Assembly: GCA_023662725.1 (NCBI GenBank)
Contig: JAMPIL010000011.1
Span: forward strand, 1-58,314
Source: Ruminococcus flavefaciens
GTDB taxonomy: Bacteria > Bacillota > Clostridia > Oscillospirales > Ruminococcaceae
Reading direction: 5' to 3'
DNA: 58,314 bases
Positions 1-58,314 of this stretch are shown here, piece after piece (position 1 is the stretch's first letter; each line of letters begins with the position of its first letter). The notes beneath the pieces were generated by a model. It saw only the letters and a program-made list of their open reading frames with translations, was not told the DNA's origin and did not search any database. The position numbers and the translations under genes were made by a program.

Positions 1-117
1 TTAAATCATTTCACCCGGCTAAATAATTTCTGTCCAAAAAAGTGTTGACAATTCAGCAACTGAAATAATGATAGATTCCACATCCGATTTAGTTCAACTA
101 GGTATATATGATAATTA
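1..117. other. Unassigned prophage segment before the portal gene
   Basis: No convincing gene is seen. A TTGACA hexamer lies at 45-50 with only a poor -10 match about 16-17 bases downstream (around 67-73). The terminase genes expected before a portal gene must lie to the left of the window. The segment runs directly into a strong terminator hairpin, so it could be the tail of a removed cassette or simply an intergenic leader. Confidence 0.4.
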
Positions 118-145
118 AAAGCACTTCTTCGGAGGTGCTTTTTTC
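118..145 (+). terminator. Intrinsic terminator ahead of the portal gene
   Basis: A 10-bp stem (118-127 with 132-141) closed by a TTCG tetraloop is followed by a run of T to 144. It lies only about 20 bases before the portal start codon, so late transcription arriving from terminase must pass it or restart after it. Its stem arms (AAAGCACTT / AGGTGCTTT) resemble those of the terminator at 9921-9950. Confidence 0.85.
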
Positions 146-165
146 ATGGAAAGGAGTTGATGTTT

Positions 166-1428
166 ATGAGCATTTTTCAAGGTCTATTCAAGAGCCGAGA
201 CAAGCCGACAAACAGCTACGATTCCCCGGCCTACAGCTATTTTTTCGGGCGAAGCAGCAGCGGAAAACGAGTCAACGACAGAACGGCATTGCAGCATACA
301 GTTGTGTATGCCTGCGTGAGAGTTTTAAGTGAAGCGATAGCACAATTGCCGCTTCACGTCTACAAATATACCGAAAACGGAAAAGAGCGAGTGCCACAGC
401 ACCCGCTTTACTTTTTGCTCCACGACCAACCGAATCCCGAAATGACGAGCTTTATTTTCCGTGAAACTCTAATGTCGCACCTGCTGATTTACGGAAACGC
501 CTACGCTCAGATAATCCGCAACGGTCGTGGTGAAGTTATGGGATTGTATCCGCTGATGCCTGATAAGATAAAGGTTGACCGTGATGAACGTAACCGCCTG
601 ATTTACATTTACAGCCGATATGATGAAGCAAATCCCAATCTGAAAGAACAGGGCGATATCGTTCTTACGGCTGAAAATGTGCTGCATATTCCCGGATTAG
701 GCTACGACGGATTGGTGGGATATTCACCAATTGCTATGGCGAAAAATGCCATAGGAATTTCCATCGCCTGCGAGGAATACGGATCTACTTTTTTCGCAAA
801 TGGTGCAAGTCCGAGCGGCGTTTTGGAGCATCCGGGTGTTATCAAAAATCCAGAGCGTGTCCGTGAAGGTTGGCAGAGAGCTTACGGCGGTACGAATAAT
901 GCACATCGTGTTTGTGTGCTGGAGGAGGGCATGAAGTACACGCCGATTTCGATTCCAAACAACGAAGCACAGTTCCTTGAAACAAGAAAATTTCAGGTAG
1001 AAGAAATTGCCCGCTTGTATCGTGTACCACTCCATATGATCGGCGATCTGGAACACGCCACATTTTCAAATATAGAACAGCAGTCGCTTGAATTCGTGAA
1101 ATACAGCCTTGACCCGTGGATTGTCCGCTGGGAGCAGAGTTTGCAAAAAGCACTTCTCAGCGATAGCGAAAAAGGTCAGTATTTCATTAAATTTAACGTT
1201 GAGGGACTGCTCCGAGGCGATTATGCAAGTCGAATGCAAGGTTACGCAACAGCACGTCAAAACGGCTGGATGTCGGCAAACGATATCAGAGAACTGGAGG
1301 ATATGAATCGGATTCCTGCCGAATTAGGTGGTGACCTCTACCTTTGCAACGGTTCTTTTACAAAATTACAAGATGCAGGTGCATTTGCAAATAAAAATTC
1401 TAATGAAAGCGAGGAAACAACCAAATGA
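166..1428 (+). CDS. Phage portal protein, HK97 type
   Basis: This is a 420-residue portal protein, the ring at the capsid vertex through which DNA is packaged and to which the tail is joined. The length, the N-terminal HTVVYACVRVLSEAIAQLPL segment, the YGNAYAQIIR region and the GLLRGDYASRM segment near the C-terminus are typical of HK97-type portals. I chose ATG 166 because AAGGAG at 151-156 sits 9 bases before it; in-frame starts at 157 and 160 are too close to that site. It overlaps the protease gene by ATGA (4 bases), the usual order portal-protease-capsid. The terminase genes are outside the window. Confidence 0.93.
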   Translation: MSIFQGLFKSRDKPTNSYDSPAYSYFFGRSSSGKRVNDRTALQHTVVYACVRVLSEAIAQLPLHVYKYTENGKERVPQHPLYFLLHDQPNPEMTSFIFRETLMSHLLIYGNAYAQIIRNGRGEVMGLYPLMPDKIKVDRDERNRLIYIYSRYDEANPNLKEQGDIVLTAENVLHIPGLGYDGLVGYSPIAMAKNAIGISIACEEYGSTFFANGASPSGVLEHPGVIKNPERVREGWQRAYGGTNNAHRVCVLEEGMKYTPISIPNNEAQFLETRKFQVEEIARLYRVPLHMIGDLEHATFSNIEQQSLEFVKYSLDPWIVRWEQSLQKALLSDSEKGQYFIKFNVEGLLRGDYASRMQGYATARQNGWMSANDIRELEDMNRIPAELGGDLYLCNGSFTKLQDAGAFANKNSNESEETTK

Positions 1429-2210
1429 CGAAATTTTGGAACTTCGTAAAAAACGAAGAAACATCAGAAACGGAACTGTACTTTGAAGGTCCAATCTCAA
1501 ATGAGACGTGGTGGGGTGATGAGCTCACACCAAAAATTTTCAAGGATGAACTTGCAAAGCATCCCGGAGACCTAACAATTTGGCTCTGCTCGCCGGGCGG
1601 AGATGTGTTCGCAGCAAGTCAGATATACACCATGCTTCGCAATCATAAAAGCAAGGTGACTGTAAAAATTGACGGCATCGCTGCAAGTGCGGCATCTGTT
1701 GTTGCTATGGCGGGCGATGAAACGCTGATCAGTCCAACGGGCTATTTGATGATCCATAACCCCATGACTTTGGCAAGCGGAAACAAGTCTGATATGGAAA
1801 AGGCGATTGCTCTGCTTGAAGAGATCAAGGAAGGCATTATTAACGCATATGTCCGAAAAACAGGGCTTTCCCGCAATAAAATTTCAAAGCTGATGGACGA
1901 TGAAACTTGGCTCAATGCTGAAAAAGCGTTGCAGCTTGGATTCGTTGATGGCATTCTTTTTGATGAGAAGAAAAAGCCGATTACTCCCGAAGAGAATGAG
2001 CCCGATGAAGATGAACCTGATGAAAAATCAAAGGAAGATGATTCTGACGAGGATGAAGAAAATCTCGATAAACCGCAGAAAAATACAACTTCCATGCTGT
2101 ATTCCCCGACAAAAACCACTGCTTCTTTGATGCAGAAAATATCCGCTATGACACCGAAAGGTGTTCCCATAAATCAGCTTGAAAAACGGCTGGCACTTCT
2201 TAAAAATTGA
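1425..2210 (+). CDS. Head maturation protease, ClpP-like (S14)
   Basis: A 261-residue ClpP-fold prohead protease that would cleave the capsid scaffold during head assembly. The nucleophile is Ser88 in GIAAS, the histidine is His111 in MIHNP, and the acid is Asp158/159 in the MDDETW segment, all in ClpP order. Residues about 180-220 are almost entirely Asp, Glu, Lys and Pro, and a further tail follows. HK97-type siphoviruses often keep a scaffold-like region here or at the N-terminus of the capsid protein, so this acidic part may act as scaffold (inference). The start overlaps the portal stop and the stop is 14 bases before the capsid start. Confidence 0.92.
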   Translation: MTKFWNFVKNEETSETELYFEGPISNETWWGDELTPKIFKDELAKHPGDLTIWLCSPGGDVFAASQIYTMLRNHKSKVTVKIDGIAASAASVVAMAGDETLISPTGYLMIHNPMTLASGNKSDMEKAIALLEEIKEGIINAYVRKTGLSRNKISKLMDDETWLNAEKALQLGFVDGILFDEKKKPITPEENEPDEDEPDEKSKEDDSDEDEENLDKPQKNTTSMLYSPTKTTASLMQKISAMTPKGVPINQLEKRLALLKN

Positions 2211-2224
2211 TTGGAGGAATGATT

Positions 2225-5200
2225 ATGACCATTCAGGAACTGAGAGAAAAAAGAGCAAAGGCGTGGGACGAGGCACGAAATTTCCTCGATTCCAAGCGTA
2301 ATGACAGCGGAATTTTGTCCGAAGAGGATTCCAAAACCTATGATGCAATGGAAGCTCAGATCGTAGCTTACGGCAAGGAGATCGACCGTCTGGAGCGTCA
2401 GGAAAAGCTGAATGCCGAGATGAACGCACCGACTTCCACGCCCATTATGTCCGTCCCTGGAGGACATTTTGCCGATACCGAAAAGTCGGGCAGAGCTTCA
2501 GCGGAGTACAATAAAGCTTTCTGGAACAACGTCCGCAACCGCAACTGGGTGGACGTTCGCAACGATTTACAGATCGGCGAAGATGCTGAAGGTGGATTTT
2601 TGTGTCCGAATGAATTTGAGAAAAAGCTCATCGAATCTCTGGAGGAAGAAAACGTTTTTCGTCCTCTTGCAACGAAGATCCAGACATCAAGCGGCGACAG
2701 AAAAATTCCCATTATTACGCAGAAAGGCGAAGCTGTCTGGATGGAGGAGGAAGAAGCCTATACCCTTTCCGATGATACTTTCGGTCAGCTCAACTTGTCA
2801 GCATACAAGGTCGGCACAGCAATCAAGATTTCCGAGGAACTCCTCAATGACAGTGTGTTCGATCTTCCTTCATATATTGCGAAGGAATTCGGTCGCAGAA
2901 TCGGCGCAAAAGAAGAGGAAGCCTTTCTTGTTGGTGACGGAAAAGGCAAGCCGACTGGCATTTTCACTGCCGTTGGAGGTGCGCAGAACGGTGCAACGAC
3001 TGCTGCGGCAAGCATTACTTTTGATGATATGCTGGAGCTTTTTTATTCCGTGAAGTCGCCTTATCGCAAGAAAGCAGTATGGCTTCTGAACGAGCGGACG
3101 TTGAAAATACTACGTAAAATCAAGGACAGCAACGGGCAGTATATTTGGCAGCCCGCAATTTCAGCAGGTGTTCCCGACACGATTCTGAACCGTCCTTATG
3201 TCACTTCCGTTTACGCACCGACTCCCGATTCGGGAAACAAGGCTGTCGCTTTTGGCGATATGTCGTACTATTGGATCGGTGCGACTTGTTCCTAATTGAA
3301 AAGATTAGGCACAGATATAAATATATTTGTGAACTGATGCTTTGATGTGTGGAATGACAGGGTAATGCCTTGAAACGCACACTCTAATCTCCGACTGGCA
3401 TTTCCGAGAAATTGGATTTGTCAGAAGCTCGGTGAAGTCGGCGGAAGCATACCGTAACAGCATAACATCGTGCTGACGAAATCGTTCCAGAGGTGGAATG
3501 TGTATGTGACACGCCGGGAGTCTATAAAATATCTATGGTGAGAATGTCCGATGACGGATTGACGAATCTGCGAATGTACGGGTCTAAAAGTAGATTTCAT
3601 AGAAATGTGAAACTGTCTTAAATGGCAGTCAGTGCGGTTAAGTAAAAATCGATCCTCTGAAAGACCGTTCTGCATTACAGGTGCAGACAAGCTGACAGGC
3701 TCAGAGCAGACACCTACGGATATATGCACAGATAAAAGTATCGGAACAAGGAAAGGTACAGGGTTGCAATGCAATATGAGGACGAAGAAAATAAGCCGCA
3801 GAACCTGTGCTGAAAAGCGAAGCTCGAACCATTGAAGTGCTTGTAATGAGCATGGAGGGATGGGCTTTAGTCGAAATCGTTATTTTATTGCTATTCAGTC
3901 GTATAAGGATTCGAGTATGACAAAAAGGGACGCTTTCCCCGAAAGGAGAGTGATGCCTTATGCCAAATTCTAAACCCAAAAATAAACCGCTATGTATAGA
4001 AACCCTAAGACACTCCGAATATTACGGATTACAGAAAACATTTGAAAAGCTATATCAGCAAAGCGCACAGGGAGAAATATTTTCCTCTCTTATGCCGTTG
4101 ATTTTCAGCAAGGAAAATATTCTGCTCGCATACCGTAATATCAAAGCGAACAAAGGCAGTAAAACACCGGGAACTGATGGAGTTACCATGAATGAAATAG
4201 GAAAATTGTCGCCGGACGAAGTAACTGCAAAAATTCTTTACATAGTTAAAGGCAGCAAACACGGATACAGACCCAAACCTGTACGAAGAAAAGATATTCC
4301 AAAACAATCAGACCCCACTAAAACACGTCCTCTTGGAATTCCGTGTATGTGGGACAGATTGATACAACAATGCGTTAAACAAGTGCTTGAACCAATCTGC
4401 GAAGCAAAATTTTCAAACAGAAGTTACGGCTTTCGCCCCAACAGAAGTGCAAGAGATGCAATTGGCAGGATGAATTTCCTACTTCAAAATGCAAATCTGC
4501 ATTATGTGATTGAGTTTGACATAAAAGGATTCTTTGACAATGTAAATCACAAAAAATTGCTGAAGCAAATCTGGACACTTGGCATCCATGATAAAGAATT
4601 ACTGTATGTGATTCAGAAAATTCTGAAAGCCCCTGTTAAGATGCCGGATGGAAAACTCATTCTACCTGACAAAGGCACACCGCAGGGTGGAATCATATCC
4701 CCATTGTTAGCAAATATTGTTCTGAATGAACTTGACCACTGGATAGAAAGTCAGTGGGAAAATAATCCGATAGTAATCAAACACACACATTGCTACAACG
4801 GAATAGTTAACAAGGGGGCTGGATACCAGATAATGCGTAAAACCGGCATGAAAGAAATGTTCATTGTGCGGTATGCAGATGATTTCCGCATATTTTGTAG
4901 AAACAAATCAGATGCACAGAACATTCTTACGGCGGTAACGCTCTGGTTGAAAGAAAGACTGAAACTTGAGGTGTCCCCAGAAAAAACGAAGATTGTGAAT
5001 GCAAGAAAATATAACACGGAATTTCTTGGCTTCAAAACCAAATTGTACAGTAAAGGGAAAAACAAATTTAAAGTAGTTTCTTATATGGGAGACAAGGCTC
5101 TGAAAAATGCAAAAGAAAAGCTGGTTCAACAAGCACACCGCATTGCAAAACCGCCCAGGAACTCAACAGAAGCGTATGAAGTTATGTTATATAACACGAT

Positions 5201-6172
5201 TGTTATGGGTATTCAGAATTATTATAGTCCTGCTACCCTCATCTCTGCAGATTGCAGAGTATTGCATCGTGCTGTAATGACAACACTCACCAATCGCCTG
5301 ACATCCGAAAGAGGAACACGTCTTGTCAGAAAAGGACGTAAACTAACAGATGTAGAACAGAAACGATATGGAAAATCAAAAATGCTTCGTTTCCTTGCTG
5401 GTACAGAAGAACCTATCTACCCAGTCGGATTTATCAAAAATCAACCCGCATTACAAGGGAAAAACATAAGTATATATACACCGGAAGGACGAGAATATTT
5501 CCACACAAACCTTCAAATCAATACGTCACTATTGATGAAACTGATGCAAAACTCACATCTATGTAAAAGTGTGGAATATGCAGATAACAGAATATCACTG
5601 TTTTCAGCTCAAATGGGGAGATGCTCAGTTACAGGCAAAGAATTCACCTGTACTGACGAAATACATTGCCACCATATCATACCCAAAAAGCTTGGCGGTA
5701 ATGATAAGTATAGTAATCTTACTCTTGTGCTAAACAGTGTACACATTTTGATTCATGCCACCGACGGTGAAACAATACGCAGGTATCTCTCTATTCTGAA
5801 TTTAGATAAAAACGGCAAAAGGAAACTAAACGCTCTCCGTGAAAAAGCTAATAATCCTCAAATTTGAAAATAACTGGTGAAGAAACATTGGTAGACTGAT
5901 ATAAGCGAAAACATATAACGATTTCGATGGCACGCCGTGTGCGGTGAAAGTCGCACGCACGGTGTAGAGTGGGGGAAAATTCCGAGATAATATCAGAGAA
6001 TTATCTATCACTATCTGATCGTCAGGGACGTTCTCTCAAGAGACTCAACGAACTGTTTGCCATGAACGGACAGGTTGGATTCCTTGCTTCTCAGCGTGTG
6101 GATGGAAAGCTGATTCTTCCCGAAGCAGTGAAAACACTCACGATCAAGGGAACTCCCACCGCAAAGGCGTAA
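2225..6172 (+). CDS. Major capsid protein (HK97 fold), split by a group II intron; join 2225..3278 and 6015..6172
   Basis: Exon 1 (2225-3278) carries an N-terminal delta-like coiled segment of about 100 residues, then the HK97-fold body (FLCPNEFEKKLIESL, KISEELLNDS, FLVGDGKGKPTGIF, and the late FGDMSYYWI strand). Exon 2 (6015-6172) supplies the C-terminal end (DRQGRSLKRLNELFA, QVGFLASQRVDGKL). Joining base 3278 to base 6015 restores the codon GCT and gives the family sequence WIADRQGR, for 403 residues in total, the normal length. Without splicing, translation reads seven codons or fewer into the intron and stops at 3293-3295. Start ATG 2225 follows GGAGG at 2213-2217; an upstream TTG at 2207 is not needed. 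Virion production therefore depends on RNA splicing. Confidence 0.92.
3650..3655 (+). other. EBS1 of the group II intron
   Basis: CGATCC in the intron domain I region is the exact reverse complement of the last six bases of exon 1 (3273-3278). This pairing defines the 5' splice site and the DNA target during retrohoming. A matching EBS2 was not assigned with confidence. Confidence 0.7.
3960..5867 (+). CDS. ltrA: Group II intron-encoded reverse transcriptase/maturase with HNH endonuclease
   Basis: A 635-residue LtrA-type protein. An N-terminal RT0/RT1 region (GSKTPGTDGVT, KTRPLGIP) is followed by FDIKGFFDNV (186-195), GTPQGGIISPLLANI (239-253) and the active-site YADD (305-308). Then comes the maturase X domain, and a C-terminal HNH endonuclease of about residues 565-615 with CSVTGKEF, CHHIIPKKLGG and a final H-rich segment. 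It binds the intron RNA, helps splicing, nicks target DNA and reverse transcribes the intron. The start follows GAAAGGAG and no frameshift is seen, so all enzymatic parts appear intact. It lies wholly in intron domain IV and is transcribed with the capsid gene. Confidence 0.95.
   Translation: MPNSKPKNKPLCIETLRHSEYYGLQKTFEKLYQQSAQGEIFSSLMPLIFSKENILLAYRNIKANKGSKTPGTDGVTMNEIGKLSPDEVTAKILYIVKGSKHGYRPKPVRRKDIPKQSDPTKTRPLGIPCMWDRLIQQCVKQVLEPICEAKFSNRSYGFRPNRSARDAIGRMNFLLQNANLHYVIEFDIKGFFDNVNHKKLLKQIWTLGIHDKELLYVIQKILKAPVKMPDGKLILPDKGTPQGGIISPLLANIVLNELDHWIESQWENNPIVIKHTHCYNGIVNKGAGYQIMRKTGMKEMFIVRYADDFRIFCRNKSDAQNILTAVTLWLKERLKLEVSPEKTKIVNARKYNTEFLGFKTKLYSKGKNKFKVVSYMGDKALKNAKEKLVQQAHRIAKPPRNSTEAYEVMLYNTIVMGIQNYYSPATLISADCRVLHRAVMTTLTNRLTSERGTRLVRKGRKLTDVEQKRYGKSKMLRFLAGTEEPIYPVGFIKNQPALQGKNISIYTPEGREYFHTNLQINTSLLMKLMQNSHLCKSVEYADNRISLFSAQMGRCSVTGKEFTCTDEIHCHHIIPKKLGGNDKYSNLTLVLNSVHILIHATDGETIRRYLSILNLDKNGKRKLNALREKANNPQI
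5932..5965 (+). ncRNA. Group II intron domain V (catalytic hairpin)
   Basis: Exactly 34 bases: an 8-bp lower stem (5932-5939 with 5958-5965), a 2-base bulge C5956-G5957 on the 3' side, an upper stem (5940-5945 with 5950-5955) and a GAAA tetraloop at 5946-5949. The catalytic triad near the 5' side reads CGC (5933-5935). These are the diagnostic features of group II domain V. Confidence 0.92.
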
Positions 6173-6175
6173 TTT

Positions 6176-6448
6176 ATGATTACATTAGCTGAGGCAAAAA
6201 ATTATCTGCGTGTAGATCACTGCGAGGACGACAAACTGATTTCCGACCTGCTGTTGACGGCAAAAAAGCTATGTATGGACGTTGGACGCATGAGCGAGGA
6301 AAAGTTTGAGAGGAATGAGGATACTACCAGAACTGCGGTACTGTACACAGTTTCCTACCTCTACGAAAACCGAAATACTGCGGATTTTCACAAGCTGACT
6401 CTCACCTTGCGTTCCATTTTATTTGCACAGCGTGAGGGAGTGATTTAG
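6176..6448 (+). CDS. Head-tail connector protein, gp6-like
   Basis: A 90-residue protein beginning MITLAEAKNYLRVD, the standard opening of the phage gp6-like connector family that forms the first ring below the portal. It is 3 bases after the capsid stop in the expected place of the head-completion genes. The frame ends in a TAG (6446-6448) that overlaps the next start. That TAG serving as a real stop is evidence against amber reassignment in this phage. Confidence 0.85.
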   Translation: MITLAEAKNYLRVDHCEDDKLISDLLLTAKKLCMDVGRMSEEKFERNEDTTRTAVLYTVSYLYENRNTADFHKLTLTLRSILFAQREGVI

Positions 6449-6801
6449 TGGAAATCGGGAAATTAAATCAACGTATCACGATATTGGAACACAGCACAAA
6501 AATTGATAATATCGGCAATCACAAGGCTCAGTGGGACGAGTTATTCTCCTGCTGGGCTGCTGTTTCGGTGAAAAATTCGGCTGAAAATTCCGATAACGGC
6601 ACGACAAAAGAAGTGCAGACCTTGCAGTTTATGATCCGGCAAAATAATATGACAACAAGGATTTCTACAACTGCAAACCGCATTTCTTTTCGTGGTGTAA
6701 TTTATGATATTATCGGAATATCGCCGAATTATGAGTATCGTGATTATCTGAAAATTACTGCAAAAGCAAGGAAAGCAGGTGTGCAGGATGACCAGTATTG
6801 A
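6448..6801 (+). CDS. Phage head closure / head-tail adaptor protein
   Basis: A 117-residue protein with the head-tail joining family pattern: N-terminal IGKLNQRITILE, central W-DELFSCWAAV, and a C-terminal beta strand RISFRGVIYDIIGI. It forms the second connector ring that closes the filled head. It starts with GTG at 6448, sharing a base with the previous TAG, so the two genes are translationally coupled. Confidence 0.83.
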   Translation: MEIGKLNQRITILEHSTKIDNIGNHKAQWDELFSCWAAVSVKNSAENSDNGTTKEVQTLQFMIRQNNMTTRISTTANRISFRGVIYDIIGISPNYEYRDYLKITAKARKAGVQDDQY

Positions 6802-7156
6802 CGATATGGCTGACGAAATTATGAAAGGCTTACAGGAATACGCTGACCTTGCAGATACAGCTATGAAAAAGGCAGTTCGCAAGACTGCAACGTCTGTGAA
6901 AAAGGAGATTTCCGAAAATGCTCCGAAACGAACAGGAAAATATGCGAAAAGCTGGACGACTAAGAAAATCAAGGAGAATAGCCATTCCCTTGAAATAACT
7001 GTTCATTCCAAAGACCGCTATCAGATTGCACATTTACTCGAAAAGGGACACGCTAAACGTGGCGGCGGACGTGTAAATGGCAAGCCGCATATTGCTCCCG
7101 CCGAGGAAAACGGTGCGGATTTATTGGAATCTCTCATCGAGAAGGAGTTGTCATGA
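6788..7156 (+). CDS. HK97 gp10-like tail completion / head-tail joining protein
   Basis: About 122 residues; the AKKAVRKTATSVKKEISENAPKRTGKY-type segment (alternating basic helix then PKRTG) and the HLLEKGHAKRGGGR motif are characteristic of the HK97 gp10 family, which helps attach head and tail. I place the start at ATG 6788, with AGG just upstream, rather than GTG 6779. It overlaps the preceding gene by 14 bases and the following one by 4, so it is part of one tightly packed connector block. Confidence 0.82.
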   Translation: MTSIDDMADEIMKGLQEYADLADTAMKKAVRKTATSVKKEISENAPKRTGKYAKSWTTKKIKENSHSLEITVHSKDRYQIAHLLEKGHAKRGGGRVNGKPHIAPAEENGADLLESLIEKELS

Positions 7157-7470
7157 ATTACGAAGAAATCAACGAATTAATGCAGGAAATGGGACTTCCT
7201 TTCGCCTATCATCACTTTGCCGAGGGAGAAAGTCCGAAGCCGCCGTTTCTGATTTTTCTTTCGCCGGGCGAGAATACTTTTTCGGCGGATAACCGGATGT
7301 ATCACAGCTTTAAAAAGCTGGATATTGAACTCTATACCGATGAAAAATCTCCCGAAACAGAGGCGGAAATCGAGTCGGTTCTCAGACGGCATCATATTTT
7401 TTACAATAAAACTGAAACATGGATTGCATCTGAGGAGATGTATGAAGTGTTATACGAAATGGAGGTATAA
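7153..7470 (+). CDS. Probable tail terminator / tail completion protein
   Basis: A 105-residue protein with no strong motif. Its size, its beta-rich C-terminal half (LDIELYTDEKSPETEAEIESVL, then a short strand region) and its place between the gp10-like protein and the major tail protein match the tail terminator/minor capsid slot of siphoviruses. Similar phage proteins are usually annotated only as hypothetical. ATG 7153 overlaps the previous TGA. Confidence 0.65.
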   Translation: MNYEEINELMQEMGLPFAYHHFAEGESPKPPFLIFLSPGENTFSADNRMYHSFKKLDIELYTDEKSPETEAEIESVLRRHHIFYNKTETWIASEEMYEVLYEMEV

Positions 7471-7473
7471 GCT

Positions 7474-8079
7474 ATGGCACTGAAAAAGAATAAGGTCAAA
7501 TTCGGCTTGAACAAGGTGCATTGGGCGAAAATTACAGCGTGGTCTGATGATGGTGTGCCGACATTCGATACACCCGTGAGAATTCCCGGTGCGGTATCGC
7601 TTTCCATCGATGCCAACGGCGAAAACGAGAATTTCTACGCCGATAACACGGTTTACTACGTTATCAACAACAACGCAGGGTATACCGGAGACCTTGAAAT
7701 CGCACTTATCACCACCGATTTTGCAACTGAAATTCTCGGTGAAATTCAGGATACAAAGGGAGTGCTTGTGGAGCGTAACGACGCTGAAACTGCACAGTTT
7801 GCACTTTTGTTTGAATTTAACGGCGATAAGAATCACATCCGCCACATGCTTTACTGCTGTACAGCAAGCAGACCGAAAACGGAATCTTCCACCACGGAGG
7901 AAAGCACAGAGGTCAAGACGGAAACGTTGTCTCTCAAAGCATCTGCACTCCCTGACGGTCTTGTCAAATCCAAAACCTGCGAAAATACGGATGAAACTAC
8001 CTATAACAACTGGTACAAATCCGTATATATTCCGACTTTTTCAACGGCTGCTAAGACGACCACCAAAACAACGACTTAA
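7474..8079 (+). CDS. Major tail protein, phi13 type
   Basis: A 201-residue tail tube subunit. The opening KVKFGLNKVHWAKIT, the PGAVSLSIDANGE segment, the ADNTVYYV piece and the NAGYTGDLEIALI segment fit the phi13-family major tail proteins, whose hexamers stack into the tail tube. The C-terminal 40 residues are Thr-rich (AAKTTTKTTT at the very end) and may be a flexible tail. It is 3 bases after the previous gene, with its own GGAGGT ribosome site, which suits a highly expressed subunit. Confidence 0.88.
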   Translation: MALKKNKVKFGLNKVHWAKITAWSDDGVPTFDTPVRIPGAVSLSIDANGENENFYADNTVYYVINNNAGYTGDLEIALITTDFATEILGEIQDTKGVLVERNDAETAQFALLFEFNGDKNHIRHMLYCCTASRPKTESSTTEESTEVKTETLSLKASALPDGLVKSKTCENTDETTYNNWYKSVYIPTFSTAAKTTTKTTT

Positions 8080-8090
8080 GGAGGTACAGT

Positions 8091-8471
8091 ATGGCTATCA
8101 AGAAGAATATTATGGTGGACGGAATCGAAGTACCGTTCAAGGCGAGTGCCGCTGTGCCTCGCCTTTATCGTCTGAAATTCGGACGTGATATTTACCGTGA
8201 TTTCGCAGCTTTGCAGACAAATGTCAAAGAGGGCGATGAAGAAAACTCCACGCTTGATATTGAAAGTCTGGAGGTTTTTGAAAATATCGCCTTCGTCATG
8301 GCAAAGCACGCCGACCCGGAGAATGTTCCCGATAATCCGGACGACTTTTTGGAGAGGTTCAACACGTTCAGTATTTATGAGATTCTTCCGCAGCTTATCG
8401 AACTGTGGGGTCTGAATACCGCCACACAGGTGGAATCTAAAAAAAACATCGTAAAACTGACCGCCCGATGA
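8091..8471 (+). CDS. Tail assembly chaperone, N-terminal (gpG-like) product
   Basis: A 126-residue protein located between tail tube and tape measure genes, where siphoviruses encode the chaperone pair that coats the tape measure during tail assembly. The MVDGIEVPFKASAAVPRLYR and FGRDIYRDF segments resemble the Gram-positive phage chaperone family. Near its end the codons K-K-N are A AAA AAC (8441-8447), the classic -1 slippery heptamer. A -1 slip leads without a stop into the reading frame of the next gene, giving a fused product of about 181 residues. The normal stop TGA 8469-8471 overlaps the next ATG. Confidence 0.85.
   Translation: MAIKKNIMVDGIEVPFKASAAVPRLYRLKFGRDIYRDFAALQTNVKEGDEENSTLDIESLEVFENIAFVMAKHADPENVPDNPDDFLERFNTFSIYEILPQLIELWGLNTATQVESKKNIVKLTAR
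8441..8447 (+). promoter_or_regulatory. A_AAA_AAC -1 ribosomal frameshift site
   Basis: In the zero frame the bases are split as A AAA AAC, the strongest known type of -1 slippery heptamer. After slipping, reading continues CAT CGT AAA ACT GAC CGC CCG ATG and enters the 8468 frame with no stop. Lambda gpG/gpGT and many siphoviruses use the same device. A downstream pseudoknot was not worked out. Confidence 0.8.
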
Positions 8472-8635
8472 CAACACCCCTATTTCTCCTGAGATGCGTT
8501 CAGCTCGGAATTTCTCTTTCCGAGCTGGAGCTTCTCACTATCGGGCTTGTCAATGATATGTTCAGTGAACGCGAAAGAGATGACTATTCAGGATGGTCAG
8601 AGATAGCAGGTCAAGCTGACTTTGATGCGTTTTAA
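8468..8635 (+). CDS. Tail assembly chaperone, C-terminal (T-like) extension
   Basis: A 55-codon frame (MTTPLFLLRCVQLGIS... ending FDAF). It is probably made mainly as the C-terminal part of the frameshift fusion from 8091, adding 62 residues after Asn119 of the chaperone. The LGISLSELELLTIGLVNDMF segment is like the short T-domain frames seen in Gram-positive phages just before the tape measure gene. ATG 8468 overlaps the upstream TGA, so independent coupled translation is also possible. Confidence 0.75.
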   Translation: MTTPLFLLRCVQLGISLSELELLTIGLVNDMFSERERDDYSGWSEIAGQADFDAF

Positions 8636-8637
8636 CC

Positions 8638-8666
8638 TTGACTTTTTCTGATATCTGTGCTACAAT
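8638..8666 (+). promoter_or_regulatory. Vegetative promoter of the first cargo gene
   Basis: TTGACT (8638-8643), a 17-base spacer and TACAAT (8661-8666). It starts 3 bases after the chaperone stop and directs transcription of the cargo gene at 8692. A vegetative promoter inside a late operon suggests expression in the lysogen. Confidence 0.85.
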
Positions 8667-8691
8667 TTTGGTGTAGAGGATGGTGATAAAA

Positions 8692-9915
8692 ATGAATGAA
8701 CAAGAACTCATTGAATTTATAGATATCTATAACCAGAGATTAGAGCAAATTCAATATGATATGTATATTGAAAGCAAACATATGGATTTACCTTGTGATA
8801 ATCTGTTGGTTGCAATGCTCAACGAAGAAAATGATTTGCTATTATCACTTCTACATCAGCCATGTGAGCATAAGAAGCTTATCTCACTACTCGAACACTA
8901 TTTAGATGATAATAATAATTCTGATATTAGTAAAAGGTGTAGGAAATTAGGGATTTCAGTTTCTACACCTCCGATATCTGAACCATTAGCTGAGTGGATT
9001 TTTAATTATAATTATATGTTAGCCTATCCAATGCTTGGAGATTTTGAGAAGGATGATACGCTGCTAAAAGATAATCCTGAGAAGATTCTTTCATATGTGT
9101 ATATTTATTTAAGGATACATTATTGCCAACATGGTTCTGATTATTCGTTTCAACAACCTAAAATTGATGCGATATATGGAGAAACTTTTACAAAGCCATC
9201 TGTATTTGCAAAATGGGGGCTTTTGCCTGTTGATCAAGTTAGAACTCTATACGCATTTGATGAACCCGTAAGGATTTATGATAAAGTTTACAATAAAACC
9301 ATTTTCATTTATATGAGTAGACCACTTGCGCTTATTATCGAAAAACTGACAAACGAAAAACACATTGGAACTTTGTCAGTAAGAGGAAAAGACTCACGTA
9401 TATATGAAGGAGAAAACCATCTCGGCAACTTTTGTGAGGCTGTCGAAAAGGGACTAATTTTCTCTTTCAACATAAGCGAACTCCCACCTATAACAAAACT
9501 ATATAGTGACGAATGCTTTGATAATGCATTGTGGGTACTGAAAGATTCTCAGAATCTTACGTTTGAAGAATTGTGTGACGATTTTCATACAGACGGTGAA
9601 ACAATCGTGACACAGATGATTCACCTTGAATACAAAGATCGGTATATCACACATTTAGATCACGAATACATTTTTTATACACTTGAGGAATATGAAAAAA
9701 GAGTTAAAGACCCGTTTTCTAAAGGGCGGGCAAGAAAAAGAATCAAAACGTTTAAGATTGATAAATCTATGATCTCATTGGATTATCCTTGTAAAATGTA
9801 TAGATTTCACAAGGATAATCAGGAAGAAATTACCGTACCATTTCTTTATTTTGTTATAAACAACTTTTTTGAGCACAAGGACCTTCTTGATGAATATTTT
9901 TCAAAATGTATATAA
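8692..9915 (+). CDS. Unrecognised cargo (moron) protein, 407 residues
   Basis: I do not recognise this protein. It is AT-rich compared with the flanking tail genes and lies between the tail chaperone and tape measure genes with its own promoter (8638-8666) and terminator (9921-9950). There is no signal peptide or membrane segment. The first 100 residues are acidic and mainly helical, a middle part (about 180-265) has alternating beta-like strands, a helix-turn-helix-like stretch NLTFEELCDDFHTDGETIVTQMI-type region follows, and a basic patch KGRARKRIKTF lies near residue 345. ATG 8692 is preferred over 8680 because GGTGAT lies just before it. It could serve superinfection exclusion, defence or host modification; nothing in the sequence decides which. 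Confidence 0.75.
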   Translation: MNEQELIEFIDIYNQRLEQIQYDMYIESKHMDLPCDNLLVAMLNEENDLLLSLLHQPCEHKKLISLLEHYLDDNNNSDISKRCRKLGISVSTPPISEPLAEWIFNYNYMLAYPMLGDFEKDDTLLKDNPEKILSYVYIYLRIHYCQHGSDYSFQQPKIDAIYGETFTKPSVFAKWGLLPVDQVRTLYAFDEPVRIYDKVYNKTIFIYMSRPLALIIEKLTNEKHIGTLSVRGKDSRIYEGENHLGNFCEAVEKGLIFSFNISELPPITKLYSDECFDNALWVLKDSQNLTFEELCDDFHTDGETIVTQMIHLEYKDRYITHLDHEYIFYTLEEYEKRVKDPFSKGRARKRIKTFKIDKSMISLDYPCKMYRFHKDNQEEITVPFLYFVINNFFEHKDLLDEYFSKCI

Positions 9916-9920
9916 AGGAA

Positions 9921-9950
9921 AAAGCACTTGCTGATTAAGCAGGTGCTTTT
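9921..9950 (+). terminator. Terminator of the first cargo gene
   Basis: An 11-bp stem (9921-9931 with 9939-9949, one G-T pair), a 7-base loop and a short T run. It begins 5 bases after the cargo stop and ends 30 bases before the tape measure start. Confidence 0.85.
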
Positions 9951-9979
9951 CCATACCCTGCCGAAGGAGGTGAAACCGC

Positions 9980-11842
9980 ATGGCCAGCAGGATCAAGGGC
10001 ATCACGGTTGAGATCAACGGCGACACTACCAAGCTGTCAAAGGCTCTCGAAGGCGTCAACAGAAACATCAAGAACACCCAGACACAGCTTAAAGACGTAG
10101 AAAAACTGCTGAAGCTCGACCCGACCAATACGGAACTTCTGTCGCAGAAACAAAAACTTCTTGCTGATACCATCGGCTCTACAAAAGAGAAACTGAAAAC
10201 TCTAAAAACCGCCGCAGAACAGGCAAATACAGCCCTCGCAAACGGAGACATCACGCAGGAACAGTACGACGCACTTCAGCGTGAAATTATCGAAACAGAA
10301 AACGAGTTACAGCGTTTGCAGACGGAAGCTGAAAAGTCAAAAACGGCACTGGAGAAAATCGGTGAGGCCGGACAGGTATTGGAAGATGTCGGCGATAAAA
10401 TCAGCGGTGCAGGCGAAAAACTTCTGCCTATAACTGCAGGTGTGACTGCCCTTGGAACTGCTGCCGTGAAGACTGCCTCTGATTTTGATTCCGCCATGAG
10501 CAAGGTGGCTGCTGTGTCCGGTGCGACCGGAGAGGAATTACAGACTCTCCGTGACAAGGCTCGTGAAATGGGTTCAAAGACGAAATTTTCCGCAAGCGAA
10601 GCCGCCGAAGCTATGAACTACATGGCGATGGCGGGCTGGAAATCCGGGGATATGCTTAGCGGTATAGAGGGCATCATGAATCTTGCCGCTGCCAGTGGTG
10701 AGGACCTTGCAACAACTTCTGACATTGTAACTGACGCACTGACCGCTTTCGGCTTAACCGCCGATGACAGCGGTCACTTTGCTGATGTGCTGGCGGCGGC
10801 ATCAAGTAATGCCAACACCAATGTATCTATGCTCGGCGAATCTTTCAAATACTGCGCCCCGATTTCCGGAGCGTTGGGATTTTCCTGCGAAGATACCGCC
10901 GAAGCATTGGGACTTATGGCGAACGCAGGCATCAAATCAACCCAGTCCGGCACGTCCATGCGTTCCATTATGACCGCACTTTCCGGCGATGTAAAATTCT
11001 GCTCCGACGCTTTCGGTGAAATGGAAATTGCAACCACCAATTCTGACGGCTCAATGCGAGAATTGTCCGATATTCTGGCAGATTGCCGTGTGGCATTCGA
11101 CCAGATGTCGGAGTCAGAAAAAGCATCAGCAGCACAGTCGCTTGTGGGCAAAAATGCCATGTCTGGCTTCCTTGCACTAATGAACGCCGCCCCTGCCGAT
11201 ATTGAAAAATTGTCGGGAGCGATTGAAAACTGTGACGGCACTTCTCTTGCAATGGCGGAAACCATGCAGGACAATCTCGCAGGGCAGCTTACGATTCTGA
11301 AATCTCAGCTTGAGGAACTGGCTATTTCTTTCGGTGAAATTCTCATGCCTGCCATTCGTGCGATTGTAAGTAAAATTCAGGCTCTCGTTGACAAGCTGAA
11401 TCAAATGGATCCTGAAACAAAAGAAACCATAGTCAAAATTGCTCTTGTCGCTGCGGCTCTCGGACCTCTGCTGATTGTGGTTGGCAAGACTATTTCAACG
11501 GTCGGAACGCTCATGCAATTTGTTTCAAAAATCCCCACCATAATTGCAGGTGCTAAAACTGCCTTTGCCACGCTCAGCGGAGCAATCGGCGGCATTTCCG
11601 CCCCTGTGGTCGCCATTATTGCGGCGATTGCGGCATTGGTGGCAGCTTTCATGCATCTCTGGAATACCAACGAAGATTTCAGAAACAGCATCATTGCGAT
11701 CTGGGAGAAAATCAAGACGACTTTCTCAAATCTGACACAAGGCATCGTTGACCGTCTGAATGCTCTCGGCTTTAATTTTGAAGATTTCAGCGATGTTGTC
11801 AAGACAGTCTGGCAAGGTCTGTGCGATATTCTCGCTCCTTAG
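9980..11842 (+). CDS. Tape measure protein, N-terminal part up to an in-frame TAG
   Basis: The first 620 residues of a TP901-type tape measure protein, which sets tail length and is ejected with the DNA. A long coiled coil (about 15-135, LKDVEKLLKLDPTNTELLSQ) is followed by the conserved TP901 core (DFDSAMSKVAAVSGATGEE, FSASEAAEAMNYMAMAGW, STQSGTSMRSIMTAL) and hydrophobic membrane-like segments near residues 490-560. At 11840-11842 a TAG stops the frame. The sequence after it continues in the same frame with the same kind of protein for 792 more codons, so the TAG is a nonsense change, a read-through site or a sequence error. Start ATG 9980 follows AAGGAGGTG. Confidence 0.88.
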   Translation: MASRIKGITVEINGDTTKLSKALEGVNRNIKNTQTQLKDVEKLLKLDPTNTELLSQKQKLLADTIGSTKEKLKTLKTAAEQANTALANGDITQEQYDALQREIIETENELQRLQTEAEKSKTALEKIGEAGQVLEDVGDKISGAGEKLLPITAGVTALGTAAVKTASDFDSAMSKVAAVSGATGEELQTLRDKAREMGSKTKFSASEAAEAMNYMAMAGWKSGDMLSGIEGIMNLAAASGEDLATTSDIVTDALTAFGLTADDSGHFADVLAAASSNANTNVSMLGESFKYCAPISGALGFSCEDTAEALGLMANAGIKSTQSGTSMRSIMTALSGDVKFCSDAFGEMEIATTNSDGSMRELSDILADCRVAFDQMSESEKASAAQSLVGKNAMSGFLALMNAAPADIEKLSGAIENCDGTSLAMAETMQDNLAGQLTILKSQLEELAISFGEILMPAIRAIVSKIQALVDKLNQMDPETKETIVKIALVAAALGPLLIVVGKTISTVGTLMQFVSKIPTIIAGAKTAFATLSGAIGGISAPVVAIIAAIAALVAAFMHLWNTNEDFRNSIIAIWEKIKTTFSNLTQGIVDRLNALGFNFEDFSDVVKTVWQGLCDILAP

Positions 11843-11905
11843 TTCGAGGGCGTTTTTACCTATATTTCGGATATTTTCGATGTTGTAGTTGATACGATTC
11901 TCGGC

Positions 11906-14218
11906 GTGCTTGACATCTTTATAGGTCTTTTCACGGGCGATTGGGAGCAGATGTGGAACGGCATTAAGGGCATTTTTGTCGGTATCTGGGACTTTATCAA
12001 GAGCTGGTTCAACAATATTCTAAACACGCTCAAGGGCATCGCCGATGTATTTCTCGGTTGGTTTGGTACGTCATGGGACGAGGTCTGGACTGCAATTAAG
12101 GACTTTTTTGTTGGCATCTGGAACAGCATCACAACTTTTATTTCTACTACTTTTTCCGCAATCAGCAACTTTTTCACATCTATCTGGACGGCAATAAAAG
12201 ATTTCTTTGTCGGTATTTGGAATGCCATTTACGGCTATATTTCGGAGAAAATAACTGCAATTCAGACGGTTATAACCACCATATGGAACGCCATTTCTAC
12301 GGCAATTTCTACGGTGTTAAACGCTATTTGGACGGCTATCAGCACTGTGTGGAACACGATTTATGAATTTATTTCGCCTTTGCTTGATGCTTGCAAGTAT
12401 CTGTTTGAAACTATTTTTGAAGCTATCCATATTATTATTAGCAATGTTATGGACTGGATTTCAGAAAAGATTCAAACCGTCTGGAACGCTATAGTTGGCT
12501 TTATTACGCCGATTTTAGAGGGTATCAAAGCTTTCTTTGAAACGATATGGAATGCGATTTATACAGCGGTTTCTACGGTTATTGATGCAATTCACAGCAC
12601 AATAACGACCGTGTGGAATGCAATATCTGGCTTTATTTCGGGAATTTTAAACGCTATCTGGTCGGTTATTTCTTCCGTTTGGAATACGATTAGCAGTACC
12701 GTATCCGGAATTCTGAACGCAATTTCCACGACTGTATCAAATATCTGGAATGCTATCAAAACGACAATCACAAACGTGATGAACACAATCAAGACAACCG
12801 TGTCTAACATCTGGAACAGCGTAAAATCGGCAATTTCTAACACAATTACAGGCATTAAGAACACTATCGTCAATGGCTTCAACAACGCTGTCAACTTCGT
12901 GAAAAATCTCGCATCTGAGGCATGGAGTTGGGGTGCTGACATTATCAACGGCATTGTGGACGGCATTAAAAGCTGCATCAGCAAGGTTGCCGATGCAGTT
13001 ACGGGCGTAGCGGATAAGATTCGCAGTTTCCTGCACTTTTCCGTGCCTGATGAAGGACCTCTGACGGATTTTGAAAGCTGGATGCCCGACTTTATGCAGG
13101 GGCTTGCTGACGGTATTTCGGCGAATGCAGGAATAGTCAACGACGCGCTCAGCACGTTCGGCACGAATGTAACAACGGCTTTGACGGACACCTTTAAAAA
13201 TGCTATGTCCAATATCGTGACAACGGTGCAAACGTTTATGGCGAATACTCTGGCGGAAGTCACCAACATCTGGAACAGTATTCAGACAAATATGAGTACA
13301 GTTCTTACAAATATCGGAAACGGCGTAAAATCGGGCTGGACGAATATTTTCAATGCAATCAAGACTTCCCTTGAAAATATCAAGACCGCAATCAACACTG
13401 GCTGGAATGCGGTCAAGAACGTTGTTACCACAGCAACAAACGGCATTAAAAATGTCATTTCGACTGTGTGGAATGCTATCAAAAACTTTATTTCTACTGG
13501 TCAACTTGACATTAAGAGCACGGTTTCTTCTACGTGGAGCAGTATTTCTGACGGAGTGAAAAATACCGTAAATTCGGTAAAATCCGCCGTTTCTTCTGCT
13601 TGGAATGCCATGCCTGATTCCGTCAGAGGTGCGATGAACAATGTTCGTGATACCGTTTTCAGCATCTGGGATAACGTGAAAAATGGCGTGTGGGACAGGC
13701 TCGGCGGTATTCGTGACGCTGTTTCAAGCGGACTGAATTCCGCTGCTGACTGCATCCGAAATATCGTAAATTCCTCGTGGCAGTGGGGTTATGACATCAT
13801 GCAGAACCTCATAAACGGAATCCGCTACATGATTGGAAATCTTATCAATACCGTGGCTGATGTGGCAAACTCCATTTGGGAATATCTGCACTTCTCCGTT
13901 CCCGAAAAAGGTCCGCTGACGGATTTTGAAAGCTGGATGCCTGATTTTATGAATGGTCTTGCGGACGGAATCAACAAGAGCAAAAAAGTCGTAACAAAGA
14001 CGGTCAAGGGGGTGGCGGATGCAATGCAGCTCACGATGAACAGCGGTATGAATCTTGACGGCATTACTTCTTCCATGAAAGACGGCAATCCTGCCGGAAC
14101 GGTCATAAACAACTACAATAACGACAACAGCCGGACAGTGAATCAGACGAATAATAGCCCGAAATCGCTGTCACGGCTGGAGATTTATCGGCAGACGAGG
14201 AATGCGTTGAAAACGTAA
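11906..14218 (+). CDS. Tape measure protein, C-terminal part after the TAG
   Basis: This frame is in phase with 9980-11842 and codes the rest of the tape measure protein; the coding sequence really resumes directly after the TAG at 11843. The GTG at 11906 has no good ribosome site, so independent translation is doubtful. The protein is built of about 11-residue amphipathic repeats with WN pairs (IWNAI, VWNTI), typical of siphovirus tape measures. The segment with FSVP, GPLTDFESWMPDF and GLADGI occurs twice (13034-13119 and 13890-13971). An intact gene would be 9980-14218, 1,412 residues. Confidence 0.82.
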   Translation: MLDIFIGLFTGDWEQMWNGIKGIFVGIWDFIKSWFNNILNTLKGIADVFLGWFGTSWDEVWTAIKDFFVGIWNSITTFISTTFSAISNFFTSIWTAIKDFFVGIWNAIYGYISEKITAIQTVITTIWNAISTAISTVLNAIWTAISTVWNTIYEFISPLLDACKYLFETIFEAIHIIISNVMDWISEKIQTVWNAIVGFITPILEGIKAFFETIWNAIYTAVSTVIDAIHSTITTVWNAISGFISGILNAIWSVISSVWNTISSTVSGILNAISTTVSNIWNAIKTTITNVMNTIKTTVSNIWNSVKSAISNTITGIKNTIVNGFNNAVNFVKNLASEAWSWGADIINGIVDGIKSCISKVADAVTGVADKIRSFLHFSVPDEGPLTDFESWMPDFMQGLADGISANAGIVNDALSTFGTNVTTALTDTFKNAMSNIVTTVQTFMANTLAEVTNIWNSIQTNMSTVLTNIGNGVKSGWTNIFNAIKTSLENIKTAINTGWNAVKNVVTTATNGIKNVISTVWNAIKNFISTGQLDIKSTVSSTWSSISDGVKNTVNSVKSAVSSAWNAMPDSVRGAMNNVRDTVFSIWDNVKNGVWDRLGGIRDAVSSGLNSAADCIRNIVNSSWQWGYDIMQNLINGIRYMIGNLINTVADVANSIWEYLHFSVPEKGPLTDFESWMPDFMNGLADGINKSKKVVTKTVKGVADAMQLTMNSGMNLDGITSSMKDGNPAGTVINNYNNDNSRTVNQTNNSPKSLSRLEIYRQTRNALKT

Positions 14219-14245
14219 AAGGAGCGATTTTTCGGTCGCTCCTTT
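14218..14245. terminator. Bidirectional terminator between tape measure and the RES gene
   Basis: A perfect 10-bp stem (14218-14227 with 14236-14245) with an 8-base loop. The stem starts on the last base of the tape measure stop. TTT follows on the plus strand and TTTTACG on the minus strand, so it can end both the tape measure and the converging RES transcripts. Confidence 0.8.
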
Positions 14246-14291
14246 GGCTCTGTAAATTGAGAATTTCACAAGACAATCTCATTTTAAAGAT

Positions 14292-15725
14292 CTAAATATA
14301 TTGGAAATTCATTTCCTTTAGGAAAGAACCACAATCTTGTAGATAGAAGATACTGTTGATCTTTTGACATACTGGTATTACCGTATTATGAAAAGGACTA
14401 AGAACGTTCTCGAAATCTGCTTCTGTCAATAGTTTACTACTATCATACTGACCAATCCATTCTTCTGCTGTTTTACAATTCATAATATTGGAGTCAATAG
14501 TTTGCACTATCCCATAAATTGAAACAAATTTCTCATAAAATGCATAGATATCCCATGTCGCCACCATTTTGGAGTATATTTGACGCAAATGGCTGCAATA
14601 GTAAAAAAGGTCTGTATATGGATGATTTGAAGGAACATTTTGTGTATTCAAGATTTGTTTTAATTTCTCTGAATAGCTTTCAAAAGCTTCAATTTTTTGT
14701 ATCATTTCATCTGAGTTAAAATCCTTTGATAAATCTTTTTCTTTTGGATCGGACAGCTTAAAACATTCTTTAAGATAGGGGTCGTATTCATTTTCGGCAC
14801 TAATATTTCTTGCGGGAAGAGCTAAATTGCCTATATAGAGATCTCGTTGTGCAGGATTTGAAGAAGCACCTTGGTAACTAACCCCATCGAATTCGCTATT
14901 TTTCTGTAACCATTGCATCAATAATTGCGGAAATATATATTCTTCATGGAAACTCACTTCCGTTTCTGTGGACTTGTCCTCAACGCTAATATGACAAGCT
15001 GCACGCAACGGAAAACTTAGTAGATACTGAGTAATAGCCTTTAATCGTTTCTCTTTTTCATTGATATTTTTTTCGTAGTCATAACTAGAAAGATAGTAGC
15101 TACCGCTGTTACCCAAATGCAGTACATTTAGTTCTTTTTGCAATTCATATATACAATAAGTGAATTTACTTGGCATACCACATTCAATCCATGCAGCTTT
15201 AACCATCTCATAATTGTGTGGTTTTAAATCTTGATAGAATGACAAGTATAGACATGGACTGTTGGGAATACTAAATCTCCCAGATGAAGCATATTCACGA
15301 AGTGTGAATGGTATATGAAACATATTCTTTCGTTCATAAGACTCTATCTTTGGACGGATTCGAGCCATTAGGCTTCCCTTATAAAAAGTATCTACTCTAA
15401 ATGCATCTTGATTAACCAAGAACCGCATGAGATTATCGAATTTCTCTGACCTTGTGGCTTGATTGTCTTGACCGCCTAATTTCAAGATGTCTAAAATCAT
15501 CGCACATTCTTTACTGATTATTGGCATATTTTCACTTAACAGATTATTATAAAACTTTGGTGGAAAATCGCCTGGAAAATCATTAGAAACTATCTCCTTT
15601 AAATCCAGATAAAAGCTTTTAAAGGATTTCCCTAGGCAATCTTTTATGGATTCATCCTTGCGAGAAATTGGCAAGCTGTATTTTTTTATAATATCATGCA
15701 TATTGATGATTGATTTGCTGTTCAT
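14292..15725 (-). CDS. RES-domain protein, antisense cargo gene in the tail operon
   Basis: A 477-residue protein on the opposite strand to all phage late genes. Residues about 115-290 match the RES pattern as I know it: MARIRP (120-125), FHIPFTLREYASSGRFSIP then CLYLS (136-162) with conserved Arg150, Glu173 in the NYEMVKA segment, and EEYIFPQLLMQWL (261-273) before DGVSYQ. RES proteins include toxins that degrade NAD+. The flanking N-terminal 110 and C-terminal 180 residues are extra and I do not recognise them. No Xre antitoxin gene is next to it, so it is not a standard RES-Xre pair. It has its own promoter (15816-15844) and shares the terminator at 14218-14245. AT-rich, likely recently acquired. 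Confidence 0.75.
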   Translation of the reverse strand: MNSKSIINMHDIIKKYSLPISRKDESIKDCLGKSFKSFYLDLKEIVSNDFPGDFPPKFYNNLLSENMPIISKECAMILDILKLGGQDNQATRSEKFDNLMRFLVNQDAFRVDTFYKGSLMARIRPKIESYERKNMFHIPFTLREYASSGRFSIPNSPCLYLSFYQDLKPHNYEMVKAAWIECGMPSKFTYCIYELQKELNVLHLGNSGSYYLSSYDYEKNINEKEKRLKAITQYLLSFPLRAACHISVEDKSTETEVSFHEEYIFPQLLMQWLQKNSEFDGVSYQGASSNPAQRDLYIGNLALPARNISAENEYDPYLKECFKLSDPKEKDLSKDFNSDEMIQKIEAFESYSEKLKQILNTQNVPSNHPYTDLFYYCSHLRQIYSKMVATWDIYAFYEKFVSIYGIVQTIDSNIMNCKTAEEWIGQYDSSKLLTEADFENVLSPFHNTVIPVCQKINSIFYLQDCGSFLKEMNFQYI

Positions 15726-15815
15726 AACCTGTTTGCGACTCCTTTCACTAACTTCAAAATAATAGTTCCACAGTACAATTCTACTTAATTTACAAATTCC
15801 GATTTGTTTAATTTC

Positions 15816-15844
15816 AGTATATCACATTTCTCCGAAAAAGTCAA
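15816..15844 (-). promoter_or_regulatory. Vegetative promoter of the RES gene
   Basis: Read on the minus strand: TTGACT (15839-15844), 17-base spacer, TATACT (15816-15821). The -35 region TTGACTTTTTC is identical over 11 bases to that of the cargo promoter at 8638. Confidence 0.85.
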
Positions 15845-15867
15845 TTTTCTGAAAGGAGGTCAACTTC

Positions 15868-16719
15868 ATGCACTTCACCCTAATTTTAGAAAACGAAACC
15901 GGCGAGCAGATCAATATGACAACCACCGCCAACAAGTACATGACCTCCGAAATTGACGGTCTGTATCCACCTAATGGAACGATCAGCACATCCACCTATG
16001 CAGGCATGAACGGCAGCTATCTTAACAACGCCTTTATTGAAAAGCGGAATATTGTAATTCACTTTGAGATGCGTGGAATCGGCATTGAAAAGCGGCGGCA
16101 TGAACTGTATAAAGTAGTCAAGCCATCTCGATATATCAAGATATATTACCGCACGGCTAACATTAATGTGTATACCGAGGGCTATGTGGAAACTTGTGAG
16201 ATTGACAATTTCGAACAGTTCACAAGCGGTCAAATAAGCATCATCTGCCCTGATATTTACTGGTACTCTACCAACACGCAGATTGCAGAATATTCGCAGA
16301 TTTTTGGTGCTTTTCATTTCATTTTTCCCGATGACGACAAGCCGTTTCCGCTTGGAAAATACAACACGCAGAACATGATGACGATTCAGAATGACGGTGA
16401 CGAAACGGGATTCACGCTGGAAATCAGCGGCGGACCTGCGAAAAATCCGACTCTTTACAATGCTGAAACGGACGAATATATGCAGATTCTCGGCGATATT
16501 GAGGAGGGCGACATTATCCGTATCACAACGAAAACGGGTAATAAAACGGTTACTCTGGAGCGTGGAGGCGTGCAGGAAAATATCATCAACCGCCTTGTTT
16601 CCGGTTCAACTTGGCTGACTTTGCGTGAGGGTGAAAACAAATTCTATCTCCGTGCATCAAGTGGACTGCAAAAACTGAAAGTCCGTCTGATTCACAGAAA
16701 CGCTTACTTAGGGGTGTGA
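15868..16719 (+). CDS. Distal tail protein (Dit) family
   Basis: A 283-residue tail tip protein that would form the hub joining tail tube and baseplate. Features are the MNGSYLNNAFIEKRNIVIHFE segment followed by RRHELYKVVKP, the beta-rich N-terminal domain ending around IICPDIYWY, and a C-terminal galectin-like half (GFTLEISGGPAKNPTLYN, LTLREGENKFYLRA) as in siphovirus Dit proteins. It follows AAAGGAGG and lies directly after the tape measure once the antisense RES insertion is ignored, the expected order. Confidence 0.85.
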   Translation: MHFTLILENETGEQINMTTTANKYMTSEIDGLYPPNGTISTSTYAGMNGSYLNNAFIEKRNIVIHFEMRGIGIEKRRHELYKVVKPSRYIKIYYRTANINVYTEGYVETCEIDNFEQFTSGQISIICPDIYWYSTNTQIAEYSQIFGAFHFIFPDDDKPFPLGKYNTQNMMTIQNDGDETGFTLEISGGPAKNPTLYNAETDEYMQILGDIEEGDIIRITTKTGNKTVTLERGGVQENIINRLVSGSTWLTLREGENKFYLRASSGLQKLKVRLIHRNAYLGV

Positions 16720-16722
16720 TTT

Positions 16723-17835
16723 ATGCAGATAGAAATTTACAAAATGGCGGCGAATGAGAATACGCTTACTATTACGCTTGAAGCGATATGCGACAGTTTT
16801 TCAAGTCTGTTGTGGGACGTGGAGTATTACTCCTGCGGCGTATTTGAAGTATATATTGCCGCAAATCCACGGAGTATTGAGATATTCCAGACGGGTAGAA
16901 TTATCGGGCGTGATGATGATAAGGAGCATTTCGGCTTGATTGAATCCGTGCTGATTGAAACTGACGCAGAGGACGGCGACTACTTAATTGTGAGTGGTCG
17001 CTTTTTAATGTGCCTGCTGGAGCGTAGGATTATCTATCCAACTTGCTCTTTCACATCACAAACAAGCTACTCAAAAATTGTGCAATCTGTTGTGTCACGA
17101 AATGCTATCAGCGATGATAACCGCAGAATTCCGAGTCTTTCGCTCGGTTCAATAAGCGGCGATTGTTGGGAACAGACCACTAAACTGCAAGTCAGCTACG
17201 ATAATCTGATGCGGTGGATTTACACCATTTGCGAGAAAATCGGCGGCACTGCAAATATCCGGCTTTCAAAAATCAGCGGTGAACAGTATAAAATGGTTCT
17301 CGATCTTTCTGAAGGTACTGACCGCAGTATCATGCAGGACGAAAATCCGCACATCATTTTTTCGGACGGATACACCAATCTGCTGTCTTTCACATATTCT
17401 TCTGACATTTCTGCACAGCGGAATTTTGCCTATGTTCTGGGAAAAGGCGAGGGTGAGGAACGTAAACGCACCACATATTGCGACGGCAATGAGCCTTCAT
17501 TCATGGAGCGTTATGAAGTTTATGTAGACGCAAAGGATATGGCGGATGAACAACAGGAAAACGGCGAATCTAAGCCGATTTCCGAGGAAGAATATATCGA
17601 ACTTTTAAAAGAGCGTGGCAAGGAAAATATTGTTTTACCGCTGACTGCATCAGAATCTCAGATTGCTGTACAGTCCACGCAGTTTCGCTACAACACGGAT
17701 TATTTTGTCGGTGATTATGTGACCGTTGAGCATCAGCGTTTTGGCTTGATACAGCCGAAAATACAGATAATCGGCATGATTGAGAGCTTCGACCAGAATG
17801 GCAGAAGCCTTACACCAACATTCAAGGAGGTATAA
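16723..17835 (+). CDS. Siphovirus Gp37-like tail/baseplate protein
   Basis: A 370-residue protein 3 bases after Dit. The SFSSLLWDVEYYSCGVFEVY segment, GRDDDKEHFGLIESV, the SGRFLMCLLERRII segment and the C-terminal FRYNTDYFVGDYVTV region resemble the ReqiPepy6 Gp37-like family, which takes the tail-associated hub position behind Dit in many clostridial prophages. There is no peptidase motif, so this is structural rather than lytic as far as can be seen. Confidence 0.75.
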   Translation: MQIEIYKMAANENTLTITLEAICDSFSSLLWDVEYYSCGVFEVYIAANPRSIEIFQTGRIIGRDDDKEHFGLIESVLIETDAEDGDYLIVSGRFLMCLLERRIIYPTCSFTSQTSYSKIVQSVVSRNAISDDNRRIPSLSLGSISGDCWEQTTKLQVSYDNLMRWIYTICEKIGGTANIRLSKISGEQYKMVLDLSEGTDRSIMQDENPHIIFSDGYTNLLSFTYSSDISAQRNFAYVLGKGEGEERKRTTYCDGNEPSFMERYEVYVDAKDMADEQQENGESKPISEEEYIELLKERGKENIVLPLTASESQIAVQSTQFRYNTDYFVGDYVTVEHQRFGLIQPKIQIIGMIESFDQNGRSLTPTFKEV

Positions 17836-17838
17836 CTT

Positions 17839-18951
17839 ATGGCATTTTCATTTGGATTTTTCAACTCAAAAGGGCTCGACAGAACCTACACAGCGGAGAA
17901 TTTCTGCGACTATCTTGGCAGTCTGATATGCAATGGCATTCAGGATAATTACGGGCAGTGTTTTTCTGTCGCTGCAAACGGCGATTTAACGGTAAGAATC
18001 GGCTCTGGTAAGGCTTGGATCAACGGTCATTATTTCATCAACGATTCGCCTTACACGCTGGATTTATCCCGATATGTGGACGAATCCATGAGCAAGTATC
18101 TCATCATCGGAATTTACTGCGATGTGGGCGATTCCTATCGTAAATGTGACATTGAAATAAAGGTAGGAACGGCCGCTACAACGCCCACAATCCCGACTTT
18201 CACAAACACTCAAACAAGAACATATCTCACGCTTGCAGCCATTCGCCTAAATGCCGAAACGATCGAAATTAAGCAATCGAATATCACGGATTACCGGGTA
18301 AATACGACAAAATGCGGCTATGTCAGGTGCATTTTGGGCAAGTGCCATGTATCGGAAATGCTCGATGAAATGGTGCAAATCAAGCAGGAGATCAGCGGTC
18401 TGAAAGACGGAACGCTGACTGCAGAAGTCAAAAAGTTGCGGCAATATTTATTCAATACCGCCGACCGGATCCGATTTACAGCCAATGCTGATGGTGCGCT
18501 TTTTTATTACGATTCTGCCGGAAACCCTCTCATCGGTGAACAGGAAATCGGCGGTATTCCGTACTATTTTGCAGCAAACGGAGTGCTGAAAACCGGCTGG
18601 AGAACTGTTTTCGGCAAGCGATATTACTATGATCCACAGACCGGAAATATGCAGCTTGGCTGGGTGGAATACAGCGACAGGCTGTATTATATTTCGCTGA
18701 CGGAGGGCAAGCTCGTCAATCAGCATCGCACAATTGACGGCAAGCGGTACTGGTTTGACAGCTACGGTGTTGCTACTGAATCAAGGTGCGTAAATTATCC
18801 TGATGCGGACGGCGACGGTGCTGTTACGGCAACTGATGCGTCAATTGCCCTTTCATTTTCAGCAAATTGCGGTGCAGGAAATTACACCAACGACGAGGAC
18901 GGCTGGGAGAAATATTTGAATGATAGAAACAACGGCGGAGGTGGTGACTGA
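17839..18951 (+). CDS. Baseplate/receptor-type protein with cell-wall-binding repeats and a half dockerin
   Basis: A 370-residue protein. The first 190 residues (FGFFNSKGLDRTYTAENF, GSGKAWINGHYFIND) are a conserved baseplate domain found behind Gp37-like proteins. Residues about 225-315 hold Tyr/Trp/Gly repeats (GIPYYFAANGVLKTGW, KRYYYDPQTGNMQLGW, KRYWFDSYGV) of the choline/glucan-binding type. Residues 320-350 have a single EF-hand of dockerin type: D-A-D-G-D-G-x-V-T-A-T-D followed by an Ala/Ser helix. A full dockerin has two such loops, so this is half of one. The protein probably binds the host surface; calcium binding is an inference from the loop. Confidence 0.78.
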   Translation: MAFSFGFFNSKGLDRTYTAENFCDYLGSLICNGIQDNYGQCFSVAANGDLTVRIGSGKAWINGHYFINDSPYTLDLSRYVDESMSKYLIIGIYCDVGDSYRKCDIEIKVGTAATTPTIPTFTNTQTRTYLTLAAIRLNAETIEIKQSNITDYRVNTTKCGYVRCILGKCHVSEMLDEMVQIKQEISGLKDGTLTAEVKKLRQYLFNTADRIRFTANADGALFYYDSAGNPLIGEQEIGGIPYYFAANGVLKTGWRTVFGKRYYYDPQTGNMQLGWVEYSDRLYYISLTEGKLVNQHRTIDGKRYWFDSYGVATESRCVNYPDADGDGAVTATDASIALSFSANCGAGNYTNDEDGWEKYLNDRNNGGGGD

Positions 18952-20816
18952 TGTGGAAATTTCTCGTAAAACAGCAGAAAATCGAGGTTCTGGAGCGTGA
19001 GATAATCGCCGACCATCAGATTTCTTTTGTCAATCTGAAATTCACCTTTGACGGCGACTGGAAAAAATTTCACAAGGTGGTGCAGTTTTCGCAGTGCGAT
19101 GAGATTTACAATATCGTTCTCGGATTTGACGGAACGTCCTGTAAGCTGCCTGCGGAGCTTCATGCGGGTGCGGTATCAATGTCTGTTTTCGGTTATGATG
19201 CGGAATCTGACACGACCGTGAGAGCAACGACAGTTCCCATAACGCTGAATATTCGCCCATCGGGTTTTGTGGGAGATGATGATACGCCGATTCCGCCGAC
19301 ACCTGATTTGTACACGCAGCTTTTGCAGAAAATCACCAAAATACAGGCATGTGTCAACGGAAAAGACGGTCTATCGGCTTATGAGATTGCAAAAGAAAAC
19401 GGCTTTGTGGGAACGGTTTTTGAGTGGCTGGAAAGTTTGAAAGGTGCTGACGGCTTGCCCGGTAAGGACGGAATCAACGGTACTGATGGAGTGGATGGAA
19501 AGGATGGAGCAGACGGCAGAAATGGCGTTGACGGAAGAGACGGCAGAGATGGTAAAAATGGTTCAAACGGACAGAACGGTTCTGACGGTGAAAACGGTTT
19601 ATCCGCTTATCAGCTTGCCGTTCAGAAGGGATACACGGGAACAGAAGAAGAATGGCTTTTATCCCTCAAAGGCAGGAACGGAATTGACGGCAAGACTGTA
19701 GAACTTCGAGTGTACAACAACGAACTGCAATACCGATGGCTTGATTCATCCGGTCATGATGTGTCCATGTGGACGCATTTATTTTTGCTTACTGATCTCA
19801 ACGGAAAATCCGCATACGAGGTAGCAGTGGAAAACGGTTTCATAGGGACTGAGAAAGAATGGCTGCAATCCATAACCCCCGATTTATCGCCGTATATCAC
19901 AAGGGTGGAGGTTCTTAAAATAGTTGATGACAAGGTGCATTCTTCCGCACCCGACCTCTCACCCTATGTCACCAGAGTGGAGACACAAAAAATTGTAGAA
20001 TCGAAATTTCAGTCTGTGGAAGCTGATTTAAACTCCTTGGAAAATAACGTAAATACCGAGATTCAGGCAGTCAGGGATTTTGTCGAGCCTGTCGTATCGC
20101 AGGCACACTGGCATCATAATCTGACGATTTTAAATGGCATTACAACAGCTCGTGTGGCAAAATGGGACCGTATATCAGAACTTGACGCAGAACTTCAGCA
20201 ACTCCGTGATTCTACGCAATACGACCAGCAAAATCAGAATGACACTATTCTGATGCTTGAAAACAGAATCACCATTCTGGAATCTCAGATTTCAAGCGGA
20301 AACAACGCAGTTACGCTGTTTTCTGCTGATGTAGATGTTTTTGATGTGTACGATAAATCTATTTTGATTCTGATGAACAACGGAACATATTCCCTGATTT
20401 CATTTACGGAGCAGTATCCGGAATTTTGCTCTGCAAATACGGAATATATGCTGAATTACAGCTATGATGTACTTGGCTGGGACACTTCACTGCTTACTGC
20501 ATCGGGAACTGCCGTTAGAATCACTCCAAACAGCAAAATTATCATGGAGTATATGGCAGGTGCAAACGAGAACGGAACATTTTATTTTATATCGACTGCC
20601 GGCAGAGCTGAATTAACTCCTATTGCCGACAATATTTTCAATAAAATAAAAGCTGGAGATTGCATAGAACTTTCATTTGAGTGGCTGTATTCCGTTGATT
20701 TTATCACTACTCTAATTTCTTGCAAGAATGTTCCGGCTGGTGAATATTATCTTGCATGGGTCGGCAGGAGCAATAACTCGCATCCGTTGGTGAAATGGAT
20801 TCAGGTTTTGGGGTGA
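18951..20816 (+). CDS. Collagen-like tail fibre protein
   Basis: A 621-residue fibre whose ATG overlaps the previous TGA. Residues 1-110 form a beta-rich attachment domain. Residues 165-216 are a Gly-X-Y tract with many Asp-Gly and Asn-Gly steps, which would form a triple helix. Three copies of the SAYE/Q-(I/L/V)A...G(F/Y)-G-T...EWL module flank it (about 142, 218 and 291), then two DLSPY-TRVE repeats and a coiled coil at about 385-445. The C-terminal 170 residues form a head of unknown fold, the likely receptor-binding tip. Such repeat-rich fibres change quickly between related phages. Confidence 0.82.
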   Translation: MWKFLVKQQKIEVLEREIIADHQISFVNLKFTFDGDWKKFHKVVQFSQCDEIYNIVLGFDGTSCKLPAELHAGAVSMSVFGYDAESDTTVRATTVPITLNIRPSGFVGDDDTPIPPTPDLYTQLLQKITKIQACVNGKDGLSAYEIAKENGFVGTVFEWLESLKGADGLPGKDGINGTDGVDGKDGADGRNGVDGRDGRDGKNGSNGQNGSDGENGLSAYQLAVQKGYTGTEEEWLLSLKGRNGIDGKTVELRVYNNELQYRWLDSSGHDVSMWTHLFLLTDLNGKSAYEVAVENGFIGTEKEWLQSITPDLSPYITRVEVLKIVDDKVHSSAPDLSPYVTRVETQKIVESKFQSVEADLNSLENNVNTEIQAVRDFVEPVVSQAHWHHNLTILNGITTARVAKWDRISELDAELQQLRDSTQYDQQNQNDTILMLENRITILESQISSGNNAVTLFSADVDVFDVYDKSILILMNNGTYSLISFTEQYPEFCSANTEYMLNYSYDVLGWDTSLLTASGTAVRITPNSKIIMEYMAGANENGTFYFISTAGRAELTPIADNIFNKIKAGDCIELSFEWLYSVDFITTLISCKNVPAGEYYLAWVGRSNNSHPLVKWIQVLG

Positions 20817-20842
20817 CTTTTCCAGTGAGTTTGCGGTATAAT
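20813..20842 (+). promoter_or_regulatory. Vegetative promoter of the third cargo gene
   Basis: GTGACT (20813-20818), an 18-base spacer and a perfect TATAAT (20837-20842). The -35 overlaps the stop codon of the fibre gene. Confidence 0.7.
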
Positions 20843-20898
20843 TAGTGTAGTTACAGAGATGCATTACCTCTGCCAATTGAAATTATGGAGTTGAAAAT

Positions 20899-21249
20899 AT
20901 GATTTTATATAGACCTATCGGCACAGACGAACTAAAGCAGATTGAACAAGGAGGATATAGGGGATTTCCGCCACGACTACCTGAACAACCTATTTTTTAT
21001 CCTGTACTAAACGAAAGGTATGCACAGGAAATAGCTGAAAGATGGAATGTTAAAGATACGATAGACCATAAAGGGTATGTCACTCAATTTGAAGTAGATG
21101 ACGACTATTGTTCGCAATTTGAAGTTCATACAGTTGGCAGAAGTTATCATCAAGAATTATGGATACCTGCTGAAGAACTTGAAAATTTCAACAATCATAT
21201 TGTTGGATTAATAAAAGTAATATCTTCTTTTTCAGATACTGAAAATTAA
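20899..21249 (+). CDS. Small cargo protein, 'ADP-ribosylation/crystallin J1'-like family
   Basis: A 116-residue cytoplasmic protein. The pattern LYRPIGTDELKQI, GFPPRLPEQPIFYPVLNE, AQEIA, W then a -YVTQFEVDDDY- strand and ELWIPAEELENFNNHIVG is that of a widespread small bacterial family usually annotated 'ADP-ribosylation/crystallin J1' without proven function. I recognise the family, not a reaction. It lies between fibre and holin, has its own promoter (20813-20842) and terminator (21291-21325), and is not a structural gene by position or composition. ATG 20899 follows GGAG. Confidence 0.7.
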   Translation: MILYRPIGTDELKQIEQGGYRGFPPRLPEQPIFYPVLNERYAQEIAERWNVKDTIDHKGYVTQFEVDDDYCSQFEVHTVGRSYHQELWIPAEELENFNNHIVGLIKVISSFSDTEN

Positions 21250-21290
21250 TCGTGAAAATTTCAATTTACATAACTGAATACTTGAAAATA

Positions 21291-21325
21291 ACCGTTTGTG
21301 GTACATTCCACAAGCGGTCTTTTTA
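21291..21325 (+). terminator. Terminator of the third cargo gene
   Basis: An 11-bp stem (21291-21301 with 21308-21318), a 6-base loop and CTTTTTA. It lies 30 bases before the holin start, so holin transcription must read through it or begin after it. Confidence 0.85.
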
Positions 21326-21354
21326 TACCCAAATTAAGAAAGGACTTGATAAAA

Positions 21355-21807
21355 ATGAAAGAAACCATTTGTACAATCGCAGGACTGGTGGGCGGCTTCA
21401 TAGCCGCTATTTTTGGCGGCTGGGACTCCGCATTGGTCACGCTCGTAATTTTTATGAGCATTGACTTTTTCACGGGAATCGTCACCGCTGCCATGAAGAA
21501 ATCCAAGCACACGGAAAGCGGCGGCTTATCGTCACAAGCGGGCTGGTTCGGACTTGCCAAAAAGGTCTGCACCTTGTTGCTCATCGCAGTCGCCGTCCGC
21601 ATGGATATTATGCTCGGAACGACGTATATCCGTGACGCAGTCTGCATCAGCTTTTGCCTGAATGAACTGCTGTCAATCGTGGAAAATACCAGCTTAATGG
21701 GAATTCCATATCCGCCCGCAATCAAGAAAGCCATCGATGTTTTGCAGACCAAGGTCGGCAGAATCGATGAAGAAACAACCAACGAAAACAACGAGGAGGA
21801 GAACTGA
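21355..21807 (+). CDS. Phage holin family protein
   Basis: A 150-residue membrane protein that would permeabilise the membrane so the endolysin can act. Hydrophobic segments lie at about 5-22 (TICTIAGLVGGFIAAIFGG), 27-45 (VTLVIFMSIDFFTGIVTAA) and 70-85 (VCTLLLIAVAV). The DFFTG-V-AA motif and the following KSKHTESGGLSS loop are typical of the clostridial toxin-secretion/lysis holin family. The hydrophilic acidic C-terminus NENNEEEN fits too. ATG 21355 is chosen over an upstream GTG because it follows AAAGGACT. The endolysin starts 3 bases downstream. Confidence 0.92.
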   Translation: MKETICTIAGLVGGFIAAIFGGWDSALVTLVIFMSIDFFTGIVTAAMKKSKHTESGGLSSQAGWFGLAKKVCTLLLIAVAVRMDIMLGTTYIRDAVCISFCLNELLSIVENTSLMGIPYPPAIKKAIDVLQTKVGRIDEETTNENNEEEN

Positions 21808-21809
21808 TT

Positions 21810-22724
21810 ATGGCAATCTTAAAACCCGATAAAACAACGATTCTCGGCGGTGTGACCGTCAACGAATATTTGCTTACAAAGCATAATCCCAATCGTATCG
21901 ATATGCCCTCCGTTTCTATGGAGGGCAAAATTATTGGCGTGACGATTCACAATACATCGTGGATCACAACGGCAAGCGGCACAAATCCTGCCGAGCAGTA
22001 TACGAGGGCAACCGTCAATGGAAATATGAACGATGTTCGTGTGCATTATTACTGCGACAACACTTGTGCATGGCAAAATCTTCCGTTGAACCTCTCCGGC
22101 TGGCACGCTGCTGACGGCTCTGGAAACGGCAATCGCAGGACGATTGCCATTGAGTGTATCATGAGTTCTGCTTACAACGATAAGGACAAGAAATCCGAGG
22201 ATAACGCTGCGAAACTGGCGGTGGCACTCTTGAAAAAATATAATCTCAGCATCGATCACCTCTATACCCACACTCATTGGCTGAACGTCCGTGACGGCAA
22301 GAGTGGCAGCGTGGATTACCTGAATACGGCGAAAAACAGTTATAAAATGTGTCCACTGTACATTCTGCCGCATTGGTCTGCTTTTAAGGCGAAGGTGCAG
22401 TCTTACATGAATTCGGATGCATCTGTGTCAACAAGTCCGGCAACTGCACAGCTTTACAGAGTTCGTAAATCTTGGTCTGATGCAAAATCACAGATCGGTG
22501 CATTTACTTCTCTTGAGAATGCAAAAAATGCTTGTAAATCGGGATATTATGTGTTTGATGAGAACGGCAACATCGTATATCCTGCAAAGAAGTCCGTTGA
22601 CGAAATCGCCCGTGAAGTTATTCAAGGGAAATGGGGCAATGGTACTGACCGTAAGAGCAGGCTCACAAACGCAGGTTATGACTACAACGCTGTGCAGGAG
22701 CGTGTGAATGAATTGATGAAATAA
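21810..22724 (+). CDS. Endolysin: N-acetylmuramoyl-L-alanine amidase with CW_7 wall-binding domain
   Basis: A 304-residue lysin. Residues about 40-190 form an amidase_2 domain: VTIHNTSW carries the first zinc histidine, VHYYCD and GWHAADG follow, then IAIEC with the catalytic glutamate and YTHTHWL, with CPLYIL near the domain end. A linker with weak YRVRKSW...IGAFTSLENAKNAC similarity to SPOR-like repeats comes next. The last 40 residues (VDEIAREVIQGKWGNG, RL-NAGYDYNAVQERVN) are a CW_7 (Cpl-7) peptidoglycan-binding repeat. It has no signal peptide, so it relies on the adjacent holin. Confidence 0.93.
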   Translation: MAILKPDKTTILGGVTVNEYLLTKHNPNRIDMPSVSMEGKIIGVTIHNTSWITTASGTNPAEQYTRATVNGNMNDVRVHYYCDNTCAWQNLPLNLSGWHAADGSGNGNRRTIAIECIMSSAYNDKDKKSEDNAAKLAVALLKKYNLSIDHLYTHTHWLNVRDGKSGSVDYLNTAKNSYKMCPLYILPHWSAFKAKVQSYMNSDASVSTSPATAQLYRVRKSWSDAKSQIGAFTSLENAKNACKSGYYVFDENGNIVYPAKKSVDEIAREVIQGKWGNGTDRKSRLTNAGYDYNAVQERVNELMK

Positions 22725-22783
22725 ACTTTTATAGACGGCTGTCGATTCATTTCGGCAGTCGTTCCCATTTAGGAGGTATATGT

Positions 22784-22975
22784 ATGGAGCAGCAAAAAAT
22801 GTATGATGAACTCAATTACCATATGGCACAGGAAATCACTGAAAAGCTCTATGAATCGGGACTTATCACATTTGTCGAATATGACAAATTAACCGATTTG
22901 AACCGCCGATCTTTCTCTCCTCTTTTTGCAGACTTATTGCCGAAAACACTTGATAAATCCTCGCAGACGATTTAA
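22784..22975 (+). CDS. Small SHOCT-like protein preceding the recombinases
   Basis: A 63-residue protein with the N-terminal YDELNYHMAQEITEKLYESGLITFVEYDKL, a short two-helix hairpin of the SHOCT type. Small proteins like this regularly precede serine recombinase modules in clostridial mobile elements. The role is unknown; help with recombination or regulation is conjecture. AGGAGG lies 8 bases before ATG 22784, and the next gene follows 28 bases later with its own GAAAGGAG. Confidence 0.7.
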   Translation: MEQQKMYDELNYHMAQEITEKLYESGLITFVEYDKLTDLNRRSFSPLFADLLPKTLDKSSQTI

Positions 22976-23003
22976 TATGTTCATACGAAAGGAGAAGTGA
23001 GGC

Positions 23004-24554
23004 ATGAATATTTCGGTTATTGAAGCAAAAGAAATATCACATGATAAAAAGCTGAAAGTGGCTGCATACTGCCGTGTTTCAACAGAGTTTTCCGATCAGC
23101 TTGAAAGTCTTGAAACTCAGAAGGCTCACTATGAAACGATGATACGCAGAAATCCGTCCTGGGAGTATGCAGGGCTGTATTACGATGCAGGTCTTTCGGG
23201 GGTAAAAACCGCAGGCAGAGATGGCTTGCAGAAATTACTTGCAGACTGCCACACAGGAAAAATTGACCGCATTCTGACGAAATCCATAAGCCGTTTTTCA
23301 CGGAATACCGTGGATATTCTTGAAATTGTCCGCATTCTTTTGGATATGAACATTTCAATTTATTTTGAGAAAGAAAACGTCGACAGTTCTGCAATGGACG
23401 GAGAGATGCTGCTGACAATTCTCGGCAGTATTGCAGAGAATGAATCTGTTTCCATTTCCCAAAATGTTAAGTGGTCAATAAAAAAGAAGTTTCGCAGCGG
23501 AACATTCAAAGCGTCATATTTGCCATTGGGATATACTAAGGACGAGCATGGCGATATGGTGATCCAACCCGAAGAAGCAGAAATTGTCCGATGGATATTC
23601 GAGTCCGCTATTAACGGCAGCAGCACACATAAAATTGCAAAAATGCTTCGTGAAAAGAATGTTCCCACAAGAAAAGGCGGTATGTGGAGTGCATCCACCG
23701 TAAGAGATATTATCACCAATGAAAAATATATGGGTGACGCTCTTTTTCAGAAAACATACACAGATGAAAGTTTTCATCGTCATACAAATAAAGGAGAAGT
23801 CGAAAAAACACTTGTACAGGGGCATCATGAGCCTATCGTCAGCAAGGAGACTTTTGACAAAGCAAATGCAGTTATGATGCAGCGTTCATCCGAAAAAGGC
23901 ATAGTCAGGGGTACTGATAAATATCAGGCACGATATGCTTTTTCAGGCAAAATCATCTGCGGAGAATGCGGCGGTACATTCAAGAGAAGAATCCATGATC
24001 ACGGTTCGGAAATTGCATGGACTTGCAGAACGCACATTGATGATATTCAAAAATGCTCCATGAAATTTGTGTCCGATAAGTTCATAAAAGCGGCATTTGT
24101 TACGATGCTCAACAAACTGATTTTTGCACATAAATTGGTACTTTTGCCATATATTGAGGAGCTGAAGCGAAAAGGAAAAAGTGATCATTTTGATGATGTG
24201 CAACGTTTGCAGGAGAATTTGCAGAAAAACACTTCACAGCGTGATAATCTGCGTCTTTTAAGAGCAAAAGGCATCATTGACGCCGCTGCTTATGGGAAGG
24301 AAAATAATTTTCTGAAAAAGCAGGCTGAAGAACTGAGAATGGAAATCGCACGTATTTCCTATGCAAATATGCACGCTTCCGAAACAGTAAAGGAGGCAGA
24401 AAAACTGCTGAAATTTGTACAGGAATCGCAAATGATGATGGTGTACAGCGATGAACTTTTTACAGCATTTGTTGAACACATCGTTGTTTTTGAGAGAAAA
24501 TGCATAGGTTTTGAAATGAAATGCGGTCTGATGCTAAAGGAGGTGCTGGAATGA
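23004..24554 (+). CDS. Large serine recombinase 1 (site-specific integrase/excisionase)
   Basis: A 516-residue large serine recombinase. Residues 18-150 are the resolvase catalytic domain: AAYCRVSTE contains the nucleophile serine, followed by KSISRFSRNTVD and a helical region ending at NESVSISQNV. The recombinase domain follows (FKASYLPLGY, AEIVRWIFE, STVRDIITNEKYMGDALFQKTY), then a zinc ribbon CGECGG plus a second Cys pair (CRTH...KC), and a coiled coil at about 390-470. It would integrate and excise the prophage, together with the two genes overlapping downstream. Confidence 0.9.
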   Translation: MNISVIEAKEISHDKKLKVAAYCRVSTEFSDQLESLETQKAHYETMIRRNPSWEYAGLYYDAGLSGVKTAGRDGLQKLLADCHTGKIDRILTKSISRFSRNTVDILEIVRILLDMNISIYFEKENVDSSAMDGEMLLTILGSIAENESVSISQNVKWSIKKKFRSGTFKASYLPLGYTKDEHGDMVIQPEEAEIVRWIFESAINGSSTHKIAKMLREKNVPTRKGGMWSASTVRDIITNEKYMGDALFQKTYTDESFHRHTNKGEVEKTLVQGHHEPIVSKETFDKANAVMMQRSSEKGIVRGTDKYQARYAFSGKIICGECGGTFKRRIHDHGSEIAWTCRTHIDDIQKCSMKFVSDKFIKAAFVTMLNKLIFAHKLVLLPYIEELKRKGKSDHFDDVQRLQENLQKNTSQRDNLRLLRAKGIIDAAAYGKENNFLKKQAEELRMEIARISYANMHASETVKEAEKLLKFVQESQMMMVYSDELFTAFVEHIVVFERKCIGFEMKCGLMLKEVLE

Positions 24555-24955
24555 GCCATATTCCCTACGGCTACGAAATGATTGACGGACAGGCAGTCGT
24601 CATTGACGTTGAAGCCGATACTGTAAGGAAGATTTTCAGAAATTACATATCGGGAATGAGCCTGCGTCAATCAGCAGAATCTGCCGGACATCCAATTGCC
24701 CACAGCATGGTGAAGCGGCTGCTGAAAAGAAAATGTTATCTCGGCGATGCTTTTTATCCGCAAGTTATCGACAAGGAACTTTTTGAACAGGCCAACGCTG
24801 AGCTTAACAGACGTGCAGGCGAAATCAATCACAGGCTGCGAAAAAGAAAAGAGCCTTTCATTTATATGGACTTTGTGGCTGACGTTCCCATGGAGCAGTT
24901 CGAAGATCCGAAAGAACAGGCAGAATATGTATACAGTTTGATTGGAGTGAGGTAA
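24551..24955 (+). CDS. Recombinase-domain protein lacking the catalytic serine domain
   Basis: A 134-residue protein starting at ATG 24551, overlapping the TGA of recombinase 1. It contains only the recombinase DNA-binding part: IPYGYEMIDGQAVVIDVEADTVRKIF, MVKRLLKRKCYLGDAFYPQ and a basic end RRAGEINHRLRKRKEP. The resolvase domain, zinc ribbon and coiled coil are absent. Short proteins of this kind stand between two large serine recombinases in several clostridial elements. It may act as an accessory or directionality factor (inference). The stop touches the start of recombinase 2. Confidence 0.8.
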   Translation: MSHIPYGYEMIDGQAVVIDVEADTVRKIFRNYISGMSLRQSAESAGHPIAHSMVKRLLKRKCYLGDAFYPQVIDKELFEQANAELNRRAGEINHRLRKRKEPFIYMDFVADVPMEQFEDPKEQAEYVYSLIGVR

Positions 24956-26503
24956 ATGGCGAATATTATCACGATCCCGGCAAAACCACCGAAAGGCAAT
25001 ACGGTAAAAAAACAGGAGATTAAAAAGCTCCGTGTGGCGGCGTATGTCCGTGTTTCCACCGATACGGAGGAACAATCTACAAGCTATGAGGCACAGTACG
25101 AACATTATCAGGAGTATATCAGCCACAATCCCGAATGGCAGTTTGCAGGTATTTACGCTGATGACGGAATTTCGGCGGTCAACACAAAGAAACGTGAAGA
25201 GTTCAACAGAATGATTCAGGACTGCATGGACGGAAAAATTGATATGCTCATAACGAAGTCAATTTCAAGATTTGCCAGAAATACCGTTGACTGTCTGAGA
25301 TATGTACGTATGCTCAGAGACAAAAATATACCGATATTCTTTGAAAAAGAGGGTATAAATTCGATGGATAAGGGCGGAGAAATCATGCTCACAATTATGG
25401 CTTCCATGGCACAACAGGAATCGGAATCCATCAGTCAGAACGTAAAAATCGGCATTCAGTACCGCTTTCAGCAGGGAAAAATCATGGTGAATTGTGCCTG
25501 CTTTCTCGGCTACGATAAGGATGAGGACGGAAATCTTGTGATCAATCCCGAACAGGCGGAGGTTGTCAAGCGCATCTTTCTGGAATATCTTGAAGGTGCA
25601 AGCTGCCTGAAAATTGCAAAAGGATTGGAGCGTGACGGTATTCGCACGGCAAGGGGCAGTACTAAATGGCATGATAAAACAATTCGTCAGATTCTCGAAA
25701 ATGAAAAATACATGGGTGATGCCCTTTTGCAGAAAACTATTACAGTTAATCTCCTGGAGAAAAAGCGCACCAAAAATACAGGTGCATTACCGCAGTATTA
25801 TGTGGAGGATAGTCATCCTACGATCATTCCAAAGGAACTGTTTATGCAGGTTCAGGAGGAAATCGTACGCCGCAGCACAAACCGCAGCAATAAATGCGGT
25901 CACAGCTCCAATACCTGCTTTTCGCAAATGGTCTTTTGTGGTGACTGCGGTGAGCCGTTCCGCAGGGTACATTGGAATAATCGCGGCAAAAGGTCGATAG
26001 TGTGGCGATGCACTTCCCGACTGGATAAAAAAGAAGAGTGCATTGCACGAACAGTTCACGAGGAAACATTGGAAGCCGCCTTTATGGAAGCACTGAATCG
26101 CTTACAGATTGGCAAAACCGAATATCTGAAAAAGCTGCAGGACAATCTTGAAAATGCCCTTAATTCCTGCAATATCGAAGAACAGGAGCGTATTGATACA
26201 AGGCTAGGCGAACTACAAAGGATTCTGCTTGAAAAATCCAATCATCATGAGAATTACGATGATGTTGCCGAGGAGATACTTTCCCTTCGAGAAAAAAAGG
26301 AGAAGTGCCTGATGGACGGCAACGCTCGTAAGCAATTTGTAAAACGCATTAAGGAATTGCAGGAGATTATTCTTGAAAAGTCTACGGGGTTCCGTGAATT
26401 TGATGAAACGCTGGTAAAGCATCTGCTGGCAAAGGTTACGGTTTTTGAAGAACATATGATGTTTGAATTCAAGTCAGGAATTAGCGTGGAAGTGAATATG
26501 TGA
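24956..26503 (+). CDS. Large serine recombinase 2
   Basis: A 515-residue large serine recombinase of the same build as recombinase 1 but clearly different in sequence. The catalytic domain has AAYVRVSTDTEEQ with the nucleophile serine, ITKSISRFARNTVD and MLTIMASMAQQESESISQNV. The recombinase domain includes KIMVNCACFLGYDKDEDGN and TIRQILENEKYMGDALLQKT. The zinc ribbon is VFCGDCGEPFRRV with a later WRCTSR...EC pair, followed by a coiled coil at about 380-470. It overlaps nothing but is directly abutted to the middle gene, so all three are one transcription unit. Confidence 0.9.
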   Translation: MANIITIPAKPPKGNTVKKQEIKKLRVAAYVRVSTDTEEQSTSYEAQYEHYQEYISHNPEWQFAGIYADDGISAVNTKKREEFNRMIQDCMDGKIDMLITKSISRFARNTVDCLRYVRMLRDKNIPIFFEKEGINSMDKGGEIMLTIMASMAQQESESISQNVKIGIQYRFQQGKIMVNCACFLGYDKDEDGNLVINPEQAEVVKRIFLEYLEGASCLKIAKGLERDGIRTARGSTKWHDKTIRQILENEKYMGDALLQKTITVNLLEKKRTKNTGALPQYYVEDSHPTIIPKELFMQVQEEIVRRSTNRSNKCGHSSNTCFSQMVFCGDCGEPFRRVHWNNRGKRSIVWRCTSRLDKKEECIARTVHEETLEAAFMEALNRLQIGKTEYLKKLQDNLENALNSCNIEEQERIDTRLGELQRILLEKSNHHENYDDVAEEILSLREKKEKCLMDGNARKQFVKRIKELQEIILEKSTGFREFDETLVKHLLAKVTVFEEHMMFEFKSGISVEVNM

Positions 26504-26513
26504 GGATATGAAT

Positions 26514-26556
26514 TGCCCCTCCGGCAGACTTTTGTTTCTGTCAGAGGGGCATTTTT
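26514..26556. terminator. Terminator between recombinases and the DUF262 gene
   Basis: A long stem (26514-26528 with 26537-26551, one mismatch and one G-T pair) followed by ATTTTTG. It lies between converging genes and can serve both. Confidence 0.8.
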
Positions 26557-26561
26557 GTTAT

Positions 26562-28353
26562 TTAGGACAATTGCTCATAGTATTTTCTCATGAATTGTGC
26601 CATTAATCTGCGACGCATCTCTAGGAATGTACCATAATTGGAAACATCCATTTCCACGAAAGATTCAGGAATACAGTTTTCTTGCAAATTTTTTGCAAGA
26701 TCCTCTTCTGACGTAATGCCGCCATAATGTAATCCTTCGCCTGCAATCTGTGATTTCATTCTTTTCATATAGTCATAGGGGGCATCGTCATTAATCTTGA
26801 TATTGATTTCAGACTGTGTGTAAACGTAATTGGCAATTTGATTGTAATCCCTGCGGTTCTTTATTCCGTTGTTTTGCAAATATTTTTTGGGGAAAATATG
26901 GTGAATATCACCACGTTGCTGGATAAGAGACTTCACGTCAATCTGTTTAGATAAGAAGCCTCTGGAATTCATTTTAATCTGTGCCATTAAAAATACATGG
27001 AAGTAGGGACTGCTTGATACAGAGGTGTCCAAACGCTGTACCAAAACCGTATTCCAAAAGGCATCCGAAAGTTCACCGGCTTCGGTATTTTCAACATACT
27101 GCAACGGATCCTGTTCAGTAAATCGCTTGATATCGTAATCAAAGGTTGATTCCGGAGAACCGGAATATCTGCCGGTCAGCATTGTCAACACAATCCATTT
27201 GCGAACTAAATTTTCAATAATAGCAGAATTAATCCTTTGTTCTCTTAATGTAAGGTACAGAATATATCCGAAGTTCAATACGTTCTGAGAGCGTACCAAA
27301 GAAGAATCAATTATTCCCACTGACTTGATGATCATGACGTAACGCTTGAAGTTTGTTTCATTCACAAAAGCCTCAACACCTTGACGCAAACTCAGAAAGG
27401 AGTTTTCTGCAATACTTTCCAGATTCTCTCTTGTTTCAAAATTACGTCCCGAAAGAAGGTTTACCAAATCAGCAATTTTCCCTCGTTTGAATTTATGAGT
27501 GAACGACACACGCAAAACGTCCGTATAAGCGGGAACATAGATATCTTCGGTTTCATTGACCACCCACTTAATTTTCTGCATCGCCTCGCTGTTCGCAAAA
27601 TCCTCATCATTTTCTGCAATCATTTCAAAATCAGCAGGTCGCTGCATAAAGTGACAGAAATAATCGATCATCTTTCGAGTTTCATTGCCGCCATATTTAT
27701 CATCCGCAGAAATTTTCGACATAGCAAAATCACTTTGCGAAAGAACGACACCCTGGGAGTTGATTCGGATGAATATATCCGTGACTTCATCAATAGATAA
27801 ACTCTGATTCAAGTCGATTACTCCAAGGCTGATATCCATGATTTTTTTTAGTTTTGAAATGACATTAGAAATGGCATTTTCTTGCCCTTCAAGACCATTT
27901 TCCTTGCAGTAGCTCAAGACAAACTGAAAATCATTAAACGAAGTATTAAACACTTGCGCAATATCCGAAATCCATTTACTATCTCTCTCAATCGCAGAGT
28001 TATAAACTTCAAAGGTCTCTAACTGCGGCTGAAAAGCAATGCGAATCCGCCTTTTCTTATATGTAGCATCAGTTACCATCATACCTGCTATTGCAGCCTG
28101 TAACGCGCTGCTGACCGTCAATCAGAATTTTCTTTCCAATTGAAAATCCTCCATCCTTTAGCCGAACATCAGGATTCTTCCACACAATAATATATCCCAC
28201 AGAAAATCCATTATAAAGTGAATCAAGCAAGTCACGCACTTTTGAAGAATCCCATACAAAGGGACGTTGAATTTCCGGTATCGCTACTTCACCGGATTTA
28301 ATCCAACCAATAATATTTTGAACTGTTGTACTGTACACATCAAATTGTGCCAT
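26562..28353 (-). pseudogene. Frameshifted DUF262/DUF1524 (GmrSD-like) protein
   Basis: The N-terminal part (28353 down to about 28104) reads [29 protein letters not shown] and [10 protein letters not shown], the ParB-like DUF262 domain of GmrS-type proteins. After IDGQQRVT this frame is lost and ends at 28069; the continuation ALQAAIAGM is in another frame and runs to 26562. That part has the long helical middle and a C-terminal DUF1524 HNH nuclease (DIHHIFPKKYLQNNG, then YNQIANYVYT). The break lies in GTTACAGG (28097-28104 on this strand) and fits loss of 8 bases between two GTTACAG repeats. GmrSD enzymes cut modified phage DNA. As written the protein is broken, unless the shift is a sequence error. 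Start ATG follows AAGGAGG. Confidence 0.85.
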
Positions 28354-28572
28354 TTTTGCTCCTCCTTCTCTCTGACATCAAATCTCCGATAACGACACCA
28401 CAAAATCACTCTAAAAAACAGCAAATCTACGGTAACACATTGTTATCTGTATTTGGATAGGTTGCGGATTGGTTGTCAGGCATTTCGGAGATACATCGAA
28501 TGAGATTGCATATTGGATATTATACAAGTCTTGTATCTTCCGAAATGGCTATTTTACGTCGTTTTCGGCATA
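28354..28572. other. Noncoding junction between prophage cargo and rlmD
   Basis: No gene is seen. It holds an inverted repeat (28481-28494 with 28533-28547) and, overlapping its right arm, a 15-base palindrome ATACAAG-T-CTTGTAT (28522-28536). This is where the prophage end is expected, because the rlmD coding sequence begins right after it. Confidence 0.5.
28481..28547. repeat. Inverted repeat near the prophage end
   Basis: CATTTCGGAGATAC at 28481-28494 is repeated inverted at 28533-28547 with one inserted base. A second palindrome (28522-28536) overlaps the right arm. It could be a recombinase or repressor binding site; no T run follows, so it is not a normal terminator. Confidence 0.6.
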
Positions 28573-28625
28573 TTAGTCATTTACCCTCGACATCAAAACC
28601 ACGCACTCAACGTGCCTCGTTCTCG
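28548..28625. other. Candidate attachment region at the 3' end of rlmD
   Basis: The 3' end of the rlmD/rumA gene faces the prophage. Serine-recombinase elements in other Firmicutes are known to insert into the rum gene, and the conserved C-terminal codons (HVECVVLM) here are the likely target. The exact crossover core cannot be fixed because the left end of the element is outside the window. Confidence 0.4.
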
Positions 28626-29931
28626 GAAACAAATCAGAGCCGCATACTTTCTGGACAGAATAATTATTTTCAGAAAGCCACTTTGAATCACGAGCAGCAG
28701 TCGCTGGATTGCAGGAGATCATGATTATTTTCTCTGGAGCAGCTTTAACGATTTCAGACAGAGCATCTACCGAACATCCCTTTCTTGGTGGATCAATAAC
28801 TATAACATCAGGTGAGCATCCGTTATTGCGAAGTTTCTCAAACACCTCACCTGAGTCACCACAATAGAATTCAGCATTGGCGATATTATTCATCAATGCA
28901 TTTTCTTTAGCATTTTCAACTGCTTGTGGAACTATTTCAATACCGATAATTTTTTTGGAACGGTGAGCCATAGAAAGACCAATAGTTCCGGCTCCGCAAT
29001 ACAGATCTGCCACGATCTCATTTCCATTCAAACCGGCATATTCCAAAGCCTTTGCATAAAGTTTTTCTGCCTGAACCGTATTCACTTGATAAAACGAAAG
29101 GGGAGAGAGCAGAATAGTATTTCCCGACATTGTATCGAAAATAGTATCTGTTCCTGAAAGAGTAACACATTTTTCACCGAGGATAACATTTGTTTTATCT
29201 GGGTTAACATTCATAACAATACTTTTTATATCATGAAATTTTTCGGTTAAGACTTTACAAATCGATGAAAGCTGTCTTGAAATATCTTTCCGAACAACGA
29301 AACAGAGCATTATTTCTCCTGAATGAGTACCTCTACGCAGATAAATATGTCTCATAATTCCAGTATTTGTTTCTTCCGAATAGACTGAAATATGCTTCTC
29401 ATTTATAAGATCAAGGGAAGTTTTAACAATCTCTGAAAAAATTTCCGGTTGAAGAACACAATCATTCACTTGAACAAGTCTATGACTTCTTGGAGCATAG
29501 AAACCGCATACAGCCTTTCCGTTGATAGAAGCAAGCGGATATTGAGCTTTATTACGATAATGATATGTTTCATCGGCACAGATAAACTCATCAAACTCCG
29601 GTTCAAGGCCGCCTATTCGCTTGAATGCATTTTCAATAATAAGACGTTTTACCTCACATTCGGCAGCATATGAAATATGTCTGAATGCACATCCGCCGCA
29701 TTTGGAATAATAGTCACAGTCAGATTCAACTCTGTCCTCAGATTTTTTTACATATTCGAGAACGATTCCGAATGCGTAATTTTTCAGAACCTTTACGATT
29801 TTTCCGACGATTTCGTCACCCTTGGCAGTTTCTGGTACAAAAACCGCCATATTGTCCACTCTGCAAACTCCGTTTCCTTCCGAAGTGATATCTGTAATTA
29901 TCGCTCTGAATTGCTGATTTTTTTCAGGCAT
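28573..29931 (-). CDS. rlmD: 23S rRNA (uracil-C5)-methyltransferase RlmD/RumA family
   Basis: A 452-residue SAM-dependent m5U methyltransferase of the TrmA/RumA family. It has an N-terminal TRAM domain (ITDITSEGNGVCRVDNMAVFVPE), an iron-sulfur cysteine set (CDYYSKCGGCAFRH with an earlier partner), the SAM site DLYCGAGTIGLSMA, the DPPRKG motif and the catalytic cysteine motif ISCNPAT near the C-terminus. Clostridial genomes often have several paralogues, so whether it modifies U1939 or another uracil is not decided. It starts inside the end of hemZ (34-base overlap) with AAGGAGG 8 bases before ATG. The 3' end is the probable prophage attachment site, and the C-terminus still looks complete. 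Confidence 0.9.
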   Translation of the reverse strand: MPEKNQQFRAIITDITSEGNGVCRVDNMAVFVPETAKGDEIVGKIVKVLKNYAFGIVLEYVKKSEDRVESDCDYYSKCGGCAFRHISYAAECEVKRLIIENAFKRIGGLEPEFDEFICADETYHYRNKAQYPLASINGKAVCGFYAPRSHRLVQVNDCVLQPEIFSEIVKTSLDLINEKHISVYSEETNTGIMRHIYLRRGTHSGEIMLCFVVRKDISRQLSSICKVLTEKFHDIKSIVMNVNPDKTNVILGEKCVTLSGTDTIFDTMSGNTILLSPLSFYQVNTVQAEKLYAKALEYAGLNGNEIVADLYCGAGTIGLSMAHRSKKIIGIEIVPQAVENAKENALMNNIANAEFYCGDSGEVFEKLRNNGCSPDVIVIDPPRKGCSVDALSEIVKAAPEKIIMISCNPATAARDSKWLSENNYSVQKVCGSDLFPRTRHVECVVLMSRVND

Positions 29932-31391
29932 TCAATAACCTCCTTTTTCTTTTCCATAAGCTGTTCAAATCTGTTAATATATTCGTATGGAAATTTATAA
30001 TTATGGATTCGTGAAATTTTTCCATTCGGATAGACAAGCTTTGTTGAAGCAGCGCAGCCAGCGCCGAGAATAGTCTGAGTTTCGTCCATGATAAAGATAT
30101 TGTAATAGCTTTCAAAACCTTTTTTGGCATATCCTATATTTTCCAGATTATCAACTGTATTTTTCTGACGATACATATAATAGGGGAGATACTCGTTTGC
30201 AATAAGATGTTTTATGCTGTAATTAACCATTTCAGATACAGGATTTTGAATGATGTTGTCGTGATTCTGCTCAAATAGATTAGCTGCTCTTTTTAATGTA
30301 AGAGTATGAACAGTTATACTTTCGGGATCAAGTTCAATTATTCTGTCGAGAGTATCACAGAAACTTTCAGCTGATTCTTCCGGAAGTCCAGCAATGAGGT
30401 CAGTATTAATGTTATCAAATCCGATTTTTCTTGCAAGTTCAAAAGCTTTTATAAAATCCTTGCCGGAATGTTTTCTGCCGATAATGCGAAGAACTTCATC
30501 GTTAAGCGTCTGTGGATTAACAGATATTCTTTTTGCTCCAAGTTCCTTGATCACACGAAGCTTTCCTTCGGTTATCGTATCTGGTCTGCCTGCTTCTATG
30601 CTGTATTCACGAACGTTATCAAGGTCGAAATTATTCTCAACGCACTCCATTATCAGCCTCAGATCATGTTCCGAAACAGAAGTCGGAGTTCCTCCGCCAA
30701 AATAAATAGTATCGATTTGGGTGTTAGTTTCTTTTACAATTTTTCCGATTATTTCCAGTTCTCTGCAAAGAGCAGCAACATATTCCGGTATCAGTTTCAT
30801 AGCCGAATCCATTGAATGCGAAACAAATGAACAATAGCTGCATCTTGTCGGACAAAACGGAATGGAAACGTAAAGACTGACTGCATTTTTGTTGATCCTA
30901 TCAAGAATAGGAAGCTGATTTATTGCCGTTTCATATGCAATTTTCAACTTTTCCTGGGAAATCTCATATTTGTTTTTCAGGATAGAATTTATTTCAGCAT
31001 AAGATTTTCCGCTGCGCATAAGCTCAATTACTTTTTTCACGGGACGTATTCCTGTCATAAGTCCCCACGGAGGAATGATTCCGGTTTCACGGCTTAAAAT
31101 TCTGTATACGAGTCTGCAAAGTTCATGTTCAATAAGTCCTTTATCAGATTCAGCATTTACATCAAGAGTTTTTAAAAGTGATATTTTTTTGCCGTTCAGC
31201 ATTATCTCGACAAAAATTTCACAGTCGTTTTTAACTTGTGCAATAATATATGAATCGCCGCTGGCATCAGAAATATTATCCGAGAAAGAAAATCTTTCAG
31301 CATGAAAAAAGAGTTTAAGTGTTGCCTCTATCTCATATTTAAAAGAATTGCCGATTAAAATAACCGGCATTTTAAAATTTTTATTTACCAT
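29898..31391 (-). CDS. hemZ: HemZ-type coproporphyrinogen dehydrogenase-like radical SAM protein
   Basis: A 497-residue radical SAM protein. The 4Fe-4S motif is CPTRCSYC, following YVSIPF as in HemN/HemZ. An N-terminal 160-residue region precedes the radical SAM barrel (IDTIYFGGGTPTSVSEHDL, EYSIEAGRPDTI, RISVNPQTLNDEVLRIIGR, INTDLIAGLPEE), a layout found in HemZ of Bacillus and clostridia. It is annotated as oxygen-independent coproporphyrinogen III oxidase, but true activity of HemZ-type proteins is not certain and no other haem gene is nearby. Fourth gene of the recJ operon; a 13-bp inverted repeat lies just upstream. Confidence 0.85.
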   Translation of the reverse strand: MVNKNFKMPVILIGNSFKYEIEATLKLFFHAERFSFSDNISDASGDSYIIAQVKNDCEIFVEIMLNGKKISLLKTLDVNAESDKGLIEHELCRLVYRILSRETGIIPPWGLMTGIRPVKKVIELMRSGKSYAEINSILKNKYEISQEKLKIAYETAINQLPILDRINKNAVSLYVSIPFCPTRCSYCSFVSHSMDSAMKLIPEYVAALCRELEIIGKIVKETNTQIDTIYFGGGTPTSVSEHDLRLIMECVENNFDLDNVREYSIEAGRPDTITEGKLRVIKELGAKRISVNPQTLNDEVLRIIGRKHSGKDFIKAFELARKIGFDNINTDLIAGLPEESAESFCDTLDRIIELDPESITVHTLTLKRAANLFEQNHDNIIQNPVSEMVNYSIKHLIANEYLPYYMYRQKNTVDNLENIGYAKKGFESYYNIFIMDETQTILGAGCAASTKLVYPNGKISRIHNYKFPYEYINRFEQLMEKKKEVIECLKKISNSER

Positions 31392-31405
31392 TTTTCCTCA
31401 TTCAT

Positions 31406-31440
31406 AACTTGAATTCATACGAAAGAGATGAATTCAAGTT
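31406..31440 (-). repeat. Perfect 13-bp inverted repeat before hemZ
   Basis: AACTTGAATTCAT (31406-31418) is inverted exactly at 31428-31440 with a 9-base loop. It lies between the MBL gene and the hemZ ribosome site. On the minus strand no T run follows, so it is more likely an RNA processing or stability hairpin than a terminator. Confidence 0.7.
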
Positions 31441-31449
31441 TATAGACCT

Positions 31450-32073
31450 TTATATATTTTTCATGTATGGATTCATTTTACGCTCAAAATCAAGTGTAGT
31501 AGGCATATTATGTCCCGGCAGCACCTTGTAATCGCCCTTAAGAAGCGAGAGTTTTTTAAGCGATTTTTTCATATCAATAGGATTGCTTCCTAAAAAGTCA
31601 GTTCTTCCAATAGAACGGTTAAACAGCGTATCTCCTGAAAAAATAACATCTTCACAGATATAGCAGACGCTTCCGCCGGAATGACCAGGAGTATGGATGA
31701 CCTTAAATGAAAGATCTCCGTCCTGAATAATAGCGTCTTCTTCCACTGCTGTCCACAAAGTTACAGGAATAAAATGATTATAGGACATTCCGGAAGCAAG
31801 AGAAAACTTCTCGCTTGTGAGCATTTCTGAGTCGCTCAAATGAATAAAAACCTCTGCTCCGGTAAGACGTCGAACCTCTTCAACTCCACCGATGTGATCG
31901 AAATGACCATGAGTAAGAAGAATCTTCGTAAGTTTTAATTTATTCAATTTAAGGAAATTCATCAGATAATCGGCGTCGCCGCCTAAATCGACAATGATGC
32001 ATCTTCCGGGAGCTGTTTCAACAACATAGCAGTTTGAACGCAGTTCACCAAGATTCAGAGTATGAATTTTCAT
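31450..32073 (-). CDS. MBL-fold hydrolase, glyoxalase II-like
   Basis: A 207-residue metallo-beta-lactamase-fold enzyme. THGHFDHIGG is the H-x-H-x-D-H metal motif (about residues 55-64), HTPGHSGGSVCY supplies the next histidine, FSGDTLF the bridging aspartate and VLPGHNMPT the last histidine. The spacing fits the short bacterial hydroxyacylglutathione-hydrolase-like group. Many clostridia lack glutathione, so the substrate is unknown. It starts 9 bases after relA and is co-transcribed with it. Confidence 0.88.
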   Translation of the reverse strand: MKIHTLNLGELRSNCYVVETAPGRCIIVDLGGDADYLMNFLKLNKLKLTKILLTHGHFDHIGGVEEVRRLTGAEVFIHLSDSEMLTSEKFSLASGMSYNHFIPVTLWTAVEEDAIIQDGDLSFKVIHTPGHSGGSVCYICEDVIFSGDTLFNRSIGRTDFLGSNPIDMKKSLKKLSLLKGDYKVLPGHNMPTTLDFERKMNPYMKNI

Positions 32074-32082
32074 ATTAACCTC

Positions 32083-34353
32083 CTATAGCGAAGCTCTTTC
32101 AACCGAAATAACGCCCTTGATCTTTCTTAATTTTTCAAAGAGATTTTTAAGTTGTTCGGTGTTTGAGATAACGATAGTACTTTCAAAAATAGCGTTTCCG
32201 TTTTTCAAAGCTCTTGAAGCGGAATGTACAATAGGAACCCTTGCCTCAAGAAGAACTGCCGTAATATCGTAAACAAGACCTACTCTGTCCGTAGCAGTTA
32301 CCTCAAAACTTGTCTGAAGCTGAGAATTGCTGTGTTCCGACCACTGAATATCGCACCAACGGCTCATTTCTTCCGGATTATTACGGTTCAAAGCGGACTT
32401 ATAGTTGATACATTTAGTAGTATGAACAGAAATTCCATGACCTCTTGTAATAAATCCAACGATATCGTCTCCGGGCAGGGGATTGCAGCATTGTGCAAAT
32501 TTAACAAGAAGATCGTCAACCTGATCTAAAATGATACTGCTTTTATTATTTGGTTTCGGCTGAATAAGCGGAATGACGGACGGTTCGTTGTCTGCATAAA
32601 GCTTCTCGTATTTATCTTTAAGACGTGGGAGAATTTTTGAAAGCAAAACGCCGCCATAACCAACAGAGGCATAAAAATCATTAAGGGTTTCACAGTTATG
32701 ACGCTTGAAATCATCGGCGAGGAATTCCTCATAATCTGATTCGGAAAGATTTATTCTATGACGCTTGAATTCACGTTCAAGAGCTGACTTACCTTCAATA
32801 ATATTTTCTTCTCTGCGTTCTTTTTTGAACCATGAACGTATTTTCGATCTGGCTTCGTTTGTTTTAACAATATTGAGCCACGCTCTGTTAGGCCCTTTTT
32901 CCGGATCTTTGCTTGTAAGAATCTCGCATATCTGACCGGTCTGAAGTTTATAATCAAGAGGAACTATTCTGCCGTCAACCTTTGCTCCGACTGTTCTGTG
33001 ACCAATTTCCGTGTGAATGCGGTATGCAAAATCAATTACGGTTGAATTCACAGGAAGATCGACAGATTTTCCTCTCGGAGTCATAACAACGATATCTTCC
33101 GGAGCAAGATCTGTTTTTATAATACGAACGATCTCTTCAACGTCGTCAGAAGTCTGCTGAGCCTCGATGACCTGTCTCACCCACGCAAGACGCTGCTCCA
33201 TTTTATCCTTGCCCTTGATGCCTTCTTTATATTTCCAATGAGCAGCGATGCCGTATTCTGCGGTTTCATGCATATCCCATGTTCTGATCTGAACTTCAAA
33301 CGGAATGCCCTCCGTTCCAAGAACCGTAGTATGAAGCGATTGATACATATTTGATTTCGGAGTTGAAATATAATCCTTGAAGCGATTCGGCAGCGGGCGG
33401 AACATATCGTGTATCAAGCCGAGAACATTGTAACATTCAGCAATAGTCGTAACGATAATTCTTACAGCGTATTTATCATAAATTTCATCAATATTTTTAT
33501 GATGGAGGAAGATTTTTTTATAGATTCCGTAAATGCTTTTAACTCTGCCGTCTATTTGCGGAGGGTCAGTGAAATCCTCTGATTTAAAACGCTGAGCAAT
33601 ACGGCTTTTGATTATCTCAATAAAAGCTTCACGTTCTTCCTTTTTGTTTTCGAGAATATTCTCAATTTCAGAGTAAGCATATGGATCAAGATAGTGAAAA
33701 GCAAGATCTTCAAGCTCTTCTTTAACAGCCCGTATACCTAAACGATGAGCGATAGGAGCATAGATATTCATTGTTTCAAGAGCAGTATTGCGCTGTTTAT
33801 CATGCGGACGATATTTCAGCGTTCTCATGTTATGAAGTCTATCACAGAGTTTGATTATCATAACACGGATATCCTGCGACATGGCAAGAAGAATTTTTCT
33901 GATATTTTCAGCCTGCTGTTCTTCTTTGGTAAAAACCGGAATCTTACTTAGTTTTGTAACGCCGTCAACAAGCATGGCAACATCCTGACCGAAACGTTTT
34001 TTCAAGCCGTCGAGAGTGGCTGGAGTATCCTCGACAACATCGTGAAGGAGTGCGGCGCAGATAGTATCAGTATCCATGCCAAGTTCTAAAAGTGTATAAG
34101 CAACAGCAAGCGGATGAATGATATATGCCTGACCGGAAGAGCGTTTTTGTCCCTCGTGAGCTTTAGCCGCAAATTCGTATGCAGAAATAATTTTGCTGAG
34201 ATCATATTGCTTATCATCAGTAAGAATTTTCTGAATAATCATTTCAATTGTGAAATCGTCATTAAAATCAGGAATGCTTTTAAGATATTCCTCCGGACTT
34301 TTCGGAGCAGTCTCCTCTGTTGAAGGATTTGAAAAATTCATATCATCAGGCAT
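32083..34353 (-). CDS. relA: Bifunctional (p)ppGpp synthetase/hydrolase RelA/SpoT
   Basis: A 756-residue Rel protein that makes and degrades the alarmone (p)ppGpp. The hydrolase HD domain is intact, with His80 (IIHP) and His104-Asp105 (LLHDVVEDT). The synthetase domain follows (KSIYGIYKK, YAVRIIV, NRFKDYISTPKSNMYQSLHT, EVQIRTWDMHETAEYG). Then come a TGS domain (VMTPRGKSVDLPVNSTVIDFAY), a helical and zinc-finger-like part (KFAQCCNPLPGDDIVGF) and a C-terminal ACT domain (VTATDRVGLVYDIT). Length and order match the single long Rel of Firmicutes. It lies 32 bases after recJ, the usual clostridial neighbourhood. Confidence 0.95.
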   Translation of the reverse strand: MPDDMNFSNPSTEETAPKSPEEYLKSIPDFNDDFTIEMIIQKILTDDKQYDLSKIISAYEFAAKAHEGQKRSSGQAYIIHPLAVAYTLLELGMDTDTICAALLHDVVEDTPATLDGLKKRFGQDVAMLVDGVTKLSKIPVFTKEEQQAENIRKILLAMSQDIRVMIIKLCDRLHNMRTLKYRPHDKQRNTALETMNIYAPIAHRLGIRAVKEELEDLAFHYLDPYAYSEIENILENKKEEREAFIEIIKSRIAQRFKSEDFTDPPQIDGRVKSIYGIYKKIFLHHKNIDEIYDKYAVRIIVTTIAECYNVLGLIHDMFRPLPNRFKDYISTPKSNMYQSLHTTVLGTEGIPFEVQIRTWDMHETAEYGIAAHWKYKEGIKGKDKMEQRLAWVRQVIEAQQTSDDVEEIVRIIKTDLAPEDIVVMTPRGKSVDLPVNSTVIDFAYRIHTEIGHRTVGAKVDGRIVPLDYKLQTGQICEILTSKDPEKGPNRAWLNIVKTNEARSKIRSWFKKERREENIIEGKSALEREFKRHRINLSESDYEEFLADDFKRHNCETLNDFYASVGYGGVLLSKILPRLKDKYEKLYADNEPSVIPLIQPKPNNKSSIILDQVDDLLVKFAQCCNPLPGDDIVGFITRGHGISVHTTKCINYKSALNRNNPEEMSRWCDIQWSEHSNSQLQTSFEVTATDRVGLVYDITAVLLEARVPIVHSASRALKNGNAIFESTIVISNTEQLKNLFEKLRKIKGVISVERASL

Positions 34354-34385
34354 AAGTAAAATCTCCTTTTATGCAAAATAAATCA

Positions 34386-36413
34386 TTATTTGCCGATCTT
34401 ATTTCTGAGAGAAATGAGAATCGGAGCTGAATTAAGGTCAGCTTTATGTGTAACTTTAACTCTGTAAACTTTTGAATCATCATAAGAAATCCTGATAAGT
34501 CCGAGTTGACGAAGCGCTTCGATAGAAACGCTGAATTTGCAAAAATTTATTTTAGGGTCGTTCAGCTTCAGATAAAGCGTATCGGAATTTATTCCGTTGC
34601 TTGGTATCATCTGATATATCTTTACAACATCGTCTCTTACAGGCATCATACTTGCGTAATATGCATGAGGAAGCTCTTCGTTTCGCAGAAAGGCTTCAAA
34701 AGCTGAAAATGCTGCGAAATATTTACTTTGCTCGAAATTGGCAGGGCGGAGTTCCTGAACGATAATGCTCATTGAAGTGTTTCCTCTGAAATTATTCGTG
34801 CCAAGAGTTACAATAAGATCGCAGAAATCTTCCTTTTTTACGCAAAGAGAATCAGGCGAACTGCGGAAAACAAGAACATCAAACTGGGCAAATCCGAGCT
34901 TTATTTTCAGCTTCGAGTGAACTCCGGCTGACAGTGGAACGATATCGGTTATCTCAGCATTTCCGATGAAGAACAGCGGTTTCTCATTATCAGCGCCAAA
35001 CGGTTCAAGAACGCTTAATCCCTCGATATTTTGCAGAGTAAGTTCTGTCGGATTCAGCGGATAATCAGCAGAACAAGTCATAACAGGCATTGTTCTATGA
35101 TTTTCAAAAGCATATCTTTCAAGGAGTATAGCGAATTTTTCAGTTTTACCCATTTTTATAGTAAAACCGCCTGCCGAGGGATGACCGCCGAATTTTTCAA
35201 GAGCTTTAGCAGCGCTGTTCAAAGCGGAAAAAATTGAAAAATCACCAAAGGAGCGAGCAGAACCACGAATCTCACCATTAGATTCCGAGGCGATAAAAAC
35301 GGGTTTTCCGAAATGATCCATAATTCGTGAAGCAACAATACCTATAACGCCATGATGCCAGTTTTTTCCGCAGATAAATATAACTCTTCCACGAACGAGC
35401 GAAGGATCTTCTGCGATCATTTCAAAAATCTCGCTTATAATATCAGCCTCCGCTTTTTTTCGTTCATTATTCAGTCTATCAAGACTTTGTGCAATTGCAA
35501 GAGCTTCGTCATCATCATCGCAGAGAAATAGTTCAGCGGCAGTTTTAGGCGAACCAAATCTTCCGGCAGCATTTATTCTCGGAGCAAGACCAAAACCTAT
35601 TGAATCGGAATTTAACGGCTTTTCATCAAGTCCGGCAACTTTTTTAAGAGCGATAAGAGCTGGACGGTCTGTATTCCGTATAAGTTCCATACCGTAAGAA
35701 ACGAGGAAACGATTTTCTCCGGTAAGACTGACAATATCAGCGATAGTGGCAATTGCCGCAAGGTCTCCGAATTGTTCAAGAGCCATAATATAATCTCCGC
35801 CGTCAAGAGCTGCGACAAGTTTGAGAGCTATCCCTGCGCCGCACATAAATTTAAATGTTGAAAAGCAGTCATGACGGTGCGGATCAACGATAGCTTCGGC
35901 ACGGGGGAGAACCTCGCCCTGTTGATGATGATCGGTGACAACAAGCTTCATACCGGATGAGTATATGTATTCGGCTTCTTCGATCGCAGAAATACCATTA
36001 TCGACAGTAATGATAAGTTCTGTACCGTTTGCGGCTATTTTATCGACAGCTTTTTTATTAAGACCAAATCCTTCTGAGCGTTCGGGAATGTAATAAATAA
36101 CATCTGCTCCTGCTTCAAGAAGATAGGAATAAAGTATAACCGTTGACATAACTCCATCGCAGTCGTAGTCGCCGTAAATGCAAATGCGCTGACCATTATC
36201 AATAGCGGCATTTATTGTATCAGCAGCTTCCTGCATATCTTTAATAAGAAACGGATCAGAAAGTTCATCAACGTTAAGCTTCTGCATAACGGAATCGGGT
36301 GATGAATATCCTTTCTGAACCAGAACAGCAGCAGTAAGCGATGTTATTCCACAGCCAATCATAAGCTTGGAAACCGCATTTTTATCAGGAACACTGATAT
36401 TCCATTTTTTCAT
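34386..36413 (-). CDS. recJ: Single-stranded-DNA-specific exonuclease RecJ
   Basis: A 675-residue 5'-3' ssDNA exonuclease used in recombination and mismatch repair. The DHH phosphoesterase motifs are IYGDYDCDGVMST, ITVDNGIS and VTDHHQQGE. The DHHA1 domain has FGGHPSAGGF, and an OB-like segment with FAQFDVLVFR follows before a C-terminal domain of about 150 residues as in Firmicute RecJ. It is the first gene of the minus-strand operon and has a clear promoter at 36447-36475. Confidence 0.94.
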   Translation of the reverse strand: MKKWNISVPDKNAVSKLMIGCGITSLTAAVLVQKGYSSPDSVMQKLNVDELSDPFLIKDMQEAADTINAAIDNGQRICIYGDYDCDGVMSTVILYSYLLEAGADVIYYIPERSEGFGLNKKAVDKIAANGTELIITVDNGISAIEEAEYIYSSGMKLVVTDHHQQGEVLPRAEAIVDPHRHDCFSTFKFMCGAGIALKLVAALDGGDYIMALEQFGDLAAIATIADIVSLTGENRFLVSYGMELIRNTDRPALIALKKVAGLDEKPLNSDSIGFGLAPRINAAGRFGSPKTAAELFLCDDDDEALAIAQSLDRLNNERKKAEADIISEIFEMIAEDPSLVRGRVIFICGKNWHHGVIGIVASRIMDHFGKPVFIASESNGEIRGSARSFGDFSIFSALNSAAKALEKFGGHPSAGGFTIKMGKTEKFAILLERYAFENHRTMPVMTCSADYPLNPTELTLQNIEGLSVLEPFGADNEKPLFFIGNAEITDIVPLSAGVHSKLKIKLGFAQFDVLVFRSSPDSLCVKKEDFCDLIVTLGTNNFRGNTSMSIIVQELRPANFEQSKYFAAFSAFEAFLRNEELPHAYYASMMPVRDDVVKIYQMIPSNGINSDTLYLKLNDPKINFCKFSVSIEALRQLGLIRISYDDSKVYRVKVTHKADLNSAPILISLRNKIGK

Positions 36414-36446
36414 ATAAAACTCCTATAGAAAATACTTAATATTCAT

Positions 36447-36475
36447 ATTATATCATTATTCGAGCAATTTTTCAA
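36447..36475 (-). promoter_or_regulatory. Promoter of the recJ-relA-MBL-hemZ-rlmD operon
   Basis: On the minus strand TTGAAA (36470-36475), 17-base spacer, TATAAT (36447-36452), about 35 bases before the recJ start. Confidence 0.8.
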
Positions 36476-36611
36476 TAGAGTTGAAGAAAAATATATACAA
36501 AAAAAGTTCAATTTAATGATAAAAACTTATAACCAGTACGATGACGGTCTCATTTTGTTTAAAATATATGTGAAAATCAGCGTTCAGCGTCTATTAATTC
36601 CGGATTCAAAA

Positions 36612-36646
36612 AATAATAACTGCTATATACCACAGCAGTTATTATT
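36612..36646 (-). terminator. Terminator of the GGDEF gene
   Basis: A perfect 13-bp AT-rich stem (36612-36624 with 36634-36646) followed on the minus strand by a T-rich run, 5 bases after the stop of the GGDEF gene. Confidence 0.8.
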
Positions 36647-36651
36647 ATCAA

Positions 36652-38583
36652 TTATTCTGATTTGAGATAGCAGGAAAGCTTTTTCTTGCGTTTTTCCGCA
36701 TACATAATATTGTCGGCGGCGGTAACAAATCTAAAAATATCCTCGTTCTCTTTGGGCTTTGCAATAACATAACCGGTGCTGGCACTTAAAATAAATGGAT
36801 TATCGTTGTTTTTGTTGATTTTGTTAATGTTTTCCTTAATTTTATTGGTCAGTTGTTTTGCGTCGCTGTCAGTATATTTGGCGGCAAAAATAATAAATTC
36901 ATCTCCTCCAAAACGACAGTATATTTCTCCGGAAGAGCAGGATTCTGTAAGAACATCAGCGATATTGCAGATGGCACAGTCTCCGACGCTGTGTCCATAA
37001 GTATCGTTGATTTTTTTAAGCCCGTCAAGATCAATGAACATTACCATAACGTCATCCTGATTTTCAACGCATTTACGATAAATTTCAGCAGTTGCCTTAA
37101 CGAATCCGTTACGGTTATAAATTCCTGAGAAAGTATCCTGAGCATAAAGTTTTTCAAGTCTGCCAACAGCGTATTCAAGAAAAATAAGTTTTCGGATATT
37201 TTCCAGAGAATTGCTTATGCTTATACAAAGCGTTTCAAACATCGAGTTTGTAAGAGGAGTCTGAGAATTGCTTATAACCATATATCCAAGACAGCGTTCG
37301 CCGAAATGAAGAGGAATGTGGTAGTATAATTTTCCTCCTCTGTCATATTCAGCAACAGATGGAAGAATACTTTTTGTTTTGATCTTGGCGACATCATAAA
37401 ATTTTCCGTCTTTATATGCGATCGACACAAACATTTCATCGGTATAGCGAGTGGGAACGTTATCCAAATCATTATTAATAACGGCTCCGGCAACGTTTGG
37501 ACGTGTATTCCAGTTATCGCACAGGCAGAAGTAGAATTCTTCAAATCCGATTTCGGTAATATACTTTTTCAGAAGATTAATATATTCTTCAAAAGTATTG
37601 CATCCGAGCAGACCTGTAGATATTCTGTTAAGTGTAGACATGAAATTCTGTGATTCCTCAAATTTTATATAATTCCTGTAATTAAGCTCTTTAAATTCAT
37701 TCAGATTATGAGAAACATTTTGGCAACATCCGCAGCTTTCTGTAAAACGTGCGGACATATTCAGTATTATATTTCTCTCTTGAGGCTGCTGAACAAGGTG
37801 ATTGTAGAGCATTTTGCAGGCAAGACGTCCTGAAAGAGCGAGCGGACGGTCAACAGAAGTAAGTTCGACCTGATAATTATGAGTGCTATAAGTATTATCA
37901 AATCCTGTAACAGCGATATCATCGGGAACAGAATATCCTTCTGCCGTAAGTCTGTTTATAGCCGATGCTGCCATAACGTCATTTGCGCAGATTATAGCCT
38001 CCGGCATATCTTTATCACGTGTTATGAAATATTCAGCAGCCGTCTTTCCGGAATGTGAACGAAAATCGCCGTAATATATGCTGTCGCTACTTATTGAAAT
38101 ATTTTTTTCTTCAAGAACATCAAGAAAAGCGTTTAAGCGGTCAGCGCTTTCCGGATTATCAGCAGGACCGGATATATAGCCGAATTTTGACAATCCATGA
38201 ACATTAATAAGATGTTCTGTAATTTGTCTCATAGCAGTTTTATTATCTATACCGATATAGTACAAATATGGAACATCGCTGTCAATACTTACAGCGGGAA
38301 TGCCAGCCTCTTTGATGCGTGAAAGGATATCGGAAATAACCGGCTGATAGGCAATAGTATTAGTAAGCAGTATAGCACCGTCGAATTCTTTGAAATCGGG
38401 AAGACTAAAAATGTTGAACTCACCTGTATCGTGCCGTGGATTTATCATAGCGCCGCTGAATGAAACGAAAGCAGAAACATTGAAAGAAAAATCTGTGGCA
38501 GATGATGAAATGCCGTTAAGGATGGCGCTTTGATAGCTTTGGTTAATTTCTTCAATAATAAGTGCGATCTTATAGCTTGACAT
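36652..38583 (-). CDS. LacI-type sugar-binding domain fused to a GGDEF diguanylate cyclase
   Basis: A 643-residue cytoplasmic sensor. Residues 1-275 are a periplasmic-binding-protein-like domain of LacI/GalR regulators (YKIALIIEEINQSYQSAILNGI, GFDNTYSTHNYQVELTSVDRP), but the DNA-binding helix-turn-helix that normally precedes it is missing. A middle part (about 305-460) looks GAF-like. The C-terminal GGDEF domain has FIDLDGLKKINDTYGHSVGD and RFGGDEFIIF, both complete, so it should make c-di-GMP. No RxxD inhibitory site is visible 5 residues before GGDEF. It has no signal peptide. The ligand may be a sugar inside the cell, coupling nutrition to c-di-GMP (inference). Confidence 0.88.
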   Translation of the reverse strand: MSSYKIALIIEEINQSYQSAILNGISSSATDFSFNVSAFVSFSGAMINPRHDTGEFNIFSLPDFKEFDGAILLTNTIAYQPVISDILSRIKEAGIPAVSIDSDVPYLYYIGIDNKTAMRQITEHLINVHGLSKFGYISGPADNPESADRLNAFLDVLEEKNISISSDSIYYGDFRSHSGKTAAEYFITRDKDMPEAIICANDVMAASAINRLTAEGYSVPDDIAVTGFDNTYSTHNYQVELTSVDRPLALSGRLACKMLYNHLVQQPQERNIILNMSARFTESCGCCQNVSHNLNEFKELNYRNYIKFEESQNFMSTLNRISTGLLGCNTFEEYINLLKKYITEIGFEEFYFCLCDNWNTRPNVAGAVINNDLDNVPTRYTDEMFVSIAYKDGKFYDVAKIKTKSILPSVAEYDRGGKLYYHIPLHFGERCLGYMVISNSQTPLTNSMFETLCISISNSLENIRKLIFLEYAVGRLEKLYAQDTFSGIYNRNGFVKATAEIYRKCVENQDDVMVMFIDLDGLKKINDTYGHSVGDCAICNIADVLTESCSSGEIYCRFGGDEFIIFAAKYTDSDAKQLTNKIKENINKINKNNDNPFILSASTGYVIAKPKENEDIFRFVTAADNIMYAEKRKKKLSCYLKSE

Positions 38584-38945
38584 TTATTAGTAACACCCCT
38601 TTACGTATTATTGAGACGTGCAGAGAAATGGCTGCACACTGAAAATATTATCTGTAATGATGCAAATAAAATTATATTGATTGTACAATAGCTTTAAGTA
38701 TAAATAATTTTAAATAATAACATTAAGTAAAACACAGATATATTTCATCAAAGCTTATATATATTTTACAATATTTTTCAATAAAAATCAATAGTTTTTT
38801 ATTATAAAAATCTTTATTAGGATTAATAGTTTTTTAATATTTATGCTGAAATTTGTGATTTATATAAGGATTGACATAAAAAAGCCGAAAAATATTGGCT
38901 GAATTTAAGAAAAATATGACAGAATGCCGAAAATTCAGTCTTTTA
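38584..38945. other. Long AT-rich intergenic region
   Basis: A divergent region between the GGDEF gene and ppa, very AT-rich, with long A and T runs in 38690-38880. No open frame of note and no structured RNA was recognised. The ribosome site of the GGDEF gene (AAAGGGG on the minus strand) lies at its left edge. Confidence 0.5.
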
Positions 38946-38973
38946 TTGACAAATCTCAAAAAAATGATATACT
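38946..38973 (+). promoter_or_regulatory. Promoter of ppa
   Basis: TTGACA (38946-38951), a 16-base spacer and TATACT (38968-38973), about 85 bases before the ppa start codon. Confidence 0.8.
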
Positions 38974-39016
38974 TAATATAGGTATTTCTGTTTTTATCAG
39001 CAGAAAATAGTAATTA

Positions 39017-39041
39017 TTCTATCCGGATTTTCTATCCGGAT
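39017..39041 (+). repeat. Tandem 12-bp repeat with two ATCCGGAT palindromes in the ppa leader
   Basis: TTCTATCCGGAT occurs at 39017-39028 and 39030-39041. Each copy holds the palindrome ATCCGGAT, 13 bases apart, ending just before the ribosome site GGAGG. It may be an operator or an RNA hairpin that affects translation. Confidence 0.65.
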
Positions 39042-39059
39042 AAGATGCGGAGGGAATAT

Positions 39060-39590
39060 ATGAATATCTGGCACAAAATAAGTCCAAAAAGAATCAGTCC
39101 CGACGACTTCTATGCAGTTATTGAAATCGGAAAAGGAAGTAAGATCAAGTATGAGCTTGATAAGGAAACCGGTCTTATAAAAATGGATCGTATTCTTCAT
39201 ACGTCAACTCATTATCCGGCGAATTACGGCTTCATTCCCCGTACCTATTCCGACGACAACGATCCGCTGGACGTTCTGGTGCTTTGTTCGGAAAAGCTGA
39301 TTCCGCTTACATTGGTAAAATGCTATCCAATAGGCGTTATCAGAATGCTTGATAACGGACATCGTGATGACAAGATCATTGCTATCCCGTTTGAAGATCC
39401 GAATTATAATATGTATACCGATATTGAAGAGCTTCCAAAGCATATCTTTGAGGAAATGACGCATTTCTTTAGGGTATATAAAGAGCTTGAAAACAAAACA
39501 ACAGCAGTTAATGAGATCGACCATGCTGATGTTGCAAAACAGATAATTGCACAGGATATAGAATCTTATATCAATAATTTCTGCAAGTAA
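39060..39590 (+). CDS. ppa: Inorganic pyrophosphatase, family I
   Basis: A 176-residue soluble pyrophosphatase that splits PPi from biosynthesis. The family I signature [10 protein letters not shown] (D-x-D-P-x-D) binds the catalytic metals, and YPANYGFIP and [10 protein letters not shown] are also conserved. ATG 39060 is chosen because GGAGG at 39049-39053 is 6 bases before it; an in-frame ATG at 39045 overlaps that site. It is followed by prs, which produces the PRPP whose later use releases PPi, a sensible pairing. Confidence 0.93.
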
Positions 39591-39616
39591 TTTCAGCCGC
39601 ATTTGCGGACGTATTA

Positions 39617-40804
39617 ATGAAAGGAGTATCGCACAGAAACTTTGTGCGAAAATATTTTATGACAGCTTCAAGTGAAATTTTATTCGGACGTGACTCTAAT
39701 GTTGCTCCCATCGGAATAATTGCAATGAACAGCGTTACAGAGCTTGGAAACAAGATCAACGATTATCTTGTAGACTGGGCGGATAAGGGAGGAGTAAGCG
39801 TTGATACTTTCCTCCTTGAAAGCGAATGTCCCCGTTTTTCTTCAGGTGACGGAAAAGGTCTTATCAAATCAACAGTTCGTGGAAAAGATCTTTTCATTAT
39901 CATCGACGTTGGAAATTACAACATAAAATATAATTATTTTGGAATGGAAAATGCTATGTCACCTGACGATCATTTTCAGGATTTAAAAAGAATTATTCAG
40001 GCGGCAAGCGGTAAAGCTCATAGAATCAATGTTATTATGCCTGTACTTTACGGCGGCAGACAGCACAGAAGAAGCTATCGTGAATCTCTCGACTGTGCTT
40101 GCGCTCTTCAGGAACTTGAAGCAATGGGAGTTTCTAATATAGTAACTTTCGATGCGCATGATCCAAGAGTTCAGAATGCAGTTCCGCTTATGGGATTTGA
40201 CAATGTAATGCCGACATATCAGGTTCTTAAAGCTATGCTCAAAGATATTAAGGATATTAATTTCTCAAAGGACAAGTTCATGGTCGTAAGCCCTGACGAG
40301 GGTGCTCTTAACAGAAATATGTATTATGCTTCTGTTCTCGGAGTTGAAATGGGAATGTTCTATAAGAGAAGAGATTATTCAACTATCGTAAACGGACGCA
40401 ATCCTATCGTTGCTCACGAATATCTCGGAAATCCTGTTGAGGGAAAAGACATTTTCGTGTCCGATGACATTATTTCCTCCGGTGAATCAATGCTTGACCT
40501 CGCTTATGCTCTTAAAGAGAAAAAAGCCGGAAGAATCTTCACATATGCAACTTATGCTATCTTCACAAACGGTCTTGATAAATTCGACAAGGCTTATGAG
40601 GACGGCATCATAGACGGTGTTTTCGGAACAAACCTCACTTACAGAACTCCCGAACTTCTTAGCAGACCTTGGTTCCACGAGGTTGACGTTTCTAAGTATA
40701 TCGCATACTTTATCGAAGCTATCAACCATGATATTTCGATTGGTAAAATCATTGATCCGCATGAGAAAATTGAAAGTCTTCTTAAAAAATATAACATGAA
40801 GTGA
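39617..40804 (+). CDS. prs: Ribose-phosphate pyrophosphokinase (PRPP synthase), long clostridial type
   Basis: An up to 395-residue PRPP synthase, which transfers pyrophosphate from ATP to ribose 5-phosphate for nucleotide, histidine and tryptophan synthesis. It is longer and more divergent than the usual 315-residue enzyme. Recognisable parts are VIMPVLYGGRQHRR, the metal site FDAHDPRVQNA, VVSPDEGALNR and the PRPP-binding DIFVSDDIISSGESM. Start choice is open: neither ATG 39617 nor ATG 39659 has a good ribosome site, and a small hairpin (39628-39648) lies between them. Homologues beginning near 'SEILFGRDS' favour 39659. A strong terminator follows. Confidence 0.85.
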   Translation: MKGVSHRNFVRKYFMTASSEILFGRDSNVAPIGIIAMNSVTELGNKINDYLVDWADKGGVSVDTFLLESECPRFSSGDGKGLIKSTVRGKDLFIIIDVGNYNIKYNYFGMENAMSPDDHFQDLKRIIQAASGKAHRINVIMPVLYGGRQHRRSYRESLDCACALQELEAMGVSNIVTFDAHDPRVQNAVPLMGFDNVMPTYQVLKAMLKDIKDINFSKDKFMVVSPDEGALNRNMYYASVLGVEMGMFYKRRDYSTIVNGRNPIVAHEYLGNPVEGKDIFVSDDIISSGESMLDLAYALKEKKAGRIFTYATYAIFTNGLDKFDKAYEDGIIDGVFGTNLTYRTPELLSRPWFHEVDVSKYIAYFIEAINHDISIGKIIDPHEKIESLLKKYNMK

Positions 40805-40811
40805 TTAAAAT

Positions 40812-40842
40812 AAAAGCTGCGTATGTTCACGCAGCTTTTTTG
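40812..40842. terminator. Terminator after prs
   Basis: A perfect 11-bp stem (40812-40822 with 40829-40839), a 6-base loop and a run of T. With A residues on the other side it can also end the convergent PIN-like gene. Confidence 0.9.
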
Positions 40843-40861
40843 TTTTGAGGTAAGATATATA

Positions 40862-41518
40862 TTATCGTGCTGGCATATCTTTGATAAGAGGCTTTAATAT
40901 CTTATGTAACTTACTGACATGAATGCCTGATGTTGGATATATTTTGGAAAAGCCCTTATTTACAGCGTTTTTTGTTTTTGAAGTAAGTAATACTGTTATT
41001 ATTTCTTTCTTTTTATCAGTAAATATTTTTTCTTTTAAATTCTGATCGCAAAATTTCATTACTTCTTCTTCTCGTTTAGTAATTTTATTTGATTTTTCAC
41101 TGATCTTATCTGTTTTTTCGGTAGGGATTATAGGTTCAGGTTGATTATATTTGCAAAGTTCCGTTATGCGTTTGATTTGTATTTTATTGTTTGTAAACAA
41201 TTTAATAGGTTTATCATAATCTGTATCGTTAGATACTATAAAAAATTCAGACAGCTTATTTTCTTTGGACAGCAATTCAATGTCAAATAATATTTTACAG
41301 TCTATAGCATTTTTTATTGGCATATTTATAGGGACAAATTGAATATTTGCTTGTGACCGGTTTATTCTTCGATGCATTCCTATCGTCATAGTAGAATGTT
41401 CTCCGCTATAATATATTAATACATTGTCTGTTTCTGAAAGTTTAGCTATTCCATTCAGTCCATTAACACCTACATTTTCATAATCAACGTAAAAATATCG
41501 ATTTTTTATATGTAACAT
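40862..41518 (-). CDS. PIN-like (NYN-type) ribonuclease-fold protein
   Basis: A 218-residue protein. The N-terminal 130 residues match the PIN-like group found in many Firmicutes: FYVDYENVGVNGLNGI with Asp and Glu near the start, VLIYYSGEHSTMTI, KNAIDCKILFDIE and FFIVSNDTDYDKPIKLF with a late Asp pair. These acids could bind a metal for RNA cleavage. A Lys/Glu-rich helical linker and a basic C-terminal domain follow. Substrate unknown. It is a single gene with its own promoter (41558-41586), located between prs and an ABC exporter, and no toxin-antitoxin partner is adjacent. Confidence 0.72.
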   Translation of the reverse strand: MLHIKNRYFYVDYENVGVNGLNGIAKLSETDNVLIYYSGEHSTMTIGMHRRINRSQANIQFVPINMPIKNAIDCKILFDIELLSKENKLSEFFIVSNDTDYDKPIKLFTNNKIQIKRITELCKYNQPEPIIPTEKTDKISEKSNKITKREEEVMKFCDQNLKEKIFTDKKKEIITVLLTSKTKNAVNKGFSKIYPTSGIHVSKLHKILKPLIKDMPAR

Positions 41519-41557
41519 TTTTTCCTCTCAACTCCTCGGCTTATTTAATATAATTTA

Positions 41558-41586
41558 ATTATATCACAATTTAAAATATAAGTCAA
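41558..41586 (-). promoter_or_regulatory. Promoter of the PIN-like gene
   Basis: On the minus strand TTGACT (41581-41586), 17-base spacer, TATAAT (41558-41563). The -35 lies right behind the terminator hairpin of the ABC exporter gene. Confidence 0.82.
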
Positions 41587-41590
41587 TAAA

Positions 41591-41620
41591 ATGCTGCACA
41601 GCTTAAAAACCATGCAGCAT
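41591..41620 (-). terminator. Terminator of the ABC exporter gene
   Basis: An 8-bp stem ATGCTGCA/TGCAGCAT (41591-41598 with 41613-41620), followed on the minus strand by TTTATT. Confidence 0.75.
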
Positions 41621-41626
41621 AAATTT

Positions 41627-44590
41627 TTATTCAGTTCTGAGTGCCTCAACAGGATCTTTCTTAGCGGCAACGCTTGCAGGAATAAGTCCGGCAATAAGCG
41701 TAAGGATCATACTTATAGCGATAAGTATAACTGCTCCTGCTATCGGCACATGAGCCTTCAGCGTATCAAGACTTGTTACGTGGTGAATAATGAAGTTTAT
41801 CGGGAGTGTAAGAAGAACCGAAACTCCAATACCGATAATACCGGCTGCAAGTCCGACAAGAAGCGTTTCTGCATTGAAAACAGTTTTAACGTCATGTTTT
41901 GAAGCCCCGATAGCTCTGAGAATACCGATTTCACGAGTACGCTCAAGAACGGAAATGTAAGTAATAATTCCGATCATAATAGACGAAACAACAAGTGAGA
42001 TTCCGACAAATGCAATAAGCAGATACGAGATACCGCTTATAATTCCGGTTATAGATGACATAAGAAGCGCAACATAATCAGTGTAGTGAATTACATCGGC
42101 ATCAGTTTGAGAATCATTATACTTTGCGATTTCATCAGAAATAGCGTCTTTATCCTCAAAGGACTTAGCATAGATTCTTATGGATGACGGATCTTCTGTA
42201 TTTGCATAGCCAAGAATAAAAAGATTGTCCTCATATGTTAAATCAGAAATTTCTTCCGGAGTAAAAGTGTCGAATACTCTTGCATAAATTTCATCGGAAA
42301 GGTTTGCTGATTCAAGCTGAGCGATAAGCTGTTCGTCAGGAATTGAAGCAAGTTGAGCCTGAGCTTCTGCGGCATATGAATAGGGGAGTATCTGTGCAAG
42401 AATTTCCGGAGCATACTGATTGAATTCCTCATCACTCAAACCTTTAAGAAATTCCATAACAGCAGCCATTTCAGAGGATTCTCCCTGAACTGCCATAGCC
42501 TCTATTTGAGCAAAAAGGTCTTCACGGTTTTCAGGCTTCATGGAGTCTAAAATCATAAGTTGAAGCTGTTCTTCCGTAGGCTGAGAAAGCGCAAATTTTG
42601 CAACAGCAGCCTTAACAGCGTCTGAAGAATTATTTATGAATTCCTTAGCTGAAGCAGCTTTTTCTGCATCCGTAGGAGCAACATAATTATCGCTTCTGAA
42701 TTTTTTTCCTGTAAGCAGATCATTTTCCTTATCGGCAACCTGAGCTTTAACAAGATCGCTTGAATTTGTTTTTTCAATAATGTAATTTGTAAGCTCGTTT
42801 GTATAGCCGATATAGCCGTTTATCATTGTAACGCTTGCATCGGGATTAGGCTTGATAAAGCCTACTACCTTAAGTTTAGTTCCGATATTCTCATTATCAT
42901 AAAGAATTCCAAGTCCGGATTCATTTTTGGTCAAATCGTTGTAACCGTTTCCAGTAGGATTTTCCTGATAATACTCGCAGGGGAGAATGAGTTTATATCC
43001 CTGATTCATTATCTCATCGAAAGACCATTTTGTGTTGCCGTAATCTTCAATGACCTCGCCTTTCATAGCAGCTTTCAGAATATCCTGAAAACCTTCTGCT
43101 GATTTAAGTCCGAGAGCATATGTTACCATGTCCGGAATCTGATTTTCGTCGTTGAGAACAACAACAACTTCGTCATATTTTTTCGGCCATGAGCCGTAAA
43201 CAACATCGTACTGATCTTCAAGAAGGGGATTGATTGGACTTCCGTCATCAGCGGGAAGCAGTTCTTCCCATACGTTAATACCGAACATATCCATCATACT
43301 GCTGCTTCCGCTTGCTCCGAACATTGACGCTGAATCCTGCTGGAAATTATCCATACCCATAGCATGGACATAAATCTCATTCAAATCGGATTTAACAATA
43401 ACACCGTTTTCATCCTTAGTAAAAATCGGCATCTGAATATCATAGCTGTAAGAAATAGCATTTGTTCTTTCGTGTATATATTCGCTTCCGTCAAGGAATT
43501 CTTTGAATTTAGCCATGTTGTTTACCTGTTTTGCAGAAGAATTCATGGTGTTGAACATATTGTACATTGCAGTGTTTGCGTAAACCGTATTCGGTTCGTT
43601 CTGATCTTCTGTTTTTTCCGGCTCACCAAACATTGCTGAAAACATCTGAGCAGTATCGGCAGTTTCCCTGTCTATCTGAATCGGGTAAGAGGAAAGAGTT
43701 TCTTCTTGAATATGATTTATGTACTCGTTGATTCCGGTGGAAAGGGAAAGAATAAGAGCGATTCCGATAATACCTATTGAACCGGCAAAAGCAGTAAGAA
43801 GAGTACGTCCTTTTTTAGTCATCAGGTTATTGAGTGAAAGAGAAACGGCTGTTGGAAACGACATTGAAACACGTTTTTTCTTTCCTTCAATCTCCTGTTC
43901 ATTTTTTTCAGGTTCATAAGGTGAGCTGTCATCAGTCAGCTGGCCGTCTTTTATCCTCACGATTCTTGTGGCATACTGCTCGGCAAGCTCCGGGTTATGA
44001 GTAACCATAATAACAAGCTTATCCTTGGCAATATCCTTCAGAAGCTCCATAACCTGGATACTTGTTTCACTGTCAAGTGCACCTGTAGGTTCGTCGGCAA
44101 GAAGAATATCCGGATTATTTATCAAAGCACGGGCGATAGCTACTCGCTGCATCTGACCTCCCGACATCTGATTTGGTTTTTTGTGAAGCTGATTACCAAG
44201 ACCGACTTTTTCAAGAGCTTCCTTAGCACGTTTTCTTCGTTCTGACTTTGAAACACCTGAAATAGTAAGAGCCAGTTCAACATTTGAAAGAACAGTCTGA
44301 TGCGGAATAAGATTATAGCTCTGGAAAATAAAACCTATCGAATGATTTCTGTAAGCATCCCAGTCCCTGTCTTTGTATTTTTTGGTAGAAACGCCGTTTA
44401 TAATCAGATCTCCGGATGTATAATGATCCAAGCCTCCGATTATATTGAGCATAGTTGTTTTTCCGCAGCCGGAATGTCCGAGAATAGCGACAAATTCGTT
44501 TTCACGGAACGTAATATTAACTCCATTAAGAGCCGTTACCGTATTATCCCCAGCACCGTACTGCTTTACAACATCTTTAAGCTGTAACAT
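41627..44590 (-). CDS. MacB-like ABC exporter, ATPase and permease in one chain
   Basis: A 987-residue fusion. Residues 1-225 are the ATPase: Walker A GHSGCGKTT, Q-loop FQSYNLIPH, signature MSGGQMQR, Walker B ILLADEPTGALD and the H-loop VTHNPELA. A membrane segment (TAFAGSIGIIGIALILSLSTG) follows at about 265-290, then an extracellular domain of some 560 residues rich in Asp, Glu and Asn, and a C-terminal FtsX-like block with three membrane segments (VALLMSSITGIISGISYLLIAFVGISL, TLLVGLAAGIIGIGVSVLL, VILIAISMILTLIAGLIP) ending AAKKDPVEALRTE. Family members move lipoproteins, peptides or antibiotics; this substrate is unknown. Confidence 0.9.
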   Translation of the reverse strand: MLQLKDVVKQYGAGDNTVTALNGVNITFRENEFVAILGHSGCGKTTMLNIIGGLDHYTSGDLIINGVSTKKYKDRDWDAYRNHSIGFIFQSYNLIPHQTVLSNVELALTISGVSKSERRKRAKEALEKVGLGNQLHKKPNQMSGGQMQRVAIARALINNPDILLADEPTGALDSETSIQVMELLKDIAKDKLVIMVTHNPELAEQYATRIVRIKDGQLTDDSSPYEPEKNEQEIEGKKKRVSMSFPTAVSLSLNNLMTKKGRTLLTAFAGSIGIIGIALILSLSTGINEYINHIQEETLSSYPIQIDRETADTAQMFSAMFGEPEKTEDQNEPNTVYANTAMYNMFNTMNSSAKQVNNMAKFKEFLDGSEYIHERTNAISYSYDIQMPIFTKDENGVIVKSDLNEIYVHAMGMDNFQQDSASMFGASGSSSMMDMFGINVWEELLPADDGSPINPLLEDQYDVVYGSWPKKYDEVVVVLNDENQIPDMVTYALGLKSAEGFQDILKAAMKGEVIEDYGNTKWSFDEIMNQGYKLILPCEYYQENPTGNGYNDLTKNESGLGILYDNENIGTKLKVVGFIKPNPDASVTMINGYIGYTNELTNYIIEKTNSSDLVKAQVADKENDLLTGKKFRSDNYVAPTDAEKAASAKEFINNSSDAVKAAVAKFALSQPTEEQLQLMILDSMKPENREDLFAQIEAMAVQGESSEMAAVMEFLKGLSDEEFNQYAPEILAQILPYSYAAEAQAQLASIPDEQLIAQLESANLSDEIYARVFDTFTPEEISDLTYEDNLFILGYANTEDPSSIRIYAKSFEDKDAISDEIAKYNDSQTDADVIHYTDYVALLMSSITGIISGISYLLIAFVGISLVVSSIMIGIITYISVLERTREIGILRAIGASKHDVKTVFNAETLLVGLAAGIIGIGVSVLLTLPINFIIHHVTSLDTLKAHVPIAGAVILIAISMILTLIAGLIPASVAAKKDPVEALRTE

Positions 44591-44641
44591 ACAATACTCC
44601 CTTTCATTTATTAAATTGAAGCGGAAAAGTCCGCAAAGTAA

Positions 44642-44670
44642 ATTATAGCACTATGACGAATATTTGTCAA
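44642..44670 (-). promoter_or_regulatory. Promoter of the ABC exporter gene
   Basis: On the minus strand a perfect TTGACA (44665-44670), 17-base spacer and TATAAT (44642-44647), about 50 bases before the start. Confidence 0.87.
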
Positions 44671-44723
44671 TTGATTTGGTGATATTTCACAATACTTTCA
44701 CATTTTTAAATCCAATAAAAGGA

Positions 44724-44752
44724 AAGCCGCTGAACCCAAAGTCCAACGGCTT
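44724..44752 (-). terminator. Probable terminator of the lipoprotein peptidase gene
   Basis: An imperfect hairpin (44724-44729 with 44747-44752 plus inner pairs) lies 10 bases after the stop and is followed on the minus strand by TTTCCTTTTA. It would end the whole riboflavin transcription unit. Confidence 0.55.
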
Positions 44753-44762
44753 GTTAACTGTT

Positions 44763-46421
44763 TTATTCTGAAATATCTTCAATATAATCGTAAATTTCCT
44801 GAGCAAGAACCTTGATGTATTCCTCGTTAAGAACATCGCTGAATCCGGCATTTTTAATTGCAGAACGAAAATTATTATCCTTTTCATTGCATGAAGTTCT
44901 GGCTATTTTTTCATATTTTTTCAAAGCTTCATCAGTATTATAAATACAATCTTCCCATATATCAAAAGCGGCAAGAGCAGAAACTCCGTAGCTTATATAA
45001 TATCCGGGTGATTCAAAAAGGTGATTTACAATATAAAATTCGGTATCAGGAATATAATCGTCCATAATATCATGCCAAAGTTTTACAACATCTTCGGGAG
45101 TATAATTTTCACGATTTGCAAGAACAGTGTACTCAAATTCACCGATAAAAAAACCGGAAATAACCGAATAAAGCATATCGTAAGTTTTAATGATTTTCAT
45201 TGCGTCGGCCTGTTCTTCATAGATCTCATCATAGAATTGAGTAAAAAGGAACTCGAAACTTTGCGATTGCGTTTCGGCAATATCAAGATTTGAAGCGGCA
45301 AGATAAGTAGGAATGTCATCATAGAACGAAGCGTAATAATGTCCGAATTCGTGTACCGGGGTAAGAAGATTATTATAATCCCCATCGTTGTAAATATAAA
45401 CAACAGAGCTTTTGCTTTTAGGCATAGAGGAGGTGAATGAACCGTTATAGCATTCTTCCCCGCTTGCGATAGTATAAAGCTCATCTTCTACCATTGTATT
45501 GGCAGCGTCGGCAATTTCTGTTGAAAGTTTCGGAGCATATTCCTGGATCACCTTGAACGGATCGTCAAACAGTATTGGCTTTCTGGCAACTTTTCTTGCC
45601 TCGCTGTTTTCATAGAATGCGTCCAGAAGAGCATCTGAAGCAGGAATAAGTTCTTCTCTTATCACTTTACTGAGTTCCAGTATTTCTTCAGGAGTATAAT
45701 CACGGTTAAACTTATCGTAAAATGTTTCGACATCATACTGAGCAAGAAGTTCAAGATATATTTCGGCGCATTTTAAAGCCTTTTCCTCCTCATCCATATC
45801 CTCGTTATAGGCGATATCATGATATTCATCAAGATTAGCGTCCATCAGATTGTAATTAACTCTCGTATAACCCTCAAGATGTTTCAGAGTAAAAGCAGGT
45901 TCAGTATATGTTTCAACGGCTTCTTCATCAAGGATAAGATCTTTGAAGAGGTGAGAATACTGCTCGTTCGCATATCCTCTGCAAAAAGCGTAAGTGATAA
46001 GCTCTACTGTGATAAACATATTTTCTGCTGCGTCGTCATACTGATTTTCGAGAGTTTCATTGTTCCAATCAAGATAATACGTGATCATGTGCTTGGTTGT
46101 ATCTTCATATTTTATATCCATGTCATCAAGAAGAACAGTGATATCATCTTTTAATTCATCTTCATTATCGTCGTATTTAAGGTCATCAAGAAGCTTTTCC
46201 ACGTGCTCTCTGACTTCAGCGACTTCATCAGAATCCTTGACAGATGAAAATTTATATTCTCCGTGAGTATCAATTTCATAATCGTCATTTTCATCTTTAT
46301 CATCATGATTTTCTGTTTTTGTTTTTGAAGAATCGTCACCATAGCCTCTGAGAGAGCAGGAGCCAGCCGAAAGTATCATAGCCGCAGCTGTTAAAAATGC
46401 AAGTATACGGTATTTAATCAT
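44763..46421 (-). CDS. Lipoprotein with HExxH metallopeptidase domain, M3/oligopeptidase-like
   Basis: A 552-residue exported protein. The N-terminus has a signal peptide with a lipobox (LSAGSC, Cys about 22), so it should be lipid-anchored outside the membrane. A charged Asp/Lys-rich linker follows. The peptidase domain has TPVHEFGHYYASF, an HExxH zinc site preceded by conserved helical segments, then ETQSQSFEFL that would hold the third zinc ligand Glu. The general layout resembles M3 oligoendopeptidases. It starts 1 base after the HAD gene stop, so it is transcribed with the riboflavin genes, though no functional link is evident. Confidence 0.78.
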   Translation of the reverse strand: MIKYRILAFLTAAAMILSAGSCSLRGYGDDSSKTKTENHDDKDENDDYEIDTHGEYKFSSVKDSDEVAEVREHVEKLLDDLKYDDNEDELKDDITVLLDDMDIKYEDTTKHMITYYLDWNNETLENQYDDAAENMFITVELITYAFCRGYANEQYSHLFKDLILDEEAVETYTEPAFTLKHLEGYTRVNYNLMDANLDEYHDIAYNEDMDEEEKALKCAEIYLELLAQYDVETFYDKFNRDYTPEEILELSKVIREELIPASDALLDAFYENSEARKVARKPILFDDPFKVIQEYAPKLSTEIADAANTMVEDELYTIASGEECYNGSFTSSMPKSKSSVVYIYNDGDYNNLLTPVHEFGHYYASFYDDIPTYLAASNLDIAETQSQSFEFLFTQFYDEIYEEQADAMKIIKTYDMLYSVISGFFIGEFEYTVLANRENYTPEDVVKLWHDIMDDYIPDTEFYIVNHLFESPGYYISYGVSALAAFDIWEDCIYNTDEALKKYEKIARTSCNEKDNNFRSAIKNAGFSDVLNEEYIKVLAQEIYDYIEDISE

Positions 46422-46422
46422 T

Positions 46423-47088
46423 TTATCTCCTTTCCGGATAAAAATTGTTTACAGCATTTATAATATCAGTCGGAGAATTTACTATTATGTCTGCGCAAGA
46501 AAGCTCATCCATTGTTCCGTAACCGTAACCGCATCCGATAGATTTAAGATTATTTTTAACCGCTGTTTCAATATCATGAAAGCGGTCGCCGATAACTATG
46601 AATTCGCCTTCATGTCTCGGAGCGATTTTGCGGAATATTTCATATTTGGGAATAAAATCAAATTCTTCGCAGCAGTAAAAATAATCGAAAAAACGGTCTA
46701 ATTTGAAAACTCTTTTATGACGGTTGAGATAATGGAAGCGGCAGTTGCTCAGAAATATAAGCGTATGCCCTTGAGATTTTAGTGTTGAAAGCATTTCTTC
46801 TGCACCGTCGAATAAAGCTCCTTCACCGTTATCAACTCTTCCTGCCATATCCTCGCCAAGCATGACACGGGCTTTTTCCTTGATATCAGGAGAAAGTTCC
46901 GGATGAAAAGCGCTCCACATATCTGTAGAATTAAAGCCGAGCCAACAGCTTATTTCACTGTCTGCATATTCCTTATGGGGGATATATCCATTGTCAGCGA
47001 GCCACTTGCAGGTATTTCTGAAAGCAGGAGCATATGTTTTCATGGAATTATGGATAGTTCCGTCGTAATCAAAAATAAGGTTAAGCAT
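46423..47088 (-). CDS. HAD-family phosphatase in the riboflavin operon
   Basis: A 221-residue haloacid dehalogenase-like hydrolase. Motif I is FDYDGT (Asp7, Asp9), motif II is IFLSNCR, motif III includes KYEIF and motif IV is VIGDRFHDIETA. The cap is helical, like phosphoglycolate-phosphatase relatives. Its ATG overlaps the ribH stop by one base. Riboflavin synthesis needs a phosphatase for 5-amino-6-(5-phosphoribitylamino)uracil, usually a HAD enzyme encoded elsewhere. The tight coupling makes this protein a good candidate for that step (inference). Confidence 0.85.
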   Translation of the reverse strand: MLNLIFDYDGTIHNSMKTYAPAFRNTCKWLADNGYIPHKEYADSEISCWLGFNSTDMWSAFHPELSPDIKEKARVMLGEDMAGRVDNGEGALFDGAEEMLSTLKSQGHTLIFLSNCRFHYLNRHKRVFKLDRFFDYFYCCEEFDFIPKYEIFRKIAPRHEGEFIVIGDRFHDIETAVKNNLKSIGCGYGYGTMDELSCADIIVNSPTDIINAVNNFYPERR

Positions 47089-47555
47089 CAGTCCTCAATC
47101 TCTCTGATAAGGTTTATCATTTCAATAGCGCCCTCAGCACATTCACTTCCCTTATTGCCTGCCTTAGAACCGGCACGTTCAATTGCCTGTTCAATGTTTT
47201 CGGTTGTGATAACACCAAACATTACCGGAATGTCGCTGCCGAGTGAAACTTGAGCTATTCCCTTTGCCGCTTCGTTGCACACAAGGTCGTAATGGGATGT
47301 ACTTCCTCTGATTATTGCTCCAAGGCATATAACTGCGTCATATTTACCGCTTTTTGCCATTTTAGAAGCGATAAGCGGAATCTCAAATGCTCCTGGAACC
47401 CATGCAACATCAATAGAATCTTCATCAACATCATGTCTTTTAAGCGTATCGATAGCGCCGCCGAGAAGTTTGCTTGTTATAAATTCGTTGAACCTGGCAA
47501 CAACGATTCCGATTCTTGTATTTTTTGCGATAAGTTTTCCTTCATAAGTTTTCAT
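47088..47555 (-). CDS. ribH: 6,7-dimethyl-8-ribityllumazine synthase
   Basis: A 155-residue lumazine synthase, which condenses 3,4-dihydroxy-2-butanone 4-phosphate with 5-amino-6-ribitylaminouracil. Conserved parts are [41 protein letters not shown] with the active-site His, and [20 protein letters not shown]. Normal length for the icosahedral or pentameric enzyme. It is fourth in the rib operon and has AAGGAGTAAC as ribosome site. Confidence 0.95.
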
Positions 47556-47585
47556 TTTTAAGTTACTCCTTTAATATGTTATATT

Positions 47586-48785
47586 TTAATAGTTGAGAAT
47601 ATGTCCCATTTTGTCCTTTTTGGTTTTAAGATAGAAAAGGTCATAAGGTGTGGCGTCCATCTGAATCGGGACACGTTCTTTTATTTCGAGTCCGAAACCG
47701 CTCAAACCGTAAACTTTGTCAGGATTGTTTGTGAGAAGACGGAGCGTTTTACAGCCAAGCTCACGAAGTATCTGTGCGCCGATATAGTATTCCCGCAGAT
47801 CGCCTGCAAAACCGAGAGCAAGATTTGCTTCAAGAGTATCCATTCCCTGATCCTGAAGCTCATATGCACGAAGTTTGTTTATAAGACCGATTCCACGTCC
47901 TTCCTGTCTCATATAAAGAAGGATTCCACGACCTTCCTGTTCTATTTGATTCATAGCAGCAGCAAACTGTTGTCCACAGTCGCATTTCAAAGAGCCGAAA
48001 GCGTCCCCGGTAAGGCATTCCGAGTGAACACGGCAGAGAATGTCGTTTCCGTCACCGATATCACCTTTAACGAGAGCGACGTGATGTTCACCGTTAAGCT
48101 TATTTATAAATCCTATAGCACGAAAATCGCCGTATTTTGTAGGGAGCTTTGTATCTGCAACACGCTCTACAAGCTTATCGTGGCACTTTCTGTAGTCCTT
48201 TATTGCCTGTATGGTAGTGAACTTCATTCCCCATTCCTTGGCCTTTTCTTGAAGTTCTCCGGCACGCATCATAGTACCGTCATCACGCATTATTTCGCAG
48301 CAAAGACCGCATTCTTCAAGTCCGGCAAGGCGCATAAGATCAACTGTAGCTTCTGTATGACCGTCACGTTCCAGTACACCGTTTTTCTTTGCCGTAAGCG
48401 GAAACATATGCCCCGGTCTGCGGAAATCCTCAGGCTTGGAAGCAGAATCCACAACAGCTCTTGCTGTAAATCCACGTTCCTCGGCAGAAATACCTGTAGT
48501 TGTTTCAATGTGATCTATAGAAACTGTAAAAGCTGTGCAGTGATTATCCGTATTCTGATCAACCATCTGCGGCAGATAAAGTTTTCGGCAGATATCTTCA
48601 CTCATGGGCATACAGATAAGTCCCTTGGCATTTACAGCCATAAAATTTACATTTTCCGTTGTAGCGAACTGTGCGGCACAAATCATATCGCCCTCGTTCT
48701 CTCTGTTTTCATCGTCAGTAACGAGAACTATTTCACCGTTTCTCAGAGCTTCGAGAGTTTCTTCAACTGAATTATACTGAAACAT
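47586..48785 (-). CDS. ribBA: Bifunctional DHBP synthase / GTP cyclohydrolase II
   Basis: A 399-residue fusion of two first-step enzymes. Residues 1-205 are 3,4-dihydroxy-2-butanone-4-phosphate synthase ([14 protein letters not shown] metal site, GHTEATVDL). Residues 206-399 are GTP cyclohydrolase II, with the zinc site [15 protein letters not shown] and [12 protein letters not shown]. Together they supply the lumazine precursor from ribulose 5-phosphate and the pyrimidine from GTP. Third gene of the operon, 13 bases after ribE. Confidence 0.95.
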
Positions 48786-48797
48786 AAATACCTCCGT

Positions 48798-49445
48798 TTA
48801 AAAACCGTTTTTTGCAAGAAAATCCATAGTTATCCGGCTTTTCTCTGATTTTTTTTCATTAGGATTCAAAAGTTTCTCCACATATTTCCCAATTATATCA
48901 TTTTCAAGATTGACCGTATCGCCAGCCTTTTTAGAGCTTAGAACAGTTTGTGAAGCCGTATGCGGAATTATGGAAACGCTGAAATCATTTGCCGTTACCT
49001 TTGCAACTGTAAGACTTATACCGTCAATTGCGATCGAGCCTTTTTCGACAATATACCGTAGTATTTCGGAGCCTGTATTTATCGTATACCATAAAGCAAT
49101 ACCGTCCTGTTTCACAGAAGATATGACTCCTGTTCCGTCTATATGACCGCTTACGATATGACCTCCGAAACGTCCCTGTGCCGACATTGCTCTTTCCAAA
49201 TTAACAGGACTACCGGTTTTTAGTGAGCCGAGAGAAGAACGGCTGAGCGTTTCATTCATAACGTCTGCCTGAAAAGAATTTCCGGTAAGGTCGGTAACAG
49301 TAAGGCAAACTCCGTTTACCGCAATACTGTCACCGATATGAGTGCCGCCCAGAACCGTATCTGCATTGATCTGGATAAATGAGGAAATCGCACCTTTTTG
49401 AATCGATTTAACAATGCCCACCTCTTCAATTATTCCTGTAAACAT
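48798..49445 (-). CDS. ribE: Riboflavin synthase, alpha subunit
   Basis: A 215-residue riboflavin synthase, which dismutates two lumazines. It starts MFTGIIEEVG and contains two lumazine-binding repeats (about 1-95 and 96-195), each with a GDSIAVNGVCLTV or GSIAIDGISLTV motif; GHIVSGHIDGTG marks the junction. The last 20 residues are Lys/Ser-rich. It overlaps the end of ribD by 20 bases. Confidence 0.95.
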   Translation of the reverse strand: MFTGIIEEVGIVKSIQKGAISSFIQINADTVLGGTHIGDSIAVNGVCLTVTDLTGNSFQADVMNETLSRSSLGSLKTGSPVNLERAMSAQGRFGGHIVSGHIDGTGVISSVKQDGIALWYTINTGSEILRYIVEKGSIAIDGISLTVAKVTANDFSVSIIPHTASQTVLSSKKAGDTVNLENDIIGKYVEKLLNPNEKKSEKSRITMDFLAKNGF

Positions 49446-50547
49446 TTTTCACCCTGCTTTCTATAAGAAAATCATCGCCGATTTGAATTATCTTACTATT
49501 TTCCAGCATAAAAGCTTCAGAAGGGAAGGCAACCCCTATTCCGCTGACAGGAGTTTTAGATGCAGCTCCTCCGAAAATTTTAGGAGCGATATATGCCTGA
49601 ACCTTACTTACTATACCCGAATTTAGCGCCGACCAATTAAGCTGAGCTCCGCCTTCGAGTAAAATGCTGTCAATTCCCTGTTCACCAAGGAGCTTCATGA
49701 GCTTATTAAGATCAATTGCAGAATTATCCTCGTTTCCGCATTGAACGATCTGACATCCTGCTTTTTCAAAATCAGATATTTTTTTCTCATCATTGCAAGC
49801 CGCAGCAATGATAGTTGGGATATCTTTAGCGGTATGAACTACATTGCTGTCAAGAGGAGTTTTTAAAGATGTGTCACAAATGATTCGCACAGGATTACGT
49901 CCATTTTCAAGGCGGCAGCTGAGCATAGGATCATCGGCAAGAACAGTTCCGATGCCAACCATAATTGCGGAATGTTTCAGTCTGTCAAATTGAACATTAT
50001 TGCGGGATTCTTCATTGGTTATCCACTTGGAATCTCCGGTGCGGCAAGAGATTTTTCCGTCAATAGTCATAGCATACTTCATGGTAACAAACGGCATATG
50101 AGTTGTTATATAATGGAAGAAAATTTCATTAAGCTCATCACATTCTTCTTTGAGAACGCCTTCTATAACTTCTATTCCATGACTTCGCAGAATTTTTGCT
50201 CCTTTTCCGGCAACAAGAGGATTAGGATCGGATGAGCCAATAAAAACACGTTTTATGCCATGTTCTATAATGGCTTCTGTACACGGCGGAGTTTTTCCAT
50301 AATGACAGCATGGTTCAAGAGTAACATACATATCCGCACCACGGCAGTCAATTCCCATAGAATCACATTGAGAAAAAGCATTTCGTTCTGCGTGAAGTCC
50401 GCCATATTTCATATGATATCCAGAACCGATTATTTTATCATCACTGACTATAATCGCTCCAACCATAGGATTAGGAGAGACGAATCCCATACCTTTTCTT
50501 GCAAGAGACAAAGCCTCTTTCATAAATTCAGAATCAGTCATAAGCAC
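49426..50547 (-). CDS. ribD: Bifunctional diaminohydroxyphosphoribosylaminopyrimidine deaminase / reductase
   Basis: A 373-residue RibD. The deaminase domain (1-145) has the zinc ligands HAE in GGLHAERNAF and PCCHYGKTPPC. The reductase domain (150-373) has FVTMKYAMTIDGKI, SKWITNEESR, a nucleotide-binding region and LLEGGAQLNWSAL. It carries out the second and third pyrimidine steps. First gene of the operon, with GGAGGTGC just before ATG, downstream of the FMN riboswitch. Confidence 0.95.
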   Translation of the reverse strand: MLMTDSEFMKEALSLARKGMGFVSPNPMVGAIIVSDDKIIGSGYHMKYGGLHAERNAFSQCDSMGIDCRGADMYVTLEPCCHYGKTPPCTEAIIEHGIKRVFIGSSDPNPLVAGKGAKILRSHGIEVIEGVLKEECDELNEIFFHYITTHMPFVTMKYAMTIDGKISCRTGDSKWITNEESRNNVQFDRLKHSAIMVGIGTVLADDPMLSCRLENGRNPVRIICDTSLKTPLDSNVVHTAKDIPTIIAAACNDEKKISDFEKAGCQIVQCGNEDNSAIDLNKLMKLLGEQGIDSILLEGGAQLNWSALNSGIVSKVQAYIAPKIFGGAASKTPVSGIGVAFPSEAFMLENSKIIQIGDDFLIESRVKNVYRNN

Positions 50548-50594
50548 CTCCGTTTGATAATTATCCTCAGAGCAATCACAATATAAAACAAAAA

Positions 50595-50613
50595 GCCCCG
50601 AAAAAATCGGGGC
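50595..50613 (-). terminator. Riboswitch-controlled terminator before ribD
   Basis: A 7-bp GC stem GCCCCGA/TCGGGGC (50595-50601 with 50607-50613) followed on the minus strand by TTTTTGTTTT. It sits between the FMN aptamer and ribD and would form when FMN is bound, stopping transcription. Confidence 0.88.
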
Positions 50614-50650
50614 AGAAAATCCTTTTTACATAAAAATGTAATCACAGATC

Positions 50651-50815
50651 TATCTTCTTTCATCCGGACTTTAACTGTGCCTCAAAAATGAAACACAGAC
50701 TATCCGCTTTAAAAAGCGAATAACCGTTGGCTTCGGAATTTCACCGAATCAGCCTCATAACGAGGGTCGCAGGCTTTACTGCCAGTAGGGAATTTCACCC
50801 TGCCCTGAAGATTAA
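50651..50815 (-). ncRNA. FMN riboswitch (RFN element)
   Basis: Read on the minus strand it starts with ATCTTCAGGGCAGGGTGAAA, followed by TTCCCTACTGGCAGTAAA, GCCTGCGACC, then GATTCGGTGAAATTCCGAAGCC and ends with AGTCCGGATGAAAGAAGAT. All the conserved RFN blocks are present; one variable hairpin is at the P6 position. It senses FMN and controls the rib operon through the terminator at 50595-50613. Confidence 0.95.
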
Positions 50816-50819
50816 AATC

Positions 50820-50848
50820 ATTATATCACACCGATGCAGTCTTGTCAA
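50820..50848 (-). promoter_or_regulatory. Promoter of the riboflavin operon
   Basis: On the minus strand TTGACA (50843-50848), 17-base spacer and TATAAT (50820-50825), directly before the FMN aptamer. Both hexamers are perfect. Confidence 0.9.
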
Positions 50849-50971
50849 GTATTTTTCAAAATAAAATCAGGGCAACAGTATTTAATTTTTGTTATGTTTA
50901 TTAAGCGGATAAAGTCCCCTTTGTAAACTAAGAGTAAATGCTATTGCCCTGAAAAAAAATATAAAAACCTC

Positions 50972-51000
50972 TTGAAATTCATTAAAAGAAGTGGTATAAT
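50972..51000 (+). promoter_or_regulatory. Promoter of the thiamin operon
   Basis: TTGAAA (50972-50977), 17-base spacer and TATAAT (50995-51000), ending just before the TPP aptamer and divergent from the riboflavin promoter. Confidence 0.85.
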
Positions 51001-51120
51001 TTATAAATAGGGAGCTTGTGTTACAGGCTGAGAGGAAGGTAGCGAAACCTTCGACCTTGTGAATCTGTATATTAAACGGATTCTGAAACCTGATTTGGAT
51101 AATGCCAACGTAGGGAAGCC
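51001..51120 (+). ncRNA. TPP riboswitch (THI element)
   Basis: The conserved parts are present in order: GGGAGCTTGTG, GGCTGAGAGGAAG, ACCTT-G-GAATCTGT-type P3 region, GAAACCTGATTTGGATAATGCC and AACGTAGGGAAG. It binds thiamin pyrophosphate. A terminator follows at 51148-51172, so control is most likely by transcription termination ahead of thiS. Confidence 0.95.
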
Positions 51121-51147
51121 GACAGATATTATGTAATGTATTATCAG

Positions 51148-51172
51148 GGAACTGCTGCGGCAGTTCCTTTTT
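51148..51172 (+). terminator. Riboswitch-controlled terminator before thiS
   Basis: A perfect 8-bp stem GGAACTGC/GCAGTTCC (51148-51155 with 51160-51167) with loop TGCG and five T residues. Confidence 0.88.
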
Positions 51173-51190
51173 GTTATTGGAGGTGTTTTT

Positions 51191-51385
51191 GTGGTTAAGG
51201 TAAATGGTGAAATGATTGACGCAGCAGGAAAAAATATTGCGGCACTGCTTGATGAGATGAACTGTATGATCGGTCGTGTTGCAGTCGAGCTGAATGAAGA
51301 AATCGTTCCGAAAAGCACATACGATGAAATAATTCTGAAAGACGGCGATTCGGTTGAAGTTGTTCGATTTGTTGGAGGAGGCTGA
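51191..51385 (+). CDS. thiS: Sulfur carrier protein ThiS
   Basis: A 64-residue ubiquitin-like sulfur carrier ending in Gly-Gly-Gly (FVGGG), so the C-terminal diglycine used for the thiocarboxylate is present. It starts with GTG at 51191 after GGAGGTG. The stop overlaps the thiF start. It delivers sulfur to ThiG. Confidence 0.92.
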   Translation: MVKVNGEMIDAAGKNIAALLDEMNCMIGRVAVELNEEIVPKSTYDEIILKDGDSVEVVRFVGGG

Positions 51386-52023
51386 TGAACGTTAATATCC
51401 CGACTAAAGAGGAAATGTATCGTGCACTTGAAGAGCGTCACGGTTCAGATTTTCAGAAAAAAATATCGAAAGCCTCTGCGGCAGTCTGCGGACTTGGCGG
51501 ACTTGGCTCTAATATTGCAATATCGCTTGCAAGAGCCGGTATAGGCAGACTTCATATTATCGACTTTGATAAAGTAGATATCTCAAATCTCAATCGTCAA
51601 CAGTATTTTGCCGACCAGCTTGGCGAATTCAAAACAAAAGCTCTTGCTGATACGCTTTCAAGAATTTCACCGTACTGCGAAATAATTCCTCATTGCGTCA
51701 AATTAATGGAAGAAAATATTCCGGATCTTTTAAAAAATGACGATGTTATCTGCGAAGCATTTGATTCGGCAGAACAAAAAGCTATGCTGGTAAACTGTAT
51801 TCTTGAAAAACTTCCGGAAAAGTATCTTATTTCAGGTTCCGGAATGGCTGGAATTGGTTCGGCAAACCTTATTAAAACAAGAAAGATCACAAATCATTTT
51901 TTTGTTTGCGGTGATGAATCAAGCGACGTTGATGAAGCAGGAAGTCTTGTTTCCGCAAGAGTTATGGTTTGTGCTGCTCACGAGGCTCTTATGGCAATAA
52001 AAATTATAACGGAAAATATTTAG
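51385..52023 (+). CDS. thiF: ThiS adenylyltransferase ThiF
   Basis: A 212-residue E1-like enzyme that adenylates the ThiS C-terminus. The nucleotide-binding CGLGGLGSNIAISLARAG is followed by IDFDKVDISNLNRQQ with the ATP-contacting Asp, Arg and Gln. No zinc CxxC pairs are present, as in the short clostridial ThiF. Its ATG overlaps the thiS TGA. Confidence 0.92.
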   Translation: MNVNIPTKEEMYRALEERHGSDFQKKISKASAAVCGLGGLGSNIAISLARAGIGRLHIIDFDKVDISNLNRQQYFADQLGEFKTKALADTLSRISPYCEIIPHCVKLMEENIPDLLKNDDVICEAFDSAEQKAMLVNCILEKLPEKYLISGSGMAGIGSANLIKTRKITNHFFVCGDESSDVDEAGSLVSARVMVCAAHEALMAIKIITENI

Positions 52024-52035
52024 GGAGGTTTTTAG

Positions 52036-52812
52036 ATGAATAAAAATGATGACAAACTTATTTTAGGCGGACGGGAATTTAACTCACGTTTTATTCTGGG
52101 GTCGGGAAAATATTCCATGAAGCTTATTGAAGCTGCGGTAAAATATGCCGGTGCAGAAATTATTACTCTTGCAGTCCGCCGTACCAACTCAAAAGAGAAT
52201 GAAAATATTCTTGATTATATCCCCGAAGGAGTAACTCTTCTGCCAAATACATCCGGAGCAAGAAATGCCGACGAAGCTGTTCGTATCGCTCGTCTTGCAA
52301 GAGAACTCGGCTGCGGAGATTTTGTAAAAATCGAGATAATGAGAGACTCGAAATATCTTCTTCCCGATAATCAGGAAACTATTAAAGCGACAGAGATCCT
52401 TGCTAAAGAAGGATTTGTTGTAATGCCCTATATGTACCCGGATCTCAATGCAGCCCGTGATCTTGTTAATGCGGGAGCTGCCTCAGTTATGCCGCTTGCG
52501 TCGCCGATAGGTTCTAATAAGGGACTCTCAACAAAGGATTTCATTCAGATTCTGATAGACGAAATAGATCTTCCTATTATTGTAGATGCAGGTATCGGAC
52601 GTCCGTCGCAGGCTTGTGAAGCAATGGAAATGGGCGCAGCCGCTATCATGTCCAACACCGCTCTTGCTACGGCCGGCGATCTTCCCGTCATGGCAGAAGC
52701 ATTCCGTCAGGCAGTTGAAGCCGGAAGAAAAGCTTATCTTGCCGGACTTGGAAGAGTTCTCACAAGAGGAGCTTCACCGTCAGATTCGCTTACAGGCTTT
52801 CTGCGTGATTAG
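52036..52812 (+). CDS. thiG: Thiazole synthase ThiG
   Basis: A 258-residue TIM-barrel enzyme that makes the thiazole phosphate from 1-deoxyxylulose 5-phosphate, dehydroglycine and ThiS thiocarboxylate. The Schiff-base lysine is Lys98 in DFVKIE. Further conserved parts are [27 protein letters not shown] and [19 protein letters not shown]. It stands between thiF and thiD. Confidence 0.95.
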
Positions 52813-52821
52813 GAGAAAATT

Positions 52822-53622
52822 ATGAAAACAGCATTAACAATTGCCGGAAGTGATTCGTCCGGCGGTGCAGGGATTCAGGCGGACATAAAAACAATGACTC
52901 TGAACGGAGTTTTTGCACAAAGCGCTATAACTGCTCTTACAGCGCAGAACACAATGGGAGTTCGAGCGATCAGCGAAGTTGCTCCTGAATTTTTAAAACA
53001 GCAGATAGATGCAGTTTTTGAAGATATACGTCCTGATGCAGTAAAAATCGGAATGGTTTCTTCTCCGGAGCTTATCGAAGTTATTGCGGAAAGACTCGAA
53101 TTCTATCAAGCAGAAAATATCGTTGTCGATCCTGTTGCAGTGGCAACAAGCGGTTCAAGCCTTAGCAGTATAGAAGCTTATGAAGCGTTAAAAGCAAAAC
53201 TTTTTCCGATGTCGATTCTGGTTACCCCAAATATACCGGAAGCTGAACTGCTTTCGGACATGAAAATTTCAGACGGCAATGATATGATATCGGCTTCAGG
53301 AATAATCAGCAAAAGATATGGCTGCTGCGTCCTCTGCAAAGGAGGACATAGTATAAACAACGCTAACGACCTGTTTTTTGAAACTGACGGTTCATATAAA
53401 TGGTTTACAGGAAAACGTATAAACAATCCGAACACTCATGGAACAGGGTGTACTCTTTCCAGCGCTGTCGCCGCAAATCTTGCAAAGGGATATTCTCTTG
53501 AAAACTCCATAAGTAGGGCAAAGGATTATATATCCGGAGCGCTTGCAAGTATGCTTGACCTCGGAAGAGGAAACGGTCCGCTTGACCATACGTTTTATTT
53601 TAACAGCAATTATAAAGATTAA
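52822..53622 (+). CDS. thiD: Hydroxymethylpyrimidine / phosphomethylpyrimidine kinase ThiD
   Basis: A 266-residue ribokinase-fold kinase that phosphorylates HMP twice. It starts with ALTIAGSDSSGGAGIQADIKT and has the phosphate-binding anion hole and base in NTHGTGCTLSSAVAAN. Normal length. Confidence 0.94.
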   Translation: MKTALTIAGSDSSGGAGIQADIKTMTLNGVFAQSAITALTAQNTMGVRAISEVAPEFLKQQIDAVFEDIRPDAVKIGMVSSPELIEVIAERLEFYQAENIVVDPVAVATSGSSLSSIEAYEALKAKLFPMSILVTPNIPEAELLSDMKISDGNDMISASGIISKRYGCCVLCKGGHSINNANDLFFETDGSYKWFTGKRINNPNTHGTGCTLSSAVAANLAKGYSLENSISRAKDYISGALASMLDLGRGNGPLDHTFYFNSNYKD

Positions 53623-53638
53623 TTGAAAGGAATAAATT

Positions 53639-54952
53639 ATGAGAAATTACAGTACACAAATGGAAGCTGCTAAAAAAGGGATTATTACTCCTGAAATGAA
53701 AATAGTAGCCGAAAAAGAATACATCTCTCCGGAAGAACTTCGCTGTCTTGTAGCAAAAGGAGAAGTCTGCATTCCATGCAATATCAATCACAAATCCATT
53801 TCTCCCGAGGGTATCGGAAGCCGCATGAAAACAAAAATAAATGTTAATCTCGGAATTTCAGGTGACTGCAAAAATTATGACGTTGAAATGCAGAAGGTTG
53901 AAACTGCCCTTAAATTCGGAGCAGAAGCTATCATGGATCTCAGCAATTACGGAAAGACAAATACTTTTCGCAAACAGCTTATTGAAAAAGCTCCTGCTAT
54001 GATAGGAACTGTACCAATGTATGACGCTATCGGCTACCTTGAAAAAGAGCTTCTTGAAATAACAGCTGAGGATTTTCTCAAGGTCGTTAAGGCTCATGCG
54101 GAAGAGGGCGTTGATTTTATGACTATTCATGCCGGAATAAACAAACGTGCAGTTGAAGCGTTTATGCGAGATAAGAGAAAAATGAATATAGTTTCACGAG
54201 GCGGTTCGCTGCTTTTTGCATGGATGATGATGACCGGTAATGAAAATCCTTTCTATGAGCATTACGACGAGGTTCTGGAAATCCTTCGAGAATACGATGT
54301 TACTATCAGTCTTGGTGATGCTCTTCGTCCGGGATGCATAGACGATTCTACAGACGCCGGTCAGATTTCAGAGCTTATCGAACTTGGCGCTTTAACCGAA
54401 AGAGCATGGGCAAAGGACGTTCAGGTTATGGTCGAAGGTCCGGGGCATATGGCAATGAATGAAATTGCTGCCAACATGAAGCTTCAGAAGAGGATCTGCC
54501 ACAACGCTCCTTTCTATGTGCTCGGACCTCTCGTAACGGATATTGCTCCGGGTTACGATCATATTACATCAGCTATCGGCGGAGCTATTGCAGCAGCAAG
54601 CGGAGCAGATTTCCTTTGTTATGTTACTCCTGCGGAGCATCTCAGACTTCCCGACCTTAATGATGTAAAAGAGGGAATTATTGCAAGCAGAATAGCTGCT
54701 CATGCAGCCGATATCGCAAAGGGGATCCCTCATGCAACGGATGCTGACAACGCTATGGCAGAAGCACGTCATGCCGTTGACTGGGAGAAGATGTTTGATA
54801 TAGCTATTGACGGTGAAAAAGCAAGAGAATACTTTGAAAGCACTCCTCCTACGGACAGACATACCTGTTCAATGTGCGGAAAAATGTGCGCTGTAAGAAC
54901 GACTAATATGATCCTTAACGGAGAAAAGGTTGAATTCTGTACAGAAAAATAA
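53639..54952 (+). CDS. thiC: Phosphomethylpyrimidine synthase ThiC
   Basis: A 437-residue radical SAM enzyme that turns aminoimidazole ribotide into HMP-P. It is the short form without the N-terminal domain of the 630-residue enterobacterial enzyme. The C-terminal cluster motif is C-x2-C-x4-C in [29 protein letters not shown] and [13 protein letters not shown]-like [14 protein letters not shown] are conserved. Confidence 0.95.
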
Positions 54953-54973
54953 TCTCTCAAAGGAAGAAATAAA

Positions 54974-56227
54974 ATGGACAATAAATATTTCGTTGATTCT
55001 GATAAGCTTTCCGAAGCTGCTCTGAAAAAAAAGCACGAGCTTGAAAACGATCCTGAATCACGCACAAACCATATGGAATATATGAACGGAATGGAACAAA
55101 TAAATTCCGATATCTGCAGCAAGGTCATTTCGGAAATGGAAAGCTACGACTACGATTCATATACTGCGGCAGACGTTCGTGTTGCACTTTCTCACGAAAA
55201 CTGTACAGTCGAGGATCTAAAGACGTTGCTTTCTCCGGCAGCCGAACCGTTCCTTGAAAAAATGGCTGAACGTGCAAGGCTTGAAACTCAAAAGCACTTC
55301 GGCAACACGGTTTATCTGTTTACACCGCTTTATATAGCAAATCATTGTGAAAATTACTGTGTTTACTGCGGATTCAACTGCTATAATGATATCAAGAGGA
55401 TGAAGCTTGATATGGAACAGATCGAGCATGAAATGCAGATAATTGCTGACAGCGGAATGGAAGAAATTCTAATTCTGACAGGTGAAAGCCGTTCCAAAAG
55501 CGGTGTTGAATACATTGGGGAAGCCTGTCGGCTTGCGAGAAAATATTTTAAAATGGTCGGAGTCGAAATATATCCGGTAAATACGGACGAATACCGTTAT
55601 CTTCACGAATGCGGAGTCGATTATGTTACCGTTTTTCAGGAGACTTATGACAGCGTCCGCTATGAGCAGCTTCATCTTATGGGACATAAAAGAGTCTGGC
55701 CGTATCGCTTCGACGCTCAGGAGAGAGCGTTGATGGCTGGGATGAGAGGTGTTGCCGGTTCTGCACTTCTTGGTCTTTCCGATTTCCGAAAAGACGCTCT
55801 TGCAAGCGCCCTTCATATGTATTATCTGCAAAGAAAGTATCCTCATGCGGAAATTTCTCTTTCATGTCCGAGACTTCGTCCGATCGTGAATAACGAAGCA
55901 ATAAATCCGCTTGACGTTCACGAACGTCAGCTTTGTCAGGTTCTCTGCGCTTATAGAATTTTCATGCCGTTCTGCGGAATAACCGTTTCATCAAGAGAAA
56001 GTGAAACATTTCGCAATGGCATTGTTAAAATCGCTGCAACGAAGGTTTCTGCCGGAGTTTCAACCGGAATCGGCGATCATGAAAGCAAGTACACAGGAAA
56101 GGAGAACGTCAGCGAAGGCGGTGACGAGCAGTTTGAAATAAACGACAGCAGAAGTTTTAAAAAGATGTACGATGATATGTCTGGCAATGGACTACAGCCT
56201 GTGCTGAACGATTATCTCTATGTTTAA
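54974..56227 (+). CDS. thiH: 2-iminoacetate synthase ThiH
   Basis: A 417-residue radical SAM enzyme that cleaves tyrosine to dehydroglycine for ThiG, so the thiazole is made by the anaerobic route rather than with ThiO. The cluster motif is CENYCVYC, followed by GF. The segment GEIYPVNTDEY-like VEIYPVNTDEYRYL and LSCPRLRP are typical. The end overlaps the next start by 8 bases. Confidence 0.94.
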   Translation: MDNKYFVDSDKLSEAALKKKHELENDPESRTNHMEYMNGMEQINSDICSKVISEMESYDYDSYTAADVRVALSHENCTVEDLKTLLSPAAEPFLEKMAERARLETQKHFGNTVYLFTPLYIANHCENYCVYCGFNCYNDIKRMKLDMEQIEHEMQIIADSGMEEILILTGESRSKSGVEYIGEACRLARKYFKMVGVEIYPVNTDEYRYLHECGVDYVTVFQETYDSVRYEQLHLMGHKRVWPYRFDAQERALMAGMRGVAGSALLGLSDFRKDALASALHMYYLQRKYPHAEISLSCPRLRPIVNNEAINPLDVHERQLCQVLCAYRIFMPFCGITVSSRESETFRNGIVKIAATKVSAGVSTGIGDHESKYTGKENVSEGGDEQFEINDSRSFKKMYDDMSGNGLQPVLNDYLYV

Positions 56228-56825
56228 AATTATCTGCATTACCGACAGAAAAAACTGCTGCGAGGATTATTTAGCGAGAATTGAAAAAATCGCTGCTGCA
56301 AAGCCTGACAGAATAATTCTTCGTGAAAAGGAACTTATCGGAATTGATTATACCAGATTTGCGTCTATGTCAATGAAAATTTGCCGGAAATACGATACAC
56401 CGTGCAGTATACACAGTTATACAGCAATTGCGGAGAAGCTAAATGCCAAAGATATACATTTGCCTATGGTGGTTCTTAGGAGTTTTCCTGATTATATAAG
56501 AAATGAATTTCAGGTCGTCGGAGCATCCGTACATTCGGCAGAAGAAGCCGCAGAAGCTGAAAGCTTGGGTGCTGACTACGTTATTGCAGGACACATTTTT
56601 GAAACGCAGTGCAAGTGCGGTTTAAGTCCGAGAGGACTTGAATTTTTGAAAAGCGTTTGCAGTTCGGTAAATATTCCGATTTATGCAATTGGCGGAATAA
56701 ATCCTGAAAATATAGAATCAGTACGAAACGCCGGAGCTTCGGGAGCTTGTATCATGAGCGGGCTTATGACTTGCAAAGCACCTGAAAAATATATGAAAGA
56801 ATTAAGAAATGCGGTGATAGAATGA
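56220..56825 (+). CDS. tenI: TenI-type thiazole tautomerase (thiamin-phosphate synthase-like)
   Basis: A 201-residue TIM-barrel protein of the ThiE/TenI family. In place of the ThiE segment for pyrimidine binding it has AGHIFETQCKCGLSPRG, as in TenI, which isomerises the ThiG product. The ThiE loop GVGAVFPSPTK is absent. It overlaps thiH by 8 bases and thiE by 4. TenI is favoured; a second ThiE-like transferase is the alternative. Confidence 0.75.
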   Translation: MFKIICITDRKNCCEDYLARIEKIAAAKPDRIILREKELIGIDYTRFASMSMKICRKYDTPCSIHSYTAIAEKLNAKDIHLPMVVLRSFPDYIRNEFQVVGASVHSAEEAAEAESLGADYVIAGHIFETQCKCGLSPRGLEFLKSVCSSVNIPIYAIGGINPENIESVRNAGASGACIMSGLMTCKAPEKYMKELRNAVIE

Positions 56826-57442
56826 AATTTAAATCAGAACAGCTCTCACTTTATGCGATAACCGACAGGAATTGTCTAAGAGGACGAAATATTGCAGAAC
56901 AGGTTGAGCAGGCTATCCTTGGAGGAGTTACCTGTATTCAATTAAGAGAAAAAAATCTCAGTACAGAAAAGCTTGTCGAAGAAGCAAAAGAAGTTCTGAA
57001 AATCTGCCGACAATACGGAATTCCGCTAATCATAAACGATGACTATAAAACTGCTGTTGAAATCGGAGCAGATGGAGTGCACGTCGGAATAGAAGACGCT
57101 CCGGTTGCTGAAATAAGACGTTTCGCAGGATCAGATTTCATAATCGGAGCAACAGCTAAAACTGTTGAGCAAGCTCGGTTTGCAGAAATATCAGGAGCAG
57201 ACTATATAGGCGTCGGAGCAGTTTTTCCGTCACCAACAAAAAAAAATGCAATAAGAATAACTCCTGAACAGCTACGTGAGATCTGCGCCTCAGTTAACAT
57301 ACCTGCTGTTGCTATCGGAGGAATAACGGCTGAAAACGTTTCCGAAATAAAAAACTGCGGGCAAAGAGGAATAGCCGTTGTATCAGCAATTTTTGCAGCA
57401 GAGGACGTTAAAGCGGCGGCAGAAGAATTTCGTATTATATGA
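56822..57442 (+). CDS. thiE: Thiamin-phosphate synthase ThiE
   Basis: A 206-residue enzyme that joins HMP-PP and thiazole phosphate. Conserved parts are YAITDRNCL, CIQLREKNL, LIINDDYKTAVEIGADGVHVG, GATAKTVEQA, GADYIGVGAVFPSPTKKNA and PAVAIGGITAENV. It ends the operon; no obvious hairpin terminator follows directly. No ThiM or ThiI is present here. Confidence 0.95.
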   Translation: MKFKSEQLSLYAITDRNCLRGRNIAEQVEQAILGGVTCIQLREKNLSTEKLVEEAKEVLKICRQYGIPLIINDDYKTAVEIGADGVHVGIEDAPVAEIRRFAGSDFIIGATAKTVEQARFAEISGADYIGVGAVFPSPTKKNAIRITPEQLREICASVNIPAVAIGGITAENVSEIKNCGQRGIAVVSAIFAAEDVKAAAEEFRII

Positions 57443-57457
57443 TTTCATAGTTTCTTA

Positions 57458-57476
57458 TTTCGATTCAGTATCGAAA
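57458..57476. repeat. Small palindrome upstream of the RHH-like genes
   Basis: TTTCGAT-TCAGT-ATCGAAA (7-bp arms), followed by A runs. It lies between thiE and the first RHH-like gene and could be an operator for it or a weak hairpin after thiE. Confidence 0.45.
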
Positions 57477-57500
57477 AAAATATAAAAAAGGAGATAAGAA

Positions 57501-57800
57501 ATGTTTCGGGAACGTATATTTTCGGTGTTTCAGGATTACGTTTTCGCAAGAAAAGTTATGTTCAAAATCCCAAAGGGCTACGACATCGTAGCAAAAACTA
57601 TAAGACTTCCCGAGCCGCTTGCCGATCAGCTTTACGAACTTGCGGCAAAGAACAACATTTCATTTAATCTTCTTATTAATGAATGTATTAATTTTTCACT
57701 TAATGAAATGGGAAGCCATGGTGAAAAGAATTCGTTTGATTCATTTATGAAATTAAAAATGCATTCATTTTGTACACGAAATTTAAATCTATATTTTTAA
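57501..57800 (+). CDS. Small ribbon-helix-helix-like protein 1
   Basis: A 99-residue protein. Residues about 30-70 read IVAKTIRLPEPLADQLYELAAKNNISFNLLINECINFSLNEM: one short strand with TIRLP, then two helices, the arrangement of Arc/CopG-type ribbon-helix-helix DNA binders. The first 28 residues are hydrophobic and basic and the last 30 are unordered. Nothing indicates its target. AAGGAG lies before ATG 57501. It shares the core with the next gene. Confidence 0.65.
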   Translation: MFRERIFSVFQDYVFARKVMFKIPKGYDIVAKTIRLPEPLADQLYELAAKNNISFNLLINECINFSLNEMGSHGEKNSFDSFMKLKMHSFCTRNLNLYF

Positions 57801-57853
57801 CTTAAAAGGTTTTAAAATAGTATTATGAAATATATTTTAAACGAGGTGGCAAA

Positions 57854-58027
57854 ATGTATAATAAAAAATTTATTATAAAAGGAAAATGCAAAACTGTAGC
57901 AAAAACGATCCGTCTTCCGCAAATAACAGTGGAACGTCTTGAAGATTTTGCAACAAAAAATAATATTTCCTTTAACAGCTTATTGATCCAGTGCATTACA
58001 TTTGCTCTTGACAATCTGAAGCTGTAA
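57854..58027 (+). CDS. Small ribbon-helix-helix-like protein 2
   Basis: A 57-residue frame with the same core as the gene before it: TVAKTIRLPQITVERLEDF then TKNNISFNSLLIQCITFALDNL. It is just the RHH fold with a basic N-terminus (KKFIIKGKCK). GAGGTGG lies 6 bases before the ATG. The pair looks like a tandem duplication that has diverged. Confidence 0.62.
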   Translation: MYNKKFIIKGKCKTVAKTIRLPQITVERLEDFATKNNISFNSLLIQCITFALDNLKL

Positions 58028-58314
58028 GTTATGCATTTTTATATGAAAACGAATTCAATCTAAAAGGATTAAAGGGGATGTGACAGTTGTATTGCTTATA
58101 AATTTTCTAAATGAATATAACTTTTTATAAATAATTTCTCATAACCGGAACGTCGTCTCTGCGGTATGCAGGGACGTCTTTTTCATCATTTATATAGATA
58201 AATTCTTATTTATAACTCACTTTTGTAGTCAAAAAATAATTATATATGAATCTGTAATTTGTTTTGAGACCTGCAAATAAAAGTCAAGTGGTAAAATGAA
58301 AGTTTCACAAAACT
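58028..58314. other. Intergenic end of the window
   Basis: Apart from the terminator at 58154-58183 I see no gene. After 58190 the DNA is AT-rich up to the end of the window. Confidence 0.5.
58154..58183 (+). terminator. Terminator after the RHH-like genes
   Basis: A 9-bp stem CGTCTCTGC/GCAGGGACG (58154-58162 with 58168-58176, one G-T pair) with a 5-base loop and TCTTTTT. Confidence 0.8.

Follow-up and report, generated by a model that had tools for sequence, protein, structure and literature searches.

The 58,314-nucleotide stretch of Ruminococcus flavefaciens DNA analyzed here (the window) carries a complete group II intron of 2736 nt on its forward strand, at positions 3279 to 6014, in a phage major capsid gene, and the guide sequences of this intron appear to be written in the codon register of that gene. 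On the sequence evidence, it is quite likely that a mobile IIB-type intron homed into a capsid motif with a guide that sits in codon register and carries tRNA-like wobble bases. The larger point, which is beyond what one window can show, is the codon-phased guide. The exon-binding sequences of the family probably evolved as an in-frame anticodon string, a natural RNA guide that would target DNA by protein motif and home among phages, and among conjugative elements, that have diverged at silent sites.

An earlier note had placed a group II intron with exact splice sites in the capsid gene, and every coordinate in it holds. The intron runs from GTGCG at 3279 to a CTAT end with AT at 6013 to 6014, termini that fit the GUGYG 5' and AY 3' criterion; TATTGGATCG is followed by GTGCGACTTG at the 5' junction (3278/3279), and CACTAT by CTGATCGTC at the 3' junction (6014/6015). 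Two Rfam models match the window at full length and above their cut-offs: RF02004, the D1-D4 core of group II introns (3329 to 3528, forward strand; 173.6 bits, gathering 34.5), and RF00029, domains V and VI (5930 to 6014, forward strand; 54.1 bits, model positions 1 to 77 complete), the latter match terminating precisely at the 3' end of the intron. The unpaired A of domain VI, read off the Rfam alignment, makes 6007 the candidate branch point. In folding, the 5'-terminal 452 nt of the intron outperform 100 of 100 shuffles (z of -4.2), no group I family scored above its cut-off anywhere in the window in the Rfam search, and scanning the intron for promoters and terminators gave no excess over shuffles. 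The intron-encoded protein (IEP; 635 amino acids, 3960 to 5867, forward strand) is an RT/maturase with a YADD motif and a C-terminal HNH domain (TIGR04416, 343.7 bits against a cut-off of 300; RVT_1, E value of 2.9e-41; HNH, 24.4 bits against a cut-off of 21.4).

Exon 1 of the capsid gene, placed by PF05065 and by alignment of the joined protein, covers 2225 to 3278 (codons 1 to 351 plus one base of codon 352, its first), and exon 2, placed by the joined frame and alignment to intronless capsids, covers 6015 to 6172 including the stop codon, both on the forward strand. Joining 3278 to 6015 restores YYWIADRQGR and a 403-residue protein from the ATG at 2225. Pfam family PF05065 (Phage_capsid) matches the frame at 2207 to 3295, which contains exon 1, with an E value of 2e-65, and intronless Ruminococcus phage capsids align across the joint in one piece over residues 1 to 403 (84.9%), which confirms the host gene and splice sites given in the note. 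By this match and the homology across the joint, the product is identified as an HK97-type major capsid protein.

The contacts between guide and exons came out of a covariation scan over 81 relatives, run unsupervised and with no prior placement, and the pairings were then tabulated. The top 6-base position of the scan is EBS1 (CGATCC, 3650 to 3655), fully paired in 50 of 80 relatives; in the window it forms 6 of 6 pairs with IBS1 (GGATCG, 3273 to 3278), the pairing that the earlier note had proposed. EBS2, which that note had left to be placed, lies at 3589 to 3593 (AGTAG), is common to the three site-A introns and is fully paired in 45 of 78 relatives; it forms 5 of 5 pairs, one of them G.U, with IBS2 (CTATT, 3268 to 3272). 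EBS3 is the G at 3704, which pairs with C 6015, the first base of exon 2, and is Watson-Crick paired in 65 of 68 relatives; all of these elements are on the forward strand. Scan positions unrelated to EBS1 or EBS2 reached at most 21 of 81 for 6 bases and 23 of 81 for 5 bases. An EBS3/IBS3 contact for the 3' exon combined with EBS2/IBS2 pairing separates IIB from IIA and IIC, and judged by these exon contacts the intron is of subgroup IIB type. Against Tyr-Tyr-Trp-Ile-Ala the guide reads G / GUA / CCA / GAU / C, with CCA split between the two elements: EBS2 supplies the last base (A) of the Trp anticodon, GUA for Tyr and a wobble G for the next Tyr, and EBS1 supplies C against the G of the Ala codon, GAU for Ile and the first two bases of the Trp CCA.

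These features suggest a model in which a mobile group IIB-type intron homed into the highly conserved YYWIADR motif of a phage major capsid gene, with the capsid being made when predicted splicing removes the intron. EBS2, EBS1 and EBS3 would pair with 12 target bases in a register fixed to the reading frame. Since insertion follows a codon's first base, codon third positions fall at -11, -8, -5 and -2, where the guide presents G to C/T-ending codons, U to A/G-ending codons and C to Trp and Met, as the tRNA wobble base does, with Watson-Crick pairing at the remaining positions. Because of these wobble bases the guide would recognize a protein motif, not one DNA sequence, and could enter the same gene in phages differing at silent sites. 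At each new site the intron would be copied in by its RT/HNH protein, a step that belongs to established group II chemistry.

At the level of sequence, the codon pattern of the guide is established by comparison among relatives. From ORF length alone, 74 of 85 introns split a codon between its first and second bases (phase 1); after doubtful frames were read, the figures are 90 of 94 assignable introns and 45 of 48 site clusters, or 45 of 49 if L049, a phase 2 intron that the similarity threshold merged into a phase 1 cluster, stood alone. A usable 5' end was present in 98 introns, four of which (L087, L144, L045 and L078) had no assignable phase. Phase 1 was set by hand from frames for L015, L100, L102, L039, L033, L034, L107 (first intron), L089, L090 and L141, phase 2 for L049 and L097, and phase 0 for L099. 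About five introns lie outside phase 1: L049, L097, L099, L145 and, from a holdout, L318.

Helix filters of 5 of 6 pairs for EBS1 and 4 of 5 pairs for EBS2 kept 83 EBS1 and 77 EBS2 helices of the 90 phase 1 introns and, in the one-per-site set of 45, 40 EBS1 and 36 EBS2 helices. Across the 45 independent sites, G.U pairs occupy 52 of 152 third-position cells versus 4 of 268 other cells; against the rule, mismatches are also enriched there (12 of 152 versus 6 of 268). The third-facing guide base varies with codon class, being G for NNY in 66 of 71 cells, U for NNR in 31 of 35 and C for Trp/Met in 12 of 12, with 9 rule breakers among 118 cells (16 among 133, about one in ten, when the helix filter is lifted). 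A holdout of 72 loci (33 with a 5' end, 29 new, 19 phase-assignable), only partly independent in that several of its introns occupy sites present in the first set, gave phase 1 in 18 of 19, G.U pairs in 20 of 54 third-position versus 1 of 95 other cells, and agreement with the rule in 36 of 42.

Such a pattern could in principle arise passively, if a guide first matched its target by Watson-Crick pairing and silent changes in the host gene then survived only where tolerated as G.U, a by-product of purifying selection with the guide itself untuned. Purifying selection does act on the host genes, the alleles facing the site-A introns that share one guide differ only at -2 and -11, and G.U is tolerated by the EBS1 of Ll.LtrB, GUUGUG, which can pair with 64 sequences in this way (PMC6248898), although the passages concerned describe wobble with no codon register. 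However, drift of this kind predicts guide A opposite a third-position T as often as elsewhere, and A was found in 4 of 39 such cells versus 64 of 68 elsewhere; opposite T the guide carried G in 35 of the 39 cells at third positions and in 4 of the 68 others. Drift also leaves unexplained both phase 1 and the choice of target residues, of which 130 of 180 are two-codon amino acids or Trp/Met versus 1264 of 2759 in the background, and we consider it improbable. A structural constraint, under which folding of the RNA or contact with protein restricts positions 2 and 5 of both EBS1 and EBS2 to G or U and only phase 1 tolerates this, seems very unlikely. EBS1 position 2 is indeed G or U at 38 of 40 independent phase 1 sites, yet it is A or C in two of four introns outside phase 1, the third-facing base is C for all of the Trp/Met codons, and agreement with the rule falls from 88% (117 of 133 cells, no helix filter) to 42% when guides are dealt to other sites (mean 0.418, maximum 0.549 in 1000 deals). 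The invariant C and this drop together argue that the third-facing base follows the codon. Codon-register pairing remains the preferred reading, and we infer that the pattern was selected for wider homing or for splicing robust to silent drift.

Other candidate causes of phase 1 were rejected. As evidence for a motif in the target sequence, the de-duplicated logo is weak, peaking at 0.58 bit (A at -12). A PWM, itself circular, expects 0.69 in phase 1, and the share of the phase bias that it explains counts against the codon-reading view. Nor does an early stop favor phase 1, since an in-frame stop within 24 nt is rarer in the phase 1 reading (55 of 98) than in the phase 0 reading (82 of 98). 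Two control families from other intron classes offered few loci for comparison: 28 of 30 RF02003 loci were examined, of which 10 gave a candidate 5' end and no upstream frame exceeded 103 codons, and among 14 RF02012 loci, 9 had candidate 5' ends and the 5 whose upstream frame reached 50 codons or more were all in phase 0.

Among 74 intronless capsid homologues, the window's guide fits 56 when G.U is allowed and 7 when it is not. In a ranking of 1156 insertion points, site A came 2nd and site B 5th. Against the codon-reading view, site C came 233rd, the guide of the site C intron reaches 3 of 75 homologues, and the site B guide of L028 reaches 1 of 74, or 68 with one mismatch allowed. Five capsid genes together carry six introns of the family, at three different sites. 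Spread between capsid genes, which the earlier note had raised, is supported by the occupation of the window's site in three genomes and by silent divergence: between two intron-bearing phages, dS is 0.29 (0.23-0.36) for the IEP and 0.93 (0.69-1.23) and 0.80 (0.47-1.73) for the capsid exons, misframed rows for the protease and gene 6177-6446 being excluded. No co-conversion or flank exchange around the capsid intron was found between these two phages, and an IEP dS so far below the exon dS in its absence suggests that the intron moved between capsid alleles.

Least likely of all is a dead insertion in a relic prophage with a merely broken capsid gene: although the contig begins inside the phage and the same genome holds decayed relatives (C70, with two stops in its protein, and the degenerate C13), the window's intron keeps its exon contacts and an open IEP frame, its site is occupied in those three genomes, and dN/dS between the two intron-bearing phages is 0.054 and 0.08 for the capsid exons and 0.10 for the IEP. 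The unspliced capsid frame meets a stop at 3293 to 3295, bases 15 to 17 of the intron; this early stop and the purifying selection on both exons imply that virions would depend on splicing.

RNA-guided mobile elements are usually viewed as recognizing nucleotide sequence, yet the guide of this intron has the look of one tuned to the genetic code. Such tuning would explain the persistence of the introns in fast-diverging phage and conjugative-element genes, their sites at two-codon residues and Trp, and their insertion after the first codon base. Targets would be predictable from protein alignments, a possible rule for degenerate targeting by RNA guides would follow, and a simple assay could test the way in which retroelements keep up with an evolving gene. 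Some homing endonucleases tolerate variation at codon third positions of conserved motifs; the logic is the same, a conserved motif with silent variation tolerated, yet they act through protein-DNA contacts, whereas here an RNA guide would use the wobble pairs of the code.

Searches of open-access papers turned up no report of a codon-phased intron guide. A published study of group II introns in tailed phages describes them as likewise lying in coding genes; they were detected with the Rfam models used here, and many have RT proteins and homologues that lack the intron. The words capsid, codon, wobble and synonymous are absent from the main text of that study in a word search, and to this main text the present analysis adds the capsid and tail-tube sites, the repeated capsid invasion and the codon-phased guides. 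The Tn5397 intron resembles that of the window in being a group II intron within a gene of a mobile element, here orf14 of a conjugative transposon from Clostridioides difficile, and is reported to splice in vivo with the aid of its protein (PMC4430133). Mycobacteriophage LittleE and lactococcal phage Tuc2009 are described as sharing a self-splicing intron in the major capsid gene, with splicing demonstrated for LittleE; their introns differ in being group I, moved by endonucleases and devoid of an RNA guide (PMC3706429).

Major capsid and tail-tube genes emerge as recurrent intron homes. The genome's second capsid gene (C44), which is intronless and 56% identical, has the motif YYNIGDR, and the best of six points tried there as guide targets had 4 mismatches. 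Relatives in viral contigs, not found with a single protein as query, were found with an alignment query. The host gene of one relative (L014) was identified by eye as NlpC/P60-like. Gene 7474-8079 of the window encodes the tail tube (PF04630 match) and contains, at 7639/7640 on the forward strand, the empty site of a second family intron, marked by a blastn break against the related phage of G084, in which the intron is present. Against the wobble rule, the guide of that intron carries A at a third position and is mismatched there with the window's allele.

The window is an entire contig (C2) of a 3.11-Mb, 70-contig assembly and begins within a prophage, in which genes for a portal (157-1428) and a ClpP-type protease (1425-2210) are followed by those for the capsid, tail proteins, a holin, an amidase and serine recombinases. 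The protease start adjoins the portal end, with no gene between them; in the closest intronless phages, the two are separated by a gene annotated as phosphoadenosine phosphosulfate reductase (L114:4139-5224). Where the phage genes end (23004-26503), a 144-aa recombinase-like frame is flanked by two serine recombinases. Read unspliced, the HK97-type capsid frame ends at a stop at 3295. The earlier note had placed a group II intron here, and a complete one was found at 3279-6014, with matches to RF02004 (3329-3528) and RF00029 (5930-6014) and an open 635-residue protein matching TIGR04416 (group II RT/maturase) above cut-off, plus RVT_1 and HNH. Joining the flanks (2225-3278 and 6015-6172) gives SYYWIADRQGR and a 403-residue protein. 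Two further intron 5' ends in the window genome meet a contig end or N stretch (L018:4957-5006 and L019:8248-8281), and the assembly probably conceals more copies.

The joined capsid aligned in one piece, over residues 1-403, with two Ruminococcus phages at 84.9% identity. It matched 524 phage records, 289 of them with a single place covering at least 80% of the query. Among the best 80 capsid loci listed from viral contigs, a ranking that favours unsplit genes, 78 were uninterrupted, L175 was cut by a contig edge and L213 (same contig as locus L028) was split. Across 125 genomes of the genus, 40 capsid genes were listed at E <=1.7e-84: 36 uninterrupted, one cut at a contig edge and three split by introns (the window genome, G084 and G120). 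Between two intron-bearing phages, dN/dS is low in both capsid exons (0.054 and 0.08), which suggests that a capsid made from spliced RNA is in use. Group II introns in phages were described in 2025 (PMC12350094). In PMC11318856, a prophage helicase that a putative group II intron interrupts is interpreted as inactivated.

In each of 81 introns we looked for windows able to pair with the ends of that intron's own exons, with no prior placement of the exon-binding sequences (EBS). The top window was EBS1 at 3650, fully paired over six bases in 50 of 80 introns; EBS2 at 3589 was fully paired over five bases in 45 of 78, and unrelated windows reached at most 21/81 (six bases) and 23/81 (five bases). 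In 65 of 68 introns, EBS3 at 3704 formed a Watson-Crick pair with the base that opens the 3' exon (next-best column, 25/40). Judged by ORF length alone, 74 of the 85 introns with both ends known are inserted after a codon's first base (phase 1); with doubtful frames read by hand, the count was 90/94 assignable introns and 45/48 site clusters. Had hand reading stopped after its first round of two, 42/50 clusters would have been in phase 1 (p 2e-13 against one third). Phase 1 puts codon third positions at -2, -5, -8 and -11 from the insertion, and it is the only phase that keeps them off both adjoining bases (-1 and +1), which we propose as a candidate reason for it.

The guide bases facing these third positions follow the genetic code. 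With the best-paired intron at each of 45 sites, G.U pairs occupied 52/152 third-position cells versus 4/268 others; with a random intron per site, the counts were 53/152 and 4/268. A target T was faced by guide G in 35/39 third-position cells, compared with 4/68 elsewhere. The guide base was G for 66 of 71 NNY codons (target C in 35, T in 31), U for 31 of 35 NNR codons (A in 18, G in 13) and C for all 12 Trp/Met codons; Ile codons were faced by G in 7/10, and the 24 fourfold cells by G in 10, U in 11, C in 2 and A in 1. With the helix filter off, this rule (G for NNY, U for NNR, C for Trp/Met) was obeyed in 117 of the 133 cells with a defined expectation, whereas 1000 deals of the guides to other sites gave a mean of 0.418 and a maximum of 0.549. 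By clade, it held in 52/53 cells for the window's and 37/45 for that of site C, another capsid insertion point. Two-codon amino acids and Trp/Met are over-represented among the residues that the guide reads (130/180 versus 1264/2759 in the same exons). Mismatches, too, were more frequent at third positions (12/152 versus 6/268).

Further genome searches and fetching supplied a holdout of 72 loci, of which 33 had a 5' end, 29 were new and 19 could be assigned a phase, which was phase 1 in 18 and phase 0 in the other. The 17 distinct guides gave G.U in 20/54 third-position cells versus 1/95 and obeyed the rule in 36/42 cells, or 39/50 without the filter (shuffled mean 0.443, maximum 0.600). This set is only partly independent, as some of its introns lie at first-set sites, e.g., the Maff2 site (L319), and three (L307, L308 and L331) share one site. 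No report of codon-phased exon-binding sequences was found in the open-access literature, which omits most subscription papers; the accessible text of PMC6248898 notes widening by G.U for Ll.LtrB EBS1.

Capsid genes are entered at three points. The window, L136 (the G084 locus) and L034 (Ruminococcus UBA7014) all have an intron at site A, directly behind the first base of the YYWIA Ala codon; the L034 contig stops just past the intron, and exon 1 there contains an N run. Site B (YIWQ^P) holds an intron in L028 (IMG/VR) and in L107/L137 of G120, which share a contig; L137 has another at site C (VWME^E), so that this capsid gene (L137:6321-12982) carries two introns, from different clades. Beside its capsid intron, L136 carries a further family intron in the tail-tube gene (2445-5141, minus strand), whose empty site corresponds to window 7639|7640. 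A tree built from 92 intron proteins groups the site A introns in one clade, with a separate site B clade close by, and pairs the site C and tail-tube introns as sisters within a clade distant from these (support 1.00 for each of the three groupings).

In 56 of 74 distinct intronless capsid genes, the window guide (EBS2 AGTAG, EBS1 CGATCC, EBS3 G) can pair along all of site A if G.U is accepted at positions other than -1 and +1; if G.U is disallowed, the count is 7. The plain complement of the window's own target would reach 7 with G.U allowed. Ranked by best-guide reach among 1156 possible insertion points, sites A, B and C come 2nd, 5th and 233rd; residue conservation places A and B only at the 91st and 92nd percentiles. 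At site B, the G120 guide reaches 52/74. Against a broad reach stand the L028 guide for site B, with 1/74 (68 at one mismatch), and site C, with its low rank and 3/75. The tail-tube guide carries an A opposite one third position, where it mismatches the window allele. The window genome's second capsid of the same type, considered as a target, has lost the Trp and is none. We favour the reading that selection would have shaped the codon-phased guide to recognise a conserved motif across its synonymous variants; a close second is that it would make splicing robust to silent drift.

Silent divergence separating the window from G084 is 0.93 in exon 1 (95% interval, 0.69-1.23) and 0.80 in exon 2 (0.47-1.73), and three genes downstream give 0.54, 0.61 and 0.96, whereas the intron protein gives 0.29 (0.23-0.36). 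The bases next to the insertion show no rise in identity (86/100 before, 39/50 after). On these comparisons, the intron is taken to have entered at least one of the two capsids once the phages had already diverged, leaving the flanking DNA unexchanged. Alternatively, an intron protein that changes more slowly at silent sites would explain the low divergence. For late entry, the lack of flanking exchange is what RNA-level retrohoming predicts, and we infer that route. L034 is too diverged to inform movement (1.70 versus 1.38).

A Pfam scan of 41 exon pieces taken at other sites matched a type IV coupling-protein family in five and DNA polymerase III alpha in two, with single matches to resolvase, UvrD helicase, methylases, Maff2 and others. 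The 5' exon of one intron (L109:2167-3216) matches DNA polymerase III alpha. Reading of translations by eye pointed to VirB4-like and NlpC/P60-like hosts. Four phage-labelled records (L012-L015: MT836027, MT837963, MT837465 and MT839876; Bacteriophage sp.) look by eye like conjugative-element pieces, and PMC12350094, in its accessible text, drops MT836027 as such. In genome G614, four introns with an identical guide (L357, L358, L359 and L360) lie before or inside frames ending ...YFYD, in what looks by eye like a sugar-nucleotide synthesis gene. At 4079 nt, the intron at L068:3261-7339 exceeds its close relative L051 (2805 nt) by ~1.27 kb and may hold a nested insertion. The window also carries an FMN riboswitch (50648-50816, minus strand, 99 bits).
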